A DNA stretch of 64,000 nt, taken from Clostridiaceae bacterium. GTDB lineage: Bacteria; Bacillota; Clostridia; Lachnospirales; Lachnospiraceae. Positions 1 to 64,000 of this stretch are shown one piece after another. Each line of letters begins with the position of its first letter. The stretch's first letter is position 1. Below the pieces are notes generated by a model, which worked only from the letters and a program-made list of their open reading frames with translations, searched no databases and was not told the origin of the DNA. The translations under genes were made by a program, and so were the position numbers. The DNA lies in contig QXWR01000004.1 of NCBI GenBank assembly GCA_009911065.1, forward strand, positions 62,001 to 126,000, read 5' to 3'.

Positions 1-1534
1 CTAGAACGCTTTCGTCATAGCCATGTTCCCGTGCCAGCTCCTCTATCTGGCGACGGGTGAGCGGGTGCTGGGCAGCTTCCTCAAGAATCTGTGCCACTAC
101 CTGATAATAACAGGTATAAAGCTCTGAAAACAAGGAAAAATCAGGCGGAGTAGAGGGTTTTTGCTTCCCAACCGGTTCTTTTAAAGGGATGGTTTGATCT
201 TTGGGAGGATTCCAGTTACATTGAAAATTATCTTTGGTGAGGGATGGATGGATATTGCCCTTGGGAAATGGGGTATTGGGGATTGTTTGTAACAATGGAT
301 TTTTACAGTAAAAGGACTCCATCCGTCTCATATCGTTTCGGAAACGTTTTTCCACTGCAGCGTTGGAACAGTAAAAAGAGCGGATTCTTCCAGTGAAGCT
401 TTTTATCCAGGGAAGGATTTCCGTGGCATCTGCACAAAGACGGGTGTATTGGTACAGCCCTGGTTCCAATCGTTTTAAGCAGCCGCCCCGTCCTTCTCTT
501 TCCAGGCGGTCAAGAATATAATTTTCTTCTGTCTCATTTAGAGAGATTTCTGCACATACGGTTTCCAGTTCGTTTTTTTTCTGGTTTTCAAAGGATACGC
601 CCCAAACATGACGAAATCGATGGTGAAAAAAGTTCATGCAGGCATCGTATTGATGGTCTGTTTCCAGAAGCTTCACACTTTGTATGGAGTCAAGGCGGAA
701 GGAGGAGAGACGGCGTGATTTTTCCTGCCAAACACACACATACCTTCGGCCGGTTTGGGTGCTGGTGAGAATTTTCAGTGGAAGGACCGTCAAAGTATTT
801 GTGTGACGTCCCTTTGTGCTTTTTACCACAATCTGTATTTGATGTTTTTGCTCCATTGCCTGTAAAACAGGGAGGAGAATTTCATCTTCTAATGTGTGAA
901 TCAGATAATCGTTTCGAAAACGGAAAAAATCATTTTTCTTGTTCCAATAGTCTAAAATGGTGCTTCCAATGAATCCAAAGGGAGCAGCGCCCTGAAAGAA
1001 GCTGACTGCCAGCCATAAGGCAGGGAACAGATTTGGATGAGTGGGGGAAAGGGGGCGGACTCTGGCATACAAGTATTGCTTTCCCTCTTTTTTATGTGTA
1101 ACCAGTCCTTCTTTTTGATATTGAGCCAGCTTGCGGCGGATGGTTTGGGTGTCAAAAAGCTGGTGGTATTGTTCCTGAAGCTGGTCTGCAATGACTTCCA
1201 GGCTTCTTGGCCTGCCGTCGGCAAGAAGGTCCGACAGAAAAAAGTGCAGGGAAATGTCATTGTCTGTAAAGGTTTTTGATTTCCAGGCATGGTACAGGGG
1301 ATTTACAGCCATGCGGCTGGAATCCAGGGTGAGAAATACGGACTTTTTATGGCCGTTTTGGTCTGTGCGTATGTAGTCAAAGAACCAGCTTTCTATGCGG
1401 CGGCGATGGTTGTCATAGGTTCTGGCGCTTTTTTCCCGGAAATCTTCCCGGGTCTTGAATCCATAAACATAGAAGTCCCGGACATAGGAGCGAATTTTTT
1501 CAAATCGTTGAATCAGTTCTTTGTATTCGGACAT
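1..1534 (-). CDS. WYL-domain transcriptional regulator (C-terminus outside window)
   Basis: A reading frame runs on the minus strand from an ATG at 1534-1532, behind an AAAGGA ribosome site, to the window edge without a stop. About 511 codons are visible. The protein starts MSEYKELIQRFEKIRSYVRD. A predicted winged-helix part lies around residues 90-160, where DTQTIRRKLAQYQKEGL looks like a recognition helix. A WYL-like ligand-binding part lies around residues 225-290, ending in YVCVWQEKSRRLSSFRLDSI, a diverged form of the family signature. WYL proteins are regulators that sense nucleic acid or nucleotide ligands and often control RNA-repair or defence loci. It is divergent from a tRNA-like RNA and a slipin gene, which suggests that it controls them. 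The family call is fairly sure; the ligand and targets are inference. Confidence 0.75.
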   Translation of the reverse strand, partial: MSEYKELIQRFEKIRSYVRDFYVYGFKTREDFREKSARTYDNHRRRIESWFFDYIRTDQNGHKKSVFLTLDSSRMAVNPLYHAWKSKTFTDNDISLHFFLSDLLADGRPRSLEVIADQLQEQYHQLFDTQTIRRKLAQYQKEGLVTHKKEGKQYLYARVRPLSPTHPNLFPALWLAVSFFQGAAPFGFIGSTILDYWNKKNDFFRFRNDYLIHTLEDEILLPVLQAMEQKHQIQIVVKSTKGRHTNTLTVLPLKILTSTQTGRRYVCVWQEKSRRLSSFRLDSIQSVKLLETDHQYDACMNFFHHRFRHVWGVSFENQKKNELETVCAEISLNETEENYILDRLEREGRGGCLKRLEPGLYQYTRLCADATEILPWIKSFTGRIRSFYCSNAAVEKRFRNDMRRMESFYCKNPLLQTIPNTPFPKGNIHPSLTKDNFQCNWNPPKDQTIPLKEPVGKQKPSTPPDFSLFSELYTCYYQVVAQILEEAAQHPLTRRQIEELAREHGYDESVL

Positions 1535-1558
1535 GAGTTTTTTCCTTTCATTAAAATT

Positions 1559-1587
1559 AGTATACAAAAAAGTTGCCATAAAAACAA
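1559..1587 (-). promoter_or_regulatory. Putative sigma-A promoter of the WYL gene
   Basis: On the minus strand a -35 TTGTTT (1587-1582) and a -10 TATACT (1564-1559) are separated by 17 bases. They sit 25 bases upstream of the WYL start codon. Confidence 0.45.
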
Positions 1588-1699
1588 TCATAAACTGCGC
1601 AGTGTTTTTGAAATGAATATTTTTTTCTTATGTGATAGGATAATAACACCGAAAAGGTGATGGTTCCGGCTAACAGTTGTGGCGTTTGAACCAGACGGT

Positions 1700-1821
1700 G
1701 CCGTTGCTTTGCAGTACGGTATGCCGCCGGAAGCATGGGTATGACGTTCCGTTTGGGACTGAAAATCGTCAAATGACTTGATTTACGTGGGTTCGAATCC
1801 CACCGGTGAAAACCGTTGCTT
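1700..1821 (+). ncRNA. tRNA-like structured RNA, candidate Y RNA (YrlA type)
   Basis: The plus strand folds by eye into a tRNA-like series. A D-like arm closes by CGGAA (1728-1732) with TTCCG (1747-1751) around a loop containing GGGT. An anticodon-like arm closes by TTTG (1752-1755) with CAAA (1770-1773). A canonical T arm follows, GTGGG (1787-1791), loop TTCGAAT, CCCAC (1799-1803). No matching 7-bp acceptor stem is present. Instead GCA-ACGGT (1711-1720) can pair with ACCGTTGC (1812-1819) and enclose the arms. A GAAA-capped hairpin (1804-1815) is an alternative. Bacterial YrlA RNAs have such a tRNA-like module attached to a Ro60-binding stem, and the slipin and WYL neighbours fit RNA-repair loci. 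Exact ends and the Y RNA identity are inference; a decayed tRNA is the main alternative. Confidence 0.42.
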
Positions 1822-2300
1822 AGTGGCCAAAAGCGATCAACAAACACCTTAAAAGTGTTCCATGAAGAGGAAGTATGGGGTCCGCCAGTATATCCGGTTT
1901 TCCTTATGGGAGAAGGATGTGCAGCAGAAAGCTTGCCTGTGCGATCAGCGCGTGGAAAAATCAGATTTTGTCCCATGACCTGGAAAAGGGTGGGTAATCT
2001 GGCTGTGAAAATCGTTGCCCTTTTGTGTGATGTGATTTGACATAATGTGTCATGGCATGATTGAGCTGTATTTTGTGCCATGCCATGGTGTACATGGACA
2101 TTTATACTGTGGCGCATAGATTTCAATGACAGAGAAAACTTTCTGAAACAGGGAGCCGGACAGGAAATGATTTTGCCAACCGATGGCCCGCAACGTTTTC
2201 TGCGGTGGATTCCAATGTTCCATTTAACCAGGAATGAAGGATGCAAGGCGTATCTTGGGAATGATAAATTGTGGGAAATGATTCAACGAGGAGGAAGAAC
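1822..2300 (+). other. Non-coding stretch before the slipin gene, with hairpins
   Basis: No convincing gene is seen in these 480 bases. They contain a short hairpin AACAC/GTGTT near 1843-1859 and an 8-bp inverted repeat CATGGCAT (2051-2058) / ATGCCATG (2080-2087). The string GTGAAAATCGTTGC near 2003-2016 resembles GTGAAAACCGTTGC at 1806-1819. This could be the rest of a longer RNA, a second related RNA, or the slipin leader. Frames through this stretch lack ribosome sites and protein-like composition. Confidence 0.4.
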
Positions 2301-3395
2301 ATGAAGTATCAGATCAACCAAAATCAGTGTGGATTTTTGTTAAAGGCAGGATGCTTTGTAAAGACTCTTTACAGCGGAACCTACCGTTATATGAAAGCTT
2401 TGGGGTATGAGATTGTGGTGGAAGATATGGAAGGGATGGTGGAGTTTGACAGGGTTCCTAAGGAGATTTTATTTGAGAAGGATAAGGCGTTTGAAGAAAA
2501 AGTACTTCATGTAGTAATTCCGGAAGGTCATATTGGGATTTTAAAAGAGAATGGGGTTGCCAGAACGATTTTAACGGAAAACGAATATTTGTACTGGAAT
2601 GTATGGAACCGGTATGGTGTGGAAATATTGGATATGAGGGTGCCGGAGATGGCTGGTCAGGTAAACAAAGCTTATCTGGCACAGATTCCCCTGAAATATT
2701 ACAAAAAAATCGAGATACAGCCAGGAGAACTGGGGATATTGTACTATGATAATCAGGTGGAGAAGGAGCTGAAAACAGGCACTTACTATTATTGGGTTTA
2801 TTCCAAAGATGTGCTGTGCAGGATTGTGGATTTAAAAATACGGCCTTTGGAGATTTCTGGACAGGAGATATTGACCGCAGACCGAATTGGCGTTAGAATT
2901 AACTTGATGTGTACATACAAGGTGGTGGAGCCAAGAACCATGATTGAGACCATCAAGAATCTGGAAAACCAGGTTTATGCCTATGTGCAACTGGTGATTC
3001 GGGAGTATGTGGGGAGGTATCGTCTGGATGAGCTTTTACAGCAAAAGGAGGAGATTTCTCAATTTATTTTCAAGCGGCTGAAGGAGGTTCAGGCAGATTA
3101 TTGTATTGAATTTCACAGTGCTGGAATCAAGGACATTATTTTGCCGGGAGAGATTCGGGATATTATGAATACGGTGCTGGTGGCAGAGAAGAAAGCACAG
3201 GCCAACGTGATTACCAGAAGGGAAGAGGTGGCTTCCACCCGATCTTTATTGAACACAGCCAAACTGATGGATGAGAACAAAACTTTGTATAAACTAAAAG
3301 AGATGGAGTGTCTGGAGAGAATTTGCGCCCAGGTGGGAAATATTCAGGTGGGTGGCGGAGCGCTGTTGGAACAGCTGCAGGCGCTGGTAAGATAA
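2301..3395 (+). CDS. Slipin family protein (SPFH/band 7 domain)
   Basis: This 364-residue protein starts at ATG 2301 behind a GAGGAGGAAGA site; an in-frame ATG 30 bases upstream lacks one. The central part, about residues 135-300, is an SPFH/band 7 domain, with KIEIQPGELGILYYDNQ, LTADRIGVRINLMCTYKVVEP and a helical EIRDIMNTVLVAEKKAQANVITRREE end typical of slipins. Unlike membrane stomatins it lacks an obvious N-terminal transmembrane helix; the first ~130 residues look like a divergent repeat of the same fold. SPFH proteins form large oligomeric scaffolds. Cytosolic-looking slipins of this kind are known next to Ro60 and RtcB RNA-repair genes. Here the gene follows a tRNA-like RNA and a divergent WYL regulator, which supports that setting. 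The family is clear; its role is inferred. Confidence 0.85.
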   Translation: MKYQINQNQCGFLLKAGCFVKTLYSGTYRYMKALGYEIVVEDMEGMVEFDRVPKEILFEKDKAFEEKVLHVVIPEGHIGILKENGVARTILTENEYLYWNVWNRYGVEILDMRVPEMAGQVNKAYLAQIPLKYYKKIEIQPGELGILYYDNQVEKELKTGTYYYWVYSKDVLCRIVDLKIRPLEISGQEILTADRIGVRINLMCTYKVVEPRTMIETIKNLENQVYAYVQLVIREYVGRYRLDELLQQKEEISQFIFKRLKEVQADYCIEFHSAGIKDIILPGEIRDIMNTVLVAEKKAQANVITRREEVASTRSLLNTAKLMDENKTLYKLKEMECLERICAQVGNIQVGGGALLEQLQALVR

Positions 3396-3444
3396 GGAAT
3401 GAATGTTGTTCTAGTTTTTGGCAGATTGGGAGAAAGGAAGGAAA

Positions 3445-4212
3445 ATGGAAGGAAACGTTAAAAAATTATACTCGTGGAATGTCAATGGTCTGCGGGCCTG
3501 TATGAATAAAGGTTTTATGGATTTTTTGACAAGGGAGGAACCGGATGTGCTGTGTATTCAGGAGACGAAGATGCAGCCAGAGCAGGCGGATTTTACATTT
3601 CCAGGATATAAGGTTTACTGGAATAGCGCGGTGAAGAAGGGATATTCCGGGACAGCGGTGCTGACCAAGGAGGAACCAGAAGATGTTTTCTGTGATCTTG
3701 GACTGAACCGCCACAACACGGAAGGCCGCACATTGACTCTGAAATATCCGGAGTATTATTTGGTTAATGTTTATGTTCCCAATGCACAAAATGAACTGGC
3801 TCGGATTGATTACCGAATGGAGTGGGAGGATGATTTTCGCGCTTATCTGGAAGGATTGAAGAAGAAAAAGCCAGTGATTGTGACTGGTGATTTTAATGTG
3901 GCCAAGGAGGAAATCGATCTGAAGAATCCGAAAGCCAACCGGGGGAACGCAGGATTTTCGGATGAGGAGCGGGGGAAGATGCGGGAACTTCTGGCATCTG
4001 GATTTGTGGATTCTTTCCGGTATTTGTATCCAGATAAGACAGATGCATTTAGCTGGTGGTCTTACCGTTTTCGGGCAAGAGAGCGGAATGCCGGCTGGCG
4101 AATTGATTACTTTCTGGTATCCTTAGGGTATGAGGAGCATATTGCTGACAGCCTGATTTTGGCAAAACAGACGGGAAGCGATCACTGTCCGATTGGGTTG
4201 ATTTTAAAGTGA
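3445..4212 (+). CDS. xth: Exodeoxyribonuclease III (AP endonuclease)
   Basis: A 255-residue member of the exonuclease III/APE1 family. It removes abasic sites and 3' blocking groups in base-excision repair. Family motifs are present in order: KLYSWNVNGLRA, the metal-binding LCIQETKMQ, YSGTAVLTK, VIVTGDFNVAKEEIDL, the substrate loop SWWSYRFRARERNAGWRIDYFLVS, and the terminal SDHCPIGL. The ATG at 3445 is chosen because AGGAAGG precedes it; a longer reading from TTG 3418 has no ribosome site. The gene follows the slipin gene by 49 bases on the same strand, so co-transcription is possible. A bidirectional terminator lies downstream. Confidence 0.95.
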   Translation: MEGNVKKLYSWNVNGLRACMNKGFMDFLTREEPDVLCIQETKMQPEQADFTFPGYKVYWNSAVKKGYSGTAVLTKEEPEDVFCDLGLNRHNTEGRTLTLKYPEYYLVNVYVPNAQNELARIDYRMEWEDDFRAYLEGLKKKKPVIVTGDFNVAKEEIDLKNPKANRGNAGFSDEERGKMRELLASGFVDSFRYLYPDKTDAFSWWSYRFRARERNAGWRIDYFLVSLGYEEHIADSLILAKQTGSDHCPIGLILK

Positions 4213-4364
4213 GGGGAAACTGTTACAAAAGGGGTGACAGTTTGATTTTTCTGTTGCGATTATTTTAATAGCATAGTAAAATGATTGTTGGAATCTTGCA
4301 TTTCAATAATAAAGGCCTAAAAGGGAAGTGGCTGAACTTTGTAATAGAAGTTGTCGCATTTTTT

Positions 4365-4398
4365 ATGCGTGAGTAGAAATTATGCGTAAGTAGAAATT
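4365..4398. repeat. Tandem 17-bp duplication
   Basis: Two adjacent 17-base copies beginning ATGCGT (4365-4381 and 4382-4398) differ at one base. They lie in the non-coding gap between xth and the terminator shared with carB. Confidence 0.7.
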
Positions 4399-4399
4399 G

Positions 4400-4442
4400 A
4401 AAAACCGGATGAAATCTTAAACAAAGATTCTCTCCGGTTTTT
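4400..4442. terminator. Bidirectional intrinsic terminator between xth and carB
   Basis: A perfect inverted repeat AAAAACCGGA (4400-4409) / TCCGGTTTTT (4433-4442) has an A run on one side and a T run on the other. It can end both the plus-strand xth transcript and the minus-strand carB transcript. Confidence 0.8.
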
Positions 4443-4478
4443 CTGTCATATGATTGAAAAAGTCAATTTCAAGTTTCT

Positions 4479-7400
4479 CTATTCTTTATCATGAATCTCC
4501 CCATGCAACATCTGTAAGGATTTGATTTCTCCATTTCCATGGGTCTTCACATAATGAATCCCGCTGGCAGTTGCTCTGGCGGCGGCGATGGTAGTCATGT
4601 AAGGTACTTTTGCTTTGATTGCCGCCTTTCTTAAATAACTGTCATCGTGGAAGCTTTCTTTTCCAGATGGAGAGTTGACAATCAGCTGAATATCTCCGTT
4701 AGTAATCATATCCAGAATGTTAGGACGTCCCTCATAGAGTTTTTTCACTTTTTTTGCAGGAATGCCTGCTTCATGGATTAAATCATAAGTAGTGCCAGTA
4801 GCCAGGATCGTAAAGCCGTCCTGGGAGAAGCTTTTGGCCACTTCAACTACCTCTGGTTTATCATTACGGTTGACAGAAATCAGCACGGTGCCTTCCAGGG
4901 GGAGACGGGACTGGGTGGCTTCCTGAGCTTTGTAAAATGCCTCGCCAAAGGAGGGAGAAAGTCCCAATACTTCACCAGTGGAGCGCATTTCCGGACCTAA
5001 AACCGGGTCCACCTCCTGGAACATATTAAAGGGGAATACCGCTTCTTTGACACCATAGTTGGGGATCTCCTGCTCTTTTAGTTCCGGTACAGGAGAGGGG
5101 CGTCCGGTCAGCTCGGAAGTGATAATATCTGTGGCAAGAGGCACCATTCGAATGTTGCACACCTTGGATACCAGCGGCACAGTCCGGGATGCCCGCGGGT
5201 TAGCTTCCAGCACAAAGACCTTGCCATTTTCAATGGCATACTGCATGTTCATCAGTCCTTTTACATGCATTTCCTCTGCAATCCGGCGGGTGTATTCCTT
5301 GATCTGGTTTACATTTTCCAAAGAAATGTGAACCGACGGAAGGATACAAGCTGAGTCGCCGGAATGTACGCCGGCCAGCTCAATATGCTCCATGACTGCC
5401 GGGACAAAGGCATGAGTGCCGTCGCTGATGGCATCTGCTTCACATTCCATAGCATGATTCAAAAACCGGTCAATGAGAATGGGACGGTCCGGGGTTACGC
5501 CTACTGCAGCCTGCATGTAGCCGGTCATGCTTTCGTTGTCATAAACCACCTCCATGCCTCTGCCACCCAGCACATAGGAAGGCCGGACCATCACCGGATA
5601 GCCAATCTTTTGGGCAATGGTAAGGGCTTCTTCTACTGTAGTGGCCATCCCAGATTCCGGCATGGGAATCTCAAGCTTTTCCATCATGGCCCGGAATAAA
5701 TCCCGGTCTTCTGCCAGATCAATCACAGAGGGAGAGGTACCTAAAATTCTCACACCGTTTTTCTCCAGATCTGCAGCCAGATTTAAAGGAGTCTGTCCTC
5801 CGAATTGGGCAATTACTCCCAGGGGCTTTTCTTTTTTATAAATGCTTAACACATCTTCCAAAGTCAGAGGTTCAAAGTACAGCTTGTCAGAGGTATCATA
5901 ATCCGTGGATACGGTTTCTGGGTTGCAGTTGACAATGATCGTCTCAAAGCCCAGATTTTTGAGGGCAAGGGAGGCATGAACACAGCAATAGTCAAATTCA
6001 ATACCCTGACCGATTCGATTGGGACCGCCGCCTAAAATCATAACTTTTGGCCGGTCTGTGTTTACCGGATTTTTATCCGGGGCATTGTAAGTAGAATAAT
6101 AGTAGGCGCTGTCTTTGGTGCCGCTGACATGAACGCCTTCCCAGGCTTCTTCCACACCCAGCTGTGTCCGGCGGTCGCGGATGGCATCCTCCGGGATTTC
6201 CAGAAGCTGACTTAAATATTTGTCAGAGAATCCGTCTTTTTTGGCAGCAGTCAACAACTCGTCAGAGGGAAGACTGCCCTTGAAGGAAAGAAGGGATTCT
6301 TCTTCCTCTACCAGCTCTTTCATCTGCTGGATGAACCAGGTTTTTACCTTGGTAATCTCATGAATTTCTTCCACAGACGCTCCTTTGCGAAGGGCTTCAT
6401 ACATAATAAAATGGCGTTCGCTGGAAGGAGTGATCAGCATGTGAAGAAGCTGGTCCTTGGTTTTGGTGTCAAAATCTTTGCCGTGGCCCAAACCATAACG
6501 TCCAATCTCCAGACTGCGGATTGCCTTTTGGAAAGCTTCTTTGTAGGTCTTTCCAATGCTCATAACCTCTCCCACAGCCCGCATTTGGGTTCCCAGTTTG
6601 TCCTCCACTCCTTTGAATTTTTCAAAAGCCCACCGGGCAAATTTGATCACCACATAGTCACCGTCTGGAACGTACTTGTCCAGAGTGCCGTATTTGCCGC
6701 AGGGAATATCTTTTAAGGTCAGCCCTGTGGCCAGCATGGCAGAGACCAAAGCAATGGGGAAGCCAGTAGCTTTGGAGGCCAGAGCAGATGAACGGGAGGT
6801 TCGGGGGTTAATCTCAATGACCACAATCCGGTCAGAAACCGGGTCATGGGCAAACTGAACGTTGGTGCCTCCGATGACCTGAACCGATTCTACAATCCGG
6901 TATGCCTGTTCCTGAAGCCGTCGCTGGCATTCTTCTGAGATGGTCAGCATAGGTGCGGAGCAGAATGAATCACCAGTATGGACCCCAAGAGGGTCTATGT
7001 TTTCAATAAAACACACCGTAATCATGTTGTTATCTTTATCCCGGACCACTTCCAGTTCCAGCTCTTCCCAACCTAAGATAGACTCTTCCACAAGAACCTG
7101 GCCAACCAGACTTGCCTGCAGTCCGCGGGCGCAGACGGTTTTTAATTCTTCCCGGTTGTAAACCAGACCGCCGCCTGCACCTCCCATGGTGTAAGCAGGA
7201 CGAAGGACCACCGGATAACCAAGGCTGTCTGCAATGGAAAGGGCTTCTTCCACCGTATAAGCTACCTGACTGCGGGCCATCTCAATACCCAGGGCATTCA
7301 TGGCTTTTTTAAATTCAATCCGGTCTTCTCCTCGCTCAATAGCATCTACCTGAACTCCGATTACCTTTACATTATATTTATCCAGAATCCCTTCCTTATA

Positions 7401-7706
7401 AAGCTCAGAACACAGATTCAGTCCGGACTGGCCGCCCAGGTTGGGAAGCAGTGCGTCCGGACGTTCTTTAGCAATAATCTGTTCCAGCCTCTGCACGTTC
7501 AGAGGTTCAATATACGTTACATCGGCCGTCTCAGGGTCTGTCATAATGGTGGCAGGGTTGGAGTTGACCAGAACAATTTCATAACCCAGTTTTTTCAGTG
7601 CTTTACATGCCTGGGTACCAGAATAGTCAAATTCACACGCCTGCCCAATAATAATAGGCCCGGAGCCGATGATGAGAACTTTGTGGATGTCAGTTCGCTG
7701 CGGCAT
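4479..7706 (-). CDS. carB: Carbamoyl-phosphate synthase large subunit
   Basis: At 1075 residues this matches the usual CarB length. It makes carbamoyl phosphate from bicarbonate, ATP and ammonia supplied by CarA, for pyrimidine and arginine synthesis. Two duplicated ATP-grasp halves are visible: VLIIGSGPIIIGQACEFDYSG at the N-terminus and VMILGGGPNRIGQGIEFDYCC in the second half, each followed by RPxYxxGG loops (RPAYTMGGAGG, RPSYVLGGRGM). The C-terminal MGS-like allosteric domain is present (GTTYDLIHEAGIPAKKV). The start is the ATG at 7706 behind AAGGAGGA rather than an upstream in-frame ATG. No carA lies beside it, which is unusual. argF is 25 kb away on the other strand. A good promoter precedes it. 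Confidence 0.97.
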   Translation of the reverse strand: MPQRTDIHKVLIIGSGPIIIGQACEFDYSGTQACKALKKLGYEIVLVNSNPATIMTDPETADVTYIEPLNVQRLEQIIAKERPDALLPNLGGQSGLNLCSELYKEGILDKYNVKVIGVQVDAIERGEDRIEFKKAMNALGIEMARSQVAYTVEEALSIADSLGYPVVLRPAYTMGGAGGGLVYNREELKTVCARGLQASLVGQVLVEESILGWEELELEVVRDKDNNMITVCFIENIDPLGVHTGDSFCSAPMLTISEECQRRLQEQAYRIVESVQVIGGTNVQFAHDPVSDRIVVIEINPRTSRSSALASKATGFPIALVSAMLATGLTLKDIPCGKYGTLDKYVPDGDYVVIKFARWAFEKFKGVEDKLGTQMRAVGEVMSIGKTYKEAFQKAIRSLEIGRYGLGHGKDFDTKTKDQLLHMLITPSSERHFIMYEALRKGASVEEIHEITKVKTWFIQQMKELVEEEESLLSFKGSLPSDELLTAAKKDGFSDKYLSQLLEIPEDAIRDRRTQLGVEEAWEGVHVSGTKDSAYYYSTYNAPDKNPVNTDRPKVMILGGGPNRIGQGIEFDYCCVHASLALKNLGFETIIVNCNPETVSTDYDTSDKLYFEPLTLEDVLSIYKKEKPLGVIAQFGGQTPLNLAADLEKNGVRILGTSPSVIDLAEDRDLFRAMMEKLEIPMPESGMATTVEEALTIAQKIGYPVMVRPSYVLGGRGMEVVYDNESMTGYMQAAVGVTPDRPILIDRFLNHAMECEADAISDGTHAFVPAVMEHIELAGVHSGDSACILPSVHISLENVNQIKEYTRRIAEEMHVKGLMNMQYAIENGKVFVLEANPRASRTVPLVSKVCNIRMVPLATDIITSELTGRPSPVPELKEQEIPNYGVKEAVFPFNMFQEVDPVLGPEMRSTGEVLGLSPSFGEAFYKAQEATQSRLPLEGTVLISVNRNDKPEVVEVAKSFSQDGFTILATGTTYDLIHEAGIPAKKVKKLYEGRPNILDMITNGDIQLIVNSPSGKESFHDDSYLRKAAIKAKVPYMTTIAAARATASGIHYVKTHGNGEIKSLQMLHGEIHDKE

Positions 7707-7767
7707 AATAAAATCCTCCTTGTCCTGTATGTGTATTCTGTATTTTACCAAACTTAAACTCTCTTAC

Positions 7768-7795
7768 ATTATATAGGAAAATGAAAATATGGCAA
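7768..7795 (-). promoter_or_regulatory. carB promoter
   Basis: On the minus strand TTGCCA (7795-7790) and a consensus TATAAT (7773-7768) are separated by 16 bases, about 60 bases upstream of the carB start codon. Confidence 0.65.
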
Positions 7796-7828
7796 GGAGT
7801 TTTTTCGCGTAAATTGACTGGGAAGGAA

Positions 7829-8659
7829 TTATACCAAATCATCCAGAGAGGCAAAGCGGTACCCCATTTCCTCCCATTTCCCTAAAAGCTCATCTAAAAT
7901 CTGCCCATTTGTTTTGGATGTACTATGTAATAAAACAATGGCTCCGGGATGGATGCGTCCGGTAAGTTTTTGAAATGCCTCTTCTTTGGAGGGCTGTTTG
8001 TCTTCATACCAATCTACATAGGCAAGACTCCAGAAAAAGGTGTGATAGCCCATTTCTTTTGCCATGGCCAGATTTGCCTCGCTGTATTTTCCCTGAGGCG
8101 GGCGGTAGTATTTTTTCATGGTCTGTCCTGTGGTCTGTTGGAACAGAGTTTCCAGATCAGACAGCTCTTTTTCAAAGCTTTCTTTGGTGGAAATTTTGGA
8201 CATGTCCGGGTGATGAAAGGTATGATTGCCTACATTGTGACCTTCTGCTACCATCCGTTTTACCAGGTCCGGACTGGTATTTAGATAGTTGCCTACCAAA
8301 AAAAAGGTGGCAGGAGCATTGTGTTTTTTCAGGGCATCCAAAATGGCAGGGGTGTTGCCGTTTTCATAGCCAGCGTCAAAAGTCAGATAGATGACTTTTT
8401 CTTCTGTCTCACCATTGTAGTGGGCATTAAACTGTCCTAAGTAGTCTGAGGTGGCATTGCCCACGGGAGGTTTGCCTTCCTGTTGAAAACTCAGTCCCCA
8501 GTTGCCATCTGCAGATGCAAAAATGGCAGAGGGTGATTCATTGGGATGAGTGACATAGCCAAGCCAGTGGCCTAAAAGGAAGGATAAAAGGAAAAGAAAT
8601 GTGACTTTTGCCAGAGATTTGCAGTACAGGCGGTTGATTTTGCCTCTATATAGCTTCAT
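7829..8659 (-). CDS. Polysaccharide deacetylase (PdaA-like)
   Basis: A 276-residue exported or membrane-anchored carbohydrate esterase family 4 enzyme. A signal anchor occupies about residues 15-36 (SLAKVTFLFLLSFLLGHWLG). The NodB-like domain follows from about residue 87. It has the catalytic/metal TFDAGYENG motif, the zinc-binding HTFHHPDMSK motif (H-x3-H), RPPQGKYSEANL, and the late HPGAIVLLHSTS motif. The TFDAGYENG form resembles PdaA, which deacetylates muramic acid in the spore cortex pathway, so cortex or other peptidoglycan modification is the likely role. It lies 120 bases upstream of carB on the same strand but carB has its own promoter. The precise substrate cannot be told. Confidence 0.88.
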   Translation of the reverse strand: MKLYRGKINRLYCKSLAKVTFLFLLSFLLGHWLGYVTHPNESPSAIFASADGNWGLSFQQEGKPPVGNATSDYLGQFNAHYNGETEEKVIYLTFDAGYENGNTPAILDALKKHNAPATFFLVGNYLNTSPDLVKRMVAEGHNVGNHTFHHPDMSKISTKESFEKELSDLETLFQQTTGQTMKKYYRPPQGKYSEANLAMAKEMGYHTFFWSLAYVDWYEDKQPSKEEAFQKLTGRIHPGAIVLLHSTSKTNGQILDELLGKWEEMGYRFASLDDLV

Positions 8660-8797
8660 GGAAACCTGCCGGAAGTGTTATTGCTATTATTTGTATGGGG
8701 CTGGGAGGAAAATATGCAATAAAAATTTCTTGAGAGAAACGATGAATAACCATTCAGACGATTTGGCAAACAGAATCGTAGGGGAAGTTTAAGAAAG

Positions 8798-8826
8798 TTG
8801 TCATATTTTTCAACAGAATTTATGAT
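8798..8826 (+). promoter_or_regulatory. Promoter of the D,D-carboxypeptidase gene
   Basis: TTGTCA (8798-8803) and TATGAT (8821-8826) are separated by 17 bases and lie about 85 bases upstream of the gene start. Confidence 0.6.
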
Positions 8827-8909
8827 ATGATTTAGAGACAAGAACCAGAATGATTTAGAATGGGTCTAAAAATGGGAAAAGGAAAAAATTGCAGTAAGGA
8901 GAGTGACGG

Positions 8910-10193
8910 ATGAAGAGTCCAAAAAATTATAAACAATTACTTGGCATTGGGATGTGTTTCTGTCTGACCTTTCATGGAGTTGCGTATGGTCAGATGAACT
9001 TTCAGCCGACCATACAAGAAAATAGTGGAAGATGGGCAGCAAGTTCAAATGTCTTATATCAGGAGACAAGGTTAGCAGGTCCGGAAGAATTAAACAGCAA
9101 TGGTTCCCCATCTGGTCAAGACTGGCCAGGAAACGGAAGCTCAACCTTTGGTCCTTCAGGGGCGAACAACACAAATCCAACCACTGGTCCCTCAGGGGCG
9201 GACAACACAAATCCATCCTTTGGGCCGCCAGGGTCAGACAGCGCAAATCCATCTTTAAATCCGCCAGCATCCGACAACGGAGTTTCTTCGGATGGTCCTG
9301 GTGCATCTGACGGGGGCAGTATGGCAGGTCCGGGACAGACAGGAGTCCAGCCACCTTTTGGCCAGCCGGATTCCCTGCAGCCAGCTGGGGACGGACAAAA
9401 TGGAGCAGCAGCTTTGGCAGAGCCGGAGATTCAGGCGGAAGGGGCAGTGTTGATTGACGGGGCTACGGGAAAGGTATTGTATGGAAAAAATGCAGACCAG
9501 CAGTTTTTCCCTGCAAGTATCACTAAGATTATGACTGCCCTTCTTGTGCTGGAGCGGTGCAATTTGGGGGATGTGGTGACTTTTTCTTCTTCTGCAACCA
9601 CCAATCTGGAATCTGGAGCCGTATCTCTTAACATCACTGCGGGAGATCAGCTGACAGTGGAACAGTGTCTTTACGGCCTCTTGTTAAAGTCAGCTAATGA
9701 GATTGGCAATGGTTTGGCAGAACATGTGTCTGGAAGTGTGGAGGCATTTGCCCAGCTTATGAATGCAAGGGCCAGAGAGCTTGGATGTACCAATACAAAT
9801 TTTGTCAATCCCCATGGACTTAACAATGCAGACCATAAGACGACGCCTCACGATATGGCGCTGATCATGCGGGCGGCTTTGGGAAAGGCGGATTTTTGCA
9901 GGATTGACACCACATGCACTTATGAATTTCCGGCGATCCAAAAGGAAGGAACCCGGACGCTTACCATGGGCCATAAGATGATGCAGCCGTCAGATTCTCG
10001 GTATTATGAAGGAATTATTGGAGGTAAGACTGGATATACTTCTCTGGCAGGCAATACGCTGGTGACAGCTGTGGAGCGAAACGGAGTTCGGCTGATTGTG
10101 GTGGTGATGAAGGCAAATCAGACCCATTATACGGATACAAAAGCCCTTTTGGACTATGGATTTGCCAACTATGGGGTTTTGATGGGAAGATAG
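8910..10193 (+). CDS. D-alanyl-D-alanine carboxypeptidase (penicillin-binding protein 5/6 family)
   Basis: A 427-residue exported serine peptidase that trims the terminal D-Ala from peptidoglycan pentapeptides. A signal peptide covers the first ~28 residues (LLGIGMCFCLTFHGVAYG). A low-complexity Pro/Gly/Asn/Ser linker runs to about residue 165 and contains a 12-residue repeat. The S11 catalytic domain then shows the SxxK motif in PASITKIMTALL (near residue 200), the SxN motif in SANEIGNGL (near 260) and KTG in GGKTGYTSLAGN (near 372). The usual C-terminal membrane-anchoring extension of classical DacA is missing, as the protein ends shortly after DYGFANYGVLMGR. The long linker placed before the catalytic domain is unusual for the family. 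AAGGAG precedes the start. Confidence 0.9.
   Translation: MKSPKNYKQLLGIGMCFCLTFHGVAYGQMNFQPTIQENSGRWAASSNVLYQETRLAGPEELNSNGSPSGQDWPGNGSSTFGPSGANNTNPTTGPSGADNTNPSFGPPGSDSANPSLNPPASDNGVSSDGPGASDGGSMAGPGQTGVQPPFGQPDSLQPAGDGQNGAAALAEPEIQAEGAVLIDGATGKVLYGKNADQQFFPASITKIMTALLVLERCNLGDVVTFSSSATTNLESGAVSLNITAGDQLTVEQCLYGLLLKSANEIGNGLAEHVSGSVEAFAQLMNARARELGCTNTNFVNPHGLNNADHKTTPHDMALIMRAALGKADFCRIDTTCTYEFPAIQKEGTRTLTMGHKMMQPSDSRYYEGIIGGKTGYTSLAGNTLVTAVERNGVRLIVVVMKANQTHYTDTKALLDYGFANYGVLMGR
9144..9287 (+). repeat. Degenerate 36-bp tandem repeat inside the carboxypeptidase gene
   Basis: Four in-frame units of 36 bases encode TFGPSGANNTNP, TTGPSGADNTNP, SFGPPGSDSANP and SLNPPASDNGVS. The first two are nearly identical, so the number of units may vary between strains. 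Confidence 0.75.
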
Positions 10194-10310
10194 AAGGAGA
10201 TAAAAAGATGCTTTCTTTTCCTTTGGTTTTATAGTATACTGATATTGTGCCAAAATGAAGGAGAGGGATCGTTTCAGTATCCTTAGAGCCTATTACATAA
10301 GGGGACAGAT

Positions 10311-11084
10311 ATGAAGGAAAAACTATATACCATGGAGTTGACTGATGCAGTGAAAGCAGGGGATGAGTGCCTGTTTTGCTGGCTGGAGAGAAAGCTGGAA
10401 CAGGAGAACCTGGAGTTTGTTCTGGGTTCTTCTTATATGGAAGGAGACATCCGGGAAGAGACCAGCATTAAGGGGTTTTGCAGACACCATACCAAGATGA
10501 TGTATGATTATGGCAACAGCTTGGGGAATGCCTGGATTATGAAATCCCGGTTGGAATATGTGAATCGGGAATGGAAAAAGCAGATGGCCCAGGATATGCC
10601 AGGGAAAAAAGCCGGATTTTTCAGCCGGTTAGGCAAATCCGGCGACACGAAGACACAGGAAGCAGTTTCCACTGCAGAGGCTTGGATTCGCTTAGAAGAA
10701 AAACATTGTTATGTTTGCAGCCGCATGAAAAAGATTTATGGGCGCATGTTGGATACGTTTGTTTATTTGCTTAAGGCAGAACCGGAATTTGGCAGGCTTT
10801 TAATGGAGTCAAAGGGATTCTGCCTTCCTCATTTTGCCGACATTCTTCATGTGTGCTATGAAAAACTGAAGCCGGAAGAGCAGCAGGTTTGGATTCCTAA
10901 ATTGCGTCAGTTAATGGAGACGAATCTGGACCGGGTTCAGGAGGATATTGACTGGATGATTGAGAAATACGATTACCGAAATCAGGATGCAGACTGGAAG
11001 CAGTCCCGGGATGCACTACAGCGAACGATGCAGAAGCTTGTGGGGAGTCATCCGGCAGACCCAGTGTTTAAGTGTCAAAAGTAA
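10311..11084 (+). CDS. DUF6062-like cysteine-rich protein, function unknown
   Basis: A 257-residue soluble protein with paired cysteine motifs arranged in two halves. The first half has CLFCWLERKLEQENLEFVL and GFCRHHTKMMYDYGN; the second has CYVCSRMKKIYGRMLDTFVYLL and GFCLPHFADIL. The CxxC and FCxxH pattern suggests two metal-binding (probably zinc) modules made by an internal duplication. From memory this matches the DUF6062 family found in Clostridia, for which I know no function. It begins at ATG 10311 after a 117-base gap and precedes rubrerythrin by 112 bases on the same strand. Whether it is linked to redox stress through that neighbour is unknown. Confidence 0.7.
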   Translation: MKEKLYTMELTDAVKAGDECLFCWLERKLEQENLEFVLGSSYMEGDIREETSIKGFCRHHTKMMYDYGNSLGNAWIMKSRLEYVNREWKKQMAQDMPGKKAGFFSRLGKSGDTKTQEAVSTAEAWIRLEEKHCYVCSRMKKIYGRMLDTFVYLLKAEPEFGRLLMESKGFCLPHFADILHVCYEKLKPEEQQVWIPKLRQLMETNLDRVQEDIDWMIEKYDYRNQDADWKQSRDALQRTMQKLVGSHPADPVFKCQK

Positions 11085-11195
11085 ATGGGGGATAAGATAC
11101 ATTTTAACAGAAAAAAAGGCATATTTTAGAGAGAATGAGAAATAATAGTGGAGAATCAAAACGACAGATTTTTATAATTTGGAAGGAGATTTTCC

Positions 11196-11789
11196 ATGGT
11201 GGATTTTAAGAACAGTGAGACAGCCAAAAACCTGATGCGGGCATTTGCAGGAGAAAGTCAGGCCAGAAACCGTTATACCATCGCCGCTGATCAGGCAAAG
11301 AAAGAAGGACTTTATGTGGTTCAGTCCGTGTTTTTGTTTACAGCAGAGCAAGAGCGGGCACACGCGCAGGTTTTCTATGATTATTTAAAGGAGCTGAAGG
11401 GAGAAAATATCCAAATTGACGGCGGATATCCCATAGATCAGTATGATAAAAGTCTGGATCTTTTAAAGGCAGCACGACATAATGAATATGAAGAGTTCCA
11501 GGATGTATACCAGAATTTTGGAAAGACAGCGAAAGAAGAAGGTTTTGCTCAGATTGCCGACGGATTTTTCCGCATTGGAGATATTGAGAAGATTCACGGA
11601 GACCGGTTCCAGCTGTTTGCCGATTATCTGGAGAAAAATCAGCTTTTTGTATCAGAGGTGGAGACTGGATGGATGTGCTTAAACTGTGGATTTGCATTCC
11701 GAGGTACCAAAGCGCCTGCTTCCTGTCCGGTGTGTCACCATGAGCAGGGATATTTTATCCGGCTTGAGCTGGCTCCTTATATTCAATAA
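11196..11789 (+). CDS. rbr: Rubrerythrin
   Basis: A 197-residue non-haem iron peroxidase that reduces hydrogen peroxide in anaerobes. The N-terminal ferritin-like four-helix domain has the di-iron ligands in AGESQARNRYTIAADQ, TAEQERAHAQVFYDYL, ARHNEYEEFQDVY and IADGFFRIGDIEKIHGDRF. The C-terminal rubredoxin-like domain has two cysteine pairs, CLNCGFAFRG and CPVCHHEQGYF, for one iron. GGAAGGAG lies just before the start at 11196. It is followed by a structured non-coding stretch. No PerR or Fur box was recognised upstream. Confidence 0.95.
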   Translation: MVDFKNSETAKNLMRAFAGESQARNRYTIAADQAKKEGLYVVQSVFLFTAEQERAHAQVFYDYLKELKGENIQIDGGYPIDQYDKSLDLLKAARHNEYEEFQDVYQNFGKTAKEEGFAQIADGFFRIGDIEKIHGDRFQLFADYLEKNQLFVSEVETGWMCLNCGFAFRGTKAPASCPVCHHEQGYFIRLELAPYIQ

Positions 11790-11831
11790 ATTGGCTGGAA
11801 CGAATCTGTGGTGTAAAATTCCTTTAGATCC

Positions 11832-11963
11832 CAAGTACCGGATTTAGATGACTGGCAGCGTTACCGTCAAAATCCGGCCCTTGGGGCGAGTGTCTCCTTG
11901 TCCTCGAAGGGGAAGTGTGAATCCATAAAGAAGATTCATACATTGTTTGTGCCGAAAGGCAAG
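11832..11963 (+). ncRNA. Candidate structured leader RNA of unknown class
   Basis: Several hairpins follow each other between rbr and the HAD gene. The first pairs CCCAAG (11831-11836) with CTTGGG and, nested, CCGGATTT (11838-11845) with AAATCCGG (11870-11877), and then a GAC/GTC-closed tip. The third pairs GTGTGAATC (11915-11923) with GATTCATAC (11933-11941). The fourth is TGCC-GAAA-GGCA, a GNRA-capped stem near 11950-11961. An AAGGAGG sits at 11972-11978. I do not recognise a riboswitch class, and no poly-U tract follows the first stem, so a simple terminator is not a full explanation. It could be a cis-regulator of the downstream genes or a stand-alone RNA. Confidence 0.35.
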
Positions 11964-12037
11964 GATGACGTAAGGAGGGCATGTTCACAAGAATGAAACA
12001 TCAAATAAAACAGGAAACAGAACAGGAGAGTATACAT

Positions 12038-12706
12038 ATGAAGGACCGGACCATTCACGGCGTGATTTTTGATCAGGACGGTTTGTTGTTTGACACGGAG
12101 CGTCTTTCCGCAGAGGCGTGGGATATGGCGGGGGATGAGCTGGGGTTTCATTTACAGGAATCTTTTTTATGTACCATTCGGGGAGCTAATGCCCAGGATG
12201 CGGCCAGACGGTTCGGGGAGGTTTTTGGAGACGCATTTGATTTCTGGAAACTGAGAGAGCGAAAGCAGGAACATTTTCTTCGGATGCTGCGGGAGCGGGA
12301 TATGCCGGTAAAGCCGGGAGCTTATGAGCTTTTGGCTTATTTAAAAGAGAACAATTATAAGGTGGCGCTGGCAACGGCAAGCAGCCGGGAATATTCTGTG
12401 GAGAATTTAAAGCGGGCAGGGATTGAGTCCTTTTTCTCCTATATGGTGACAGGGGATATAGTAAAGCAGGCAAAACCCAACCCTGAAATCTTTTGGAAGG
12501 CATCTGAGCTGATGGAAGAAAAACCGGCTCATTGTTTGATTTTGGAGGATAGTATCAATGGGGTGGAGGCTGGCATTCAGGGCGGATTTGTCACAATAAT
12601 GGTGCCAGATTTGACTCAGCCAGAGGAGAAGCTGCGCCAGAGGTTAAATCGGGTGTGCGGTTCACTGTTGGAGGTTAGAGACTGGTTGATGGAGGAACAG
12701 AAATAG
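12038..12706 (+). CDS. HAD-superfamily hydrolase (beta-phosphoglucomutase/phosphatase-like)
   Basis: A 222-residue HAD protein. Motif I is VIFDQDGLLFDTE with the nucleophile and acid/base aspartates DxD. The cap domain is alpha-helical (subfamily IA). Motif II is ALATASS, motif III is KQAKPNPEIF with the lysine, and motif IV is LILEDSINGVEAG. The substrate is likely a sugar phosphate or other small phosphoester, but it cannot be named. The ATG at 12038 behind AGGAGAG is chosen because the HAD fold begins a few residues later; in-frame ATGs at 11981 and 11993 are possible but poorly spaced. The stop codon abuts the GTG start of the next gene, which indicates translational coupling. Confidence 0.85.
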   Translation: MKDRTIHGVIFDQDGLLFDTERLSAEAWDMAGDELGFHLQESFLCTIRGANAQDAARRFGEVFGDAFDFWKLRERKQEHFLRMLRERDMPVKPGAYELLAYLKENNYKVALATASSREYSVENLKRAGIESFFSYMVTGDIVKQAKPNPEIFWKASELMEEKPAHCLILEDSINGVEAGIQGGFVTIMVPDLTQPEEKLRQRLNRVCGSLLEVRDWLMEEQK

Positions 12707-13573
12707 GTGAGACAAGGATTATGGCTGGCAGCTGTTCTGGCGGCAGGTGCGGCAGGCGGCTTTTTGCGGTCCCAGTATGAGAGAGACCATTTTGTGGTGG
12801 AAGAAACCACAGTTTTTACGAAAAAGGTCAGGCAGCCAAGAACCGTGGTGTTTCTTACAGATCTTCATGACAAGGAATTTGGAGAGGGAAACCGATGTCT
12901 GTTGGATGCAATAAAGAAGTTACAGCCGGATTTTGTCCTCATAGGCGGAGATACTATGGTGGTAAAGCCGGATAAGGCCAGACTGGAAACGACCAAGCGT
13001 CTGCTAAAGGGGCTTCACCAGATTTGCCCGGTATATTATGGCAATGGCAACCATGAGCAGCGTCTGCAAAAGGAGCGGAAGCTTTATGGGGATTTATATG
13101 ACCAGTTTGAGAAGCTATTAAAGCAGTGTGGTGTGGTTTACTTATCTGACAAGTCTGTGAATGTGGAGGAGGATATTCGAATTAGCGGTTTGAATATCGA
13201 AAAAACCTATTACCGGGACTGGATTCCAGGAAAAATGACTCAGAATTACATTCAAAAACACTTAGGAGAGGCGGACCGGGATCGTTTTCAGATTCTTCTG
13301 GCCCATTCGCCGTTGTTTTTTGACGCTTATACAGGGTGGGGAGCAGATCTGACTTTATCGGGACATTTTCACGGCGGTACCATTCGTATTCCAGTGCTGG
13401 GCGGGGTGATGACGCCTCAATACCAGTTCTTTTTGCCCTGCTGTGCAGGGACTTTTGAGAAAAATAATCAGTATCTGATTGTTGGACGGGGACTGGGAAC
13501 CCATTCCATCAACATTCGGATTTATAATAAACCACAGGTGGTGGCAGTGAAATTGATGCCGTCTGGGTCATAA
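12707..13573 (+). CDS. Membrane-anchored metallophosphoesterase (YkuE-like)
   Basis: A 288-residue calcineurin-like phosphoesterase. An N-terminal hydrophobic anchor (LWLAAVLAAGAAGGFL) is followed by the metal-binding motifs FLTDLHDKEFG, VLIGGDTMV, YYGNGNHEQRL, LLAHSPLFFD and LSGHFHGGTIRIP, in family order. It resembles the YkuE/YaeI group, thought to act on envelope or lipid-related phosphoesters; the real substrate is not known. Translation begins at GTG 12707 directly after the HAD stop codon, using GGAGG inside the HAD gene. pcrA follows 23 bases downstream, so the three genes probably form one transcript. Confidence 0.85.
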   Translation: MRQGLWLAAVLAAGAAGGFLRSQYERDHFVVEETTVFTKKVRQPRTVVFLTDLHDKEFGEGNRCLLDAIKKLQPDFVLIGGDTMVVKPDKARLETTKRLLKGLHQICPVYYGNGNHEQRLQKERKLYGDLYDQFEKLLKQCGVVYLSDKSVNVEEDIRISGLNIEKTYYRDWIPGKMTQNYIQKHLGEADRDRFQILLAHSPLFFDAYTGWGADLTLSGHFHGGTIRIPVLGGVMTPQYQFFLPCCAGTFEKNNQYLIVGRGLGTHSINIRIYNKPQVVAVKLMPSGS

Positions 13574-13596
13574 AAGAGGAAAGGAGCCAATTACAT

Positions 13597-15993
13597 ATGG
13601 CAGTTTATGACATGTTAAATCCAAGACAGCAGGAGGCCGTTCTGTATACGGAAGGGCCTTTGCTTGTTTTGGCAGGGGCAGGCTCCGGCAAAACGCGGGT
13701 TCTGACTCATCGAATTGCATACCTGATTGGAGAAAAAGGGGTAAATCCCTGGAATATTTTAGCCATCACTTTTACCAATAAGGCAGCTGGAGAGATGCGG
13801 GACCGGGTGGACAATCTGGTAGAGTCCGGAGCGGGAAGTGTGTGGGTCAGCACATTTCACTCTCTCTGTGTGCGGATTCTTCGTCGGTTTATAGAGTATC
13901 TGGACTATGAAAATAATTTTTCCATTTATGATGCAGATGACCAGAAGACCCTGATGAAACAGATTCTTAAAAAAATGGATTTAGATCCAAAACAGTTTCG
14001 GGAACGGGATATGATGAGCGCCATTTCCAGTGCAAAAAATGAACTGATTGGAGTAGACGAGTTCTGGAAAAATGCGCAGGGAGACTGGCGTCTGAAAAAG
14101 ATTGCGGAGGTTTATGAGGCATATCAGGGGGAATTAAAGAAGAATAATGCTCTGGATTTTGACGATCTGATTTTCAGGACCGTGGATTTGTTCCGGGTCA
14201 ATAAAGAGGTGTTGGACTATTACCAGGAACGGTTTCGCTATATTCTGGTGGATGAATATCAGGATACCAACACAGCACAGTTTGAGTTGATTTCTCTTCT
14301 GGCGGGAAAATATAAAAATCTTTGTGTGGTGGGGGATGACGATCAGTCGATTTATAAGTTTCGGGGAGCAGATATTGGGAATATACTGAATTTTGAGGAG
14401 ACTTTTCCAGGGGCAAAGACCGTGAAGCTGGAACAAAATTACCGTTCTACCAGCCATATTTTAGATGCAGCCAATGAGGTAATCCGCAACAACCGGGGGA
14501 GAAAGGAAAAGACCTTGTGGACTGCCAATGAGGAGGGAAGTCTGGTTAAGTTCCGTCAGTTTGACCAGGCTGGCGAGGAGGCAGAAGGCATTATCCGGGA
14601 TGTGATGGCTCAGGGAAGGGCTTATAAGGATTTTGCTGTGCTTTATCGGACCAACGCTCAGTCCCGGTTGTTGGAGGAACGGTGTATTGCCTATAATGTG
14701 CCTTACCGGCTGGTGGGTGGTGTGAACTTTTATCAGCGGAAGGAGATTAAGGATATTCTGGCTTATTTAAAGACGATTGCCAATGGCCGGGATGATCTGG
14801 CGTCTCAGCGGATTATCAATGTGCCCAAAAGGGGCATTGGAGCAGCGACCATTGGAAGAGTTGCCAGTTGGGCGGCTTCTAAAGATATAAGCTTTTATCA
14901 GGGATGCGTTCAGGCGGCGTCTGTTCCAGGGGTAGGAAAGTCAGCTGGAAAGGTTCAGTCTTTTGTAAGCCAAATTGAAGACTTCCGCCGGCGGATACAG
15001 GGCTGGGAGCTGGAGCAGAAAAAAGCAGGACAGCAGGCGGCGGCTTCTTTGGAGAGCAGCGAAGCTTTTTTGGAGGGACAACCACTGCCTTTGGCACAGG
15101 GAGGGAAAAGTCAGGAAGAAGAAAAATATGGACTTTGGAGTCTGATTGAAGATATTTTAAGGGAGACCGGATACCAGGAAGAATTGAAAGCAGAAGGGGA
15201 AGAAGAGGCAAAAGAGCGTCTGGAAAACATCCATGAACTGATTAACAAGGCTGTCAACTATTGTGAGGAAAGTTTGGAACCGACTTTGGACGGATTTTTG
15301 GAGGAAGTGGCTCTTGTGGCAGATATTGACCGGATGGATGAATCCGATGACCGGATGACCCTTATGACGCTTCACAGTGCAAAAGGACTGGAATTTCCCG
15401 TGGTATATTTAAGTGGTATGGAGGATGGGCTGTTTCCTAATTCCAGGACAATTATGTCTGACGACCCCACCGAGATGGAAGAGGAGCGGCGGCTTTGCTA
15501 TGTGGGAATTACGCGGGCCAGAGAGCGGCTGGTAATGACAGCGTCCCGTTCGCGTATGAACCGGGGAGAGATTCACTATTCTAGGGTGAGCCGGTTTGTG
15601 GATGAGATTCCGGAAGAATTGCTGGATAAAGGAAAATCCGTATGGGGAGGGGCAAAGAATAATGAGACCAGAACCAAAGAGGCAGGACAGACTGGCAGCG
15701 GAAGTCCGTTTCAGCGAAAGGATGCACCCTGGAGTCAGAAACAGCAGCAGCTGGGGGTCAGTATGTTTGGGTCTGGCAATGGAAAGGCTCCTGCTTTTGG
15801 GAAAACTTTTACAGTACAAAAGTCCACATCCCTTGACTATGGACCTGGCGACAGGGTGCGCCATGTAAAATTTGGTGAGGGAATTGTGGAGGCAGTGGTG
15901 GACGGAGCAAGAGATTTTGAAGTTACCGTAAATTTTGACCGGTGCGGCGTTAAGAAAATGTTTGCTTCCTTTGCTAAATTGCAAAGATTGTGA
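13597..15993 (+). CDS. pcrA: ATP-dependent DNA helicase PcrA/UvrD
   Basis: A 798-residue superfamily 1A 3'-5' helicase for nucleotide excision repair, replication restart and removal of RecA. Motifs in order are LNPRQQEAVLYTEG (Q motif), Walker A AGAGSGKT near residues 28-35, ITFTNKAAGEM (Ia), ILVDEYQDTNTAQ (II), VVGDDDQSIYKFRGAD (III), LEQNYRST (IV), TLHSAKGLEFPVVYLSGMEDG (V) and EERRLCYVGITRARERL (VI). The C-terminus has the PcrA-type tail ending GDRVRHVKFGEGIVEAV, the Tudor-like fold that contacts RNA polymerase. The length is longer than Bacillus PcrA (about 740), partly through a Gln/Glu-rich insertion around residues 465-510. Confidence 0.95.
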   Translation: MAVYDMLNPRQQEAVLYTEGPLLVLAGAGSGKTRVLTHRIAYLIGEKGVNPWNILAITFTNKAAGEMRDRVDNLVESGAGSVWVSTFHSLCVRILRRFIEYLDYENNFSIYDADDQKTLMKQILKKMDLDPKQFRERDMMSAISSAKNELIGVDEFWKNAQGDWRLKKIAEVYEAYQGELKKNNALDFDDLIFRTVDLFRVNKEVLDYYQERFRYILVDEYQDTNTAQFELISLLAGKYKNLCVVGDDDQSIYKFRGADIGNILNFEETFPGAKTVKLEQNYRSTSHILDAANEVIRNNRGRKEKTLWTANEEGSLVKFRQFDQAGEEAEGIIRDVMAQGRAYKDFAVLYRTNAQSRLLEERCIAYNVPYRLVGGVNFYQRKEIKDILAYLKTIANGRDDLASQRIINVPKRGIGAATIGRVASWAASKDISFYQGCVQAASVPGVGKSAGKVQSFVSQIEDFRRRIQGWELEQKKAGQQAAASLESSEAFLEGQPLPLAQGGKSQEEEKYGLWSLIEDILRETGYQEELKAEGEEEAKERLENIHELINKAVNYCEESLEPTLDGFLEEVALVADIDRMDESDDRMTLMTLHSAKGLEFPVVYLSGMEDGLFPNSRTIMSDDPTEMEEERRLCYVGITRARERLVMTASRSRMNRGEIHYSRVSRFVDEIPEELLDKGKSVWGGAKNNETRTKEAGQTGSGSPFQRKDAPWSQKQQQLGVSMFGSGNGKAPAFGKTFTVQKSTSLDYGPGDRVRHVKFGEGIVEAVVDGARDFEVTVNFDRCGVKKMFASFAKLQRL

Positions 15994-16042
15994 TATTTTT
16001 TCATTTTTTGAATAAAATAGGATAGTAAAAACAGAAAAGAAA

Positions 16043-16051
16043 TGGTATAAT
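16043..16051 (+). promoter_or_regulatory. Extended -10 promoter of the acidic membrane protein gene
   Basis: TGGTATAAT (16043-16051) is a consensus -10 with the TGn extension, 54 bases before the start codon. The matching -35 region (16023-16028) is poor, as is common for extended -10 promoters. Confidence 0.5.
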
Positions 16052-16104
16052 CTAAATAATGCACATGGAAAATGTGTCAGGATGATAGAAAGGACGTGAA
16101 TGAG

Positions 16105-16413
16105 ATGGGTAAGTTTGATGCGATGGGTAAGGACGCACTGAACCGGGTGGAAGAGATTATTAACTCTACCAAATTGAATGATTTCCTCCACAGAAAAGAG
16201 GAAGAAGAAAAGAAGAAAAACTGCATCTTATGGGCATTGGCAATCGTCGGCGCGGTTGCTGCTATTGCAGCCATTGCCTATGGTGTATACCGCTTCTTTA
16301 CTCCGGATTATCTGGAGGACTTTGAGGATGATTTTGATGACGACTTCGATGATGATTTCTTCGAGGACGATGATGACAGCGCCACAGACGCAGACGAGAA
16401 AAAAGAAGATTAA
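16105..16413 (+). CDS. Small single-pass membrane protein with a polyacidic tail, unknown function
   Basis: A 102-residue protein not assigned to a named family. Residues 1-45 are charged and helical (NRVEEIINSTKLNDFLHRKEEEEKKKN). A single transmembrane helix follows (ILWALAIVGAVAAIAAIAYGVYRFF). The C-terminus is almost wholly Asp/Glu with Phe (EDFEDDFDDDFDDDFFEDDD). The run of lysines before the helix suggests that the N-terminus is cytoplasmic and the acidic tail external, where it might bind cations or basic partners; this is inference. The ATG at 16105 is used since AAAGGA precedes it. It has its own promoter and a terminator downstream, so it is a one-gene transcript. Confidence 0.8.
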   Translation: MGKFDAMGKDALNRVEEIINSTKLNDFLHRKEEEEKKKNCILWALAIVGAVAAIAAIAYGVYRFFTPDYLEDFEDDFDDDFDDDFFEDDDDSATDADEKKED

Positions 16414-16433
16414 ATGAAAGATTTATGAAAAGT

Positions 16434-16467
16434 AAGACGTGTCTCACACAGGGGCGCGTCTTTTTTT
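16434..16467 (+). terminator. Intrinsic terminator after the acidic protein gene
   Basis: AAGACGTGT (16434-16442) pairs with GCGCGTCTT (16454-16462), including two G-U pairs, and runs into seven T residues. Confidence 0.75.
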
Positions 16468-16507
16468 CCAAAATTGTTTACTCTGAAAGAATGGGAGGAG
16501 CCATGAG

Positions 16508-17878
16508 ATGAAAAAAGGAGAAATCCTGGAAGGGATTGTGGAGAAAATTGATTTTCCCAATAAGGGAATTGTTTTTGTAGAAGGATGGCGTGTGGTTGTG
16601 AAAAATGCTCTTCCAGGACAGAAAATCCGTTTTGCCATTCATAAAAAGCGGGGGAATCAGGTAGAAGGACGTTTGCTTGAGATTCTGGAGCCGTCCCCAT
16701 TGGAACAGCAAGACAAGGCTTGCCCTCATTTCGGGACTTGCGGAGGCTGTTTATATCAAAGTCTGCCTTATGAAGAACAGCTAAAACTCAAGGAAAAACA
16801 GGTAAAAGAATTGGTGGACAAGGTTTGTGATAACTGGGAATTTGAGGGGATCAAAGCCAGCCCTCTATGGGATGGTTATCGAAATAAAATGGAGTTTTCC
16901 TTTGGAGACGAGTACAAAGATGGGCCTTTGGCTCTTGGGATGCATCGGAGAGGAAGCTTTTATGATATTGTCACTACACGGGAATGTCGAATTGTACATC
17001 CGGATTTTTGCCGGATTTTAAGCGCTACTTTGGATTATTTTTCGGCGGCTTGCATTCCCTTTTATAAAAAGCTGCAACATGTGGGATACCTGCGCCATTT
17101 GCTGGTTCGTCGGGCTGTGAAGACCGGGGAGATTCTGACAGCTCTGGTGACGACGACACAGACCGAGGGAATGAGAGAGGAGAAAGAGCTGTTAGAAGGC
17201 TGGAAGCAGACCTTAGAAAGTCTTTCTTTGGATGGAACCTTTGCGGGAATCCTTCATATTAAAAATGACAGTATGGCAGATGTGGTGCAAAGTGATGAGA
17301 CCGAGATATTGGCAGGAAGGGATTATTTTTATGAAGAGCTTTTAGGATTGCGCTTTGTCATCACCCCCTTCTCCTTTTTCCAGACCAATTCTTTAGGAGC
17401 TGAGGTTTTGTATTCAAAGGTGCGGGAGTATGTGGGAGAGACAAAGGATAAGGTGGTCTTTGATTTGTACAGCGGCACAGGGACCATTGCGCAGATTACC
17501 GCTCCGGTGGCAAAGGGAGTGGTGGGAGTGGAGATTGTGGAGGAGGCTGTGAGAGCGGCCCGAGACAATGCCCGCCAGAACGGTTTGGAAAATTGCCGGT
17601 TTATTCCTGGTGATGTGCTGAAGGTGATAGGGGAAATTGAGGAAAAGCCAGATTTAATCCTATTGGACCCACCCAGAGACGGCATTCATCCTAAGGCTCT
17701 TCAGAAGATTATTGATTTTGGTGTAAAACGGATTGTGTATGTGTCCTGCAAGCCTACCAGTCTGGTGCGGGATTTGGAAGTGTTTTTGGAAAATGGGTAT
17801 CAGCTGAAGCGGGGCTTCTGCGTGGACATGTTTCCAGCTACGGCTGGGATAGAGACGGTGGTAATGCTTTCCCAGTAG
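16508..17878 (+). CDS. rlmD: 23S rRNA (uracil-5)-methyltransferase, RlmD/RumA family
   Basis: A 456-residue SAM-dependent TrmA-superfamily methyltransferase that makes 5-methyluridine in 23S rRNA (Gram-positive RlmCD type by family knowledge). An N-terminal TRAM/OB domain (GEILEGIVEKIDFPNKGIVF) is followed by the 4Fe-4S cysteines in CPHFGTCGGCLYQSL. The SAM site is VFDLYSGTGTIAQI, and the substrate motifs are LLDPPRDGIHP and YVSCKPTSLVRDL with the catalytic cysteine. The remaining C-terminal MFPATAGIETVVML matches the family end. Which uridine(s) it modifies, and whether it is RlmCD or a paralogue, cannot be decided. It stands alone between a terminator and the KilA-N gene. Confidence 0.9.
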   Translation: MKKGEILEGIVEKIDFPNKGIVFVEGWRVVVKNALPGQKIRFAIHKKRGNQVEGRLLEILEPSPLEQQDKACPHFGTCGGCLYQSLPYEEQLKLKEKQVKELVDKVCDNWEFEGIKASPLWDGYRNKMEFSFGDEYKDGPLALGMHRRGSFYDIVTTRECRIVHPDFCRILSATLDYFSAACIPFYKKLQHVGYLRHLLVRRAVKTGEILTALVTTTQTEGMREEKELLEGWKQTLESLSLDGTFAGILHIKNDSMADVVQSDETEILAGRDYFYEELLGLRFVITPFSFFQTNSLGAEVLYSKVREYVGETKDKVVFDLYSGTGTIAQITAPVAKGVVGVEIVEEAVRAARDNARQNGLENCRFIPGDVLKVIGEIEEKPDLILLDPPRDGIHPKALQKIIDFGVKRIVYVSCKPTSLVRDLEVFLENGYQLKRGFCVDMFPATAGIETVVMLSQ

Positions 17879-17944
17879 AATATTCTTAAAGGAAAAAATA
17901 ATTAAGCATTTTGTAAAGATTGTAATGGGATTACAGGAGGATTA

Positions 17945-18799
17945 ATGGGGAAAATAATGAAAGATATAATCCATGCAAATGGAATAGATATTGGAATTTA
18001 TACACAGGATTTCGAAAATGAATTTATTTCATTGACGGATATTGCCCGGTATAAGAGTGATGATCCAACGGCGGTTATTCAAAACTGGATGAGAAATCGG
18101 GATGTTATAGAATTTATTGGACTATGGGAAAAGTTACATAATTCAGATTTTAAACCCCTCGAATTCGAGGGGTTTAAAAAGCAGGCAGGAGCAAACGCCT
18201 TTACAATGTCGCCAAAAAAATGGATAGAAGCGACAGATGCTATTGGTATTGTTTCAAAAGCAGGACGCTACGGAGGAACATATGCTCACAGCGATATCGC
18301 CATGTCTTTTGCAACTTGGATTTCTCCAGAGTTTCAGTTATATATTATGAAAGACTATAGGCGTTTAAAGACAGACGAAAACAGTCGGTTATCTTTGAAT
18401 TGGAATTTGAACAGAGAAATTTCTAAGCTGAATTACAGGATACATACAGATGCAATTAAAGAGACGCTGATTCCACCAGAATTAACGCCTGTACAGGTGG
18501 CATATAGCTATGCTAATGAAGCAGATTTGTTGAATGTCGTTTTATTTGGAAAGACGGCGAAGCAATGGAAAGAAGAAAATCCAACAGTGAGAGGAAATAT
18601 GAGAGATGAAGGGACGCTGAATCAATTACTGGTACTTGCAAATCTGGAAAGTTATAATGCAGTTTTGATTAATCAGGGTAAAAGTCAAAAAGAGCGAATG
18701 GAATTGCTTCGGCAATTGGCGGTACAGCAGTTACAGACATTAGAAACAGTAAGTTTAGATAACTTGTCGAAATTAGGAATAGAAATGGAAAAGAAATAA
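17945..18799 (+). CDS. KilA-N domain protein
   Basis: A 284-residue protein behind an AGGAGG site. The N-terminal ~130 residues form a KilA-N domain: EFISLTDIARYKSDDPTAVI, NWMRNRDVIEFIGLWEKLHN, SPKKWIEATDAIGIVSKAGRYGGTYAHSDIAMSFATWISPEF. KilA-N is a DNA-binding fold common in phage and large DNA-virus proteins, and in some chromosomal genes of gut Clostridia. The C-terminal half (residues 150-284) is helical, with a leucine-rich end that may dimerise. The gene is clearly more AT-rich than its neighbours, which suggests transfer. A 32-bp perfect palindrome lies inside the KilA-N coding region and encodes DFKPLEFEGFK. No phage genes flank it. Function is unknown. Confidence 0.85.
   Translation: MGKIMKDIIHANGIDIGIYTQDFENEFISLTDIARYKSDDPTAVIQNWMRNRDVIEFIGLWEKLHNSDFKPLEFEGFKKQAGANAFTMSPKKWIEATDAIGIVSKAGRYGGTYAHSDIAMSFATWISPEFQLYIMKDYRRLKTDENSRLSLNWNLNREISKLNYRIHTDAIKETLIPPELTPVQVAYSYANEADLLNVVLFGKTAKQWKEENPTVRGNMRDEGTLNQLLVLANLESYNAVLINQGKSQKERMELLRQLAVQQLQTLETVSLDNLSKLGIEMEKK
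18148..18179. repeat. 32-bp perfect palindrome inside the KilA-N gene
   Basis: Sixteen bases on either side of the axis between 18163 and 18164 are exactly complementary, with no spacer. The core is CCCCTCGAATTCGAGGGG, flanked by TTTTAAA and TTTAAAA. As RNA it would form a strong hairpin, and as DNA a symmetric protein site or a cruciform. Confidence 0.95.
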
Positions 18800-18866
18800 G
18801 AAATTACAGTGGAGTAGTATGAAATATCAATGCTGTACTTAAAAAGAGAGGAGAAGCTGGAAATAA

Positions 18867-19748
18867 ATGAATGTTCTAAAAATCGCCCTATTGCAGATTG
18901 CTCCCTGTAAAACATTAAAGGAAAATCTGGAAAAGGGTATGAAATGTTGTATGGAAGCAAAAGAAAACGGTGCAGATCTGGCGCTGTTTCCTGAAATGTG
19001 GAGTAATGGATATAATATTTATAACCGTCCAGTCCATGAATGGAAGGCGGAAGCTATTTTGGCTGACAGTGATTTTGTCCATAACTTTGGCAGTCTTGCA
19101 AAGACCCTTCATATGGCCATTGGCATAACTTTGCTTGAAAAGTATGAAAACGCTCCCCGCAATTCACTTATACTTTTTGACCGGTTTGGAGAACAAAAAT
19201 TCACATATGCCAAAGTACATACCTGTGATTTTGGTGAGGAACAAAATCTGACGCCTGGTGAAGACTTTTATGTGGAAACTCTTGATACGGCCTGTGGGGA
19301 AATAAAAGTTGGTGCAATGATTTGTTATGACCGGGAATTTCCAGAAAGTGCAAGGATTCTGATGTTAAAGGGTGCAGAACTTATTCTTGTGCCAAATGCC
19401 TGCCCAATGGAAATCAATCGTCTTTCACAGCTTCGTGCCAGAGCTTTTGAAAATATGACCGCTATTGCCACCTGTAATTATCCGGAATCGGTCCCTGACT
19501 GCAACGGCGGTTCAAGTCTCTTTGACGGTGTGGCCTATCTTCCTGAATTGGACCATTCGCGGGATACCTGCGTTTTTCAGGCAGATGGGAAAGAAGGAAT
19601 TTACATTGCCAGCCTTGACTTGGAGCAGCTTCGTAATTACCGGACAAAGGAAGTACATGGAAATGCCTATCGACATCCCAGGAAATATGGACTCTTGGTG
19701 AATAGCAAAATTGATCATCCGTTCATCCGATCTGATTATCGGGAGTAG
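18867..19748 (+). CDS. Carbon-nitrogen hydrolase (nitrilase superfamily)
   Basis: A 293-residue soluble amidase/nitrilase-fold enzyme. The catalytic triad is visible as Glu in LALFPEMWSNGYN, Lys in TYAKVHTCDF and Cys in GAMICYDREFPES. Start 18867 is the first ATG of MNVLKIALLQIAPC, which matches the usual beginning of the fold; a GAGGAG lies about 15 bases upstream. Members hydrolyse amides or carbamoyl compounds, for example N-carbamoylputrescine or omega-amides. Neither a polyamine nor a nitrile pathway is adjacent, so the substrate is not assigned. It may share a transcript with the KilA-N gene 67 bases upstream. Confidence 0.85.
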   Translation: MNVLKIALLQIAPCKTLKENLEKGMKCCMEAKENGADLALFPEMWSNGYNIYNRPVHEWKAEAILADSDFVHNFGSLAKTLHMAIGITLLEKYENAPRNSLILFDRFGEQKFTYAKVHTCDFGEEQNLTPGEDFYVETLDTACGEIKVGAMICYDREFPESARILMLKGAELILVPNACPMEINRLSQLRARAFENMTAIATCNYPESVPDCNGGSSLFDGVAYLPELDHSRDTCVFQADGKEGIYIASLDLEQLRNYRTKEVHGNAYRHPRKYGLLVNSKIDHPFIRSDYRE

Positions 19749-19796
19749 GGAGCGTGTGAAAATATATATGGAACACTAGAGCGTGTCTGAAAAATC

Positions 19797-19876
19797 ATTC
19801 GTGTCATCTTTACGTCTGCAAAACTCACCGTAGCCCTACTACCCATTCGTTTTGCAGTTGTGTAGATGACACGAAT
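19797..19876. repeat. 80-bp nested inverted repeat (hairpin element)
   Basis: Outer arms ATTCGTGTCATCT (19797-19809) and AGATGACACGAAT (19864-19876) are perfect 13-bp complements. Inner arms CTGCAAAAC (19816-19824) and GTTTTGCAG (19849-19857) are perfect 9-bp complements. The element lies between two convergent genes and could end transcription from both, but it has no long T run directly after the stem. The size and symmetry also fit a small non-coding repeat element. Confidence 0.75.
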
Positions 19877-19908
19877 AGCAAGCACAATTTACTTTATTTT
19901 ACTTTACT

Positions 19909-20994
19909 TTACTTATCAAAAGTATGGTTTTCATCTATATCGGAAGCTTCTGCTTTCAAACCTTCCGGTTTTTCCAAGGTAAAGGCAGCTATGGATTTTA
20001 ATTTCCTTTTGGCTTTTATTTTCGCCAAAGGTAAAATGATGATTCCGATTATAATTCCAAGAACCACAAAGGTTGGCAAGTGAGATAAAAGCCATACCAG
20101 AAAGTCCACAAGGCTGTTGCTTACACTTTCCAGGTTTCGGATAAATCCTTTTTGAATACGAGCGCCAACGGAATCAGGAACGGTGGGGGTGAATACACCA
20201 ACTTCCTGAATGTAAATATGTATGGTACTGTAATTTACCTGATTGTCAAAGGTTCGAAGCTGGGATTCAAAGCCTTCCAGCTGGTAGCGGATTTCAGAAA
20301 GGCGTTCTTCCAGGGCAATGACTGCTTCCAGTGTATCTGCCTTTTCTAACAGAGCCCAAAGCCGTTCTTGTTCAATGGTTAATGATTTTTTTCGGCTTTC
20401 AATGTCCGTGTATTGCAGCGTTACGTCTTGGACATTTTCAGAACGGCTGGTAATATTGCTCTGCTCACCCATTTGGGATACAAATTGATCCAGATAAGTA
20501 GAAGGAATGCGGACCATCAAATAGGCATTCCGCCTCCGCTCCAGGCCGGAAGAAATACTTGCGCCGCTAATGTCCGACTGCTCAATATAACCGCCTTTTT
20601 CTAAAACAGACTGACGGATGTTTTCCATCAGGGAATCAAAGCCTGTGGTTTCCGTATTCAGGCTGACTGTGCGAATCAGCTTTCGGTCCAGAGCTGATTG
20701 GGAAGATGACTGGTTTTGCAGCTCCGGCGGGATCATGGGTTTGGCGGAAGTATTGATATTGGATTCTTCATAAAAGTTTCCCTCTTCTTCATAAAGGGCT
20801 TCGTCTTGCTCATAAAAGCCGCCATCCATCCACACATTATCCGCTGCCGCTGCTGGCGCTTCATCAAAGGCAGCGGCAGTTTCAGCAGTAACAGCAGCAG
20901 ACTTGGAGCCGCCTCCATTACAGGCGGTCATGGTTCCGGCAGAAAGAAGCAACAGGAAAAGATAAGTCGTCAGGTAATGAAGTTTTCTTTTCAT
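19909..20994 (-). CDS. DUF4349 lipoprotein
   Basis: A 361-residue secreted lipoprotein. The signal peptide ends in a lipobox (LLLLSAGTMTAC, Cys at about residue 25). An acidic, low-complexity segment precedes the conserved DUF4349 core. That core begins near RKLIRTVSLNTETTGFDSLMENI and includes YLMVRIPSTYLDQFVSQMGE, VTLQYTDIESRKKSLTIEQERLW and the coiled-coil LEAVIALEERLSEIRYQLEGFESQL. A transmembrane helix near residue 310 (LPTFVVLGIIIGIIILPLAKI) is followed by a basic cytoplasmic tail, so it may be anchored at both ends. It is the last gene of a minus-strand group with the exosortase and the VIT/vWA protein. The function of DUF4349 is unknown. Confidence 0.85.
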   Translation of the reverse strand: MKRKLHYLTTYLFLLLLSAGTMTACNGGGSKSAAVTAETAAAFDEAPAAAADNVWMDGGFYEQDEALYEEEGNFYEESNINTSAKPMIPPELQNQSSSQSALDRKLIRTVSLNTETTGFDSLMENIRQSVLEKGGYIEQSDISGASISSGLERRRNAYLMVRIPSTYLDQFVSQMGEQSNITSRSENVQDVTLQYTDIESRKKSLTIEQERLWALLEKADTLEAVIALEERLSEIRYQLEGFESQLRTFDNQVNYSTIHIYIQEVGVFTPTVPDSVGARIQKGFIRNLESVSNSLVDFLVWLLSHLPTFVVLGIIIGIIILPLAKIKAKRKLKSIAAFTLEKPEGLKAEASDIDENHTFDK

Positions 20995-21070
20995 AATTTT
21001 GTACCTCCCTTTGATATTCTGTATACGATACGTTTTGAGGGAGGCAAATTTATGGTGGAATGAATGATTT

Positions 21071-21847
21071 TTATTTATATTTTTTCAGCTTGTGGAAGAA
21101 CAGCCAAATCAAACCTACCGTACCAAGAATAATCATACAAGGCAAAGCCGTAAGGCCGGCATAATGAAGGAAAGCCGGTGAACTGGCTTTATAAGGACGG
21201 TTTAAAAGCGGTATTCCAAGAAGGATTGCAAAATACCAAAATGCAGGAAGCCACCACCATCTGGCAGATCTAGGAATGGAATCGGATGTTTTTTTCAGAC
21301 AGGCTTCTGTGGTGGCGTAAAGGGCAAGAAGTGAGGTAAAGTAGATTATGGTTCCAATCATCGTATGCAGGTTTTCAGCTGTCAGCCATTGGTTTAAGGT
21401 TCTAAAGGCCCCGCTCTTAAAGAGAAAGAGCGGGAGCCAGATGGAGATGAGAACCCGGAAGCCGTTGACCAGGATGGTAAACAGGTAGGATAAAGCCAAA
21501 GAACCTGTAAGCCAAAGGAAACGTTTCCAGTGGGTTTTCATCCGATGAAGGAAGGAAAAAATCAGCATGGCGGCGCAAATGATCATAAACCGGACTCCAG
21601 AGCAGGATGGGGCAAGGATAAACTGAAAGGAATGGTTTATGAATCCTATGGGGCTTACATACTCAAATGGGATTCCAGATAAAATTCCAATCCACCAGGC
21701 AGTGGGAGCCAGTATCCAGAGAAGCTGGTCGCTGTCTGCTGTGGCGTAAAAATATTTAATTCCCAACAAAAGAACCACACTTGCCAAATAAAATTTTCCA
21801 TTTTCAGCCAGGGATTTTTTAAAACAATACATACCATTACCATCCAT
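21071..21847 (-). CDS. xrtK: Exosortase (XrtK-like)
   Basis: A 258-residue polytopic membrane protein with about seven hydrophobic segments. The three conserved exosortase residues are present in order: Cys82 in LAPSCSGVRF, Arg131 in NGFRVLISIW and His161 in ENLHTMIGTI. Exosortases are transpeptidase-like membrane enzymes that process proteins with PEP-CTERM-type tails; they are common in Gram-negatives and rare in Firmicutes. I recall an exosortase K family in this phylum, but the subfamily is not proven here. The start at 21847 lies behind AGGAGGT. It begins 5 bases after the VIT/vWA gene stop, and that protein ends in a matching sorting tail. The pair is therefore probably a dedicated enzyme and substrate. 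Confidence 0.82.
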   Translation of the reverse strand: MDGNGMYCFKKSLAENGKFYLASVVLLLGIKYFYATADSDQLLWILAPTAWWIGILSGIPFEYVSPIGFINHSFQFILAPSCSGVRFMIICAAMLIFSFLHRMKTHWKRFLWLTGSLALSYLFTILVNGFRVLISIWLPLFLFKSGAFRTLNQWLTAENLHTMIGTIIYFTSLLALYATTEACLKKTSDSIPRSARWWWLPAFWYFAILLGIPLLNRPYKASSPAFLHYAGLTALPCMIILGTVGLIWLFFHKLKKYK

Positions 21848-21852
21848 GGAAG

Positions 21853-23889
21853 TTACCTCCTCTTTCGCCGGTAATGGAGAAATCCTGCGCCTCCAATCCA
21901 AAGAATTACCAGAAGGAGAAGCATTCCGCCTGGTTCAGACCCAGTAGTATACCCTCCCACAGAAAGGCTGGATACATGGAGAGGGAGGACAGACGGCTGA
22001 TTTACGTCCATGCTGTCTGCATTTGGGTTCCGAATGGTTTCTGTTACTGCCACAAAGGACGTGTAAGGAGTCATCATGCTGTATTTTAGGCCCAGGGAAG
22101 TAACCAGTTTCTTTGCAAGCTTGGAATCGGTTCCATTGCCGCCATAATCTGTCAGCTGCTCAATTCGTTTTCTTGCCCACAGATACCGGATGGCATTGTT
22201 TGCCTGGGAAGACGGGATCTCAGCTACAGAAATTTCTTTTACATAATCCTCATTGCCGGTTTTTCCTGTAATTTTAATGGTTCCGTTTGTGTCGCCGCGC
22301 CATTTTCCAAACAGGATGATGGGACGTTTGGCAAACAGGGTGGGAAGAACTGTAGGTTCCAGATCATAGGCGTCAAATCCCTGGAAGGAAACGTTAATGT
22401 CACTTAACAGGGGCGCCTCTACATAGGTACGGAAACGATTTGCCGTATCTTTGGCGTCTTTTTCATCTGTTACCACAAAGGCTTCCCCCTGACCGGCTTT
22501 TGCCATGCCGTCAATCAGATAGCGATTGACCGAATCCCCGATGCCAAACGAGAAAAAGCTGGTGTCAGCCAGATTAGCGTTAATGATTTGAAAAATCTCT
22601 TTTTCCCCGGAAATATATCCGTCTGTGATGGCAATTACATTTCGGGAAAATCCTTCGGTCCTGGGAATTAAGAGGGCTTCCCTAAGGGCAGGAGCAAGCT
22701 CAGTTCCTCCGCCTCCGCTTTCCTCGTCAATTAAATCTATGGCCCTTTTTATATGGTCCGGAGTGGCAGACACGGATTCTGGCGACATTTTTAAAGAAGC
22801 ATTGGAAAACAACAAAAGGTTAAAGCGGTCATCTGGTTTTAAGCCGGAGATTAAGTCCCGGATTAAGTCCTTTGCTGTGTCTAAAGGATAACCATACATG
22901 GAACCAGATACATCCAGCACAAAAATGTATTCCCTGGGAGGAAGCTGGTCGGGAGTGTAGCGCTCCGGCGGCTGAACCATTAACATAAAATAGTTTTCCT
23001 CTTCATCCGAGTCCAGCATCAGGCCGCAGCTGACATCTTGACCAGTTAATTTGTAATCCAGGATAAAATCCCGGTTTCCTGCATAGTCAGCCGGGTTTAG
23101 AAGAGTGACTTTTGCCTGATCTTCCCGTTCTTTTTCCACCTGGATTTTATGGGATTTGCAGGAAATATCTGTAATCGGTACACCAGTGGAAAGATTGACG
23201 GTTATATTGTACTTTTCATCGGGAGTTCTGCCTTCCTGGAAATAGGGGCTGGCTACCCAGTCGTCTGGGTCTTTTGCTTCGGACTCCGGACCGTCTTTCG
23301 TATCTTGGGGAGAGCTGGCATAACGGGGACCTACAACCGTGGGAAAGACAAACTCATAGACGCCTTCTGTGGAGGCGACCATTTCTGTATAGTGCAGTTC
23401 AATGCGTATGGTGTCACCAGGCATAATGTTTGCCACATCCATGGAAAAAACATTGGGCCGTTGCTGCTCCAGCAGGGAAGCGCTTTTTCCTTCGCTTTTT
23501 GCTTCCTCAAACGTCTTTTTTGCCTCCTCCCGTTCTTGAATCTTGGCTGTGATGACCTGATCTCCAATTTGCATTTTCATCCCGTGAATGGACACGCTGT
23601 CTGAGGCTGGAAAAATGTAGCTGGCGTTGATGGGATTGTTTCCTTCATTGGCATAAGTCTGCGTCACAAAAGTTTCTGCTATGACACCGCTTATGGTGGT
23701 GGACACATCCGTTTCTTTTAACGGAAGGAAATCTGTGTCAGGGTCAGCTCCCTCAATAAAAAAGTAGGGAGCCAAAATTTTTTCTTCCTCTTCTTCAGGG
23801 GTCTCATCGCCGTAGACGGCAAAGGAGCAGGTGAAAGACAGAAGAACAAGAGCCATACACAGCAGCTTTCCATGTTTTTTTCCTTTCAT
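21853..23889 (-). CDS. VIT and von Willebrand A domain surface protein with exosortase sorting tail
   Basis: A 678-residue exported protein. A signal peptide covers residues 1-27. An inter-alpha-trypsin inhibitor (VIT) domain spans about 55-190 (VIAETFVTQTYANEGNNPINASYIFP, AKKTFEEAKSEGKSASLLEQ). A von Willebrand A domain starts near 320 with an intact MIDAS motif DVSGS (Asp326). The end is tripartite: a SEPGG motif near residue 651, a hydrophobic stretch (MLLLLVILWIGGAGFL) and a basic tail HYRRKRR. This is the layout of PEP-CTERM-type tails cut by exosortases. It is transcribed just ahead of the exosortase gene. VIT/vWA proteins mediate adhesion in other systems; the role here is not known. 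Confidence 0.88.
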   Translation of the reverse strand: MKGKKHGKLLCMALVLLSFTCSFAVYGDETPEEEEEKILAPYFFIEGADPDTDFLPLKETDVSTTISGVIAETFVTQTYANEGNNPINASYIFPASDSVSIHGMKMQIGDQVITAKIQEREEAKKTFEEAKSEGKSASLLEQQRPNVFSMDVANIMPGDTIRIELHYTEMVASTEGVYEFVFPTVVGPRYASSPQDTKDGPESEAKDPDDWVASPYFQEGRTPDEKYNITVNLSTGVPITDISCKSHKIQVEKEREDQAKVTLLNPADYAGNRDFILDYKLTGQDVSCGLMLDSDEEENYFMLMVQPPERYTPDQLPPREYIFVLDVSGSMYGYPLDTAKDLIRDLISGLKPDDRFNLLLFSNASLKMSPESVSATPDHIKRAIDLIDEESGGGGTELAPALREALLIPRTEGFSRNVIAITDGYISGEKEIFQIINANLADTSFFSFGIGDSVNRYLIDGMAKAGQGEAFVVTDEKDAKDTANRFRTYVEAPLLSDINVSFQGFDAYDLEPTVLPTLFAKRPIILFGKWRGDTNGTIKITGKTGNEDYVKEISVAEIPSSQANNAIRYLWARKRIEQLTDYGGNGTDSKLAKKLVTSLGLKYSMMTPYTSFVAVTETIRNPNADSMDVNQPSVLPLHVSSLSVGGYTTGSEPGGMLLLLVILWIGGAGFLHYRRKRR

Positions 23890-24103
23890 GTCATTGTACC
23901 TCCATTGATTTTAGACCGCCATCCGGCAGAAAAGAGATAGATCTGCCTGACGGTGGTGATTTTTGATTTCCGGCTGTGTGGAATGTTGTTTTGCAGCTGA
24001 AATATTGTATGATTTAAAGATATACGATGTTGGTATCAGAAAAGTTTCAAAGTTGTATCAAACTTGTATCAGAAGAAAATTTTATTTCCGCAGGCAATAA
24101 AGC
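23890..24103. other. Intergenic region upstream of the VIT/vWA gene
   Basis: No gene is seen. On the minus strand a GGAGG lies just before the VIT/vWA start. An imperfect 15-bp stem (13 paired, about 23920-23956) lies between it and the likely promoter and could fold in the mRNA leader. I did not recognise a riboswitch. Confidence 0.4.
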
Positions 24104-24187
24104 CAATGAGCCAAATGCCGTATTTGCACGAGCATTTGGCTCATTGCCGCGAGGGTCAAATATCCTGTGCTTACACGAGCATTTGAC
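24104..24187. repeat. Two adjacent related hairpins downstream of tcdA
   Basis: The first is a perfect 15-bp inverted repeat, CAATGAGCCAAATGC (24104-24118) and GCATTTGGCTCATTG (24132-24146), extended by CGT/ACG inside. The second pairs GTCAAAT (24155-24161) with ATTTGAC (24181-24187). Both right arms are preceded by CACGAGC, so the two hairpins look like copies of one element. They lie just past the tcdA stop and may end its transcript. Confidence 0.7.
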
Positions 24188-24209
24188 ATGTCTTGTTTTT
24201 GAAGACGTT

Positions 24210-24926
24210 TTAGGAAATCTCAATCAATTCCCGCACCACTTCACCAGCAATCAGCAGTCCGGCTACGGGAGGGACAAAAGACATGCTTCCTGGTACAATA
24301 CGGCGGGAGTCTTTCTCCTCTGCCGAAAGAATGGGGGAAGCCGGAGGTTCTTTCGAGTAGAGAACCTTCAGATGCTCTATACCCATTTTCTTCAGTTCAC
24401 GCCGCATAACCCGGCACAAAGGACATACGGAAGTTTTGCTAATGTCCGTGATCTCAAACCGTTCTCCGTGGAACTTGTTGCCGGTTCCCATGGAGGAAAT
24501 CAGGGAAATTTTTTGACTGTGGGCAAATTGTGCAATGGCAAGCTTAGCTGCCACAGTATCCACAGCATCAATCATATAGTCGGTTTTTCCGGCAGTTTCC
24601 ATAATGGTTTTTAGATTATCCGGAAGCACAAAGGTATTGTACGTTTCCACTATGGCATTTGGATTAATATCAAGAATCCGTTCCTTCATGGCCTGAACCT
24701 TGGGAAATCCTAAGGTGCTGTGGCTGGCAATACTTTGCCGGTTTATATTGGTAAGTGACACTATGTCATGATCCATCAGTACAAAGCGCCCGATGCCGCA
24801 CCGGGCAAGAGCCTCGGCACAGTGAGAGCCAACGCCTCCCACTCCAAAAAGAGTGATGGAGGCGTTGGCAAGACGCTGTTGCTTCTCGGTTCCGATTAAC
24901 CGTTCTGTTCTGGAAAATTCATTCAT
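24210..24926 (-). CDS. tcdA: tRNA threonylcarbamoyladenosine dehydratase
   Basis: A 238-residue ThiF/E1-like ATPase that cyclises t6A to ct6A at position 37 of ANN-decoding tRNAs. The start MNEFSRTERLIGTEKQQRLANA is followed by the nucleotide-binding GVGGVGSHCAEALARCGIG. Then come the E1-fold motif LMDHDIVSLTNINRQ, the DAVDTVAAKLAIA motif, and FHGERFEITDISKTSVCPLCRVMRRELKK with a CxxC pair. The ATG at 24926 has AAGGAG upstream. It lies 46 bases after an IscR-like regulator gene on the same strand, so the two may be co-transcribed. The CsdA/CsdE sulfur partners of enteric bacteria are not seen here. Confidence 0.93.
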   Translation of the reverse strand: MNEFSRTERLIGTEKQQRLANASITLFGVGGVGSHCAEALARCGIGRFVLMDHDIVSLTNINRQSIASHSTLGFPKVQAMKERILDINPNAIVETYNTFVLPDNLKTIMETAGKTDYMIDAVDTVAAKLAIAQFAHSQKISLISSMGTGNKFHGERFEITDISKTSVCPLCRVMRRELKKMGIEHLKVLYSKEPPASPILSAEEKDSRRIVPGSMSFVPPVAGLLIAGEVVRELIEIS

Positions 24927-24972
24927 AGATGAACTTGCTCCTTGAATTTTACATTTTATTTGTCGGTCATGT

Positions 24973-25404
24973 TTACATTAGGTTGTCGTGAAGTCGTTTT
25001 TTTTGTTCCTCGATCAGATCTGCCAAAGTCACGCTGTCTACTACCTGATCAATGGCATCCCTAAGCTGCGTCCAGACTGTCAGTGCTGCACAGTAGGAAG
25101 CACGCTGGCACTGGTTTACCTCGTCGTCCAGACAGGGAACCGGGGAAAGGCTGCCCTCGGTTTGGCGGAGAATCATGCCTACCGTGTATTCCTCCGGTTT
25201 CCTGGTCAGCATATAGCCGCCCTGGGCGCCTCGGGTGCTGCGGACGTATCCGGCACGATGCAGCAGGGTTACGATCTGCTCCAGATACTTGTCAGATATG
25301 CCCTGACGGGCAGCTACTTGACTGATCTTTGTACATTGATCCAGGTTCAAACCAAACTCAATCATCATGCGCAGGGCGTACCGCCCCTTGGTAGAAATCT
25401 TCAT
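24973..25404 (-). CDS. Rrf2-family regulator (IscR-like)
   Basis: A 143-residue winged-helix repressor/activator. The N-terminus MKISTKGRYALRMMIEFG and the helix ISQVAARQGISDKYLEQIVTLLHRAGYVRSTRGAQGGYML are the standard Rrf2 DNA-binding part. Three cysteines in VPCLDDEVNQCQRASYC have the spacing used by IscR to hold a 2Fe-2S cluster, so iron-sulfur or oxidative sensing is likely. The ATG at 25404 is chosen because AAGGAGAG precedes it; an in-frame ATG seven codons earlier has no good site. No isc or suf genes adjoin it. It sits between a symporter and tcdA on the same strand. Confidence 0.9.
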   Translation of the reverse strand: MKISTKGRYALRMMIEFGLNLDQCTKISQVAARQGISDKYLEQIVTLLHRAGYVRSTRGAQGGYMLTRKPEEYTVGMILRQTEGSLSPVPCLDDEVNQCQRASYCAALTVWTQLRDAIDQVVDSVTLADLIEEQKKRLHDNLM

Positions 25405-25456
25405 ACTTCCACTCTCCTTATCCATTAGGCAAGTTTATGTGGCAGCTTCTATTATC

Positions 25457-25485
25457 ATTGTACAAAAAAATCAGACAAAAGTAAA
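25457..25485 (-). promoter_or_regulatory. Promoter of the Rrf2-family gene
   Basis: On the minus strand TTTACT (25485-25480) and TACAAT (25462-25457) have a 17-base spacer, 53 bases before the start codon. This makes independent transcription from the symporter gene likely. Confidence 0.5.
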
Positions 25486-25493
25486 CACTATCC

Positions 25494-26888
25494 TTACAAA
25501 GCAGAGCGGTTTTCGTAATTCTTTAGAGAAAGAACCGCTTCTTTGGACATAGGAAGGAGGACAGCCATATTGAAAATGGTCATAAGCCCAATGCCCACGT
25601 CTCCTAAATCCCACACAAAAGTATAAGCGGCAAGTCCGCCGATATAAAGCATAACCAGAGCCAGGATTTTATACAAGGTCTGGGATAGCCAGTTGTCCCC
25701 GAACAAATAGGCAACATTGGAGCGGGCGTAAAACAAAATGCCGATAAAGGTGGAGTAGCTGAAAAGCCATAAGGTGATGGCAATAAAAATCACTCCTGGA
25801 TTTCCCAAATGATGTTTCATGGCTGCCTGCAAAAGGTCCATGCCTCCAAGACCGGCAGTAAGACTCTCCGGGGCCAGCAGCATAATAAAAGCAGAGCAGC
25901 TGCATATAACTATGGTGTCAATAAATACCCCGAAAGCCTGCAAAAGTCCTTCCTTGGCAGGATGGCTGATATCAGCGGCAGCAGCGGCGCAGGGAGCGGA
26001 GCCAGAGCCGGCTTCATTGGAAAACAGTCCCCGCTTTACTCCGTTCATAATCACAGCTCCAAGACCTCCGGCAGCCATGGGACGGATTCCAAAGGCTTGT
26101 GACAAGATCTTGCCAAACACCCCAGGGAGAAGGGGCAGGTTTTTTACAATAATAAACAGAGTGATAAAAAAATACAATCCGGCCATAATGGGAACCAGAA
26201 TGTCCAGCACCTTTACAGTGGCATTTTTCCGGAGAACAATGACAGCGGCAAGGATCACTAAGAGAATGGTGGTGTATAGGGGAGGAACCTGAAAGGCATT
26301 CTGGAAGGCAGAGGAGACCGAGTTACTGATCACCTGACTGATTCCGCACCAGCAGATCAGGCCGGAGATGGCAAACAATATTGCTGTCACACTTTTCCCG
26401 GAGGCGGATTTGGATGATTTTTTTCCCTGTATAAAGTGGTGGATGTAATAGGCAGGACCGCCTCGAAATCCGCCGTAGAGAGGATCTTTTTCCTTATAAA
26501 GCTGTGCGAGAGTGGCTTCTATAAAAGCAGTGGAGGAACCAATCAGAGCAGTGATCCACATCCAGAACACGGCCCCTGCGCCGCCTGCGGAGATGGCAGC
26601 CACCACTCCGACCAGATTGCCCATGCCCACACGCGTAGCGGTAGACACGATCAGGGCCTGGACCCCAGAAATGGAGTCGTTTGTGGTCTTGGACTTTTTT
26701 TCCAGGGTAATCTTTATCATGTCTGGAAAAAGCCGAAGGGGGAGAAATCGTGTCCGGATGGTGAAATAGATGCCGGAAGGAATCAGAATCAGCACTAAAA
26801 GGGACAATCCGGCAGTTCCGCCGCCAGGTAGCGGGATTGTTATAAGATCTCCCCATAAGAGATTGTAGACAGCAGTGATTATGTTCAT
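25494..26888 (-). CDS. Sodium:alanine/glycine symporter (AGCS family)
   Basis: A 464-residue polytopic membrane transporter. It carries family signatures GVQALIVSTATRVGMGNLVGVVAAISAGGAGAVFWMW near residues 95-130, YGGFRGGPAYYI, GVKRGLFSNEAGSGSAPCAAAAADISHPAKEGLLQAFGVFIDTIVICSCSA and YARSNVAYLFGD. AGCS proteins import alanine or glycine with sodium. The start at 26888 follows AGGAGG, whereas the upstream in-frame ATG at 26999 gives a non-family extension. The promoter was not identified with confidence. The divergent gene is nadE. Confidence 0.92.
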   Translation of the reverse strand: MNIITAVYNLLWGDLITIPLPGGGTAGLSLLVLILIPSGIYFTIRTRFLPLRLFPDMIKITLEKKSKTTNDSISGVQALIVSTATRVGMGNLVGVVAAISAGGAGAVFWMWITALIGSSTAFIEATLAQLYKEKDPLYGGFRGGPAYYIHHFIQGKKSSKSASGKSVTAILFAISGLICWCGISQVISNSVSSAFQNAFQVPPLYTTILLVILAAVIVLRKNATVKVLDILVPIMAGLYFFITLFIIVKNLPLLPGVFGKILSQAFGIRPMAAGGLGAVIMNGVKRGLFSNEAGSGSAPCAAAAADISHPAKEGLLQAFGVFIDTIVICSCSAFIMLLAPESLTAGLGGMDLLQAAMKHHLGNPGVIFIAITLWLFSYSTFIGILFYARSNVAYLFGDNWLSQTLYKILALVMLYIGGLAAYTFVWDLGDVGIGLMTIFNMAVLLPMSKEAVLSLKNYENRSAL

Positions 26889-26986
26889 TGAGAACCTCCT
26901 GTTTTCTTTTTGTAATGAACGGTTGAAAGTATATCCAAGGTTTAGTATATAGTAGACCAGAGGATTTGTAAACAGGAACTGGCAGC

Positions 26987-27014
26987 TTGCATTCGGCAAA
27001 AAAAGTGATATAAT
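26987..27014 (+). promoter_or_regulatory. nadE promoter
   Basis: TTGCAT (26987-26992) and a consensus TATAAT (27009-27014) are spaced by 16 bases, 50 bases before the nadE start. Confidence 0.6.
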
Positions 27015-27064
27015 GTCAGGTAAGTAAGAAGCGGCCCGAAGGCGGCAGATTGGAGAAGAAGAAA

Positions 27065-29008
27065 ATGGATGGTTTTTTGCGTGTGGCGGCGGTTACTCCG
27101 GAAATTCAGGTGGCGAACCCGGTGTTTAACCGGGAAAAGATCTGTGAGAAGATGGAAGAGGGGGCCCGGCTGGAAGTGGGGATTATGGTGTTTCCGGAGC
27201 TGTGTCTGACCGGATATACCTGCGGAGATTTGTTTTTGCAGCAGCCCCTCATTCAGTCTGCCAGAGAACAGCTTCGCTGTATTGAAGAATGTACCAGACA
27301 TAAGGAGATGCTGGTTTTTGTGGGAATGCCCTGGGAGTATGGAGGAAAGCTGTACAATGTAGCGGCGGCAATTCATAAAGGCCATTTGATCGGGATTGTG
27401 CCAAAGACGCATCTTCCCAATTATTCGGAGTTTTATGAGCAAAGGCATTTTACAGCTGGTTCAAAGGGAGTGGGTCTGGTCAGCTGGGAACAGCAGGAAG
27501 TGCCATTTGGAACCCAGATTTTGTTCCAATGTAAAGAAATTCCCCAGTTGGTGGTGGGAGCAGAGATCTGTGAGGACGTGTGGTCGCCTTGCCCTCCCAG
27601 TATTTCCCACGCTTTGGCAGGAGCCACTGTGATGGTCAACTGTTCGGCCAGCGATGAGACTGTGGGCAAGGACCAATATAGGAACGCTCTCATTACAGGC
27701 CAGTCTGCACGGCTTATGTGTGCATATGTATATGCCAATGCAGGAGAAGGAGAGTCCACTCAGGATTTGGTTTTTGGCGGTCACAATATAATTGCAGAGA
27801 ACGGGACGGTGCTGGCAGAATCCAAACGTTTTTCCCCTGAAATCATTTATGGGGATGTGGATTTGGAGCGGCTGTGCAGTGAGCGCAGACGGGTAAACAC
27901 TTGGCCGGAGCGGCAGGAGGGCGGTCATCTGATGATAGATTTTTCCCTGAATATGGCTGAGATGGAGAGGCAACAAAAGGAGAAGCTTTTCCGGTTGATT
28001 GACAGCCGTCCTTTTGTGCCGAAAGATGAAAAAGAAAAAAGCGCCCGGTGTGAGGAGATTTTCACCATTCAGGCCATGGGGCTGAAAAAAAGACTGGAAC
28101 ATACTGGATGCACTCATGCTGTTCTTGGAGTTTCCGGCGGTTTGGATTCTACCCTGGCTCTTTTGGTGACAGTGAGAGCATTTGATCTCCTTAAAATTCC
28201 AAGAGAACAGATTCATGCTATCACCATGCCCTGTTTTGGAACTACAGACCGGACTTATCAAAATGCCTGCCGAATGGCAGAAGAGATGAAGGTGTCTTTA
28301 AAAGAGGTGGATATTAAGGCAGCAGTAGAACAGCATTTTGCAGATATTGGCCAGAATCCGGAGAATCATGATGTGACTTATGAAAATGCACAGGCCAGAG
28401 AGCGTACTCAGGTGCTGATGGACATTGCCAATCAGGTCAATGGTCTGGTGGTGGGGACTGGGGATATGTCAGAGCTTGCTTTGGGCTGGGCCACATATAA
28501 TGGAGACCATATGTCTATGTACGGAGTAAATGGGTCGGTGCCAAAGACACTGGTGCGCCATCTGGTTCGTTACTGCGCAGATACCTGTCAGGAGGAGGGA
28601 TTGCAGGAGGTACTTCTGGATGTACTGGACACACCAGTAAGTCCGGAACTTTTGCCTCCCAAAGATGGAGTGATTGCTCAAAAGACCGAAGATTTGGTAG
28701 GACCCTATGAACTGCACGATTTCTTCCTCTATTATATGCTGCGGTTTGGATTTATGCCGTCCAAGATTTACCGCATGGCACTTCTGGCTTTTGAAGGCGA
28801 ATATGAGGGAGAGACCATTGAAAAATGGCTGAATGTATTTTACCGCAGGTTCTTTTCCCAGCAGTTTAAACGATCCTGCCTGCCAGACGGACCAAAGGTG
28901 GGGTCTGTGGCTGTGTCTCCCAGAGGCGATTTGCGTATGCCCAGTGACAGTTCCAGAAAAATTTGGATGGAAGACTTGCAAACAATTCATGGACGGAATG
29001 CTTTATGA
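27065..29008 (+). CDS. nadE: Glutamine-dependent NAD+ synthetase
   Basis: A 647-residue two-domain enzyme for the last step of NAD synthesis. The N-terminal nitrilase-fold glutaminase (residues ~5-270) has the Glu in MVFPELCLTGYTCGDLF, Lys in GIVPKTHLPNY and Cys in VVGAEICEDVWSP. It supplies ammonia to the C-terminal synthetase, which has the ATP-pyrophosphatase loop LGVSGGLDSTLALL, the GTGDMSELALGW motif and DTPVSPELLPP. ATG 27065 is chosen over TTG 27050 because GGAG is well spaced. Its stop overlaps the next gene's ATG by four bases (ATGA), so the two are coupled. Confidence 0.96.
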   Translation: MDGFLRVAAVTPEIQVANPVFNREKICEKMEEGARLEVGIMVFPELCLTGYTCGDLFLQQPLIQSAREQLRCIEECTRHKEMLVFVGMPWEYGGKLYNVAAAIHKGHLIGIVPKTHLPNYSEFYEQRHFTAGSKGVGLVSWEQQEVPFGTQILFQCKEIPQLVVGAEICEDVWSPCPPSISHALAGATVMVNCSASDETVGKDQYRNALITGQSARLMCAYVYANAGEGESTQDLVFGGHNIIAENGTVLAESKRFSPEIIYGDVDLERLCSERRRVNTWPERQEGGHLMIDFSLNMAEMERQQKEKLFRLIDSRPFVPKDEKEKSARCEEIFTIQAMGLKKRLEHTGCTHAVLGVSGGLDSTLALLVTVRAFDLLKIPREQIHAITMPCFGTTDRTYQNACRMAEEMKVSLKEVDIKAAVEQHFADIGQNPENHDVTYENAQARERTQVLMDIANQVNGLVVGTGDMSELALGWATYNGDHMSMYGVNGSVPKTLVRHLVRYCADTCQEEGLQEVLLDVLDTPVSPELLPPKDGVIAQKTEDLVGPYELHDFFLYYMLRFGFMPSKIYRMALLAFEGEYEGETIEKWLNVFYRRFFSQQFKRSCLPDGPKVGSVAVSPRGDLRMPSDSSRKIWMEDLQTIHGRNAL

Positions 29009-29790
29009 TTACCAGTACATCCAATAAGCAGGTAAAGTATGTAAGCGGTCTGGTGAAAAAGGCAAAGATGCGGCGGGAGGAAGAGCTTTTTGTGGCGGAA
29101 GGGCTACGGATGTGCAGAGAAATTCCAAAGACAAGGATTCGGACGCTGTATGTATCGGAAAGTTTTCGGAAGGGAGAGCAGTTTTTTCAGATGGCAGAAG
29201 GGGTAAGTCAGGTGGAGGTGGTGGCAGATTCGGTTTTTGGCGCACTGTCAGACACCCGGACGCCCCAGGGAGTGTTGGCGTTGGTAAACTGGTCTCACTA
29301 TACCATGGAAGATGTAGTGCAGGCAAAATCGCCTCACCTGATGATTCTGGAACATCTTCAGGACCCTGGAAATCTTGGAACGATTTTTCGGGCCGGAGAG
29401 GGGGCAGGAGTGACTGGAATTGTGATGGATTCCCAAACCGTGGATGTGTATAGTCCCAAAGTAATCCGGGCCACCATGGGTTCTGTATTAAGGATTCCTT
29501 TTGTCTATGTGGAAAATTTGAAAGAATCTTTATTTTTTCTAAAAAAAAGAGGAGTGCAGCTTTTTGCAGCCTGTTTGGAAGAAAGTCAGGAATATGATCA
29601 GGAAAATTATCAGGGCAGTGTGGGATTTCTCATAGGAAATGAGGCCAACGGGCTTATGCCGGAGACTGTGGCTGCCGCAGACGTCCGAATCCACATTCCC
29701 ATGGAGGGAAAGGTGGAATCTTTAAATGCAGCCATGGCGGCCACAGTGCTGATGTATGAGGCGGCGCGGCAGAGGCGGAGGAAAAGATAG
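29005..29790 (+). CDS. SpoU/TrmH-family RNA 2'-O-methyltransferase
   Basis: A 261-residue SPOUT-fold methyltransferase. The N-terminal substrate-binding part (ITSTSNKQVKYVSGLVKKAKMRREEELFVAEGLRMC) is typical of the RlmB-like group. The three SpoU motifs are EHLQDPGNLGTIFRAGEGAG, GFLIGNEANGLMPE and IPMEGKVESLNAAMAATVLMYEAARQ. Together they form the knot that binds SAM. The target is probably a ribose in 23S rRNA, but tRNA cannot be excluded. Its ATG lies within the nadE stop region. The preceding in-frame extension inside nadE is rejected since this ATG matches the family start. Confidence 0.92.
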   Translation: MITSTSNKQVKYVSGLVKKAKMRREEELFVAEGLRMCREIPKTRIRTLYVSESFRKGEQFFQMAEGVSQVEVVADSVFGALSDTRTPQGVLALVNWSHYTMEDVVQAKSPHLMILEHLQDPGNLGTIFRAGEGAGVTGIVMDSQTVDVYSPKVIRATMGSVLRIPFVYVENLKESLFFLKKRGVQLFAACLEESQEYDQENYQGSVGFLIGNEANGLMPETVAAADVRIHIPMEGKVESLNAAMAATVLMYEAARQRRRKR

Positions 29791-29825
29791 AGAATCAAGA
29801 AAAACAAAAGGGAGGCTAAAAGCTT

Positions 29826-30536
29826 GTGTGGATGATGGCAGCACTTTGTGCATTTTTTGTAAAAGGGCTTTGTGGCTTTGCCAATACGCTGGTATTTTCC
29901 GCTATTTTAAGCTTTGGCAGCGCCAATATTAATATCACGCCAGTAGAACTACTTTTAGGATTTCCCACCAATCTGATTCTTGCCTGGAAAGAGAGGAAAT
30001 CCATTCAATGGAATCTGTGTATTCCTTTGACTTTGCTGATGTTGGCCGGGAACCTTCCAGGCATTTTCCTGTTAAAGAATATAGATTCCAGAACCGTGAA
30101 GATTTTCTTTGGCTTTGTGATTGTATTCATTGGCATAGAAATGCTTTGCCGTGAATATTATCCCAAGAAAGCAGAGGAATCCAAAATCATTTTAATATTC
30201 ATTGGTATTTTATCAGGAATTTTAAGCGGCATGTTTGGAATTGGCGCTATGCTGGCAGCATATGTAGGGAGAGTGACCAAAGACAGCGCCTCCTTTAAGG
30301 CTAATATGTGTGTAGTGTTTATTACGGAAAATCTGTTTCGCATTTTTTTGTATACAACATCCGGTATTCTTACAAAAGAAGCGGCAGTGCAGGCAGTTTT
30401 CTTATATCCGGCTATGTTTGCAGGACTTTTTGCAGGGATGAAAAGCGGAAGTCTTTTAGATGAGAAAATTGTGAAAAAACTGGTGATTGTAATGCTGATT
30501 GTATCTGGAGGCGCGTTGATTTTTCAGAGCCTTTAA
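29826..30536 (+). CDS. TauE/SafE family membrane transporter
   Basis: A 236-residue membrane protein with about seven or eight hydrophobic helices. It shows the duplicated TauE/SafE pattern: FFVKGLCGFANTLVFSAILSF in the first half and GILSGILSGMFGIGAMLAAYVGR in the second. The family exports sulfite, sulfoacetate or related organosulfonates, but many members are unassigned. The GTG at 29826 follows GGGAGG at 12-base spacing; ATG codons two and three positions later are alternatives. No sulfur genes adjoin it, so the substrate is unknown. Confidence 0.85.
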   Translation: MWMMAALCAFFVKGLCGFANTLVFSAILSFGSANINITPVELLLGFPTNLILAWKERKSIQWNLCIPLTLLMLAGNLPGIFLLKNIDSRTVKIFFGFVIVFIGIEMLCREYYPKKAEESKIILIFIGILSGILSGMFGIGAMLAAYVGRVTKDSASFKANMCVVFITENLFRIFLYTTSGILTKEAAVQAVFLYPAMFAGLFAGMKSGSLLDEKIVKKLVIVMLIVSGGALIFQSL

Positions 30537-30566
30537 ATTACCAAATCTTACAATTATCAAACCCCA

Positions 30567-30595
30567 TTGTAACCGACGGGGAAATATAGTATACT
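30567..30595 (+). promoter_or_regulatory. Promoter of the NfeD-stomatin operon
   Basis: TTGTAA (30567-30572) and TATACT (30590-30595) have a 17-base spacer, 67 bases upstream of the NfeD gene. Confidence 0.55.
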
Positions 30596-30661
30596 GTTTA
30601 TGAAAACAACAGACGGTACCATTGTTTTACAGGCAGTATGCCTGAAAAAGGAGGAGGAGAG

Positions 30662-31090
30662 ATGAACCCCATTTATTGGCTGATCGTGTTTGTGGTGTTG
30701 GTTGTGATTGAGATTGCAACAATGGCGCTTACAACCGTGTGGTTTGCCGGCGGCGCTGTGGTGGCATTTCTTTTGTCCCTGTTTCATATGACCATTGAGG
30801 TTCAGCTGGCGGCATTTGTGGTTGTGTCGTTTTTGCTTCTGTTTTTGACCCGCCCTTTTGCCTCAAAGTATGTGAATAGCCAGACAACCAAGACCAATGC
30901 AGCAGGACTGGTGGGTAGCAAGGCACGGGTGACAGAGGAGATCAACAATGACCTGGAAACAGGCACTGCTATGGTGGCAGGTCAGGAGTGGACGGCAAGG
31001 ACAAAGAAACCGAATGTGATTTGCGAAGTGGGAACCATGGTGGAGATCAAAGAGATTCAGGGAGTGAAGTTGATTGTTGAGAAGCTTTAG
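30662..31090 (+). CDS. NfeD family protein
   Basis: A 142-residue membrane protein with two or three N-terminal helices (WLIVFVVLVVIEIATMAL, VWFAGGAVVAFLLSLF, VQLAAFVVVSFLLLFL) and a C-terminal OB-fold domain (GLVGSKARVTEEINNDLETGTAMVAGQEWTA). NfeD proteins are almost always paired with stomatin-like SPFH proteins and are thought to assist their assembly or link to membrane microdomains. Here the stomatin gene follows 14 bases downstream. Start 30662 is behind AGGAGGAG; an in-frame ATG eight codons upstream overlaps that site and is rejected. Confidence 0.92.
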   Translation: MNPIYWLIVFVVLVVIEIATMALTTVWFAGGAVVAFLLSLFHMTIEVQLAAFVVVSFLLLFLTRPFASKYVNSQTTKTNAAGLVGSKARVTEEINNDLETGTAMVAGQEWTARTKKPNVICEVGTMVEIKEIQGVKLIVEKL

Positions 31091-31104
31091 GAGGAAATGA
31101 AGTT

Positions 31105-32034
31105 ATGGAAATGTTTATTATTTTTTTGATTCTGATGATTATTATACTGGTGGTATTGGTGAGCTGTGTGCGAATTGTGCCTCAGGCCAATGCCCTGGTG
31201 GTGGAGCGGCTGGGAGCTTATCTTGGAACCTGGCATGTGGGCGTTCATTTTCTGTTGCCTTTTGTGGACCGGGTTGCCAAAAAAGTGGTTTTGAAAGAGC
31301 AGGTAGTTGATTTTGCTCCGCAGCCGGTGATTACCAAGGACAATGTTACCATGCGAATTGATACCGTAGTGTTTTTCCAGATTACAGATCCCAAACTGTT
31401 TGCTTACGGGGTGGAGAATCCCATTATGGCCATTGAGAATCTGACCGCTACCACCCTGCGTAATATTATCGGTGATCTGGAACTGGACCAGACCCTTACA
31501 TCCAGAGAAACCATCAACACCAAAATGCGGGCATCCCTGGACGTGGCCACTGATCCTTGGGGAATTAAGGTCAACCGGGTGGAATTAAAGAATATTATTC
31601 CTCCTGCAGCCATTCAGGACGCCATGGAAAAACAGATGAAGGCAGAGCGCGAGCGGCGTGAAGCGATCTTAAAGGCAGAAGGAGAGAAGAAATCTACCAT
31701 TCTGGTAGCAGAAGGTAAGAAAGAATCTGCAATTCTGGACGCAGAGGCAGATAAGCAGGCAGCGATTCTTCATGCAGAAGCAGAGAAGGAGAAGCGGATT
31801 AAAGAGGCAGAAGGTGAGGCAGAGGCTATATTGAAGGTTCAGCAGGCCAATGCAGACGGAATCCGGTACCTGAAAGAGGCAGGAGCAGACGAGGCAGTTT
31901 TGCGGTTAAAGAGTCTGGAAGCTTTTATTGCAGCAGCAGATGGAAAGGCTACAAAGATTATTATTCCTTCCGAGATTCAGGGAATTGCAGGGCTGGTAAA
32001 GTCCATTGCAGAGATTGGGAAAGAGGAGGAGTAA
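31105..32034 (+). CDS. Stomatin-like SPFH/band 7 membrane protein (QmcA type)
   Basis: A 309-residue protein with an N-terminal transmembrane helix (FIIFLILMIIILVVLVSCVRIV). An SPFH domain follows (IVPQANALVVERLGAYLGTWHVGVHFLLPFVDRV ... KVNRVELKNIIPPAAIQDAMEKQMKAERERR). It is followed by a long Ala/Glu-rich coiled coil with repeats of AEGEKKSTILVAEGKKESAILDAEADKQAAILHAEAEKEK. The end is IIIPSEIQGIAGLVKSIAEI. It forms oligomers in functional membrane microdomains with NfeD. This is the second SPFH protein in the window; unlike the slipin at 2301 it has a membrane anchor. A strong terminator follows. Confidence 0.93.
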   Translation: MEMFIIFLILMIIILVVLVSCVRIVPQANALVVERLGAYLGTWHVGVHFLLPFVDRVAKKVVLKEQVVDFAPQPVITKDNVTMRIDTVVFFQITDPKLFAYGVENPIMAIENLTATTLRNIIGDLELDQTLTSRETINTKMRASLDVATDPWGIKVNRVELKNIIPPAAIQDAMEKQMKAERERREAILKAEGEKKSTILVAEGKKESAILDAEADKQAAILHAEAEKEKRIKEAEGEAEAILKVQQANADGIRYLKEAGADEAVLRLKSLEAFIAAADGKATKIIIPSEIQGIAGLVKSIAEIGKEEE

Positions 32035-32041
32035 GAGAGAT

Positions 32042-32072
32042 AAAAGAGTTCGCATGGCGGACTCTTTTTTTA
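32042..32072 (+). terminator. Intrinsic terminator after the stomatin gene
   Basis: AGAGTTCGC (32045-32053) pairs with GCGGACTCT (32057-32065), with one G-U pair and an ATG triloop, followed by a T run. Confidence 0.85.
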
Positions 32073-32212
32073 ATCAGGGAACACTAGCTTGAAAATCTTT
32101 TAGAACCACAGCTGGGGTTTCTTGACAAGTTTTGTTCCTTATAGTAAGTTATATAGATAACAGGAAATGGATAGAAGATAATTGATTACAAAATAAACGG
32201 AGGAAACAGACT

Positions 32213-33202
32213 ATGAATTTAAAGGGACGTCATTTTTTGACATTAAAAGATTTTACCAGAGAGGAGATTACCGGTTTGCTGGATTTTGCGGCGGAGTTAA
32301 AGGCCAAGAAGAAAGAAGGGATTTCCACAAAACTTTGTGAGGGAAAAAATATTGCTTTGATTTTTGAAAAAACCAGTACCAGAACCCGGTGTTCTTTTGA
32401 GGTTGCCGCCAGAGACTTGGGAATGGGAACCACCTATTTAGACCCGTCTGGCTCACAGATTGGAAAGAAGGAGAGCATTGCAGACACGGCCAGAGTGCTG
32501 GGACGGATTTATGATGGCATTGAGTATCGGGGATATGGACAGGAGATTGTGGAGGAGCTGGCCCAATATGCAGGTGTTCCTGTGTGGAATGGTCTGACCA
32601 ATGAATATCATCCCACACAGATTTTGGCAGATATGCTGACGATTCGGGAGAATTTCGGGGAACTTCAAGGCAGGAAGCTTGTGTATATGGGTGATGCCCG
32701 TTATAATATGGGAAATTCTCTGATGATTGGCTGTGCCAAGCTTGGGATGCATTTTGTAGCCTGCGCGCCGAACAAATATTTTCCAGGGGAAGAACTGACA
32801 AAACAGTGCAGAGCATATGCAGAAGCTTCCGGCGGAAGTGTGACTTTGACGGAAGATGTAAAGGAAGGGACACAAGGGGCTGATGTGATTTATACAGATG
32901 TGTGGGTGTCTATGGGAGAGCCGGATTCGGTTTGGGAAGAACGAATCCGGGAATTGACTCCATATCGGGTTACATCCAAGGTTATGGCGAATGCAGGGGA
33001 AAAGGCCATTTTCCTCCACTGTTTGCCCGCATTCCATGATTTAAAGACTAAAATTGGAAAAGAGATGGGAGAGCGGTTTGGGATAACTGAGATGGAAGTG
33101 ACAGATGAAGTGTTTGAGTCTGCAAACTCCAAAGTGTTTGACGAGGCAGAAAACCGAATGCATACCATTAAGGCTGTGATGGCAGCGACTCTTGCAGAAT
33201 AG
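32213..33202 (+). CDS. argF: Ornithine carbamoyltransferase
   Basis: A 329-residue enzyme that joins carbamoyl phosphate and ornithine to make citrulline. It has the carbamoyl-phosphate loop [20 protein letters not shown], the ornithine motif HCLPAFHD near residue 270, and [14 protein letters not shown]. The start is preceded by GGAGG. Length and N-terminus ([19 protein letters not shown]) match the family. It could serve arginine synthesis or the arginine deiminase route; no other arg genes are nearby, so that is open. CarB, which supplies carbamoyl phosphate with CarA, is encoded 25 kb to the left. A TTGACA at 32122-32127 may be its -35 element. Confidence 0.95.
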
Positions 33203-33212
33203 GAGCGGGTAT

Positions 33213-33518
33213 ATGGCAAATCAGGAAAAGAGAAGGAGTCCGCGGAATGAAGTTATGATGTTGGACCTGCTTCACATAGCAGTGGGAATTTTGACGGTGA
33301 TCTGTGCCGTGCTGGCATTTTTGGACCCAGAGAACAACCAGTTTCTATTTCCGGTAATATTTTGGCTGGCAGGGCTTTTAAATGGAGTGAGCGGCTGGTA
33401 CAAAATCAGAAACAGCGGCAGGGACAAAAAGAGAAGGTTTGGCGGTATTGTTCTGTGTATACTTGCATTTTTGCTGGTGCTGATTGGCATTGCCAGCGTC
33501 ATTAGCATTCGGAGGTAA
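33213..33518 (+). CDS. Small membrane protein, possibly DUF6637-like
   Basis: A 101-residue protein with three hydrophobic stretches: LLHIAVGILTVICAVLAFL, LFPVIFWLAGLLNGVSGWY and RFGGIVLCILAFLLVLIGIASVI. The N-terminus is basic and hydrophilic (MANQEKRRSPRNEVM). The resemblance to DUF6637 is from memory and unproven. The ATG at 33213 has AGGAG upstream. It sits 10 bases after argF and 3 bases before birA, so it is probably translated from the same mRNA. No function can be inferred. Confidence 0.75.
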   Translation: MANQEKRRSPRNEVMMLDLLHIAVGILTVICAVLAFLDPENNQFLFPVIFWLAGLLNGVSGWYKIRNSGRDKKRRFGGIVLCILAFLLVLIGIASVISIRR

Positions 33519-33521
33519 AAA

Positions 33522-34499
33522 GTGAAGGCAAACATTTTAAAAATCCTCAAAGATGCAAAAGACTATGTGTCCGGACAGGAATTGTGCGAACATTTAGGCG
33601 TATCCAGAACCGCTGTGTGGAAAGCTATTCAACAACTGGAGAAAGAAGGATATGAGATTGAAGCAAAACGCAATCGGGGATACCGTTTAACCGAAGGTAA
33701 GAATGTGTTTGCTGCCACAGAGATCAAAAGTATCCTTCAGACAGAGCAGGTGGGGCATAATCTGGTCTTTTTGGATTTGGTGGACTCTACCAACAACGAA
33801 GCCCGCCGTCAGGCAGAAAAAGGAGCTGGTGACGGTACTCTGGTGGTGGCTTTGGAACAAAGTTCAGGCAAAGGAAGACGGGGAAGATCTTGGGTATCTG
33901 CCCGTGGAGCAGGTGTCTGGATGAGTTTGCTCTTACGGCCGGATTTTATGCCGGAGGACGCTTCCATGCTGACGTTGATTGCTGCCATGGCAGTGAGAGA
34001 GGGAATCCGCCAGGTAACTGGTTTGGAAGGTCAGATTAAATGGCCCAATGACGTGGTGCTGAATGGGAAAAAGGTGTGTGGGATTCTCACAGAGATGAGT
34101 ACTGAGATGGAGTGGATTCGCTATGTGGTCATTGGAATCGGGATCAATGTGAACATGCGGGAATTTCCAGAGGAGATTCGTGAGACAGCAACCTCGCTGG
34201 CATTGTGTGCAGACAAGACCATAAGATGTGCTGAGTTGATTGCGGCAGTGGCAGGAACTTGGGAATACTACTATAAAAAATTTCTGAAAACCAGAGATTT
34301 AAGTCTTTTGATGGAAGAATACAATCAAATGTTGGTGAATGTGGACCGTGAGGTGAAGGTCTTAGCGCCAAAAGGGGAATATACTGGCATTTCCAGGGGA
34401 ATTAATGAAAGGGGAGAGCTTCTGGTGGAAACGAATCAGGAATTGCGAACCGTTCTGTCCGGAGAAGTTTCTGTGAGAGGAATATATGGATATGTATAA
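33522..34499 (+). CDS. birA: Bifunctional biotin-protein ligase and biotin operon repressor
   Basis: A 325-residue protein. The N-terminal winged helix (LKDAKDYVSGQELCEHLGVSRTAVWKAIQQLEKEGYEI) shows it is the DNA-binding form. The ligase part has the biotinyl-AMP loop ALEQSSGKGRRGRSWVS, the KWPNDVVLNGKKVCGILTE catalytic motif and GIGINVN. A C-terminal SH3-like domain ends the protein. It attaches biotin to carboxylases and represses biotin genes when loaded. GTG 33522 is used with GGAGG upstream. The end overlaps the mutY start by 14 bases. Confidence 0.95.
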   Translation: MKANILKILKDAKDYVSGQELCEHLGVSRTAVWKAIQQLEKEGYEIEAKRNRGYRLTEGKNVFAATEIKSILQTEQVGHNLVFLDLVDSTNNEARRQAEKGAGDGTLVVALEQSSGKGRRGRSWVSARGAGVWMSLLLRPDFMPEDASMLTLIAAMAVREGIRQVTGLEGQIKWPNDVVLNGKKVCGILTEMSTEMEWIRYVVIGIGINVNMREFPEEIRETATSLALCADKTIRCAELIAAVAGTWEYYYKKFLKTRDLSLLMEEYNQMLVNVDREVKVLAPKGEYTGISRGINERGELLVETNQELRTVLSGEVSVRGIYGYV

Positions 34500-35604
34500 A
34501 AGTCAGGCTGAGCAAAGGCAGAACTGTTCCAATGAGGCTATGAAGACAGCAGAAGATAGGGATTTGAACCGTCTAAAGGCAGCGTCCGTTCTTTTAACGT
34601 CCTGGTATGACGCCAGCCATCGGACGCTGCCCTGGCGGGAAAATCCCACTGCCTATTCCATCTGGATTTCGGAAATTATGCTCCAGCAGACCCGGATTGA
34701 GGCAGTCAAGCCATATTATGACCGGTTTATGAAAGAGCTTCCCCATGTGACGGCTCTGGCGTCTGTGGAGGATGACCGGCTGATGAAGCTTTGGGAAGGT
34801 CTTGGCTATTACAACCGGGCCAGAAACTTAAAAAAAGCTGCCCAGATTATGGTTTGTGAGTATGAGGGGGATTTGCCGCCCAAGTATAAAGAACTGTTAA
34901 AGCTTCCTGGAATCGGCAGTTATACAGCCGGCGCCATTGCCTCCATAGCTTTTGGGGAAGCCGTTCCGGCTGTGGATGGCAATGTGCTTCGGGTACTTTC
35001 CCGGATTTTTGCAAGCAGGGAGGACATAAGCCGACAGCAGGTGAAAAAGCACTGGGAAGAAATGCTTTTAAAGATTTTGCCAAAAACCAGTCCAAGTTCC
35101 TTAAATCAGGGGATTATGGAGTTGGGAGAAACTATTTGTCTGCCTAACGGTCGGCCGGCATGTGAAAGTTGTCCGGTAAAAAAGCTGTGTCTTGCTTTCC
35201 GGGATCATTTGACTGAAGAACTTCCCATAAAGTCTCCTCCCAAAAAACGTCGAATCGAAGAGCGAACGGTGTGCATTTTGGAGTATCAGGATGAGGTTGG
35301 GTTGTGCAAGCGTCCGGATACGGGTTTGCTTGCTTCTCTTTATGAACTTCCAAACATAGAAAATCATTTGACCAGAGAACAGATTTTTGCGGAATTTGGC
35401 CTGAAAAAAGAGGAGATTGTCCAAATGGAAGATCTTCCGGAAGCAAAGCATATTTTTTCCCATGTGGAATGGCGTATGATTGGATACCGGATTGTTCTGG
35501 GCCGACCGCTGGGAAAAAGGTGGATTTCAGCCAAAAAAGAGGAATTAAAGACCATTTATCCTCTTCCCAATGCGTTTAGCAGGTATACAAAGCTTATAAA
35601 ATGA
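34486..35604 (+). CDS. mutY: A/G-specific adenine DNA glycosylase
   Basis: A 372-residue base-excision enzyme that removes A opposite 8-oxoG. The helix-hairpin-helix domain has the catalytic Glu in SEIMLQQTRIEAV and LPGIGSYTAGAIASIAFGEAVPAVDGNVLRVLSR with the conserved Asp. The 4Fe-4S cysteines follow in CLPNGRPACESCPVKKLC. The C-terminal NUDIX-like domain (ERTVCILEYQDEVGLCKRPDTGLLASLYELPN) recognises 8-oxoG. The first ATG at 34486 lies inside the birA end with AGAGGA before it; a second ATG two codons later is equally possible. Confidence 0.95.
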   Translation: MDMYKSQAEQRQNCSNEAMKTAEDRDLNRLKAASVLLTSWYDASHRTLPWRENPTAYSIWISEIMLQQTRIEAVKPYYDRFMKELPHVTALASVEDDRLMKLWEGLGYYNRARNLKKAAQIMVCEYEGDLPPKYKELLKLPGIGSYTAGAIASIAFGEAVPAVDGNVLRVLSRIFASREDISRQQVKKHWEEMLLKILPKTSPSSLNQGIMELGETICLPNGRPACESCPVKKLCLAFRDHLTEELPIKSPPKKRRIEERTVCILEYQDEVGLCKRPDTGLLASLYELPNIENHLTREQIFAEFGLKKEEIVQMEDLPEAKHIFSHVEWRMIGYRIVLGRPLGKRWISAKKEELKTIYPLPNAFSRYTKLIK

Positions 35605-35627
35605 GGATAATGAAAAGGAGGTGAGGG

Positions 35628-36560
35628 ATGGACATGGAGAAATACAGGAAAATGCTTCTGGTTATCAATCCCAAATCTGGAAAGGGACAGATTAAGAACC
35701 GTCTGCTGGAAATCTTAAATATTTTTTCCGGAGAAGGGTATCAGGTTCAGGTATACATTACCCAGCAACCTCTAGAGGCAAAGGAAGCAGTGGTCGCCTG
35801 GGGAGAGGAAATGGACTTGATTGTGTGTAGCGGAGGAGACGGGACTCTAAATGAAACCATTTCCGGAATGATGGAGTTAAAGACCATGCCACAGCTGGGC
35901 TATATTCCAGCTGGCTCTACCAATGATTTTGCTTCAAGCCTGAAGATTCCAAAACAGATGGCTGCTGCAGCCCTTGGTGTAGTGAAGGGAGAGCCGGACC
36001 CAGTGGACATCGGGAGATTCTGTAAGGAACGGTATTTTGTGTACGTGGCAGGATTTGGCGCCTTTACAGAGGTTTCCTACCTGACCTCCCAGGATAAAAA
36101 GAATCTGTTGGGCCATCAGGCTTATATGCTGGAGGGTGTAAAAAGCCTTGCTTCCATTAAAGCATATCCGTTACGAATTGAGAGCCAAGAACAGGTTTAT
36201 GAGGGAGATTTTATATTTGGTATGGTTACAAACACCACTCAGGTAGGAGGATTTAAGGGGCTGGTAAGTCAGGATGTATCCTTATGCGACGGTTTATTTG
36301 AGGTTCTTTTAATCCGTATGCCCAAAACCCCCTTAGAACTTAGCAGCATTGTGTCCAGTCTTCTTTTAAAAGATGAAAAATGCGAACTGGTCCACAAATT
36401 TAAAACCCGTTCTTTGACTGCCTTTTCCAAGGACCCTGTGGATTGGGTGTTGGATGGAGAATTTGGAGGCAGCCATACGTGTGTGGAGTTGGAAAATCTT
36501 TGCAGGCAAGTGATCATTCGCCGAAGTCTGCCGAGAAGCTTAAAGAAAATAGGTCCATAA
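35628..36560 (+). CDS. Diacylglycerol/lipid kinase family protein (YegS/DgkB type)
   Basis: A 310-residue soluble lipid kinase with the DAGK catalytic fold. Visible motifs are LVINPKSGKGQIKNRLLEIL (nucleotide site), IVCSGGDGTLNETISGMM and YIPAGSTNDFASSLKI. It would phosphorylate diacylglycerol or a related lipid in membrane recycling, as DgkB does in Bacillus. The start at 35628 has a perfect AAGGAGGTGAGG site; a second ATG two codons in is possible. It follows mutY by 23 bases and precedes the rpoD promoter. Confidence 0.9.
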   Translation: MDMEKYRKMLLVINPKSGKGQIKNRLLEILNIFSGEGYQVQVYITQQPLEAKEAVVAWGEEMDLIVCSGGDGTLNETISGMMELKTMPQLGYIPAGSTNDFASSLKIPKQMAAAALGVVKGEPDPVDIGRFCKERYFVYVAGFGAFTEVSYLTSQDKKNLLGHQAYMLEGVKSLASIKAYPLRIESQEQVYEGDFIFGMVTNTTQVGGFKGLVSQDVSLCDGLFEVLLIRMPKTPLELSSIVSSLLLKDEKCELVHKFKTRSLTAFSKDPVDWVLDGEFGGSHTCVELENLCRQVIIRRSLPRSLKKIGP

Positions 36561-36593
36561 AAAGGAAAAAATGTAAAGAGATAAAGAAAATTG

Positions 36594-36622
36594 TTGAAAT
36601 TTGAGGGTTACTGATATATAAT
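36594..36622 (+). promoter_or_regulatory. rpoD promoter
   Basis: TTGAAA (36594-36599) and consensus TATAAT (36617-36622) have a 17-base spacer, 51 bases upstream of rpoD. Confidence 0.75.
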
Positions 36623-36673
36623 GATTAGTTGAGTAGGTTCGCTATGTGACCCTTAATTGAAAGGACGTTACCT

Positions 36674-37804
36674 GTGGAAAAAGACAATTTTTTAGAAAAG
36701 CTGAAAAAGCTGGTGGAAGTTGCCAAGACAAAGCATAATGCGTTGGATGTGGCGGAAATTAATGATTTCTTTATGGGGGACAATCTGACACCGGACCAGA
36801 TGGAACAGATTTACAGTTATCTGGAAGAACGGCGAATTGATGTAATTCCGGTGATGGATGACAGCTTGCTGGCGGAAGAGCCGCTTTTACTGGACGATGA
36901 TGATTTCGTCGGAGATGACAGCTTCTTAAAAGAAGCGGAGGATATTGATCTGGATGCAGTAGATCTTCTGGAAGGAATCGGAACAGAGGATCCGGTTCGG
37001 ATGTATTTAAAGGAGATCGGAACCGTACCCTTGCTCAGCGCAGATGAGGAACTGGTTCTTGCAAGAAGAAAAGCAGAGGGCGATGAGCACGCAAAAGAGC
37101 GGCTGATTGAGGCTAACCTGCGTCTGGTTGTCAGCATTGCCAAGCGCTATACCGGCAGAGGCATGAGTTTTCTCGACCTGGTACAGGAGGGAAATTTAGG
37201 GCTGATTAAAGGTGTGGAAAAATTCGACTATACAAAAGGATACAAGCTGAGTACATATGCTACTTGGTGGATTCGGCAGTCCGTGACCAGGGCGCTTGCA
37301 GACCAGGCACGTACCATCCGTGTACCAGTGCATATGGTGGAGACCATCAACAAGATGTCTAAGATGCAGCGCAAACTTACCCTGGAGCTGGGATATGAGC
37401 CGTCTGTAGCTGAGTTGGCTGATGCTCTGGATATGTCAGAGGAGAAGGTTATGGAGATCATGCAGATCGCAAGAGAACCGGCTTCTTTGGAGACGCCCAT
37501 TGGCGAGGAGGATGACTCCAATCTAGGAGATTTTGTGGCGGACAACAATGTGGTGACGCCTGAGGGGAATGTGGAATCCGTCATGTTAAGAGAGCACATT
37601 GACGCTTTGCTGGGGGATTTAAAGGAGAGAGAGCGGCAGGTGATCGTTCTCCGCTTTGGCCTGGAAGATGGACATCCCCGTACTTTGGAGGAAGTAGGTA
37701 AAGAGTTTAATGTGACTCGTGAGCGAATCCGTCAGATTGAGGCAAAGGCTTTACGGAAACTGCGCAATCCGGTGCGGAGCAAGCGGATTCGGGACTTCCT
37801 GTAA
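36674..37804 (+). CDS. rpoD: Primary RNA polymerase sigma factor (sigma-70/SigA)
   Basis: A 376-residue housekeeping sigma factor. Region 1.1 is short and acidic. Region 1.2 is [22 protein letters not shown]. Region 2 contains [69 protein letters not shown], which melts and reads the -10. Region 3 follows at [15 protein letters not shown]. Region 4 has the -35 helix-turn-helix in [30 protein letters not shown]. The GTG start 36674 follows AAAGGACG. In many Firmicutes dnaG precedes it, but here a lipid kinase gene does. Confidence 0.97.
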
Positions 37805-37813
37805 AAAAAGAGA

Positions 37814-38461
37814 ATGGATACACAGACAGGAGTGGAGTATTTGAACCGCAGGAATTATCAGAAAGAGTTGGAAGTTATCATAAAACAGAATGAGGACAGG
37901 AGCCGGGTTCCCCGGCTCTTTCTGCACAGCTGCTGTGCTCCATGCAGCAGTTATGTGCTGGAATATTTGTCCAAATATTTTGAGATTACGGTATTTTATT
38001 ACAATCCAAACATATCTCCAAAGGAAGAATATGAAAAGCGGGTACAGGAGCAACGGCGTCTGATAGAACAACTGCCTGCAATCCATCCCATTCACATGGA
38101 GACTGGCCCATATGAGTCAGAGCGGTTTTATGAAGATACGATGGGACTGGAACAGGAGCCGGAAGGGGGAGCCAGGTGCGAGAGATGTTTTCGCCTTCGG
38201 CTGGAGGAAACTGCAAAGCGGGCGGCAAAAGGCGGGTTTGACTATTTTACCACCACCCTTACCATCAGCCCTTTAAAAAATGCGGATTGTCTTAACCAAA
38301 TTGGAGAGATTTTGAGTACATTATATTCGGTGAAGCATCTTCCCTCGGATTTTAAGAAAAAGAACGGATACAAACGGTCCGTGGAACTGTCTGAAGAATA
38401 TGGATTGTACAGACAGGATTATTGTGGATGCGTGTTTTCCAAGCGTATCAAAACCTTGTGA
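37814..38461 (+). CDS. queH: Epoxyqueuosine reductase QueH
   Basis: A 215-residue metalloprotein that reduces epoxyqueuosine to queuosine at the tRNA wobble base. It replaces QueG in many Firmicutes. The iron-sulfur ligands are visible as LHSCCAPCSSYVLEYL near residue 35, GARCERCFRLRLEETA near 117-130, and the C-terminal DYCGC. TTTLTISPLKN is also family-typical. It begins 9 bases after the rpoD stop with only a weak ribosome site, which suggests read-through expression from rpoD. No other queuosine genes are in the window. Confidence 0.92.
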   Translation: MDTQTGVEYLNRRNYQKELEVIIKQNEDRSRVPRLFLHSCCAPCSSYVLEYLSKYFEITVFYYNPNISPKEEYEKRVQEQRRLIEQLPAIHPIHMETGPYESERFYEDTMGLEQEPEGGARCERCFRLRLEETAKRAAKGGFDYFTTTLTISPLKNADCLNQIGEILSTLYSVKHLPSDFKKKNGYKRSVELSEEYGLYRQDYCGCVFSKRIKTL

Positions 38462-38489
38462 AAAACGACGGGAAATCCGGCTTTTTTGC

Positions 38490-38518
38490 TTGACACATAC
38501 GACGATTTGTAATAAACT
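38490..38518 (+). promoter_or_regulatory. Promoter of the HPr gene
   Basis: TTGACA (38490-38495) and TAAACT (38513-38518) are spaced by 17 bases, 74 bases before the HPr start. A second TATAAT is present nearer the gene (about 38563-38568) without a clear -35. Confidence 0.55.
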
Positions 38519-38592
38519 TTTAATGAGAGGTTCGTGCCGGAAAGGTGCGGATTTAAGGGATTATAATATAATTAAAAAAGGAGAAATGTCAT

Positions 38593-38859
38593 ATGCTTAG
38601 TAAAACATTAACCATTGTAAACCCATCCGGACTGCATTTAAGACCAGCAGGTGTTCTGTCTCAGACCGCTATGAAGTTTAAATGTGATGTGCTGATTGAG
38701 TGCGGTGAGAAGAGAATTATCGCAAAGAGTGTACTGAACGTGATGGCTGCCGGTATTAAGTCCGGGACAGAGATTACCCTGATTTGTGACGGTGAAGATG
38801 AGGCTGCTGCTATGGAGACCATCAGTCAAGCCATTGAGAGCGGATTGGGCGAGATGTAA
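38593..38859 (+). CDS. ptsH: HPr family phosphocarrier protein
   Basis: An 88-residue HPr protein. The active-site histidine is in NPSGLHLRPAGVLSQ (His16 here), which takes phosphate from enzyme I. The regulatory serine is conserved in AKSVLNVMAAGI (HPr-kinase site, Ser46 in the family). It therefore could be a true HPr in sugar transport and in CcpA-linked catabolite control, rather than the His-less Crh. AAAGGAG precedes the start. No enzyme I or PTS permease gene adjoins, but a galactoside locus regulated by sugars lies directly downstream, on the opposite strand. Confidence 0.9.
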   Translation: MLSKTLTIVNPSGLHLRPAGVLSQTAMKFKCDVLIECGEKRIIAKSVLNVMAAGIKSGTEITLICDGEDEAAAMETISQAIESGLGEM

Positions 38860-38878
38860 AGAGAGTTTTGAGAAGGAG

Positions 38879-38919
38879 AACAGCCAAACCAAAGATTTTC
38901 TTTTGGTTTGGCTGTTTTT
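38879..38919. terminator. Terminator between HPr and the alpha-galactosidase gene
   Basis: AACAGCCAAACCAAA (38879-38893) pairs perfectly with TTTGGTTTGGCTGTT (38902-38916), followed by T residues on the plus strand. It lies between convergent genes, and mainly serves HPr; the A run at its left is weak for the minus strand. Confidence 0.85.
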
Positions 38920-38929
38920 ACTTGTCTTG

Positions 38930-41137
38930 TTAAATTTCGTTGGTCTCTTCAAAACGATATTGGAGAGATTCGTAGTCCATGGATGGCAGAGGAAGAGGGA
39001 TTCCTGCATACATAAGTACTGCGCCAGTGTAAATTTGGCCTGTCAGGGTCTCTTTGTATTTTTTCTGCGGGTCCAATCCTCTTAAATGAAGGAGTGTGAT
39101 CGGGGGATTGGGGTATTTGCGCAACACCACGCCACACACAAGAACTTTGGCCTTGTCTTTGGAGACAAAGGACCAAACCACTGCATTGTTCTCATCTTTG
39201 GGAGCGGTTATGCGGTAATAGTCTCCATTTTGAATCATAGGTTCGATTTCTTTAAACTGAGTGATCAGATCCGATGCAATCTCTTTTTCTTCTTTGGTCA
39301 TATGCTCCAAATCCAGTTCATAGCCAAAAGTGCCGGACATAGCTACAACCGCACGGGTATTCATGTCAGTGGTGCGGCCTGTCTGGTGGTTAGGACATAC
39401 GCTCACATGGGCGCCCATAGTGCTTATGGGGTAAATAAAGGAGGTACCATATTGAATCTCCAGCCGGTCAATGGCATCTGTGTTGTCACTGCACCAGATT
39501 TGGGGAGAATAATACAGCATGCCTGCATCAAAACGGCCGCCTCCCCCAGCACAGGTTTCAAGAAGCAGATCCGGATACCGGGTAATTAACTGTTCCATCA
39601 TGTCATAAACTCCCAGCATATGACGGTGAAGGACTTCTCCCTGCCGGTCTTCTGGAAGACTTTGGGAAAATACATTACCAACAGCCCGGTTTACATCCCA
39701 TTTTACATATTCCACATGACAGGAATCTAAAACCTGAAAGATTTGTTCCATCACATAATCCCGTACTTCCTTTCGGGATACATCCAGATTTAGCTGTCCC
39801 CGGCTGGTCATGGGGTTCCGGCCAGGAACTTTCAGGCACCAGTCTGGATGGAGACGGTACAAATCACTGTCTTCGGAAATCATTTCCGGCTCAATCCAAA
39901 TACCAAATTTCATGCCAAGATTATGAATCTTTTGTACTAAGGCAGGAAGGCCACCATGGATTTTCTTTTCATTCACATACCAGTCTCCCAAACCGGAAAT
40001 GTCGTCATCCCGTTTGCCAAACCAGCCGTCATCCAAAACAAACAGTTCAATGCCTATTTCCTTGGCAGCCTTGGCAATGCCATACAATTTCTTTTCGTCA
40101 AATTGAAAATAGGTTGCTTCCCAGTTGTTTACCAGCACCGGACGGTGGCGATTTACATAACTGCTCCGAATCAAATGATTGCGGAACGCATCATGGAAAT
40201 GATGGGAGATCTGTTCCAACCCTTTTCCTGACCAGGTCATTACTGCCTCCGGGGTGGTAAAGCTTTCTCCAGGGCTTAGACGGAAGGAAAAGTTGCTTGG
40301 ATGGATTCCCATGACAAGCCGGGTCTGCTCGGCCTGATCAAGTTCTACCTGACATTCAAAATTGCCGCTGTATACAAACACAATGCCATAACAGTCGCCG
40401 TAATCTTCGGTTGCTCTGCGGTCGCAGATAAGAACCGCTGGATTGTGGTGATGGCTGGACATGCCCCGCTTACTTTCAATGGACTGGATGCCATGGGTAA
40501 TGGGGCGGCGTTCTGTCTGACGTTCCATATTGTGACGCCCGTAAAAATGGATGAGATCCATGGAGCGCTTTGGAAAATCTAGTTCCAGGGACATGGCTTT
40601 TTTCAGAGCAATCCGGGAAGTTCCATGGTTGGTGATTTCCACGGCCCGGGTGATTACATCACATTGAGGAAATACGCCGTAAAGAAGTTTTACCTCCACG
40701 CCGCTAGGCTCATCCTTCAAAAGAATTTCCAATGTGGCGGCATCGGACTCCTGGGTGGTAAAAAGGGAAGGCAGCCCAGGAAGGCGGTATTTGCCGGGAA
40801 GAATCTGATGGGAGCAGTATTTCAGCTGAAGGCAGTTGCTGCCATCTGTGTGACGAATCTCAATTCCCTGGATTCGGTAGTCGCCATTGCCTTCGGCTGT
40901 GTATTCCTGGGGAAGCACATCCAAAGAAAACCGACGGTCATCTTCTGCCTCGTAGGGGTTGCCGGAAAATCCCCGGTCCAGATTTACAATTCGATGAACA
41001 ACCTCCGTATCTCCTAAATCAGCGCCGTAATATAAATGAACCAGGGTATCGTAACGCTCGATCTGCATCTGATACATGGTAGAACAAGTGCGAAGCGTAA
41101 ATACACGAGATTGGGGATTGAATTTGATTGGTTCCAT
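38930..41137 (-). CDS. Alpha-galactosidase, glycoside hydrolase family 36
   Basis: A 735-residue intracellular enzyme that removes terminal alpha-galactose from raffinose-family sugars or melibiose. The N-terminal beta-sandwich is followed by the catalytic barrel. It includes NNWEATYFQFDEKKLYGIAKAAKEIGIELFVLDDGWFG, the nucleophile Asp in YVKWDVNRAVG and the acid/base Asp in WCSDNTDAIDRLEIQYG. No signal peptide is seen, so substrate must be imported, in keeping with the ABC importer encoded upstream. The ATG at 41137 has GGAGG ahead of it. It is the last gene of the minus-strand transporter operon. A second GH36 enzyme lies at the other end of the locus. Confidence 0.95.
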   Translation of the reverse strand: MEPIKFNPQSRVFTLRTCSTMYQMQIERYDTLVHLYYGADLGDTEVVHRIVNLDRGFSGNPYEAEDDRRFSLDVLPQEYTAEGNGDYRIQGIEIRHTDGSNCLQLKYCSHQILPGKYRLPGLPSLFTTQESDAATLEILLKDEPSGVEVKLLYGVFPQCDVITRAVEITNHGTSRIALKKAMSLELDFPKRSMDLIHFYGRHNMERQTERRPITHGIQSIESKRGMSSHHHNPAVLICDRRATEDYGDCYGIVFVYSGNFECQVELDQAEQTRLVMGIHPSNFSFRLSPGESFTTPEAVMTWSGKGLEQISHHFHDAFRNHLIRSSYVNRHRPVLVNNWEATYFQFDEKKLYGIAKAAKEIGIELFVLDDGWFGKRDDDISGLGDWYVNEKKIHGGLPALVQKIHNLGMKFGIWIEPEMISEDSDLYRLHPDWCLKVPGRNPMTSRGQLNLDVSRKEVRDYVMEQIFQVLDSCHVEYVKWDVNRAVGNVFSQSLPEDRQGEVLHRHMLGVYDMMEQLITRYPDLLLETCAGGGGRFDAGMLYYSPQIWCSDNTDAIDRLEIQYGTSFIYPISTMGAHVSVCPNHQTGRTTDMNTRAVVAMSGTFGYELDLEHMTKEEKEIASDLITQFKEIEPMIQNGDYYRITAPKDENNAVVWSFVSKDKAKVLVCGVVLRKYPNPPITLLHLRGLDPQKKYKETLTGQIYTGAVLMYAGIPLPLPSMDYESLQYRFEETNEI

Positions 41138-41218
41138 GTTTTATCCTCCATTTGTAAATTTTAATTACTGCAAGTTCAAATACCAATTCTTCTATTAAAG
41201 CAAAAGAGAAGGCAAGTG

Positions 41219-41866
41219 TCAAGGGGAAAAAGAACCGGTTTTGGATTCCTCAAAAAATGGTCGGTAAAGCCGCCATAAGAACCAGGAATTTGCATAGGCA
41301 GTGAGAGAAAATCCGCACATCAGCCATACAAACAGATAGATGGGAAACAATTCTGCATCTGCGATTGTAAAATACATAGGCAGGCAGGTAATAGCAGCAA
41401 TGGCAATGGCATAGGCAGGTTGACGGATGATAAAGTAAATCCCATAGCCAATAAGTTTACTGATCTTGTTTTCAAAAGCAGCCAGAACAGAAAAAATATA
41501 CAGGCTGAAAAAAAGTAAAAAGATTCCCACTGCAGTTATAACATAGGTAAAAATTTGTCTGACCCCTTCCGGCATGGTGCTTATGGCTGTGCGTTCCAGC
41601 CAGAGAATCAGCGCTGCAGCCAACAAAAGGACCCAAAGGATTGTGGATTGGAGAAAATTTCCACGAAAACTTTTCCAGAAGGATTTCCAGGTACTGATAT
41701 CTTTGTCTTTGTGAAGCTTTAGCGTGCAGTAGTAGAGAGCAGTGGTAGAGGCTCCAATGGTAATAATGGGAATACTGGAAATCATCCACAAAAGATTCAG
41801 GCCAATCAGTTTTCCTAAAAACAAAAAGAACTGGTGCAGGAAATTGTCCTCATTGAAAAAATTCAT
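41219..41866 (-). CDS. YesL-like DUF624 membrane protein
   Basis: A 215-residue polytopic protein with about five membrane segments. The N-terminus (MNFFNEDNFLHQFFLFLGKLIGLNLLWMISSIPIITIGASTTALYYCTLKL) is a clear signature of the YesL/DUF624 family. Such genes are commonly found with carbohydrate ABC importers of this type; the function is not established. The ATG at 41866 is chosen because AAAGGGG precedes it, whereas the in-frame extension upstream runs through a hairpin. It lies between the transporter genes and the alpha-galactosidase on the same strand. Confidence 0.88.
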   Translation of the reverse strand: MNFFNEDNFLHQFFLFLGKLIGLNLLWMISSIPIITIGASTTALYYCTLKLHKDKDISTWKSFWKSFRGNFLQSTILWVLLLAAALILWLERTAISTMPEGVRQIFTYVITAVGIFLLFFSLYIFSVLAAFENKISKLIGYGIYFIIRQPAYAIAIAAITCLPMYFTIADAELFPIYLFVWLMCGFSLTAYANSWFLWRLYRPFFEESKTGSFSP

Positions 41867-41890
41867 AAAATCCCCTTTCTGTCGGCATAA

Positions 41891-41945
41891 AAGGCAAGCC
41901 CGCCGCACCGCAAGGAGTTCCTTGGGATGCGGCGGGCTTTTCCTG
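41891..41945 (-). terminator. Long hairpin between the transporter genes and yesL
   Basis: AAGCCCGCCGCA (41896-41907) pairs perfectly with TGCGGCGGGCTT (41928-41939), with CAAGG/CCTTG inside. On the minus strand the stem is followed by GCCTTTTA, a weak U tract. It may be a partial terminator or an mRNA-stabilising 3' end that lowers expression of yesL and the alpha-galactosidase relative to the binding protein. Confidence 0.65.
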
Positions 41946-41996
41946 TTCATAAAGCCTGTGATTGTGTGTGTTTCGAATGTGTAAAAGTGTTTTCCT

Positions 41997-42821
41997 TTAC
42001 AGTTTTCCGCCGGAGGTCGCAATACCTTCTACGAACTGTTTCTGGAAGATCAGGTACAGTACGATCATCGGAATACAAGCCAGCAGGGAAGCAGCCATCA
42101 GCTGCGGATAGTTATTGGTGTACTGACCCTGCATCTTTGCCAGAGCTGCTGACAAAGGCATAACGTCACGGTTACAGATAAGAGGCCACATCAGATCTTT
42201 GTAGGCAAACACTGCGGTAAAGATACCGAGAGCCACCATGGAAGACTGAGTCAAAGGAGCCATGATCCAAAGGAATGTCTGACCAATGTTACATCCATCC
42301 AGACGAGCAGCTTCTTCCAGGTCTCTTGGCAGTCCCATGTAAGCCTGACGAAGCAGGAAGGTACCAAATGCAGTAACCAGACCTGGGAATACCAGGGCGA
42401 AGATGGTGTTTAACTGTCCCATTTTGCTGACCATCAAATACTGAGGAATAATATAAATCTGTCCTGGAACCATCATCTGGAACAGAATCAGGGAAAACAT
42501 AAAGTTCTTACCTTTAAACTCAAGTCTTGCAAAAGCATAGCCAGCCAGAGTAGCAGTGAGAACCGCTGCAATAACACGGCCTGCAATCAAAAGCAGGGTG
42601 TTCATATACAGAATTGGGAAATTCATGTTGTTAATAACTGTGGTAAAGTTCTCGGTCCGCCATACGCTTGGGAAGATGACGAAAGGATTTACCGATGTAG
42701 CTTCTGTCATTGACTTAAATGCTGTAAGGGCCATCCATACAAACGGAACCAGCATAGTGATGGATACCAGAACCAGGATGAGATGAATGACAGCAGTCAT
42801 AAGTTTTGCTCTTTGTTCCAT
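41997..42821 (-). CDS. Carbohydrate ABC transporter permease (MalG-like)
   Basis: A 274-residue inner-membrane permease with six helices. The cytoplasmic EAA loop, which contacts the ATPase, is EEAARLDGCNIGQTFLWIMAPL. The end LIFQKQFVEGIATSGGKL is typical of CUT1-family MalG-type subunits. It is encoded 21 bases after the partner permease. No ATPase gene lies in the operon, so a shared MsmX-type ATPase encoded elsewhere probably powers it, as is usual in Firmicutes. The likely cargo is alpha-galactosides, judged by the neighbours. Confidence 0.95.
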   Translation of the reverse strand: MEQRAKLMTAVIHLILVLVSITMLVPFVWMALTAFKSMTEATSVNPFVIFPSVWRTENFTTVINNMNFPILYMNTLLLIAGRVIAAVLTATLAGYAFARLEFKGKNFMFSLILFQMMVPGQIYIIPQYLMVSKMGQLNTIFALVFPGLVTAFGTFLLRQAYMGLPRDLEEAARLDGCNIGQTFLWIMAPLTQSSMVALGIFTAVFAYKDLMWPLICNRDVMPLSAALAKMQGQYTNNYPQLMAASLLACIPMIVLYLIFQKQFVEGIATSGGKL

Positions 42822-42842
42822 AACAATTTCCTCCTCCTAATT

Positions 42843-43736
42843 CTAATTGTAGTAAACCCATTTTTTCTGTGCAACCATCTGGAATACGGTAATAACCATG
42901 ATGATGGCAATCAGAAGCACAACGATAGTGGAACCATAGCCTTTGTTGTTCTCCACAAAGGAGTTTTGATAGAACAGGTAAACAATCGACTGAGTCTTGT
43001 AAAGAGCAGGATTGTTTTTATCCATAACCATGAAGATCAGGTCAAATACCTGCAGTCCGCCGATGATTCTTGTGATACTTACAAAGAAAATGGTCGGAGA
43101 AAGCAGGGGAACGGTGATGTTGAAAAACTGTTCGATTCCGTTGGCGCCGTCAATATCAGCAGCTTCGTAGTAGTCACGGGGAATCTCCTGAAGTCCTGCC
43201 AAAAACAGTACCATGTTATAACCGATAATGGACCAGATACCGATTACGGCAATACTGAATACAGCAATCTTCGGATCGGAAATCCACTGAACATTTCCGC
43301 CAAACACATGGTTTAAAAGACCAAACTCGGTGTTAAACAGCCATCTCCATACCATAGCTACTGCAGCAGGAGCTGCGACCATAGGCAGGAAGAATATCGT
43401 ACGATAGGTAGACACACCCTTCATTTTCCGGTTCAGCAAGACAGCCAGAACCAGTGAAAGGGCGATAGAAAACGGCACTTCTACAATGGCATACTTGAAC
43501 GTGTTAATAACGGACTGCCATACTTCAGCATCTTTTAACAGGCGAACATAGTTTTCTGCTCCGATAAAAATGTTGCCTCTGCCAAAGTCACCGGTTTTGA
43601 AAAAGCTTTCCCAGATTGTCTGGAAGATCGGGATAATGTTTAAAACAATCAGTCCGATCATAGTGGGAAGAATAAAGAGCCATCCCCACATAAACTCATT
43701 GCGCTCCCGGCTGGTTCCTTTTTTGATATTACTCAC
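42843..43736 (-). CDS. Carbohydrate ABC transporter permease (MalF-like)
   Basis: A 297-residue six-helix permease, the partner of the MalG-type subunit. The N-terminus has FMWGWLFILPTMIGLIVLNIIPIFQTIWESF. The EAA loop is YYEAADIDGANGIEQFFNITVPLLSPT. The GTYRTIFF-like segment (VSTYRTIFFLPMVAAPAAVAMVW) is family-typical. The gene follows that for the binding protein by 78 bases on the minus strand, which completes a CUT1 import operon. Confidence 0.95.
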   Translation of the reverse strand: MSNIKKGTSRERNEFMWGWLFILPTMIGLIVLNIIPIFQTIWESFFKTGDFGRGNIFIGAENYVRLLKDAEVWQSVINTFKYAIVEVPFSIALSLVLAVLLNRKMKGVSTYRTIFFLPMVAAPAAVAMVWRWLFNTEFGLLNHVFGGNVQWISDPKIAVFSIAVIGIWSIIGYNMVLFLAGLQEIPRDYYEAADIDGANGIEQFFNITVPLLSPTIFFVSITRIIGGLQVFDLIFMVMDKNNPALYKTQSIVYLFYQNSFVENNKGYGSTIVVLLIAIIMVITVFQMVAQKKWVYYN

Positions 43737-43814
43737 AATCTCACCCCTTCTTTAGATTTTGTGCTGCTGTCTGGTCCTGTTTTGGGATGCAGGACCAGAT
43801 CAGTCAGTGATGTT

Positions 43815-45128
43815 TTATTTTTCCTCAGCGATCTTCTCGTTCATAATTTGTGTGATATTAGCACAAGCTGTAGCCATATCTTCTTCACCGTTCCAGGGCT
43901 TTTTCAGCTCTTCTACCATGGGGTTCCACCATGCCAGTGTGGATTTGGTGCAGGGACGGAATACGATGTCATCCGTGGCATCCAGATAGGGCTGTAAGTT
44001 GAACAGATCCGTGTTGTTGACCCAAGCATCAGATACGCCTTCGTATGCAGCCATGGTCACGCCAAGTTCTGCCTGTTTCTGCTGCATATCCTTGGTTGCA
44101 AACCATTCGATCAGCTGGTAAGCACCATCTGGATTCTTGGTGCCTGCGGAAGCGGACCATCCAAGACCATTGTACAGAGAAATGCTTCTTCCAGTCTCAG
44201 GATCTTTTGGAAGTCTTGCAACATCTGCATGCTGGGCAATATACTCATTGTCTTTAAAAGCAGCTACCATCCAGGAACCCTGGCTGATCATGCCGATCTT
44301 TCCGGAACCAAACAATACGTCTGTACCAGTCTCAGACATGGTGGATGCAGGAGGCATGGTATCTTTTACCAGTTTGTCAACAAATTCCATGGCAGCGATG
44401 GTCTTGGGATCGTCAAAACCAGACTTGCCTTCTTCATTGATTACACTTCCGCCCAGTGTATATACGATGTTCATCCAGGTATCCTGCTCATTGGACGGGT
44501 TGGCACAGAAACCATACTGGCTGCCGTCGTCTTTAGTCAGCTGTTTTGCAATATCATAGAACTCATCCCAAGTCCAGCTTCCGTCCGGATAAGGGATTCC
44601 AGCGGCATCAAACATATCTTTGTTGTACCAGATTGCAACGGTGTCCATATCTTTGGGAAGGGCGTAAATCTTGCCTTCATAAGTATACATATCTTTTAAA
44701 GCCTGTGGAAACTTGTCCAGTTCCAGTTTGTCGCTGGAATTGACTTTGTCTGTAATGTCCAGAAGAATACCATTGGACATGTAGCGGACTGCCTCGTTGG
44801 AGTGCATCCAGAATACGTCAGGCATGTCGCCGCCGGATGCGCCTGCTTCCAGGAGAGTCCAGTAGCTGTTCCACTCGATAACCTGAAGCTGTGTCTGGAT
44901 TCCGGTTGCAGCGGTAAAGTCATCCAGAATTTTCTGAAGTCCGGGCTGCTGTCCGTTGTCCCAGATGGCTACGGTCAGTTTGCCGCCGGCATTGCCGCCG
45001 CCCCCCCCATTGCTTCCGCCGCCATTGTCTCCGCCGCCCCCGCCGGCACTGCCGCCGCAGCCGGTCAATGAAGTGGCTGCCAAAGCTCCACAAAGAGCAA
45101 GTGCGAGAAATTTGTTGCGTTTCTTCAT
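43815..45128 (-). CDS. Sugar-binding lipoprotein of the ABC importer
   Basis: A 437-residue extracellular solute-binding protein (family 1). The signal peptide ends in lipobox LAATSLTGC with the lipid-modified Cys near residue 24. A glycine-rich linker (GGSAGGGGGDNGGGSNGGGGG) tethers the binding fold. That fold begins at KLTVAIWDNGQQPGLQKILDDF and includes YMSNGILLDITDKVN, AVIWYNKDMFDAAGIPYP-like WYNKDMFDAAGIPYP, and GSWMVAAFKDNEYIA. The linker DNA holds a run of eight C (45001-45008). It is transcribed first in the operon from a good promoter next to divergent AraC genes, so galactoside capture is the probable role. Confidence 0.93.
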   Translation of the reverse strand: MKKRNKFLALALCGALAATSLTGCGGSAGGGGGDNGGGSNGGGGGNAGGKLTVAIWDNGQQPGLQKILDDFTAATGIQTQLQVIEWNSYWTLLEAGASGGDMPDVFWMHSNEAVRYMSNGILLDITDKVNSSDKLELDKFPQALKDMYTYEGKIYALPKDMDTVAIWYNKDMFDAAGIPYPDGSWTWDEFYDIAKQLTKDDGSQYGFCANPSNEQDTWMNIVYTLGGSVINEEGKSGFDDPKTIAAMEFVDKLVKDTMPPASTMSETGTDVLFGSGKIGMISQGSWMVAAFKDNEYIAQHADVARLPKDPETGRSISLYNGLGWSASAGTKNPDGAYQLIEWFATKDMQQKQAELGVTMAAYEGVSDAWVNNTDLFNLQPYLDATDDIVFRPCTKSTLAWWNPMVEELKKPWNGEEDMATACANITQIMNEKIAEEK

Positions 45129-45175
45129 AGTAATTACCTCCCGTGTTCGTCATATTGACTTAATTTATTGAGATA

Positions 45176-45204
45176 ATTATATGAAAAGATAACAATATTG
45201 TCTA
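45176..45204 (-). promoter_or_regulatory. Promoter of the galactoside importer operon
   Basis: On the minus strand TAGACA (45204-45199) and consensus TATAAT (45181-45176) are spaced by 17 bases, 48 bases before the binding-protein start. Confidence 0.65.
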
Positions 45205-45237
45205 TGGATAACTGACTATAAAAATTAAATATTTAAC

Positions 45238-45270
45238 ATGGAAAAATGAACAAGGATATGGAAAAATGAA
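45238..45270. promoter_or_regulatory. Phased direct repeat, likely AraC-regulator operator
   Basis: ATGGAAAAATGAA occurs at 45238-45250 and again at 45258-45270, exactly 20 bases apart, about two helix turns. AraC-family proteins usually bind such direct half-sites. The pair lies between the importer promoter and the first AraC gene. A 12-bp palindrome AAAATCGATTTT (45300-45311) lies nearby. A TATAAT for the AraC gene is at 45282-45287, so copy two overlaps its -35 region. Confidence 0.55.
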
Positions 45271-45371
45271 TCGGTTTGGTGTATAATATGATTAAATGTA
45301 AAATCGATTTTCCAGTGTCAAAGTTATCGGCCATTGTTGAATTTTACTAAAAAACTGGAGGAATGAATTTT

Positions 45372-46280
45372 ATGAGAAATGTCAAGTATACCGATTCTGC
45401 CCAGTTCCGCTGCTTGGAGCATCTGCGGGGAAGCTATATGGATCTTTATTTGATTCATTGTGGTTTGGAACATTGTCTTCCCACTCATGCCATTGGGCGT
45501 TCCATAAGAGAGGAATATATTATCCATTTTGTTTTGGACGGAAAAGGTTCCTACACAGCCAATGGGATTACTTATTTTCTTACAGCCAACCAGATGTTTT
45601 TAATTCGCCCCGGAGAGGAGAACCGCTATGCTGCAGACCCAGAGGAACCCTGGACTTATGCCTGGGTTGGGTTTGACGGCATCCGTGCAGAGGCAATCTT
45701 AAAGAATTGCGGTTTTTCCAAACAGTCCTATGTGCTTCCATTCAAGAACCGGGAGCTGGTGGTAGAGCAGATCAATGCAATTTTAAGTTCAATTCAGCTT
45801 TCTTTTTCCAATGATTTAAAAAGAAATTCTTCCCTGATGATGCTGTTGGCATTGTTGGTGGAAAATTACAGCCATGATTACCTGAATCAGAAAAGCGGTT
45901 CCGGACGATATGATTATAGCAGTAATGTATATGTGGAGCAGGCGATTGATTACGTTAAGTGGAAACATAGTTATGGGATTAACGTGTCGGATATTGCAGA
46001 TTATGTGGGAATCAGTCGCACTTACTTAAATCACGTGTTCCAGAAGGAGCTGGGCCTTTCTGCTCAGAAATTTCTCATGGATTTCCGCCTTCACAAGGCA
46101 GCGAATCTTCTTATTTCCACAGAACTGCCAGTAACAGAAGTTTCCGCTGCCGTGGGGTATGAGGATTCTTTGGCATTTTCCAAGGCATTTAAGAAAAAGT
46201 TTGAGTTAAGTCCTAAGAATTACAGAAGCCATAAGGAAACTATAGATAAATTTACAGAGAAGCAGCCGCCGATTGAGTAG
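45372..46280 (+). CDS. AraC-family transcriptional regulator
   Basis: A 302-residue regulator. The N-terminal cupin-like sugar-sensing domain has REEYIIHFVLDGKGSYTANGITYFLTANQMFLIRPGEENRYAADPEEPWTYAWVGFDG. The C-terminal double helix-turn-helix has INVSDIADYVGISRTYLNHVFQKELGLSAQKFLMDFRLHKAANLL and VTEVSAAVGYEDSLAFSKAFKKKFELSPKNYR. The ATG at 45372 suits the GGAGG site; ATG 45363 is too close to it. It is divergent from the importer operon and followed by a paralogue 9 bases downstream. It is the probable activator of galactoside uptake, as MsmR or RafR are in streptococci. Confidence 0.9.
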   Translation: MRNVKYTDSAQFRCLEHLRGSYMDLYLIHCGLEHCLPTHAIGRSIREEYIIHFVLDGKGSYTANGITYFLTANQMFLIRPGEENRYAADPEEPWTYAWVGFDGIRAEAILKNCGFSKQSYVLPFKNRELVVEQINAILSSIQLSFSNDLKRNSSLMMLLALLVENYSHDYLNQKSGSGRYDYSSNVYVEQAIDYVKWKHSYGINVSDIADYVGISRTYLNHVFQKELGLSAQKFLMDFRLHKAANLLISTELPVTEVSAAVGYEDSLAFSKAFKKKFELSPKNYRSHKETIDKFTEKQPPIE

Positions 46281-46289
46281 GGAGGAAGT

Positions 46290-47186
46290 ATGGAACAATC
46301 ATTTGTTCTGCAGTTGACCAACCGGCAGATTCAGGATTTTTATCTGTGTTTCTGCGGATATGAAAAGTGTGATAAACTCCACCGTTTTGGTCCTGCCGTT
46401 CGTCCTAATTATGTGGTTCATTATATTTTAGAGGGTGAAGGGGAATATGTGGTGGATGAGAGACGCTACCATTTAAAGGCAGGACAGGGGTTTCTCATTG
46501 AACCGAATACGGTAACATTTTACCGGGCATGTCCGGACAACCCCTGGACTTACGTATGGGTAGGGTTTTCCGGACCCAGGGCGCCGGAATATTTGTATCA
46601 GATGGGATTGAATCACAATCATCTGGTGTTTGGAAGCAATGAAGGAGAGAGGATTCGTCAACTGGTTCTTACCATGCTAAAGCATAATAAAAACAGCCTG
46701 AAGAATGAATTTTATCTTCATGGGCTGTTTTATGAATTTTTGTCCTGTCTGGTAGAGGAAAATCAGCCTCAGCAGCAATACGATCCGGACCATCACAGGG
46801 AGAATATCAACAAATATTTAAGAGAGGCCGTGGCTTATATTCAGCAGCATTTTTCCGAGGGACTTCAGGTGTCTGATATAGCAGACCAGGTGGCAGTAAG
46901 CAGGGGATATCTGTATCAGATTTTTAACGAGACTTTGGGAGTATCGCCCAAAGAGTATCTGACAAATTTCTCCATTACCCGGGCTACGGAACTTCTTACC
47001 TTAAGCGACCAGCCAGTGGAAGACGTGGCAGAAAGCTGCGGATTCCGGAATCCGGCAGCTTTTTCAGCAATTTTTAAAAGACGCATGGGGGTAACTCCCA
47101 CCAAATACCGCAGCACGGTCTCAGCTTCTTACCGGGAAAGGCTGCAAAAAGAATTGGGCAGCCTTTGGCCGGCAGGGGAAAGCTAA
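46290..47186 (+). CDS. AraC-family transcriptional regulator (second copy)
   Basis: A 298-residue paralogue of the preceding regulator with the same build. The cupin part is PNYVVHYILEGEGEYVVDERRYHLKAGQGFLIEPNTVTFYRACPDNPWTYVWVGFSG. The HTH part is LQVSDIADQVAVSRGYLYQIFNETLGVSPKEYLTNFSITRATELL and VEDVAESCGFRNPAAFSAIFKRRMGVTPTKYR. The start at 46290 has GGAGGAAG. It lies 9 bases after the first AraC gene, so both are on one mRNA, and runs toward the second alpha-galactosidase gene. The tandem pair may have arisen by duplication and may sense different sugars or act on the two halves of the locus. Confidence 0.9.
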   Translation: MEQSFVLQLTNRQIQDFYLCFCGYEKCDKLHRFGPAVRPNYVVHYILEGEGEYVVDERRYHLKAGQGFLIEPNTVTFYRACPDNPWTYVWVGFSGPRAPEYLYQMGLNHNHLVFGSNEGERIRQLVLTMLKHNKNSLKNEFYLHGLFYEFLSCLVEENQPQQQYDPDHHRENINKYLREAVAYIQQHFSEGLQVSDIADQVAVSRGYLYQIFNETLGVSPKEYLTNFSITRATELLTLSDQPVEDVAESCGFRNPAAFSAIFKRRMGVTPTKYRSTVSASYRERLQKELGSLWPAGES

Positions 47187-47200
47187 GAAAGGTTTTATAG

Positions 47201-49435
47201 TTATTCTGCAGTCAATACATAGATTTTGGACCAGAAGTCTGTGCAGATTTCAAAGCCCTCTTCTGGCTGTCCGCTGCAGGGCTGTCCGGCAGAGGCATCG
47301 GTGGTAATGAGACCAACGCTCATCAGTTCGTCGCCCATATGGATTTTTCCAGTCTTGTCCACCAGGTAGGACAGATTGGGATTCAGGCCCTTTAAGTGAA
47401 GTCTCCGGTACTCGCAGTTTACATCATTGAGAGTCTTATAATAGCCGATAACCGCGGTTTTCTGATCATCGGACACGGCCATCCATGCGGCGATATTGCT
47501 TTCAAACGGACTTAAAAGCCTGTAGAACGTACCAAACTGAAGCACAGACCGATATTGTTTCATAAACCGAATCTGCTCCCGGACCATCTTTCTTTCCTCG
47601 TCCGTCAGTTTCTGTAAATCCAATTCATAGCCAAATGCGCCAAAATAGGCCACGTTTCCCCGGGTAGCCAGAGGCGTGTTGCGGAACAGCTGGTGGTTTG
47701 GCACAGCCGATACATGCGCGCCCATACTGACAATGGGATAGCCAAAGCTGGTTCCATATTGAATTTTGATTCGCTCCGCCGCATCGGAATCGTCGCTGGT
47801 CCAGCACTGGGGCGCATAGTAAAGCATACCTGCATCAAACCGGGCGCCGCCGGAAGCACAAGATTCAAACAGGATGTGAGGGAAATTCTTTATAAACCGT
47901 TCATACAAGGAATAAAGTCCCAGTATATACCGATGGAATACCTCTCCTTGTTGGGCTGGCGCCAAAGCCAGAGAATAACACTCTGTAATGGAACGGTTCA
48001 TGTCCCATTTAATATAGGAAACTTTGGACTCAGACAAGATCTTTGCAACCATGTCGTAGATGCAGTCCACTACCTCTGGCCGGGAAAAATCCAACACATA
48101 TTGATGTCTTCCATGGCAGGATTTACGTCCGGGAGTCTGTAAAATCCATTCTGGATGCGCCCGGTACAGATCGCTGTCCATATTTACCATCTCTAATTCC
48201 ACCCAAAGGCCGAATTTTAAACCTAACGCCTCAATTTTTTCGGATAATCCTTTAATTCCGTTGGGCAGGCGTTCGGTGTTGGCATACCAGTCTCCCAGTC
48301 CGGCATGATCGTCATTCCGCTCTCCAAACCATCCGTCGTCCAGAACAAACAGCTCCACTCCGTCTTCTTTGGCGGCTCTGGCAATTTCCACCAGCCGGTC
48401 CTCATCAAAATCAAAATAAGTCGCTTCCCAGTTGTTGAGAAGAACCGGACGGACCTTGTCTCTCCACTGTCCTCTGGCAAGACGGCTGCGGTACAGGCGG
48501 TGGAAGGTCTGGCTCATGCCGTTTAATCCCTGGTCAGAGTAGACCATCACCGCTTCCGGAGTCTGGAATTTCTCACCAGGTTTTAAGTTCCAGGTAAAAC
48601 CAAAAGGATTGATACCTAACATAATGCGGGTTACATTATAAGTATCTACTTCGGCCTGTGCCAGGAAATTGCCGCTGTATATGAGAGAAAAGCCAAGAAC
48701 TTCACCTTGGAACTCGTCGGCAGTGGGACGCTTTAGCACAATAAAAGGATTGTGGGTATGGCTGGAGTGGCCGCGGGTGCTGCTGACTGCCTGGATTCCC
48801 TGTTCCAGACGGCGGATTTTTACCTGGCGCTCTCTGGACCAGGCGCCGGAAAACTGAATCCAGTCATAGCTGCAGTCCGGCAAATCCAGGCTGGCGCTCA
48901 TAGCCCGTGTAAGGTCAAAGGTATCATCTGTGGGATTCTCAAACCGGGCGCTTCTGGCAATGGCTCCTTCCTGACTGAAAATCGTGTAGAGAAGAACCAG
49001 CTTTATGCCTAAAAGTTCATCCTTTAAAGTTACTTCCAGGGTGTCAGCTTCTTCGTCGGATTCGGTGTAGGTAGCTGGAAGTCCCTGCAAAGAAGGCTTT
49101 CCAGAATAAATCCGGTGGGAAAGATAAGTAAAGTTGGTAATACGGCTGCCGTCCGGCTGTAAGATTTCCATAGCAGGAAGTTTATAATCGGAAGTACCGT
49201 AAACCGGATATTCCTGTTTAATGTGTTCCAGAGAAAAGGCGTAACCTTCCGACTGATAAGAAGTCATGGGCCGGTAGCAGGTTTCCAACAGGTGGTCAAA
49301 ATCCTTCCGGTCCTGAATCCGGGAACCAAAATACAGTTGTCCCAAGTGGCCGTTGTCAAGAATTTTTATAATATAACTGATCTTGTCATTATACAGATGA
49401 AACTCTTTTGAGGTTTCGTGAAAAAGGATTGCCAT
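47201..49435 (-). CDS. Alpha-galactosidase, glycoside hydrolase family 36 (second enzyme)
   Basis: A 744-residue intracellular GH36 enzyme. The catalytic barrel includes NNWEATYFDFDEDRLVEIARAAKEDGVELFVLDDGWFGERNDD, the nucleophile Asp in YIKWDMNRSITE and the acid/base Asp in TSDDSDAAERIKIQYGTSFGYP. It is related to but clearly distinct from the first enzyme, so it is not a recent copy. It has its own upstream region: on the minus strand a TATAAT near 49471-49476, and GGAGGT before the ATG at 49435. It stands convergent with the AraC genes. The two enzymes may differ in chain length or linkage preference. Confidence 0.95.
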   Translation of the reverse strand: MAILFHETSKEFHLYNDKISYIIKILDNGHLGQLYFGSRIQDRKDFDHLLETCYRPMTSYQSEGYAFSLEHIKQEYPVYGTSDYKLPAMEILQPDGSRITNFTYLSHRIYSGKPSLQGLPATYTESDEEADTLEVTLKDELLGIKLVLLYTIFSQEGAIARSARFENPTDDTFDLTRAMSASLDLPDCSYDWIQFSGAWSRERQVKIRRLEQGIQAVSSTRGHSSHTHNPFIVLKRPTADEFQGEVLGFSLIYSGNFLAQAEVDTYNVTRIMLGINPFGFTWNLKPGEKFQTPEAVMVYSDQGLNGMSQTFHRLYRSRLARGQWRDKVRPVLLNNWEATYFDFDEDRLVEIARAAKEDGVELFVLDDGWFGERNDDHAGLGDWYANTERLPNGIKGLSEKIEALGLKFGLWVELEMVNMDSDLYRAHPEWILQTPGRKSCHGRHQYVLDFSRPEVVDCIYDMVAKILSESKVSYIKWDMNRSITECYSLALAPAQQGEVFHRYILGLYSLYERFIKNFPHILFESCASGGARFDAGMLYYAPQCWTSDDSDAAERIKIQYGTSFGYPIVSMGAHVSAVPNHQLFRNTPLATRGNVAYFGAFGYELDLQKLTDEERKMVREQIRFMKQYRSVLQFGTFYRLLSPFESNIAAWMAVSDDQKTAVIGYYKTLNDVNCEYRRLHLKGLNPNLSYLVDKTGKIHMGDELMSVGLITTDASAGQPCSGQPEEGFEICTDFWSKIYVLTAE

Positions 49436-49524
49436 AATAATATACCTCCGTTTGTATGTACTTTCATTATAGCGGAATAAAGGATTTTGAAAAGAGGTTT
49501 ATGTATGGCAAAGTATCAAAAATG

Positions 49525-51309
49525 TTAATAGCTTGTTATAAAATTTGTTTTTGGAGAAGGTGAAAGCAATCGCTGCTTCTTTAACAGGGCGAAGAAACTT
49601 TCTTCCGGCATGGGTTTTGCATAATAATAGCCCTGTACCTGATCGCATCCGATTTTGCGGAGCAGGTCAATCTGTTCCTGAGTTTCCACGCCTTCTGCCA
49701 AAAGGCCCAGTTTCAGCTTATGAGCCATGGAGACCACCTGTTCCAGAATAAGCTTTCCCTTGGCAGATACCATCATGTTTTCCATAAATTTGCGGTCTAA
49801 TTTGATTACGTCAAAAGGAGTCTCCAAAAGAATATTAAGAGAGGAGTAACCGCTTCCAAAGTCGTCCATCAAAAGGGTATAGCCTTCTTCTTTTAGCTTC
49901 AGGGCTTTCTGGCTTACCTGGTAATTGCCGGCAGTTTCCGTGATCTCCAACTCCAACAAAGATTTGGGGATGTTATTTTGTCTGATCAAATCCGAGAGTA
50001 CCTGGATGCATTCGTTGTCCTTTAAATGGATTCGGGATACATTGACGGAAACCGGACAGGGGAGGACATTTGCATCCTGACATTTTTTTATAAATAGGCA
50101 GGCTTCCCTCCAGATATAGTAATCGACTTTTTTGATAAAGCCATTTTCTTCAATAACTGGAATGAACTGGTCTGGATAAATCATTCCCCGTTCCGGATGA
50201 CTCCACCGCACCAGCGCCTCTGCTCCTATAATCTCATTTTTTGTAATGCTGTATTTGGGCTGGAGATACATTTGAAACTGTCGGTTTTCAATGGCTGTCT
50301 GCATATTTTCTTCGATAAATTTCCGGCTGTAGAGGGAATCTTTATATTGTTCTTTATAGAATGAAATATTTGTCAGTACATTTTTCTTGGCAGCTCTTCT
50401 TGCCATGTTGGTGCGGTCCTCCATCTGGCGAAGTTCCATATTCTTGTCGTCCACCCTGTAGATACCATAAGATATGCGGAGGGTTACATTTTTGAAGGTG
50501 CATATATGGGCGTCCAGCCGACGGACAAAATCCACCAGATCTTTCTTTTGATTGTATTCTGTGACGACCATAAACACATCCCCCCTAAGGTTGGCAAAGA
50601 ACTGATTTTTATGACAGAGCTGCTTTAACTGGTTCGTAATAAAATACAGGACTTCATCACCAAACTTCTCTCCGTAAAGGTCATTGATCAGTTTGAATTT
50701 GCTGATGTCAAACTGAATAAATCCAATCCCTCGTGCGGAAGAGAACAGAAGATTGTTTACGTTTTTCCGGAAGGTATGCAGCTTGCTCATGTTTAAGAGG
50801 GCATTTTTTAAATTTTGATTTTCAGGAATATCTTCCACTTCCAGGGCGCTTTCCACCATATCCTTGAGATAGGATTCCAGCATTTCTTCCAGAATTTCAA
50901 TACTGACATGAATGGCTTTGGGACATTGACGGGAAAATAGTCCTTCTTTTCGAATCACAGCCATGTCTTCTGGATTGGTTATATCTTTTCCTAAAATGTC
51001 CCTGCAATTCATACAGCCATTCATTCTTTGAGCGAAACGGCGGATAAATTCCTCTGTCTTCTGATTGCTGTAAATCTCACGGTCTCTGTCCTGAGAGTCA
51101 TAAAAGCCCATGGCAAGACCAAGTATCATTAAAGAGCTGGAAACACAGCCGCACACGCCGCCCTGGCGCATACCTCCCCCAAAGCAGGTACTGATTTTAA
51201 ATGCGGTTTTTAAATTCATCTGGAAATCATCTGCAAATGCTCCAAATAATGCCTGAGAGCAGTGGTACTGCTGTTTTAAAAGCTGTTCTGCTTTTTCTTT
51301 GTGTGTCAT
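49525..51309 (-). CDS. C_GCAxxG_C_C - degenerate GGDEF - EAL fusion protein
   Basis: A 594-residue three-part protein. Residues 1-150 match the C_GCAxxG_C_C redox family, with cysteines in YHCSQALFGAF, CFGGGMRQGGVCGCVSSS, GCMNCRDILG and RQCPKAIHVSIEIL. A GGDEF-fold domain follows (~190-320), but the signature is RGDVF instead of GGDEF, so cyclase activity is unlikely. The C-terminal EAL domain is intact: GAEALVRWSHPE, ELEITETAGNY, LLMDDFGSGYSSLNIL, IKLDRKFM and AEGVETQEQIDLLRKIGC. It should cleave cyclic di-GMP. The cysteine domain may sense metal or redox state and control that cleavage. No transmembrane segment is seen. Confidence 0.9.
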   Translation of the reverse strand: MTHKEKAEQLLKQQYHCSQALFGAFADDFQMNLKTAFKISTCFGGGMRQGGVCGCVSSSLMILGLAMGFYDSQDRDREIYSNQKTEEFIRRFAQRMNGCMNCRDILGKDITNPEDMAVIRKEGLFSRQCPKAIHVSIEILEEMLESYLKDMVESALEVEDIPENQNLKNALLNMSKLHTFRKNVNNLLFSSARGIGFIQFDISKFKLINDLYGEKFGDEVLYFITNQLKQLCHKNQFFANLRGDVFMVVTEYNQKKDLVDFVRRLDAHICTFKNVTLRISYGIYRVDDKNMELRQMEDRTNMARRAAKKNVLTNISFYKEQYKDSLYSRKFIEENMQTAIENRQFQMYLQPKYSITKNEIIGAEALVRWSHPERGMIYPDQFIPVIEENGFIKKVDYYIWREACLFIKKCQDANVLPCPVSVNVSRIHLKDNECIQVLSDLIRQNNIPKSLLELEITETAGNYQVSQKALKLKEEGYTLLMDDFGSGYSSLNILLETPFDVIKLDRKFMENMMVSAKGKLILEQVVSMAHKLKLGLLAEGVETQEQIDLLRKIGCDQVQGYYYAKPMPEESFFALLKKQRLLSPSPKTNFITSY

Positions 51310-51634
51310 ATGATTACTCCATTCATGACAAGAACCGGCAGTTCCTAAGAACTGTGTGAAATGGTTGGATTTATAGGACTATTTTAACAAATAAATTGTG
51401 TTTTGTGAAGATAAATAAGGAATTTTATACAATCATTTTCCAAAAAGAAAAAAATAGTGAAAAGGCTGGAAATAAGATATTGCAAATTTTATGGAAAATA
51501 TTGCAGGAATCGTAAGAATAATGTTAATATTGTCGAAAAATATTCAGCATTCTCTAAGGTATCATTAAAGTCTTGATAAATTTTTTGTGCTATACTGGTA
51601 TCATCAAAAACAAACAGAAGGGAGCGGTGATACC
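51310..51634. other. Divergent intergenic region
   Basis: This AT-rich stretch holds no gene. A 6-bp inverted repeat CAGTTC (51339-51344) / GAACTG (51349-51354) lies in the leader of the fusion gene. TGCTATACT just before 51600 is an extended -10 for the transglycosylase gene. Nothing else was recognised. Confidence 0.4.
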
Positions 51635-52351
51635 GTGAAAGTGTGTATGGTAATTCGGTCTGTGGTTTTCTTTATGATGTGTGTGACATGTTTGGGCGGG
51701 TTTACCGTTGCCGGACAGGGATATAAAATGTACCGGGAGGCAGTGGAAGAAATGAGCCTGAAAGAAAAGGTGGCTGCCATTCGGGGAAAAGAAGGGTATA
51801 CCAGCCTTGGCGAGCTGCCCCAGGTTTATCTGGACGCAGTGGTGTCTGTGGAAGATCATCGGTTTTACCGGCATTTTGGAATCGATCCGGTGGCTATTGC
51901 CAGAGCTGTGATTCACGATATTCAGGCAGGGCGCTATGTGGAAGGGGGAAGCACCATCACTCAGCAGCTGGCTAAGAATCTGTACTTTACTCATGAAAAG
52001 GAGCTGCCTCGAAAGGTGGCAGAGGTGTTTGTGGCAAGAGAATTGGAGCGAACCTATACCAAGAATGAGATTTTAGAGCTGTATGTGAACAGCATTTATT
52101 TTGGAGATGGTTATTACACTGCAGGAGATGCAAGCCGGGGATATTTTGGAAAAGAGCCAGAAGAGATGAATGAGTATGAGTCTACGCTTCTGGCCGGGAT
52201 TCCCAATGCACCCGGGCGGTATGCGCCGACAAAGAATCAGGAGCTGGCGGAAAAGCGGCAGATGCAGGTTCTTCGGCGGATGGAAGTCTGTGGATATTTT
52301 TCACAGGAGGAGGCAGAAACTGTGGCTTCTCAGATGGTGGCCTTTCAATAA
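51635..52351 (+). CDS. Monofunctional biosynthetic peptidoglycan transglycosylase (GT51)
   Basis: A 238-residue membrane-anchored enzyme that polymerises lipid II into glycan strands. After an N-terminal hydrophobic segment (VVFFMMCVTCLGGFTVAG) the GT51 motifs are in order: VSVEDHRFYRHFGIDPVAIARA with the catalytic Glu, GGSTITQQLAKNLYF, KVAEVFVARELERTYTKNEILELYVNSIYFGDG, and AGIPNAPGRYAP. It ends without a penicillin-binding transpeptidase domain, like MtgA. The GTG at 51635 follows GGGAG; an ATG four codons later is the alternative. It lies alone between divergent and spaced genes. Confidence 0.92.
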   Translation: MKVCMVIRSVVFFMMCVTCLGGFTVAGQGYKMYREAVEEMSLKEKVAAIRGKEGYTSLGELPQVYLDAVVSVEDHRFYRHFGIDPVAIARAVIHDIQAGRYVEGGSTITQQLAKNLYFTHEKELPRKVAEVFVARELERTYTKNEILELYVNSIYFGDGYYTAGDASRGYFGKEPEEMNEYESTLLAGIPNAPGRYAPTKNQELAEKRQMQVLRRMEVCGYFSQEEAETVASQMVAFQ

Positions 52352-52509
52352 GAAAAAGGATTTGTGGATTTACAAAGAAGCAGGGGAAGGAATCGGAATG
52401 GTTTTTAAATCAAAAGTCTGCTTGAATATTGTTCGGCACACTGGTGTCTGACAGTTCTAAGAACAGCAGGAAAGAGGGACACAAAAAGAAATTTTGAAAG
52501 AACTAACGG

Positions 52510-52538
52510 TTGCTGTAATCTTCATTCTTTGTTATAAT
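52510..52538 (+). promoter_or_regulatory. nagB promoter
   Basis: TTGCTG (52510-52515) and consensus TATAAT (52533-52538) have a 17-base spacer, 57 bases before nagB. Confidence 0.65.
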
Positions 52539-52595
52539 CAAAGTGCTTGGCAAGATTTTACTGTGCTTAGTTGAAAAGAAAAGGAGATTAAAGGT

Positions 52596-53327
52596 ATGAA
52601 GATTTATTGCGAGAAAGATTATGAGGCTATGAGCCGCAGAGTAGCAGGAATTATTGCAGCACAGGTGATTTTAAAGCCGGATTGTGTGTTGGGGCTGGCT
52701 ACCGGGTCATCGCCGGAGGGGGCTTACAAGGAGCTGGTTCGGCGGTATCAGGCCGGAGAGCTGGATTTTTCCAAAGTTACTTCCGTGAATCTGGACGAGT
52801 ACAAAGGGCTTGCTGGGGATAATGATCAAAGTTACCGTTATTTTATGAATAAACATCTGTTTGATCATGTGAATATTGACAAGAGCCGCACGTTTGTGCC
52901 GGATGGAACCGAGGCGGATGAGGAGAAGTCCTGTAAGGCTTACAATGACATTCTGCGCCGGGAAGGTCCGGTAGATCTGCAGCTTTTGGGAATGGGATTT
53001 AACGGTCACATTGGTTTCAATGAGCCGGATTCCTTCTTTGAAAAGGAGACCCATTGCGTGGCTTTGACCGAAAGCACCATTGAGGCCAACAAGCGTTTCT
53101 TTGAGAAGGAAGAGGATGTGCCCAGAAAGGCATATACCATGGGCATCGGCAATATTATGCAGGCAAAGAGCATTCTGGTGATTGTGTCAGGAGAGGGAAA
53201 AGCGGATATTGTAGCCAAAGCATTTCAAGGTCCAGTGACACCCCAGGTTCCTGCTTCCATTTTGCAGTTCCATAAAGATGTGACTCTGGTGGGAGATCAG
53301 GCGGCTCTTGGAAAGCTGCTTGGATAA
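52596..53327 (+). CDS. nagB: Glucosamine-6-phosphate deaminase
   Basis: A 243-residue enzyme that turns glucosamine-6-phosphate into fructose-6-phosphate and ammonia in amino-sugar use. The substrate-binding LGLATGSSPEGAYKELVRRY, the catalytic Asp region VNLDEYKGLAGDNDQSYRYFMNKHLFDHVNI, and the GMGFNGHIGFNEP motif with the His are all present. The length and the ending (LHKDVTLVGDQAALGKLLG-like) match the family. The start has AAGGAG before it. nagA is not adjacent, and no NagR site was recognised. A T-box leader begins about 110 bases downstream. Confidence 0.96.
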   Translation: MKIYCEKDYEAMSRRVAGIIAAQVILKPDCVLGLATGSSPEGAYKELVRRYQAGELDFSKVTSVNLDEYKGLAGDNDQSYRYFMNKHLFDHVNIDKSRTFVPDGTEADEEKSCKAYNDILRREGPVDLQLLGMGFNGHIGFNEPDSFFEKETHCVALTESTIEANKRFFEKEEDVPRKAYTMGIGNIMQAKSILVIVSGEGKADIVAKAFQGPVTPQVPASILQFHKDVTLVGDQAALGKLLG

Positions 53328-53403
53328 AAAGGCAGATTTTCTTGTTAAGCCAAAAGCTTGAAAGCAGGTCTGGATGAGAGGTCAGGATGAGAGAAAAAAA
53401 CTC

Positions 53404-53432
53404 TTGACATTTAAGATAGAAATGGATAGAAT
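53404..53432 (+). promoter_or_regulatory. Promoter of the T-box-pheST operon
   Basis: TTGACA (53404-53409, consensus) and TAGAAT (53427-53432) have a 17-base spacer, just upstream of the T-box leader. Confidence 0.7.
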
Positions 53433-53439
53433 ATAAGAC

Positions 53440-53797
53440 AGCTTTTACAGTAGAAGACAAAGGCAAAGAACATGTTAAGTAGTGGATTATTTTCCGTCAG
53501 AGAGAAAGGGCCATCGGCTGAAAGCCCTTTTCGGTTCAGATAATTTTAGGATTCCGTTCCATTTTGGAGGCGGTTCCATACGAAATTCCCATGGGAGCTG
53601 CGTGGCTGAAAAAGTCTGTCTGGCAGAGCCGGCTTACGGTTTCAAGCAGGCAGAGACAAGCTGCGACGTTTCATGCACGTTACGCATAAAAAGTGTCTGC
53701 ACAGGGAAGAACCAGATGTGCGGAAATCAGGGTGGTACCGCGGCTTAACAGCCGTCCCTTTGTGATCGAAAAGGATGACAAAGGGACGGTTTTTTTG
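53440..53797 (+). promoter_or_regulatory. T-box leader controlling pheST
   Basis: The 14-base T-box consensus AGGGTGGTACCGCG is at 53729-53742 and is followed by a strong terminator, with the antiterminator bulge overlapping it. A stable stem (AAAGGGC with GCCCTTT, about 53507-53531) and further helices lie in the stem I region. In this class, uncharged tRNA pairs a specifier codon and the T-box bulge, and so stops the terminator from forming. The downstream genes predict a Phe specifier (TTC or TTT). TTC triplets at 53552-53554 and 53557-53559 are candidates; I could not settle which is used. Confidence 0.93.
53752..53796 (+). terminator. T-box terminator hairpin
   Basis: CCGTCCCTTTGT (53752-53763) pairs perfectly with ACAAAGGGACGG (53778-53789), followed by seven T residues. 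It is the 'off' structure of the pheST leader. Confidence 0.92.
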
Positions 53798-53960
53798 TGT
53801 TTGGTTGTACTTATGGTATAACGTGGACTGTTGTTGGAAAAAGAATTGGCACAACGGTGAGTATTGCAGGCATACAGACGGCATGAATCGCGAGTGGGAT
53901 TTTTGAGAATGAATGCAATGAAATACAAGGTGGTGCTAAGTGGAAGAAAGGAAAGAAGCC

Positions 53961-54980
53961 ATGAGAGAGAAGCTGGAAAAAATCAAGGAGGAGGCGTTAA
54001 AGCAGATTGATGCCTCTGATGCTCTGGAGAAGCTGAATGACATCCGGGTGGCCTATTTGGGGAAAAAGGGACAGCTGACCAGTGTGTTGAAAAGCATGAA
54101 GGATGTGACGCCGGAGGAGCGGCCCAAGGTAGGGCAGATGGTCAATGATGTGCGGGCTTTGATTGAGTCAAAATTAGAGGAGACAAAGGCAGCTCTGGCC
54201 AGGAAAGCCCGTGAGGAGCAGCTGAAAAAGGAAGTGATTGATGTGACGCTTCCTGGAAAAAAGGCGGAAATCGGTCACAGCCATCCCAATATGGTGGCCT
54301 TAAAGGAAGTGGAGCGCATTTTCGTAGGTATGGGATATGAGGTGGTGGAAGGTCCGGAGGTGGAGTATCAGGATTACAATTTTACCAAGCTGAACATTCC
54401 GCCGGATCATCCGGCAAGAGATGAACAGGATACCTTTTTCATCAACCCAGACATTTGCCTTCGTTCTCAAACCTCCCCGGTCCAGGCCCGGACCATGGAA
54501 AAGGGAAAGCTGCCCATTCGGATGATTGCCCCTGGACGGGTATTCCGTTCCGATGAGGTGGATGCCACCCATTCTCCTTCTTTCCATCAGGTGGAGGGGC
54601 TGGTGATTGACAAACACATTACGTTTGCCGATTTAAAGGGAACCCTTGCAGAGTTTGCAAAGGAGCTGTTTGGGGAGGAGACAAAAGTGAAGTTCCGGCC
54701 TCATCACTTCCCATTTACAGAGCCAAGTGCTGAGGTGGATGTAAGCTGTTTTAAATGCGGCGGCAAAGGGTGCCGGTTCTGTAAGGGTTCTGGATGGATT
54801 GAGATTTTGGGATGCGGCATGGTTCATCCTCATGTGTTGGAGATGTGTGGGATTAACCCAGAGGAATATACTGGTTTTGCCTTTGGAATGGGATTGGAGC
54901 GGATTGCTCTTTTGAAATATGAGATTGACGATATGCGTCTGCTTTATGAAAATGATATCCGGTTTTTGCGGCAGTTCTAA
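53961..54980 (+). CDS. pheS: Phenylalanyl-tRNA synthetase alpha subunit
   Basis: A 339-residue catalytic subunit that charges tRNA-Phe with PheT. The N-terminal coiled coil (MREKLEKIKEEALKQIDASDALEKLNDIRVAYLGKKGQLT) contacts tRNA. The class II motifs are GHSHPNMVALKEVERIFVGMGYEVVEGPEVE, FRSDEVDATHSPSFHQVEGLVID and FGMGLERIALLKYEIDDMRLLYENDIRFLRQF. ATG 53961 aligns with known PheS starts and has AAAGGA. A GTG at 53940 behind AAGGTGG would add seven residues and is also credible. The T-box leader controls it by the level of uncharged tRNA-Phe. Confidence 0.97.
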   Translation: MREKLEKIKEEALKQIDASDALEKLNDIRVAYLGKKGQLTSVLKSMKDVTPEERPKVGQMVNDVRALIESKLEETKAALARKAREEQLKKEVIDVTLPGKKAEIGHSHPNMVALKEVERIFVGMGYEVVEGPEVEYQDYNFTKLNIPPDHPARDEQDTFFINPDICLRSQTSPVQARTMEKGKLPIRMIAPGRVFRSDEVDATHSPSFHQVEGLVIDKHITFADLKGTLAEFAKELFGEETKVKFRPHHFPFTEPSAEVDVSCFKCGGKGCRFCKGSGWIEILGCGMVHPHVLEMCGINPEEYTGFAFGMGLERIALLKYEIDDMRLLYENDIRFLRQF

Positions 54981-55019
54981 TTCATATAGCCGATTGTAAA
55001 AGAATAAGGAGAGAGTGAC

Positions 55020-57440
55020 ATGAATACAGCATTGTCGTGGATAAAAGCGTATGTGCCGGATTTGGAGGTTACAGCCCAGGAATATATGGATGCAATGACC
55101 TTGTCCGGAAGTAAGGTGGAAGGGTATCAGTGTCTGGATAAGAATCTGGAAAAAATTGTGGTTGGTCAGATTACAAAGATTGAGCGTCATCCAGATGCCG
55201 ATAAGCTGATTGTCTGTCAGGTGGATGTGGGCAGCGAGTCCATTCAGATTGTCACCGGCGCTCCCAATGTGAAAGAGGGAGATAAGGTTCCAGTGGTACT
55301 GGACGGTGGCCGGGTGGCGGGAGGCCATGACGGAGGGCCTTTGCCGGAAGAGGGTATCCAAATTAAGAAAGGAAAGCTGCGGGGAGTGGAATCTTGCGGA
55401 ATGATGTGCTCCATTGAGGAGCTGGGTTCTTCCAGAGATATGTATCCTGCGGCTCCAGAGTCGGGGATTTATATTCTGCCTTCGGATACGCCTGTGGGAG
55501 CTGATGCCATTGAAGTTCTTGGCCTGCATGATGTGGTGTTTGAGTATGAGATTACTTCCAACCGGGTGGACTGTTATAGTGTGATTGGACTGGCAAGGGA
55601 GGCGGCAGCCACTTTTCGGAAAACATTTCATTTGCCGGTGGTACCCAAGGTGGGAAATCAGGAAGATATTCGGGATTATTTGTCGGTTCAGGTGGAAGAT
55701 ACAAAACTTTGCCCCCGGTACTGCGCCCGGATGGTAAAAAATATTAAACTGGCTCCGTCGCCAGAGTGGATGCAGCGGAGGCTGGCAGCCAGCGGGATAC
55801 GTCCCATTAACAATCTTGTGGATATTACCAACTATGTGATGGAAGAATACGGACAGCCTATGCATGCCTATGATTATGATTTGATTGGCGGTCATAAGAT
55901 TGTGGTAAAGTGTGCTGAGGATGGAGATGAGTTCCAGACATTGGACGGACAGATTCGGAAGCTTGATCATACGGTTCTGATGATTAACGACGGGGAAAAG
56001 GAAGTGGGCATTGCTGGAATCATGGGAGGAGAAAATTCCAAGATTACAGATGACGTAAAGACCATGGTGTTTGAGGCTGCCTGCTTTGACGGCACCAATA
56101 TCCGGCTGTCTTCCAAAAAAGTGGGACTTCGGACGGATGCTTCCGGAAAATTTGAGAAAGGGCTGGACCCGAACAATGCAGAGGCTGCCATTAACCGGGC
56201 CTGTCAGCTGGTGGAAGAGCTGGGGGCAGGAGAAGTGGTCGGTGGAATCCTTGACATTTATCCAGAGAAGCGGGGGCCGGTTCGGGTGAAATTTGACGGA
56301 GATAAGATCAACCGTCTTCTTGGCACAGACATTCTTCCAGATCAGATGAAGGGGTATTTCCAGATGCTGGATTTGGAATTTGACGAAGAGACTCAGGAAG
56401 TGATTGTGCCTACCTTCCGGCAGGATTTAAAAGGTCTGGCAGACCTGGCAGAGGAGGTGGCAAGATTTTTTGGCTATGACAACATTCCCACCACATTGCC
56501 TTCCGGGGAAGCCACCACAGGGAAGCTGTCTTACAAGCTGCAGATTGAGGAGATTGCCAGGGAGGTGGCAGAGTTTTCTGGTTTCAGCCAGAGCATGACC
56601 TATTCTTTTGAAAGTCCCAAAGTGTTTGATCGGCTGATGGTTCCAAAGGAGGATAAGCTGCGGCAGGTTGTGACCATTCAAAATCCCCTGGGAGAGGATT
56701 TCAGCATTATGAGGACTACGCCTCTTAACGGACTGCTGACGTCTCTGTCTACCAATTATAATAGAAGAAACAAAGATGTTAAGCTTTACGAGCTGGCCAA
56801 TGTGTATCTTCCAAAGGAATTGCCCTTAAAGGATTTGCCGGATGAGCGGATGCAGTTTACCCTTGGAATGTACGGGGAAGGGGACTTTTTCACCATGAAG
56901 GGAGTGGTGGAGGAACTGTTTGACAAGCTGGGAATGGGAAAGAAGATTCATTACGTTCCCAAGTGCAATCACCCCTATTTGCATCCTGGAAGAAAAGCGG
57001 AGATTGTGTACGAGGGTGTTGTTGTAGGATATGTGGGAGAAATTCACCCAGAGGTGGCAGACCGTTATAAGATTGGAGAGCGGGTTTATGTGGCTGTGCT
57101 GGATATGCCGACGGTGATTCCTTTTGCTGATTTTGACCGGAAGTATCAGGGAATTGCAAAATATCCGGCAGTGACCAGAGATTTGAGCATGGTGGTGCCA
57201 AAAGAAGTTTTGGTGGGACAAATCGAGGATGTTTTAGCACAGAGAGGCGGAAAGCTCCTGGAGAGTTATAAGTTATTTGACCTTTATGAAGGTTCTCAGA
57301 TTTTGGCAGGATTTAAGTCTGTGGCTTATTCCATCACTTTCCGGGCCAAGGATCACACCCTGACAGAGGATGAGGTTGGGGGAGTGATGAAGAAGATTTT
57401 AAATGGACTGAATGGATTGGGCATTGAGCTTCGAGCTTAG
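55020..57440 (+). CDS. pheT: Phenylalanyl-tRNA synthetase beta subunit
   Basis: An 806-residue subunit. The N-terminus (MNTALSWIKAYVPDLEVTAQEYMDAMTLSGSKVEGYQ) leads to the tRNA-binding OB domain (VGQITKIERHPDADKLIVCQVDVGSESIQIVTGAPNV). Then follow the B3/B4 editing region (VVFEYEITSNRVDCYSVIGLAREAAATF), a B5 domain, the catalytic-like core and a C-terminal ferredoxin-fold anticodon-binding domain (KYPAVTRDLSMVVPKEV ... GLNGLGIELRA). It hydrolyses mischarged Tyr-tRNA-Phe. It starts 39 bases after pheS with an AAGGAG site and shares the T-box control. No terminator was recognised just after it. Confidence 0.97.
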   Translation: MNTALSWIKAYVPDLEVTAQEYMDAMTLSGSKVEGYQCLDKNLEKIVVGQITKIERHPDADKLIVCQVDVGSESIQIVTGAPNVKEGDKVPVVLDGGRVAGGHDGGPLPEEGIQIKKGKLRGVESCGMMCSIEELGSSRDMYPAAPESGIYILPSDTPVGADAIEVLGLHDVVFEYEITSNRVDCYSVIGLAREAAATFRKTFHLPVVPKVGNQEDIRDYLSVQVEDTKLCPRYCARMVKNIKLAPSPEWMQRRLAASGIRPINNLVDITNYVMEEYGQPMHAYDYDLIGGHKIVVKCAEDGDEFQTLDGQIRKLDHTVLMINDGEKEVGIAGIMGGENSKITDDVKTMVFEAACFDGTNIRLSSKKVGLRTDASGKFEKGLDPNNAEAAINRACQLVEELGAGEVVGGILDIYPEKRGPVRVKFDGDKINRLLGTDILPDQMKGYFQMLDLEFDEETQEVIVPTFRQDLKGLADLAEEVARFFGYDNIPTTLPSGEATTGKLSYKLQIEEIAREVAEFSGFSQSMTYSFESPKVFDRLMVPKEDKLRQVVTIQNPLGEDFSIMRTTPLNGLLTSLSTNYNRRNKDVKLYELANVYLPKELPLKDLPDERMQFTLGMYGEGDFFTMKGVVEELFDKLGMGKKIHYVPKCNHPYLHPGRKAEIVYEGVVVGYVGEIHPEVADRYKIGERVYVAVLDMPTVIPFADFDRKYQGIAKYPAVTRDLSMVVPKEVLVGQIEDVLAQRGGKLLESYKLFDLYEGSQILAGFKSVAYSITFRAKDHTLTEDEVGGVMKKILNGLNGLGIELRA

Positions 57441-57596
57441 GGTTTAGAGTTTAGGGTTGAAAGGGCAATCTATTTTTGCGAGCTATTTATGAACCCCATT
57501 TTACAGCTTTTTACGGAATGGAAAATTAAGTTTCAATGAAGAAAAATGAGTGGATAAAAATGGGAAGAGATTTTAAAAATCATAATGGATGAAATA

Positions 57597-57866
57597 ATGA
57601 GCAGAAGTTATAAAAGAGTTCCATGCCGCAAGGATTATAGTTGTGGAATGAAAAGACATGCCAATCGATATTTGCGCAGAAATTGTTTGGATGTTCCGTC
57701 TGGAGGGGCATATAAAAAATTTTTTTGTTCCTATGATATTTGCGATTATAGATTTTTAGAGTCATTTCATTCTTATAGAAAAAAATGGATGAATCATAAT
57801 CAAAATAGTAAGTATTCTGATCAAGAGTTGTATAGAAGATGGTATAAAGGTTATAAAATGAAATAG
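57597..57866 (+). CDS. Small Cys/Arg/Tyr-rich protein, unknown function
   Basis: An 89-residue ORF that starts MSRSYKRVPCRKDYSCGMKR. This opening recalls small proteins of the type MSRSYKxxPxxKD found in phages and many Clostridia, in which a KRxANxxxRR segment follows; here it is KRHANRYLRRN. The rest is rich in Tyr, Arg, Lys and Phe (SYDICDYRFLESFHSYRKKWMNH, YSDQELYRRWYKGYK). The surrounding DNA is AT-rich. The ribosome site is weak (GGATGAAATA) and an in-frame ATG four codons earlier lacks one, so the start is uncertain. It lies between pheT and enolase. It may bind nucleic acid through its basic residues, but that is a guess. Confidence 0.55.
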   Translation: MSRSYKRVPCRKDYSCGMKRHANRYLRRNCLDVPSGGAYKKFFCSYDICDYRFLESFHSYRKKWMNHNQNSKYSDQELYRRWYKGYKMK

Positions 57867-57987
57867 GATAAAATTTTTTATAACATAAATAGGAACCGTA
57901 AAATAGAATAACAAACGGTGTTGCGCGTCTGCCGGAAAGCAATTTTCAGACACGTCCAAAGGGGTATGAATGAATAGAAAATAGAAG

Positions 57988-59315
<1,328 letters not shown>

Positions 59316-59352
59316 TCGCGCTCACACCTCCGTCGGATTAAGCAAAAAATAC

Positions 59353-59381
59353 TTGTCATTTCCACCAATTTATGCTAAACT
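59353..59381 (+). promoter_or_regulatory. secG promoter
   Basis: TTGTCA (59353-59358) and TAAACT (59376-59381) have a 17-base spacer. TGC before the -10 gives an extended element. Confidence 0.6.
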
Positions 59382-59414
59382 AACAGGTGTTTGACGATTA
59401 GGAGGTGCATGATT

Positions 59415-59642
59415 ATGCTCAAGGCGATTGTTTCCGTGATTTTTGTGCTGATTTGTTTGGCATTGATTGTGATTATTTTACTTCAGGAGGGGAAGTCTGC
59501 AGGTCTTGGCTCCATCAGCGGTATGGCTGATTCCTATTGGGGAAAGAATAAGGGACGGTCCATGGAAGGAACTCTGGAAAAGTTTACCAAAGCAGCGGCG
59601 ATTCTGTTTATGGTGCTGGCGGTTGTCCTGAATATACTGTAA
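59415..59642 (+). CDS. secG: Preprotein translocase subunit SecG
   Basis: A 75-residue SecYEG accessory subunit with two transmembrane helices (LKAIVSVIFVLICLALIVIILLQ and KAAAILFMVLAVVLNIL). They flank the conserved cytoplasmic loop GKSAGLGSISGMADSYWGKNKGRSMEGTLEKFTK. The ATG at 59415 has AGGAGG at 9-base spacing, better than the in-frame ATG at 59409. It is followed by a terminator and then rnr; secG-rnr-smpB is a common Firmicutes order. Confidence 0.93.
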   Translation: MLKAIVSVIFVLICLALIVIILLQEGKSAGLGSISGMADSYWGKNKGRSMEGTLEKFTKAAAILFMVLAVVLNIL

Positions 59643-59646
59643 GATT

Positions 59647-59676
59647 AGGCACTCTTGGGAAAAGAGTGCCTTTTTC
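59647..59676 (+). terminator. Terminator or attenuator between secG and rnr
   Basis: AGGCACTCTT (59647-59656) pairs perfectly with AAGAGTGCCT (59662-59671), followed by TTTTCTTTT. As no strong promoter was seen between it and rnr, read-through may supply rnr. Confidence 0.85.
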
Positions 59677-59769
59677 TTTTACCTGGTACTTGAAGAGGAA
59701 TACAATGGAGCGTGGGCTGCAAAAACAGAGGTGATAAGACGTGACAGGTGCGTCAGGAAAGAGGAAAAT

Positions 59770-61905
59770 ATGGAAGATTTGATGGAAGAGAGAAAAGAAC
59801 ATTTGCTGTCTGTGATGAAGGACCCGGCATATGTGCCTATGAAACAGAAAGAGCTGGCCATGCTGCTGAATGTGCCAAAGGGGCTGCGGGAAGAATTGAA
59901 CCAGGTTTTGGACGCCCTGGTGGCAGAGGGCAGCGTTGTGATGTCAAAGCGGGGGAAATACACCATTCCACAAGCTTCGGTCACAGTGGGAACTTTTTCA
60001 GGCAATGATAAGGGATTTGGTTTTGTCGCTGTGGAGGGGCGGGATGGAGATGTGTTCATTCCGGCAGGCAGGACCGGGGGAGCTATGCATGGAGACCGAG
60101 TGCAGATTGAGGTTGAACCAAACGGACAGGGGAAAAAGGCAGAGGGCACTGTGGTGAAAGTCCTTTTCCGGGCCAACAAAACCGTGGTGGGATATTATCA
60201 GAAAAGCAGAAATTATGGCTTTGTGGTGCCGGATAACCGAAAGCTGGGGCAAGATATTTTTGTTTCTTCGGGAAAAGACATGGGAGCTGTGACGGGACAT
60301 AAAGTGGTGGTTCGGATTACCAATTACGGCAATGGGGAGAAAAGTCCAGAAGGAGAGATTGAGGAGATTTTAGGCCACGTAAATGACCCCGGGGTGGATA
60401 TTTTGTCTCTGGTGCGGGCGTATGATCTGCCGGAGGAATTTCCGGAGGAGGTTATGGAACAGGCAGCTCATACAAGAGATGAAGTGTTAGAGGAAGAGCT
60501 TGCAGGACGAAAAGATTTGCGAAAATGGCAGACAGTCACCATTGACGGGGAGGATGCCAAAGATTTGGATGATGCCATCACCATCAGCCGGGAGGATTTT
60601 GGATATCGGCTGGGAGTTCACATAGCCGATGTGACTCATTATGTGAAGGAGGGGAGTCCTCTGGATGGGGAGGCTCTTAAAAGAGGAACCAGCGTATATT
60701 TGGTGGATCGGGTGATTCCGATGCTTCCCCATAAGCTGTCCAACGGCATTTGTTCTTTAAATGCAGGAACAGATCGTCTGGCCATGAGCTGTATTATGGA
60801 CATTGATTTTCAGGGGAAGGTGCTGGGCCATGAGATCACAGAGTCTGTGATTCGTGTAGACCGGCGGATGACTTACACAGCAGTCAATGGGATTGTGGTG
60901 GACCGGGATCTGGCATTGATGGAGGAATATAAAGATTTTGTAGAAATGTTTGACCAGATGAAAGAGCTGGCAGATATTCTCCGGGAGAAAAGAACTGCCA
61001 GAGGTTCCATTGATTTTGACTTGCCAGAGACAAAGGTGCTGTTAGATAAGGATGGTAAGGTGCTGGAGGTAAAGCCTTATGACCGGAATGCTGCCACAAA
61101 GATCATTGAAGATTTTATGCTGATGGCAAATGAGACTGTGGCAGAGGATTATTTTTGGCAGGAGCTGCCTTTCTTATACCGGACCCATGACAATCCCGAT
61201 CCGGAGAAGATGAAGCGGCTTGGAGTGTTTATCAACAATTTTGGCTATGCCATTCATTTTCAGAACGGGGAGATTCATCCGGGAGAGCTTCAGAAGCTTC
61301 TCACAAAGATTGAGGGAAGCGAGGAGGAAGCGTTAATCAGCCGTCTTACTTTGCGGTCCATGAAGCAGGCCAAGTATATGCCAACGTGTACCGGACATTT
61401 TGGGCTGGCCGCCCGGTATTACACCCACTTTACCTCTCCCATCCGCAGATATCCGGATTTGCAGATTCACCGGATTATCAAAGAGAATCTCCATGGCGGG
61501 TTGCGTGAGGAGCGGATGGCCCACTATTATAAACTTCTCACTGGGGTTGCGATTCAAAGCTCTGCCATGGAGCGGCGTGCAGATGAGGCGGAGCGGGAAA
61601 CCATAAAGCTGAAAAAGTGCGAATATATGGAAAAACGGATCGGGCAGGTGTTTGAAGGTGTGATTTCCGGAGTGGTCAACCGGGGATTTTATGTGGAACT
61701 TCCCAATACCATTGAAGGAATGGTTTCTGTCAATGACCTGGGAAGGGAGTATTTTGTGTTTGATGAGGAACAGATGGAGCTTCGGGGCGAAATCAGTGGA
61801 AACGTGTACCGGCTGGGTCAGAAGGTCCGAGTGACAGTGGCAGGTACAGACCGGTTGAATCGGACCATTGATTTTGTGCCGTCTGATGAGGAAACGGGGG
61901 TGTAA
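59770..61905 (+). CDS. rnr: Ribonuclease R
   Basis: A 711-residue 3'-5' exoribonuclease that degrades structured RNA and non-stop mRNAs during trans-translation. An N-terminal helix-turn-helix part is followed by cold-shock domains (GTFSGNDKGFGFVAVEGRDGDVFIP). The RNB catalytic domain has TIDGEDAKDLDDAITISRE with the metal-binding aspartates, GVHIADVTHYV, GTSVYLVDRVIPMLPHKLSNGICSLNAGTDRLAMS and the family signature in TGHFGLAARYYTHFTSPIRRYPDLQIHR. A C-terminal S1 domain ends it (GQVFEGVISGVVNRGFYVELPNTIEGMV). The start at 59770 has GAGG ahead of it. smpB follows 6 bases downstream. Confidence 0.96.
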   Translation: MEDLMEERKEHLLSVMKDPAYVPMKQKELAMLLNVPKGLREELNQVLDALVAEGSVVMSKRGKYTIPQASVTVGTFSGNDKGFGFVAVEGRDGDVFIPAGRTGGAMHGDRVQIEVEPNGQGKKAEGTVVKVLFRANKTVVGYYQKSRNYGFVVPDNRKLGQDIFVSSGKDMGAVTGHKVVVRITNYGNGEKSPEGEIEEILGHVNDPGVDILSLVRAYDLPEEFPEEVMEQAAHTRDEVLEEELAGRKDLRKWQTVTIDGEDAKDLDDAITISREDFGYRLGVHIADVTHYVKEGSPLDGEALKRGTSVYLVDRVIPMLPHKLSNGICSLNAGTDRLAMSCIMDIDFQGKVLGHEITESVIRVDRRMTYTAVNGIVVDRDLALMEEYKDFVEMFDQMKELADILREKRTARGSIDFDLPETKVLLDKDGKVLEVKPYDRNAATKIIEDFMLMANETVAEDYFWQELPFLYRTHDNPDPEKMKRLGVFINNFGYAIHFQNGEIHPGELQKLLTKIEGSEEEALISRLTLRSMKQAKYMPTCTGHFGLAARYYTHFTSPIRRYPDLQIHRIIKENLHGGLREERMAHYYKLLTGVAIQSSAMERRADEAERETIKLKKCEYMEKRIGQVFEGVISGVVNRGFYVELPNTIEGMVSVNDLGREYFVFDEEQMELRGEISGNVYRLGQKVRVTVAGTDRLNRTIDFVPSDEETGV

Positions 61906-61911
61906 AAAACA

Positions 61912-62373
61912 TTGAAAGACAGTATAAAACTGGTGGCCAACAATAAAAAGGCATACCATGACTATTTTATTGACGAGAAGTTTGAGTGCGGAATAGAGCT
62001 TTTTGGGACTGAGGTAAAGTCCATCCGGTCAGGGAAATGCAGCATTAAAGAGGCGTTTGTAAAGATTGAAAAGGGGGAGGTGTATGTGTTTGGCATGCAT
62101 GTAAACCCTTATGAGAAGGGAAATATTTTTAATAAAGATCCCCTTCGGCCGAAAAAACTTCTGATGCATCGGTATGAGATTCATAAGCTGGAGGGAAAGA
62201 TTCGGGAAAAAGGTCTGACGCTGGTGCCGCTGCAGGTGTATTTTAAGGGCAGTCTGGTGAAGGTAGAGATCGGGCTGGCTCGTGGAAAGAAGCTTTATGA
62301 TAAACGTGCGGATATTGCAAAGAAAGACCAGAGACGGGAAGTGGAGAGGGATTATAAGGAAAAACTGAGGTGA
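61912..62373 (+). CDS. smpB: SsrA-binding protein SmpB
   Basis: A 153-residue small basic protein that binds tmRNA and fills the ribosomal A site during rescue. It has [71 protein letters not shown] and the C-terminal basic tail [29 protein letters not shown]. It starts with TTG at 61912, six bases after rnr, with a GGGGGTG inside the rnr end as ribosome site. This gives translational coupling to rnr. Its partner tmRNA gene starts 1.3 kb downstream. Confidence 0.96.
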
Positions 62374-62530
62374 CGGATCGGTATGCCACTCTGTTAGAAA
62401 ATGGATAAAATGGAAAAGAATGATTGATTTTATCTGGTAATGAGATTATAATATTTGGCAATACGGGATATTTCTTTCCTGCGCAAAAGCATAAAATACA
62501 GATGGGGAGACCAGAATGGAGGCAGTTATT

Positions 62531-63556
62531 ATGGAAAAGAAGAATCTGGATTGGAGCAACATGGGCTTTACTTATAGGGCCACAGACCAGCGTTATGTGG
62601 CAAATTATAAGGACGGCAAGTGGGGAGAGGGGAAACTGACCTCGGATGCCACAGTCGTACTGAATGAATGTGCAGGTATTTTGCAGTATTGTCAGGAGTG
62701 TTTTGAAGGACTTAAGGCTTATACCACAGCAGATGGAAGTATTGTTACGTTCCGTCCAGATTTGAATGCAGAGCGGATGATGAGTTCTGCTGCATGGCTG
62801 GAGATGCCTGCTTTTCCAAAAGAGAGGTTTTTGGAAGCAGTGGACCAGGTGGTTGCGGCCAATGAAGCGTGGGTGCCGCCTTATGGCAGCGGCGCTACGT
62901 TGTATCTGCGTCCTTATATGTTTGCATCCGGACCAGTTATTGGCGTGAAGCCTTCGGACGAATATCAGTTCCGCCTGTTTGGCACCCCCGTAGGTCCCTA
63001 CTTTAAGGGCGGAGTAAAACCTTTAACTCTTTGTGTCAGTGATTTTGACCGAGCAGCTCCACATGGCACAGGCCATATAAAGGCAGGACTTAACTATGCC
63101 ATGAGCCTTCATGCCTCTGCGATGGCTCATTTTGCCGGCTATGATGAAAATTTGTTTCCAGATTCTGCCACCCGGACCTATGTGGAGGAAACCGGCGGAG
63201 CCAATTTCCTGTTTGTGACAAAGGACCATGAGGTGGTTACGCCAAAGTCCAATTCCATACTGCCATCCATTACCCGCCGGTCTCTTATGTATGTGGCAGA
63301 GCATTATTTGGGCCTGAAGGTGACAGAGAGACCGGTAAAGATTTCAGAGCTGGGAGAGTTTGCAGAGTGTGGGCTGTGCGGCACAGCTGCGGTGATTTCT
63401 CCGGTTGGAAAGATTGTGGACCATGGAAAAGAAATCTGTTTTGCCAGTGGAATGGAGGAGATGGGAGAGATTACCAGGAAGCTTTACGACACGCTCACTG
63501 GAATCCAGATGGGTACTGTAGAGGCGCCAAAAGGGTGGATTCGGAAGATTCTGTAA
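62531..63556 (+). CDS. ilvE: Branched-chain amino acid aminotransferase
   Basis: A 341-residue fold-type IV PLP enzyme for the last step of Val, Ile and Leu synthesis. It has MEKKNLDWSNMGFTYRATDQRYVANYKDGKWGEG, ILQYCQECFEGLKAY, RPYMFASGP and the PLP-lysine region HGTGHIKAGLNYAMSLHASAMA. The C-terminal family motifs are VEETGGANFLFVTKDHEVVTPKSNSILPSITRRS and ELGEFAECGLCGTAAVISPVGKI. ATG 62531 follows GGAGG at a good distance. An in-frame ATG at 62516 behind GGGGAG is a possible alternative. It sits between smpB and ssrA, so it interrupts the trans-translation genes. Confidence 0.95.
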   Translation: MEKKNLDWSNMGFTYRATDQRYVANYKDGKWGEGKLTSDATVVLNECAGILQYCQECFEGLKAYTTADGSIVTFRPDLNAERMMSSAAWLEMPAFPKERFLEAVDQVVAANEAWVPPYGSGATLYLRPYMFASGPVIGVKPSDEYQFRLFGTPVGPYFKGGVKPLTLCVSDFDRAAPHGTGHIKAGLNYAMSLHASAMAHFAGYDENLFPDSATRTYVEETGGANFLFVTKDHEVVTPKSNSILPSITRRSLMYVAEHYLGLKVTERPVKISELGEFAECGLCGTAAVISPVGKIVDHGKEICFASGMEEMGEITRKLYDTLTGIQMGTVEAPKGWIRKIL

Positions 63557-63630
63557 CATGGTCTCTTACGATTTCTTTTTTCTGAGTGGGGACAGGGAGA
63601 GAAGAAGGGATTTTGGATGAATGGTAGCTG

Positions 63631-63659
63631 TTGACAAGGAACTGCTTTTGTGATATAGT
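63631..63659 (+). promoter_or_regulatory. ssrA promoter
   Basis: Consensus TTGACA (63631-63636) and TATAGT (63654-63659) have a 17-base spacer. An 8-bp hairpin GTTCACCG/CGGTGAAC (63663-63687) lies between it and the mature 5' end. Confidence 0.8.
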
Positions 63660-63693
63660 AAAGTTCACCGAATGGATCACGGTGAACCAGTCA

Positions 63694-64000
63694 GGGGTTG
63701 TACTGGTTTCGACGGGGATCATGCAGCTGGTGAAGCTATCCGCATGCGGTGCGTGAAACGGCAAAATTAAAATTAAACGCTGAAGATAATTTAGCATACG
63801 CAGCTTAATGCTGCTGTCAGCCTTAATGCACTCACACATTAAGAATCTGGCATCGATCTTGTGAGAAACGACGTATATTAAGCTTTGCGTATACGGGCGT
63901 AACATGAAGCTACTAAAGCCATAAGGGTGCTTGTTTTCGTATGGTGGAGGGAATGTGAAAGAACAAGATATGATAGTAGAAGAACAGGGAATTGGTTTTC
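63694..64000 (+). ncRNA. ssrA: Transfer-messenger RNA (3' end outside window)
   Basis: The 5' end GGGGTTGTACTGGTTTCGACG is the tmRNA tRNA-like start and is followed by the typical early helix. The tag reading frame resumes at GCT 63779 and reads A-E-D-N-L-A-Y-A-A before TAA at 63806-63808; the -LAYAA end is a normal degradation signal. About 307 bases are visible; the rest, with the T arm and acceptor end, lies beyond the window. It works with SmpB and RNase R, both encoded just upstream, to rescue stalled ribosomes. Confidence 0.95.

Follow-up and report, generated by a model that had tools for sequence, protein, structure and literature searches.

The XrtK locus

The window, the whole stretch of 64,000 nucleotides that we analysed, carries on its minus strand three genes arranged head to tail, which encode a VIT/vWA protein, an exosortase and a DUF4349 protein. 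The open reading frames of all three lie where an earlier note on this DNA had placed them (Table 1). Reading frames and sequence also agree with its description of the junction: the ATG of the exosortase gene (at 21847) follows the stop codon of the VIT/vWA gene after 5 bases, and the VIT/vWA protein ends in SEPGG, a hydrophobic helix and RRKRR. A variant of the exosortase frame, 276 aa long, starts at an upstream TTG inside the VIT/vWA gene. The AGGAGG in the last VIT/vWA codons and the 5-base gap indicate, as read from the sequence, coupling of the two genes.

Table 1. Features of the XrtK locus (positions in the window)
Feature	Position	Strand	Description
VIT/vWA protein, probable sole XrtK substrate	21853..23889	(-)	678 aa; open reading frame and Pfam matches
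C-terminal sorting tail of the VIT/vWA protein	21856..21939	(-)	SEP residues 651-653, predicted helix 655-677, RRKRR
Ribosome-binding site AGGAGG, VIT/vWA stop codon and 5-base gap	21848..21861	(-)	sequence read directly
Exosortase K (XrtK), long form	21071..21847	(-)	258 aa; Cys82/Arg131/His161; C-terminal extension of about 60 aa
DUF4349 lipoprotein-like gene	19909..20994	(-)	361 aa, DUF4349 201 bits; not a conserved system member

Compared with the Xrt models, as the earlier note had proposed, the exosortase is an XrtK, passing TIGR04287 with 111.4 bits (cut-off 55). It also passes TIGR04178 (42.4 bits, cut-off 23) and scores 21.8 bits with Pfam EpsH, under the cut-off of 25.7. The triad that had been recognized in the sequence, Cys82, Arg131 and His161, presumably the conserved exosortase residues by role, is borne out by its invariance in all 22 long XrtKs that we aligned, and the Cys, Arg and His columns are kept in both short XrtKs as well. 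The C-terminal extension is missing from both short XrtKs examined; within it, P201 and Y205 are invariant (22/22), as is P213 in the 21 sequences readable at that place. Comparison of XrtK with solved structures, by sequence and by fold, gave nothing significant. Weak XrtK matches in three genomes (G079, G415 and G373; 20-21 bits, under the cut-off) were dropped: the frames in G415 and G373 resemble another membrane protein family, and the match in G079 contains a stop.

The VIT/vWA protein has, by inspection, an N-terminal signal sequence, and matches the Pfam families VIT (122 bits; residues 57-167) and VWA_3 (67 bits; vWA at about 322-480). Residues D326, S328, S330, T396 and D423, which we take to be those that usually bind metal in vWA domains, are invariant in 16/16 homologues. 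The folded part of the predicted model resembles inter-alpha-inhibitor heavy chain 1 (6fpy; Foldseek E 8.9e-34, TM 0.61). With 462.1 bits on TIGR03788, the model for marine proteobacterial sortase targets, the protein falls below the cut-off of 551.65; by sequence it is homologous to the targets of the Gram-negative class GN sortase in this model, yet no member of TIGR03788.

The C-terminus of the protein reads TTGSEPGGMLLLLVILWIGGAGFLHYRRKRR. In the predicted model of the protein (mean pLDDT 76.4), SEP lies within a low-confidence linker (residues 623-655), from which the C-terminal helix emerges. Motif, helix and basic cluster together give a PEP-CTERM-like tail, judged by the sequence and by the predicted linker and helix. 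The PEP-CTERM model TIGR02595 (cut-off 16 bits) does not match the window protein at E<=1 and gives a homologue (L016) 13.6 bits, under the cut-off. E-P immediately precedes the hydrophobic stretch in 22/22 tails of long-XrtK loci, and is itself preceded by S in 18 tails, P in three and D in one.

XrtK and the VIT/vWA gene form a conserved pair

XrtK and the VIT/vWA gene are a tightly coupled pair, with a single copy of each in the window genome. An XrtK scan of public genomes gave 15 loci, all 15 with a VIT/vWA gene directly upstream, whose products are 50-65% identical to that of the window. A search with a long-XrtK profile picked out seven of 199 Acidobacteriota genomes, namely G608, whose locus (L020) is among the 15, five more with the pair (L058-L062), and G745, where XrtK (L063) is truncated at one contig end and the VIT gene (L116) at another, so that L063 was left out. 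The window and 20 more loci were thus found via XrtK, and one (L072) via its tail, making 22 long-XrtK loci, 16 of the Lachnospiraceae type and six from Acidobacteriota. Loci that had been recovered repeatedly (L003/L007/L030 and L004/L013/L029) were each counted once. Because the VIT/vWA gene lies directly upstream of XrtK in all 22, the pairing is not due to chance, with the qualification that the 22 loci are related, some of them nearly identical, so that the counts are not independent.

Of the 20 loci whose start codon is clear, 19 have no more than 134 bases between the two genes and one (L015) has 431; seven of the 19 show a 4-base ATGA overlap. At L058 and L061 the two frames abut and the start codon is unsure. 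The flanks of 18 loci (two of them repeats) were compared with each other as genes, and no other gene was common to more than four loci, mostly near relatives. The conserved unit therefore consists of two genes.

One enzyme and one probable substrate in the window genome

The window genome has one XrtK and one VIT domain, and the general exosortase model matches it once. A profile built from 20 tails, including the window's own, was run on eight of the 16 genomes in which the pair occurs, and found one significant match in seven and two in G596. Its sole significant match in the window genome is the VIT/vWA protein, the next best having an E-value of 0.54; the genome scan that the earlier note had envisaged for further SEPGG-type tails thus found none. 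The profile would miss substrates whose tails differ strongly, and it is able to detect relatives, since the second G596 tail (L072), which is outside the profile, was found at 1.9e-7. Of the 16 genomes that carry the pair, 14 yielded exactly one exosortase. In G596 there are two, each adjoining its own VIT/vWA gene, and G608, an Acidobacteriota genome with the pair, has one further exosortase elsewhere.

In a 299-genome sample of the window's phylum, XrtK scored above the cut-off in three genomes, the window's and two others, which are those with the short XrtKs beside an MSEP-CTERM protein. Among 299 genomes of Lachnospiraceae, XrtK above the cut-off and VIT each occur in three, and these are the same three. 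Within reach of the tail profile we thus find one enzyme and one target, a "dedicated sorting system" in the wording of PMC3237569, and the previous reading, that the window genome has a single exosortase and a single tail, holds. The membrane enzyme probably processes a single neighbouring surface protein.

Tail and enzyme occur together in Acidobacteriota

VIT/vWA matches are present in 72 of the 199 Acidobacteriota genomes. We examined the 30 best loci by score, 29 of which have a complete C-terminus (L116 was left out of the two-by-two table). Nine of these 29 have both the tail and an adjacent exosortase, 20 have neither, and none is mixed (Fisher p 1e-7, ignoring kinship). At the nine loci with an xEP-helix tail, the exosortase just downstream is XrtK in six, all already among the 22, and XrtQ-like in three close relatives; the XrtQ-like enzyme at L101 scores 154 bits, under the XrtQ cut-off of 270. 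At the 20 tailless loci, long-XrtK, XrtQ-like and class GN sortase queries found no match in the 320 to 1179 bases downstream, a three-query search that could miss other enzyme classes. An orthologue that keeps the exosortase and loses the tail, which would have counted against a dedicated pair in the earlier note, is found neither among the 22 long-XrtK loci nor among these 29.

A model for the XrtK cassette and its alternatives

Together, our data make it quite probable that the two genes are a dedicated cassette, in which XrtK cleaves the tail of the VIT/vWA protein and transfers the protein covalently onto an acceptor in the envelope. On the side of sequence, the model is based on the pairing, the single copies, the invariant triad, the invariant E-P, the tail architecture and, at the Acidobacteriota loci, the absence of the tail together with that of a neighbouring enzyme; export, cleavage, a Cys acyl-enzyme, covalent transfer, adhesion and surface display are what we infer from these. 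The VIT/vWA protein would leave the cytoplasm via Sec, and its C-terminal helix and RRKRR would stop it in the membrane, with SEP presented in a flexible linker on the outer face. The long-form XrtK would recognize the xEP-helix-basic tail, and Cys82, aided by Arg131 and His161, would cut at or near SEP, possibly via an acyl-enzyme. XrtK would then hand the new C-terminus to the envelope acceptor, so that an adhesion-type domain with a metal site would stay covalently on the surface without the helix.

To our knowledge, it is not settled what exosortases attach proteins to. For the related archaeosortase A, Cys173 has been reported to belong to the active site and cleavage to be coupled to the attachment of a lipid, with an ethanolamine lipid (phosphatidylethanolamine) proposed as acceptor (PMC7157517). 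We reject phosphatidylethanolamine as the general acceptor here, because phosphatidylserine decarboxylase (PF02666) was found in 3/16 XrtK genomes, the window's included, versus 14/64 controls, which is no enrichment in a comparison where many genomes are metagenome assemblies.

XrtK might instead only cut, either releasing the VIT/vWA protein to the medium or acting as a dedicated intramembrane protease with a regulatory role, and in neither case anchoring anything covalently. The genomic pairing fits this equally well, no acceptor-making gene is conserved beside the pair, and the pair has no link to phosphatidylethanolamine synthesis. Against it speak the tail, which shows the tripartite form of sorting signals, and the coupling of cleavage to lipid attachment in archaeosortase A (PMC7157517), the analogy from which we infer transfer as opposed to mere release. 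Cleavage without attachment is in our judgement a serious contender, if one on the less probable side. That XrtK has many tail-bearing substrates, with the VIT gene a mere neighbour, appears highly improbable: a species that has PEP-CTERM proteins commonly has at least twenty of them (PMC3237569), but in the window genome the tail profile, sensitive enough to have found L072, yields one protein, and XrtK/VIT adjacency is universal among the loci seen.

The earlier note had further proposed the DUF4349 lipoprotein as a possible partner of the dedicated cassette, which would make a system of three genes whose products act together. We regard this as very unlikely. The DUF4349 gene does begin 76 bases past the XrtK stop on the same strand, and DUF4349 is more frequent where the pair occurs, being present in 12 of the 15 Lachnospiraceae-type genomes that carry it versus 41 of 99 family genomes, the window's excluded (Fisher p 0.010, with no correction for kinship or genome size). 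Three of those 15 genomes, however, are without it, and no third gene is common to XrtK loci. In the flanks (up to 6 kb) of the 15 other XrtK loci, DUF4349 was found at none, one of these flanks (L018) being just 114 bases downstream in a genome without any DUF4349; and in the 12 other distinct XrtK genomes that have DUF4349, it is always on a contig other than that of XrtK. The proposed co-occurrence of three genes is therefore strict for XrtK and VIT (22/22) and breaks down for DUF4349, which fails to adjoin the pair at 15/15 other loci. Because it is adjacent only in the window and common in the family, the claim of a partner is unsupported; we treat DUF4349 as a common lipoprotein, linked to the pair loosely at best, and the XrtK cassette does not need it in general.

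Evolution of the cassette

The 16 Lachnospiraceae-type sequences cluster together in the VIT/vWA tree (98/100), and a single Acidobacteriota sequence adjoins this cluster (93/95), with other Acidobacteriota sequences around them. The Acidobacteriota enzymes group together (94/96) in the XrtK tree, where resolution is poor and 7 of the 21 internal branches have good support. These groupings suggest that the cassette was transferred between the two phyla, the direction resting on a long outgroup branch. The G+C content of the pair's region (0.44-0.47) is like that of its surroundings (0.37-0.50), and so gives no sign of recent transfer in the window.

A wider reading, which we put forward tentatively and consider doubtful, is that a portable two-gene cassette moved between gut Lachnospiraceae and Acidobacteriota-like Gram-negatives, that it functions in both envelopes, and that VIT/vWA proteins repeatedly swap unrelated sorting enzymes (long XrtK, class GN sortase, rhombosortase and XrtQ-like exosortase). 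The acceptor would then have to be available in both envelope types, and not be phosphatidylethanolamine. Inter-alpha-inhibitor heavy chains have a C-terminal linkage. If the reading is true, C-terminal covalent attachment would be the lasting trait of VIT/vWA proteins, reminiscent of these heavy chains of the same fold.

Comparison with known sorting systems

Exosortases are usually described as enzymes that serve many substrates. They are also usually described as Gram-negative enzymes (e.g. PMC12188702), and a survey from 2006 reported no PEP-CTERM protein in Firmicutes (PMC1569441). Going by titles and abstracts, the open literature yielded no paper on XrtK, a scope outside which the main exosortase paper of 2012 (10.1128/JB.06026-11) falls. 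A pair of one enzyme and one substrate in a single-membrane organism offers nearly the simplest system for studying exosortase cleavage, the acceptor of the transfer, and recognition.

A Gram-positive exosortase with an adjacent target is not new, being already catalogued as XrtG (TIGR03110)/Firmicu-CTERM (TIGR04145). An exosortase-family gene of this kind overlaps its target gene (L124) in the Lachnospiraceae genome G008, the sole one of 64 controls with any exosortase match. Enzyme and target are, however, of other families without a VIT model match, and the window proteins have no match to TIGR03110 or TIGR04145 at E<=1. In L. plantarum, XrtG stands with two glycosyltransferases (PMC12854382). 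Judged by the model names, the XrtN system (TIGR04476/TIGR04477) likewise pairs an exosortase and a target that has a VIT domain, but window enzyme and target have no match to these models at E<=1.

Class GN sortase (TIGR03784) and its TIGR03788 target are alike in that the target is a homologous VIT/vWA protein with the enzyme directly downstream, the genes overlapping in Rhizobium (L057). The enzyme, in contrast, is of a family unrelated to XrtK, and the Rhizobium target reaches 920 bits on TIGR03788, where the window protein has 462. The 2011 paper on sorting exchange in VIT/vWA proteins is by Haft and Varghese. Such exchange of sorting enzymes was already published in that year: VIT/vWA homologues were described with GlyGly-CTERM, with LPXTG and an adjacent sortase, or with PEP-CTERM and an exosortase, the last in Verrucomicrobium spinosum (PMC3237569). 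The substrate family is the same as here and the alternative enzymes include an exosortase, but the section in question names neither XrtK nor a Gram-positive organism (PMC3237569). One substrate family with a sortase, a rhombosortase and two exosortase types allows a direct comparison of unrelated sorting enzymes.

The catalogued XrtK (TIGR04287)/MSEP-CTERM (TIGR04286) system shares the exosortase family, the adjacent target, the VIT domain in the target, and E-P before the last hydrophobic stretch of the target (L027, L028). Its two examined XrtKs, however, have 181 and 194 aa, as against the 258 aa of the window enzyme, and its two targets have 900 and 944 aa and are without a VWA match, unlike the VIT/vWA target of the window. 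TIGR04286 does not match the window protein at E<=1, and among its homologues matches only that of L062, weakly (14.1 bits). Because of the longer XrtK and the target without an MSEP-CTERM match, the system is, as judged from sequence, not XrtK/MSEP-CTERM, even if its enzyme is an XrtK. The pairing is thus known in kind, and the combination of enzyme and substrate differs from the catalogued one and occurs also in the distant Acidobacteriota: where the catalogued XrtK is shorter and has an MSEP-CTERM neighbour, the sequences here point to a longer form with a substrate like that of a sortase.

Further VIT/vWA loci

One Lachnospiraceae-type genome (G596) carries two VIT/vWA-XrtK pairs, which lie on separate contigs (L072 and L008). 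The VIT/vWA protein of its second pair, L072, is nearest to that of a further locus, L017. Two pairs in this genome could mean that the system is duplicated or that the assembly is mixed.

A plasmid of Pontibacter sp. G13 (L056) encodes a SusC/RagA outer-membrane protein fused with a VIT/vWA domain, which shares 45% identity with the window's VIT/vWA protein; this fusion perhaps provides a route to the surface that needs no tail. About 4 kb from the fusion gene lies a KilA-N gene, with approximately 50% identity to the one in the window. Elsewhere in the window, the two GH36 alpha-galactosidase-type genes, both on the reverse strand, are separated by about 6 kb.

Features in the window and at compared loci
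Feature	Location	Coordinates	Strand
KilA-N domain protein	window	17945-18799	+
GH36 alpha-galactosidase-type gene	window	38930-41137	-
GH36 alpha-galactosidase-type gene	window	47201-49435	-
GGDEF/EAL protein, C_GCAxxG_C_C redox domain at N-terminus	window	49525-51309	-
Fusion of a VIT/vWA domain with a SusC/RagA protein	L056	4935-9629	
XrtG and Firmicu-CTERM protein genes	L124	1432-3260	

Other exosortase pairs

At three loci in Acidobacteriota (L101, L102 and L103), VIT/vWA proteins carry a TTPEPETW tail and each is adjoined by an XrtQ-like exosortase, apparently forming another pair. Within the window's own family, the XrtG and Firmicu-CTERM protein genes of another genome (L124 in G008) overlap by 1 base; they constitute a second exosortase pair in this family, different from VIT/vWA-XrtK.
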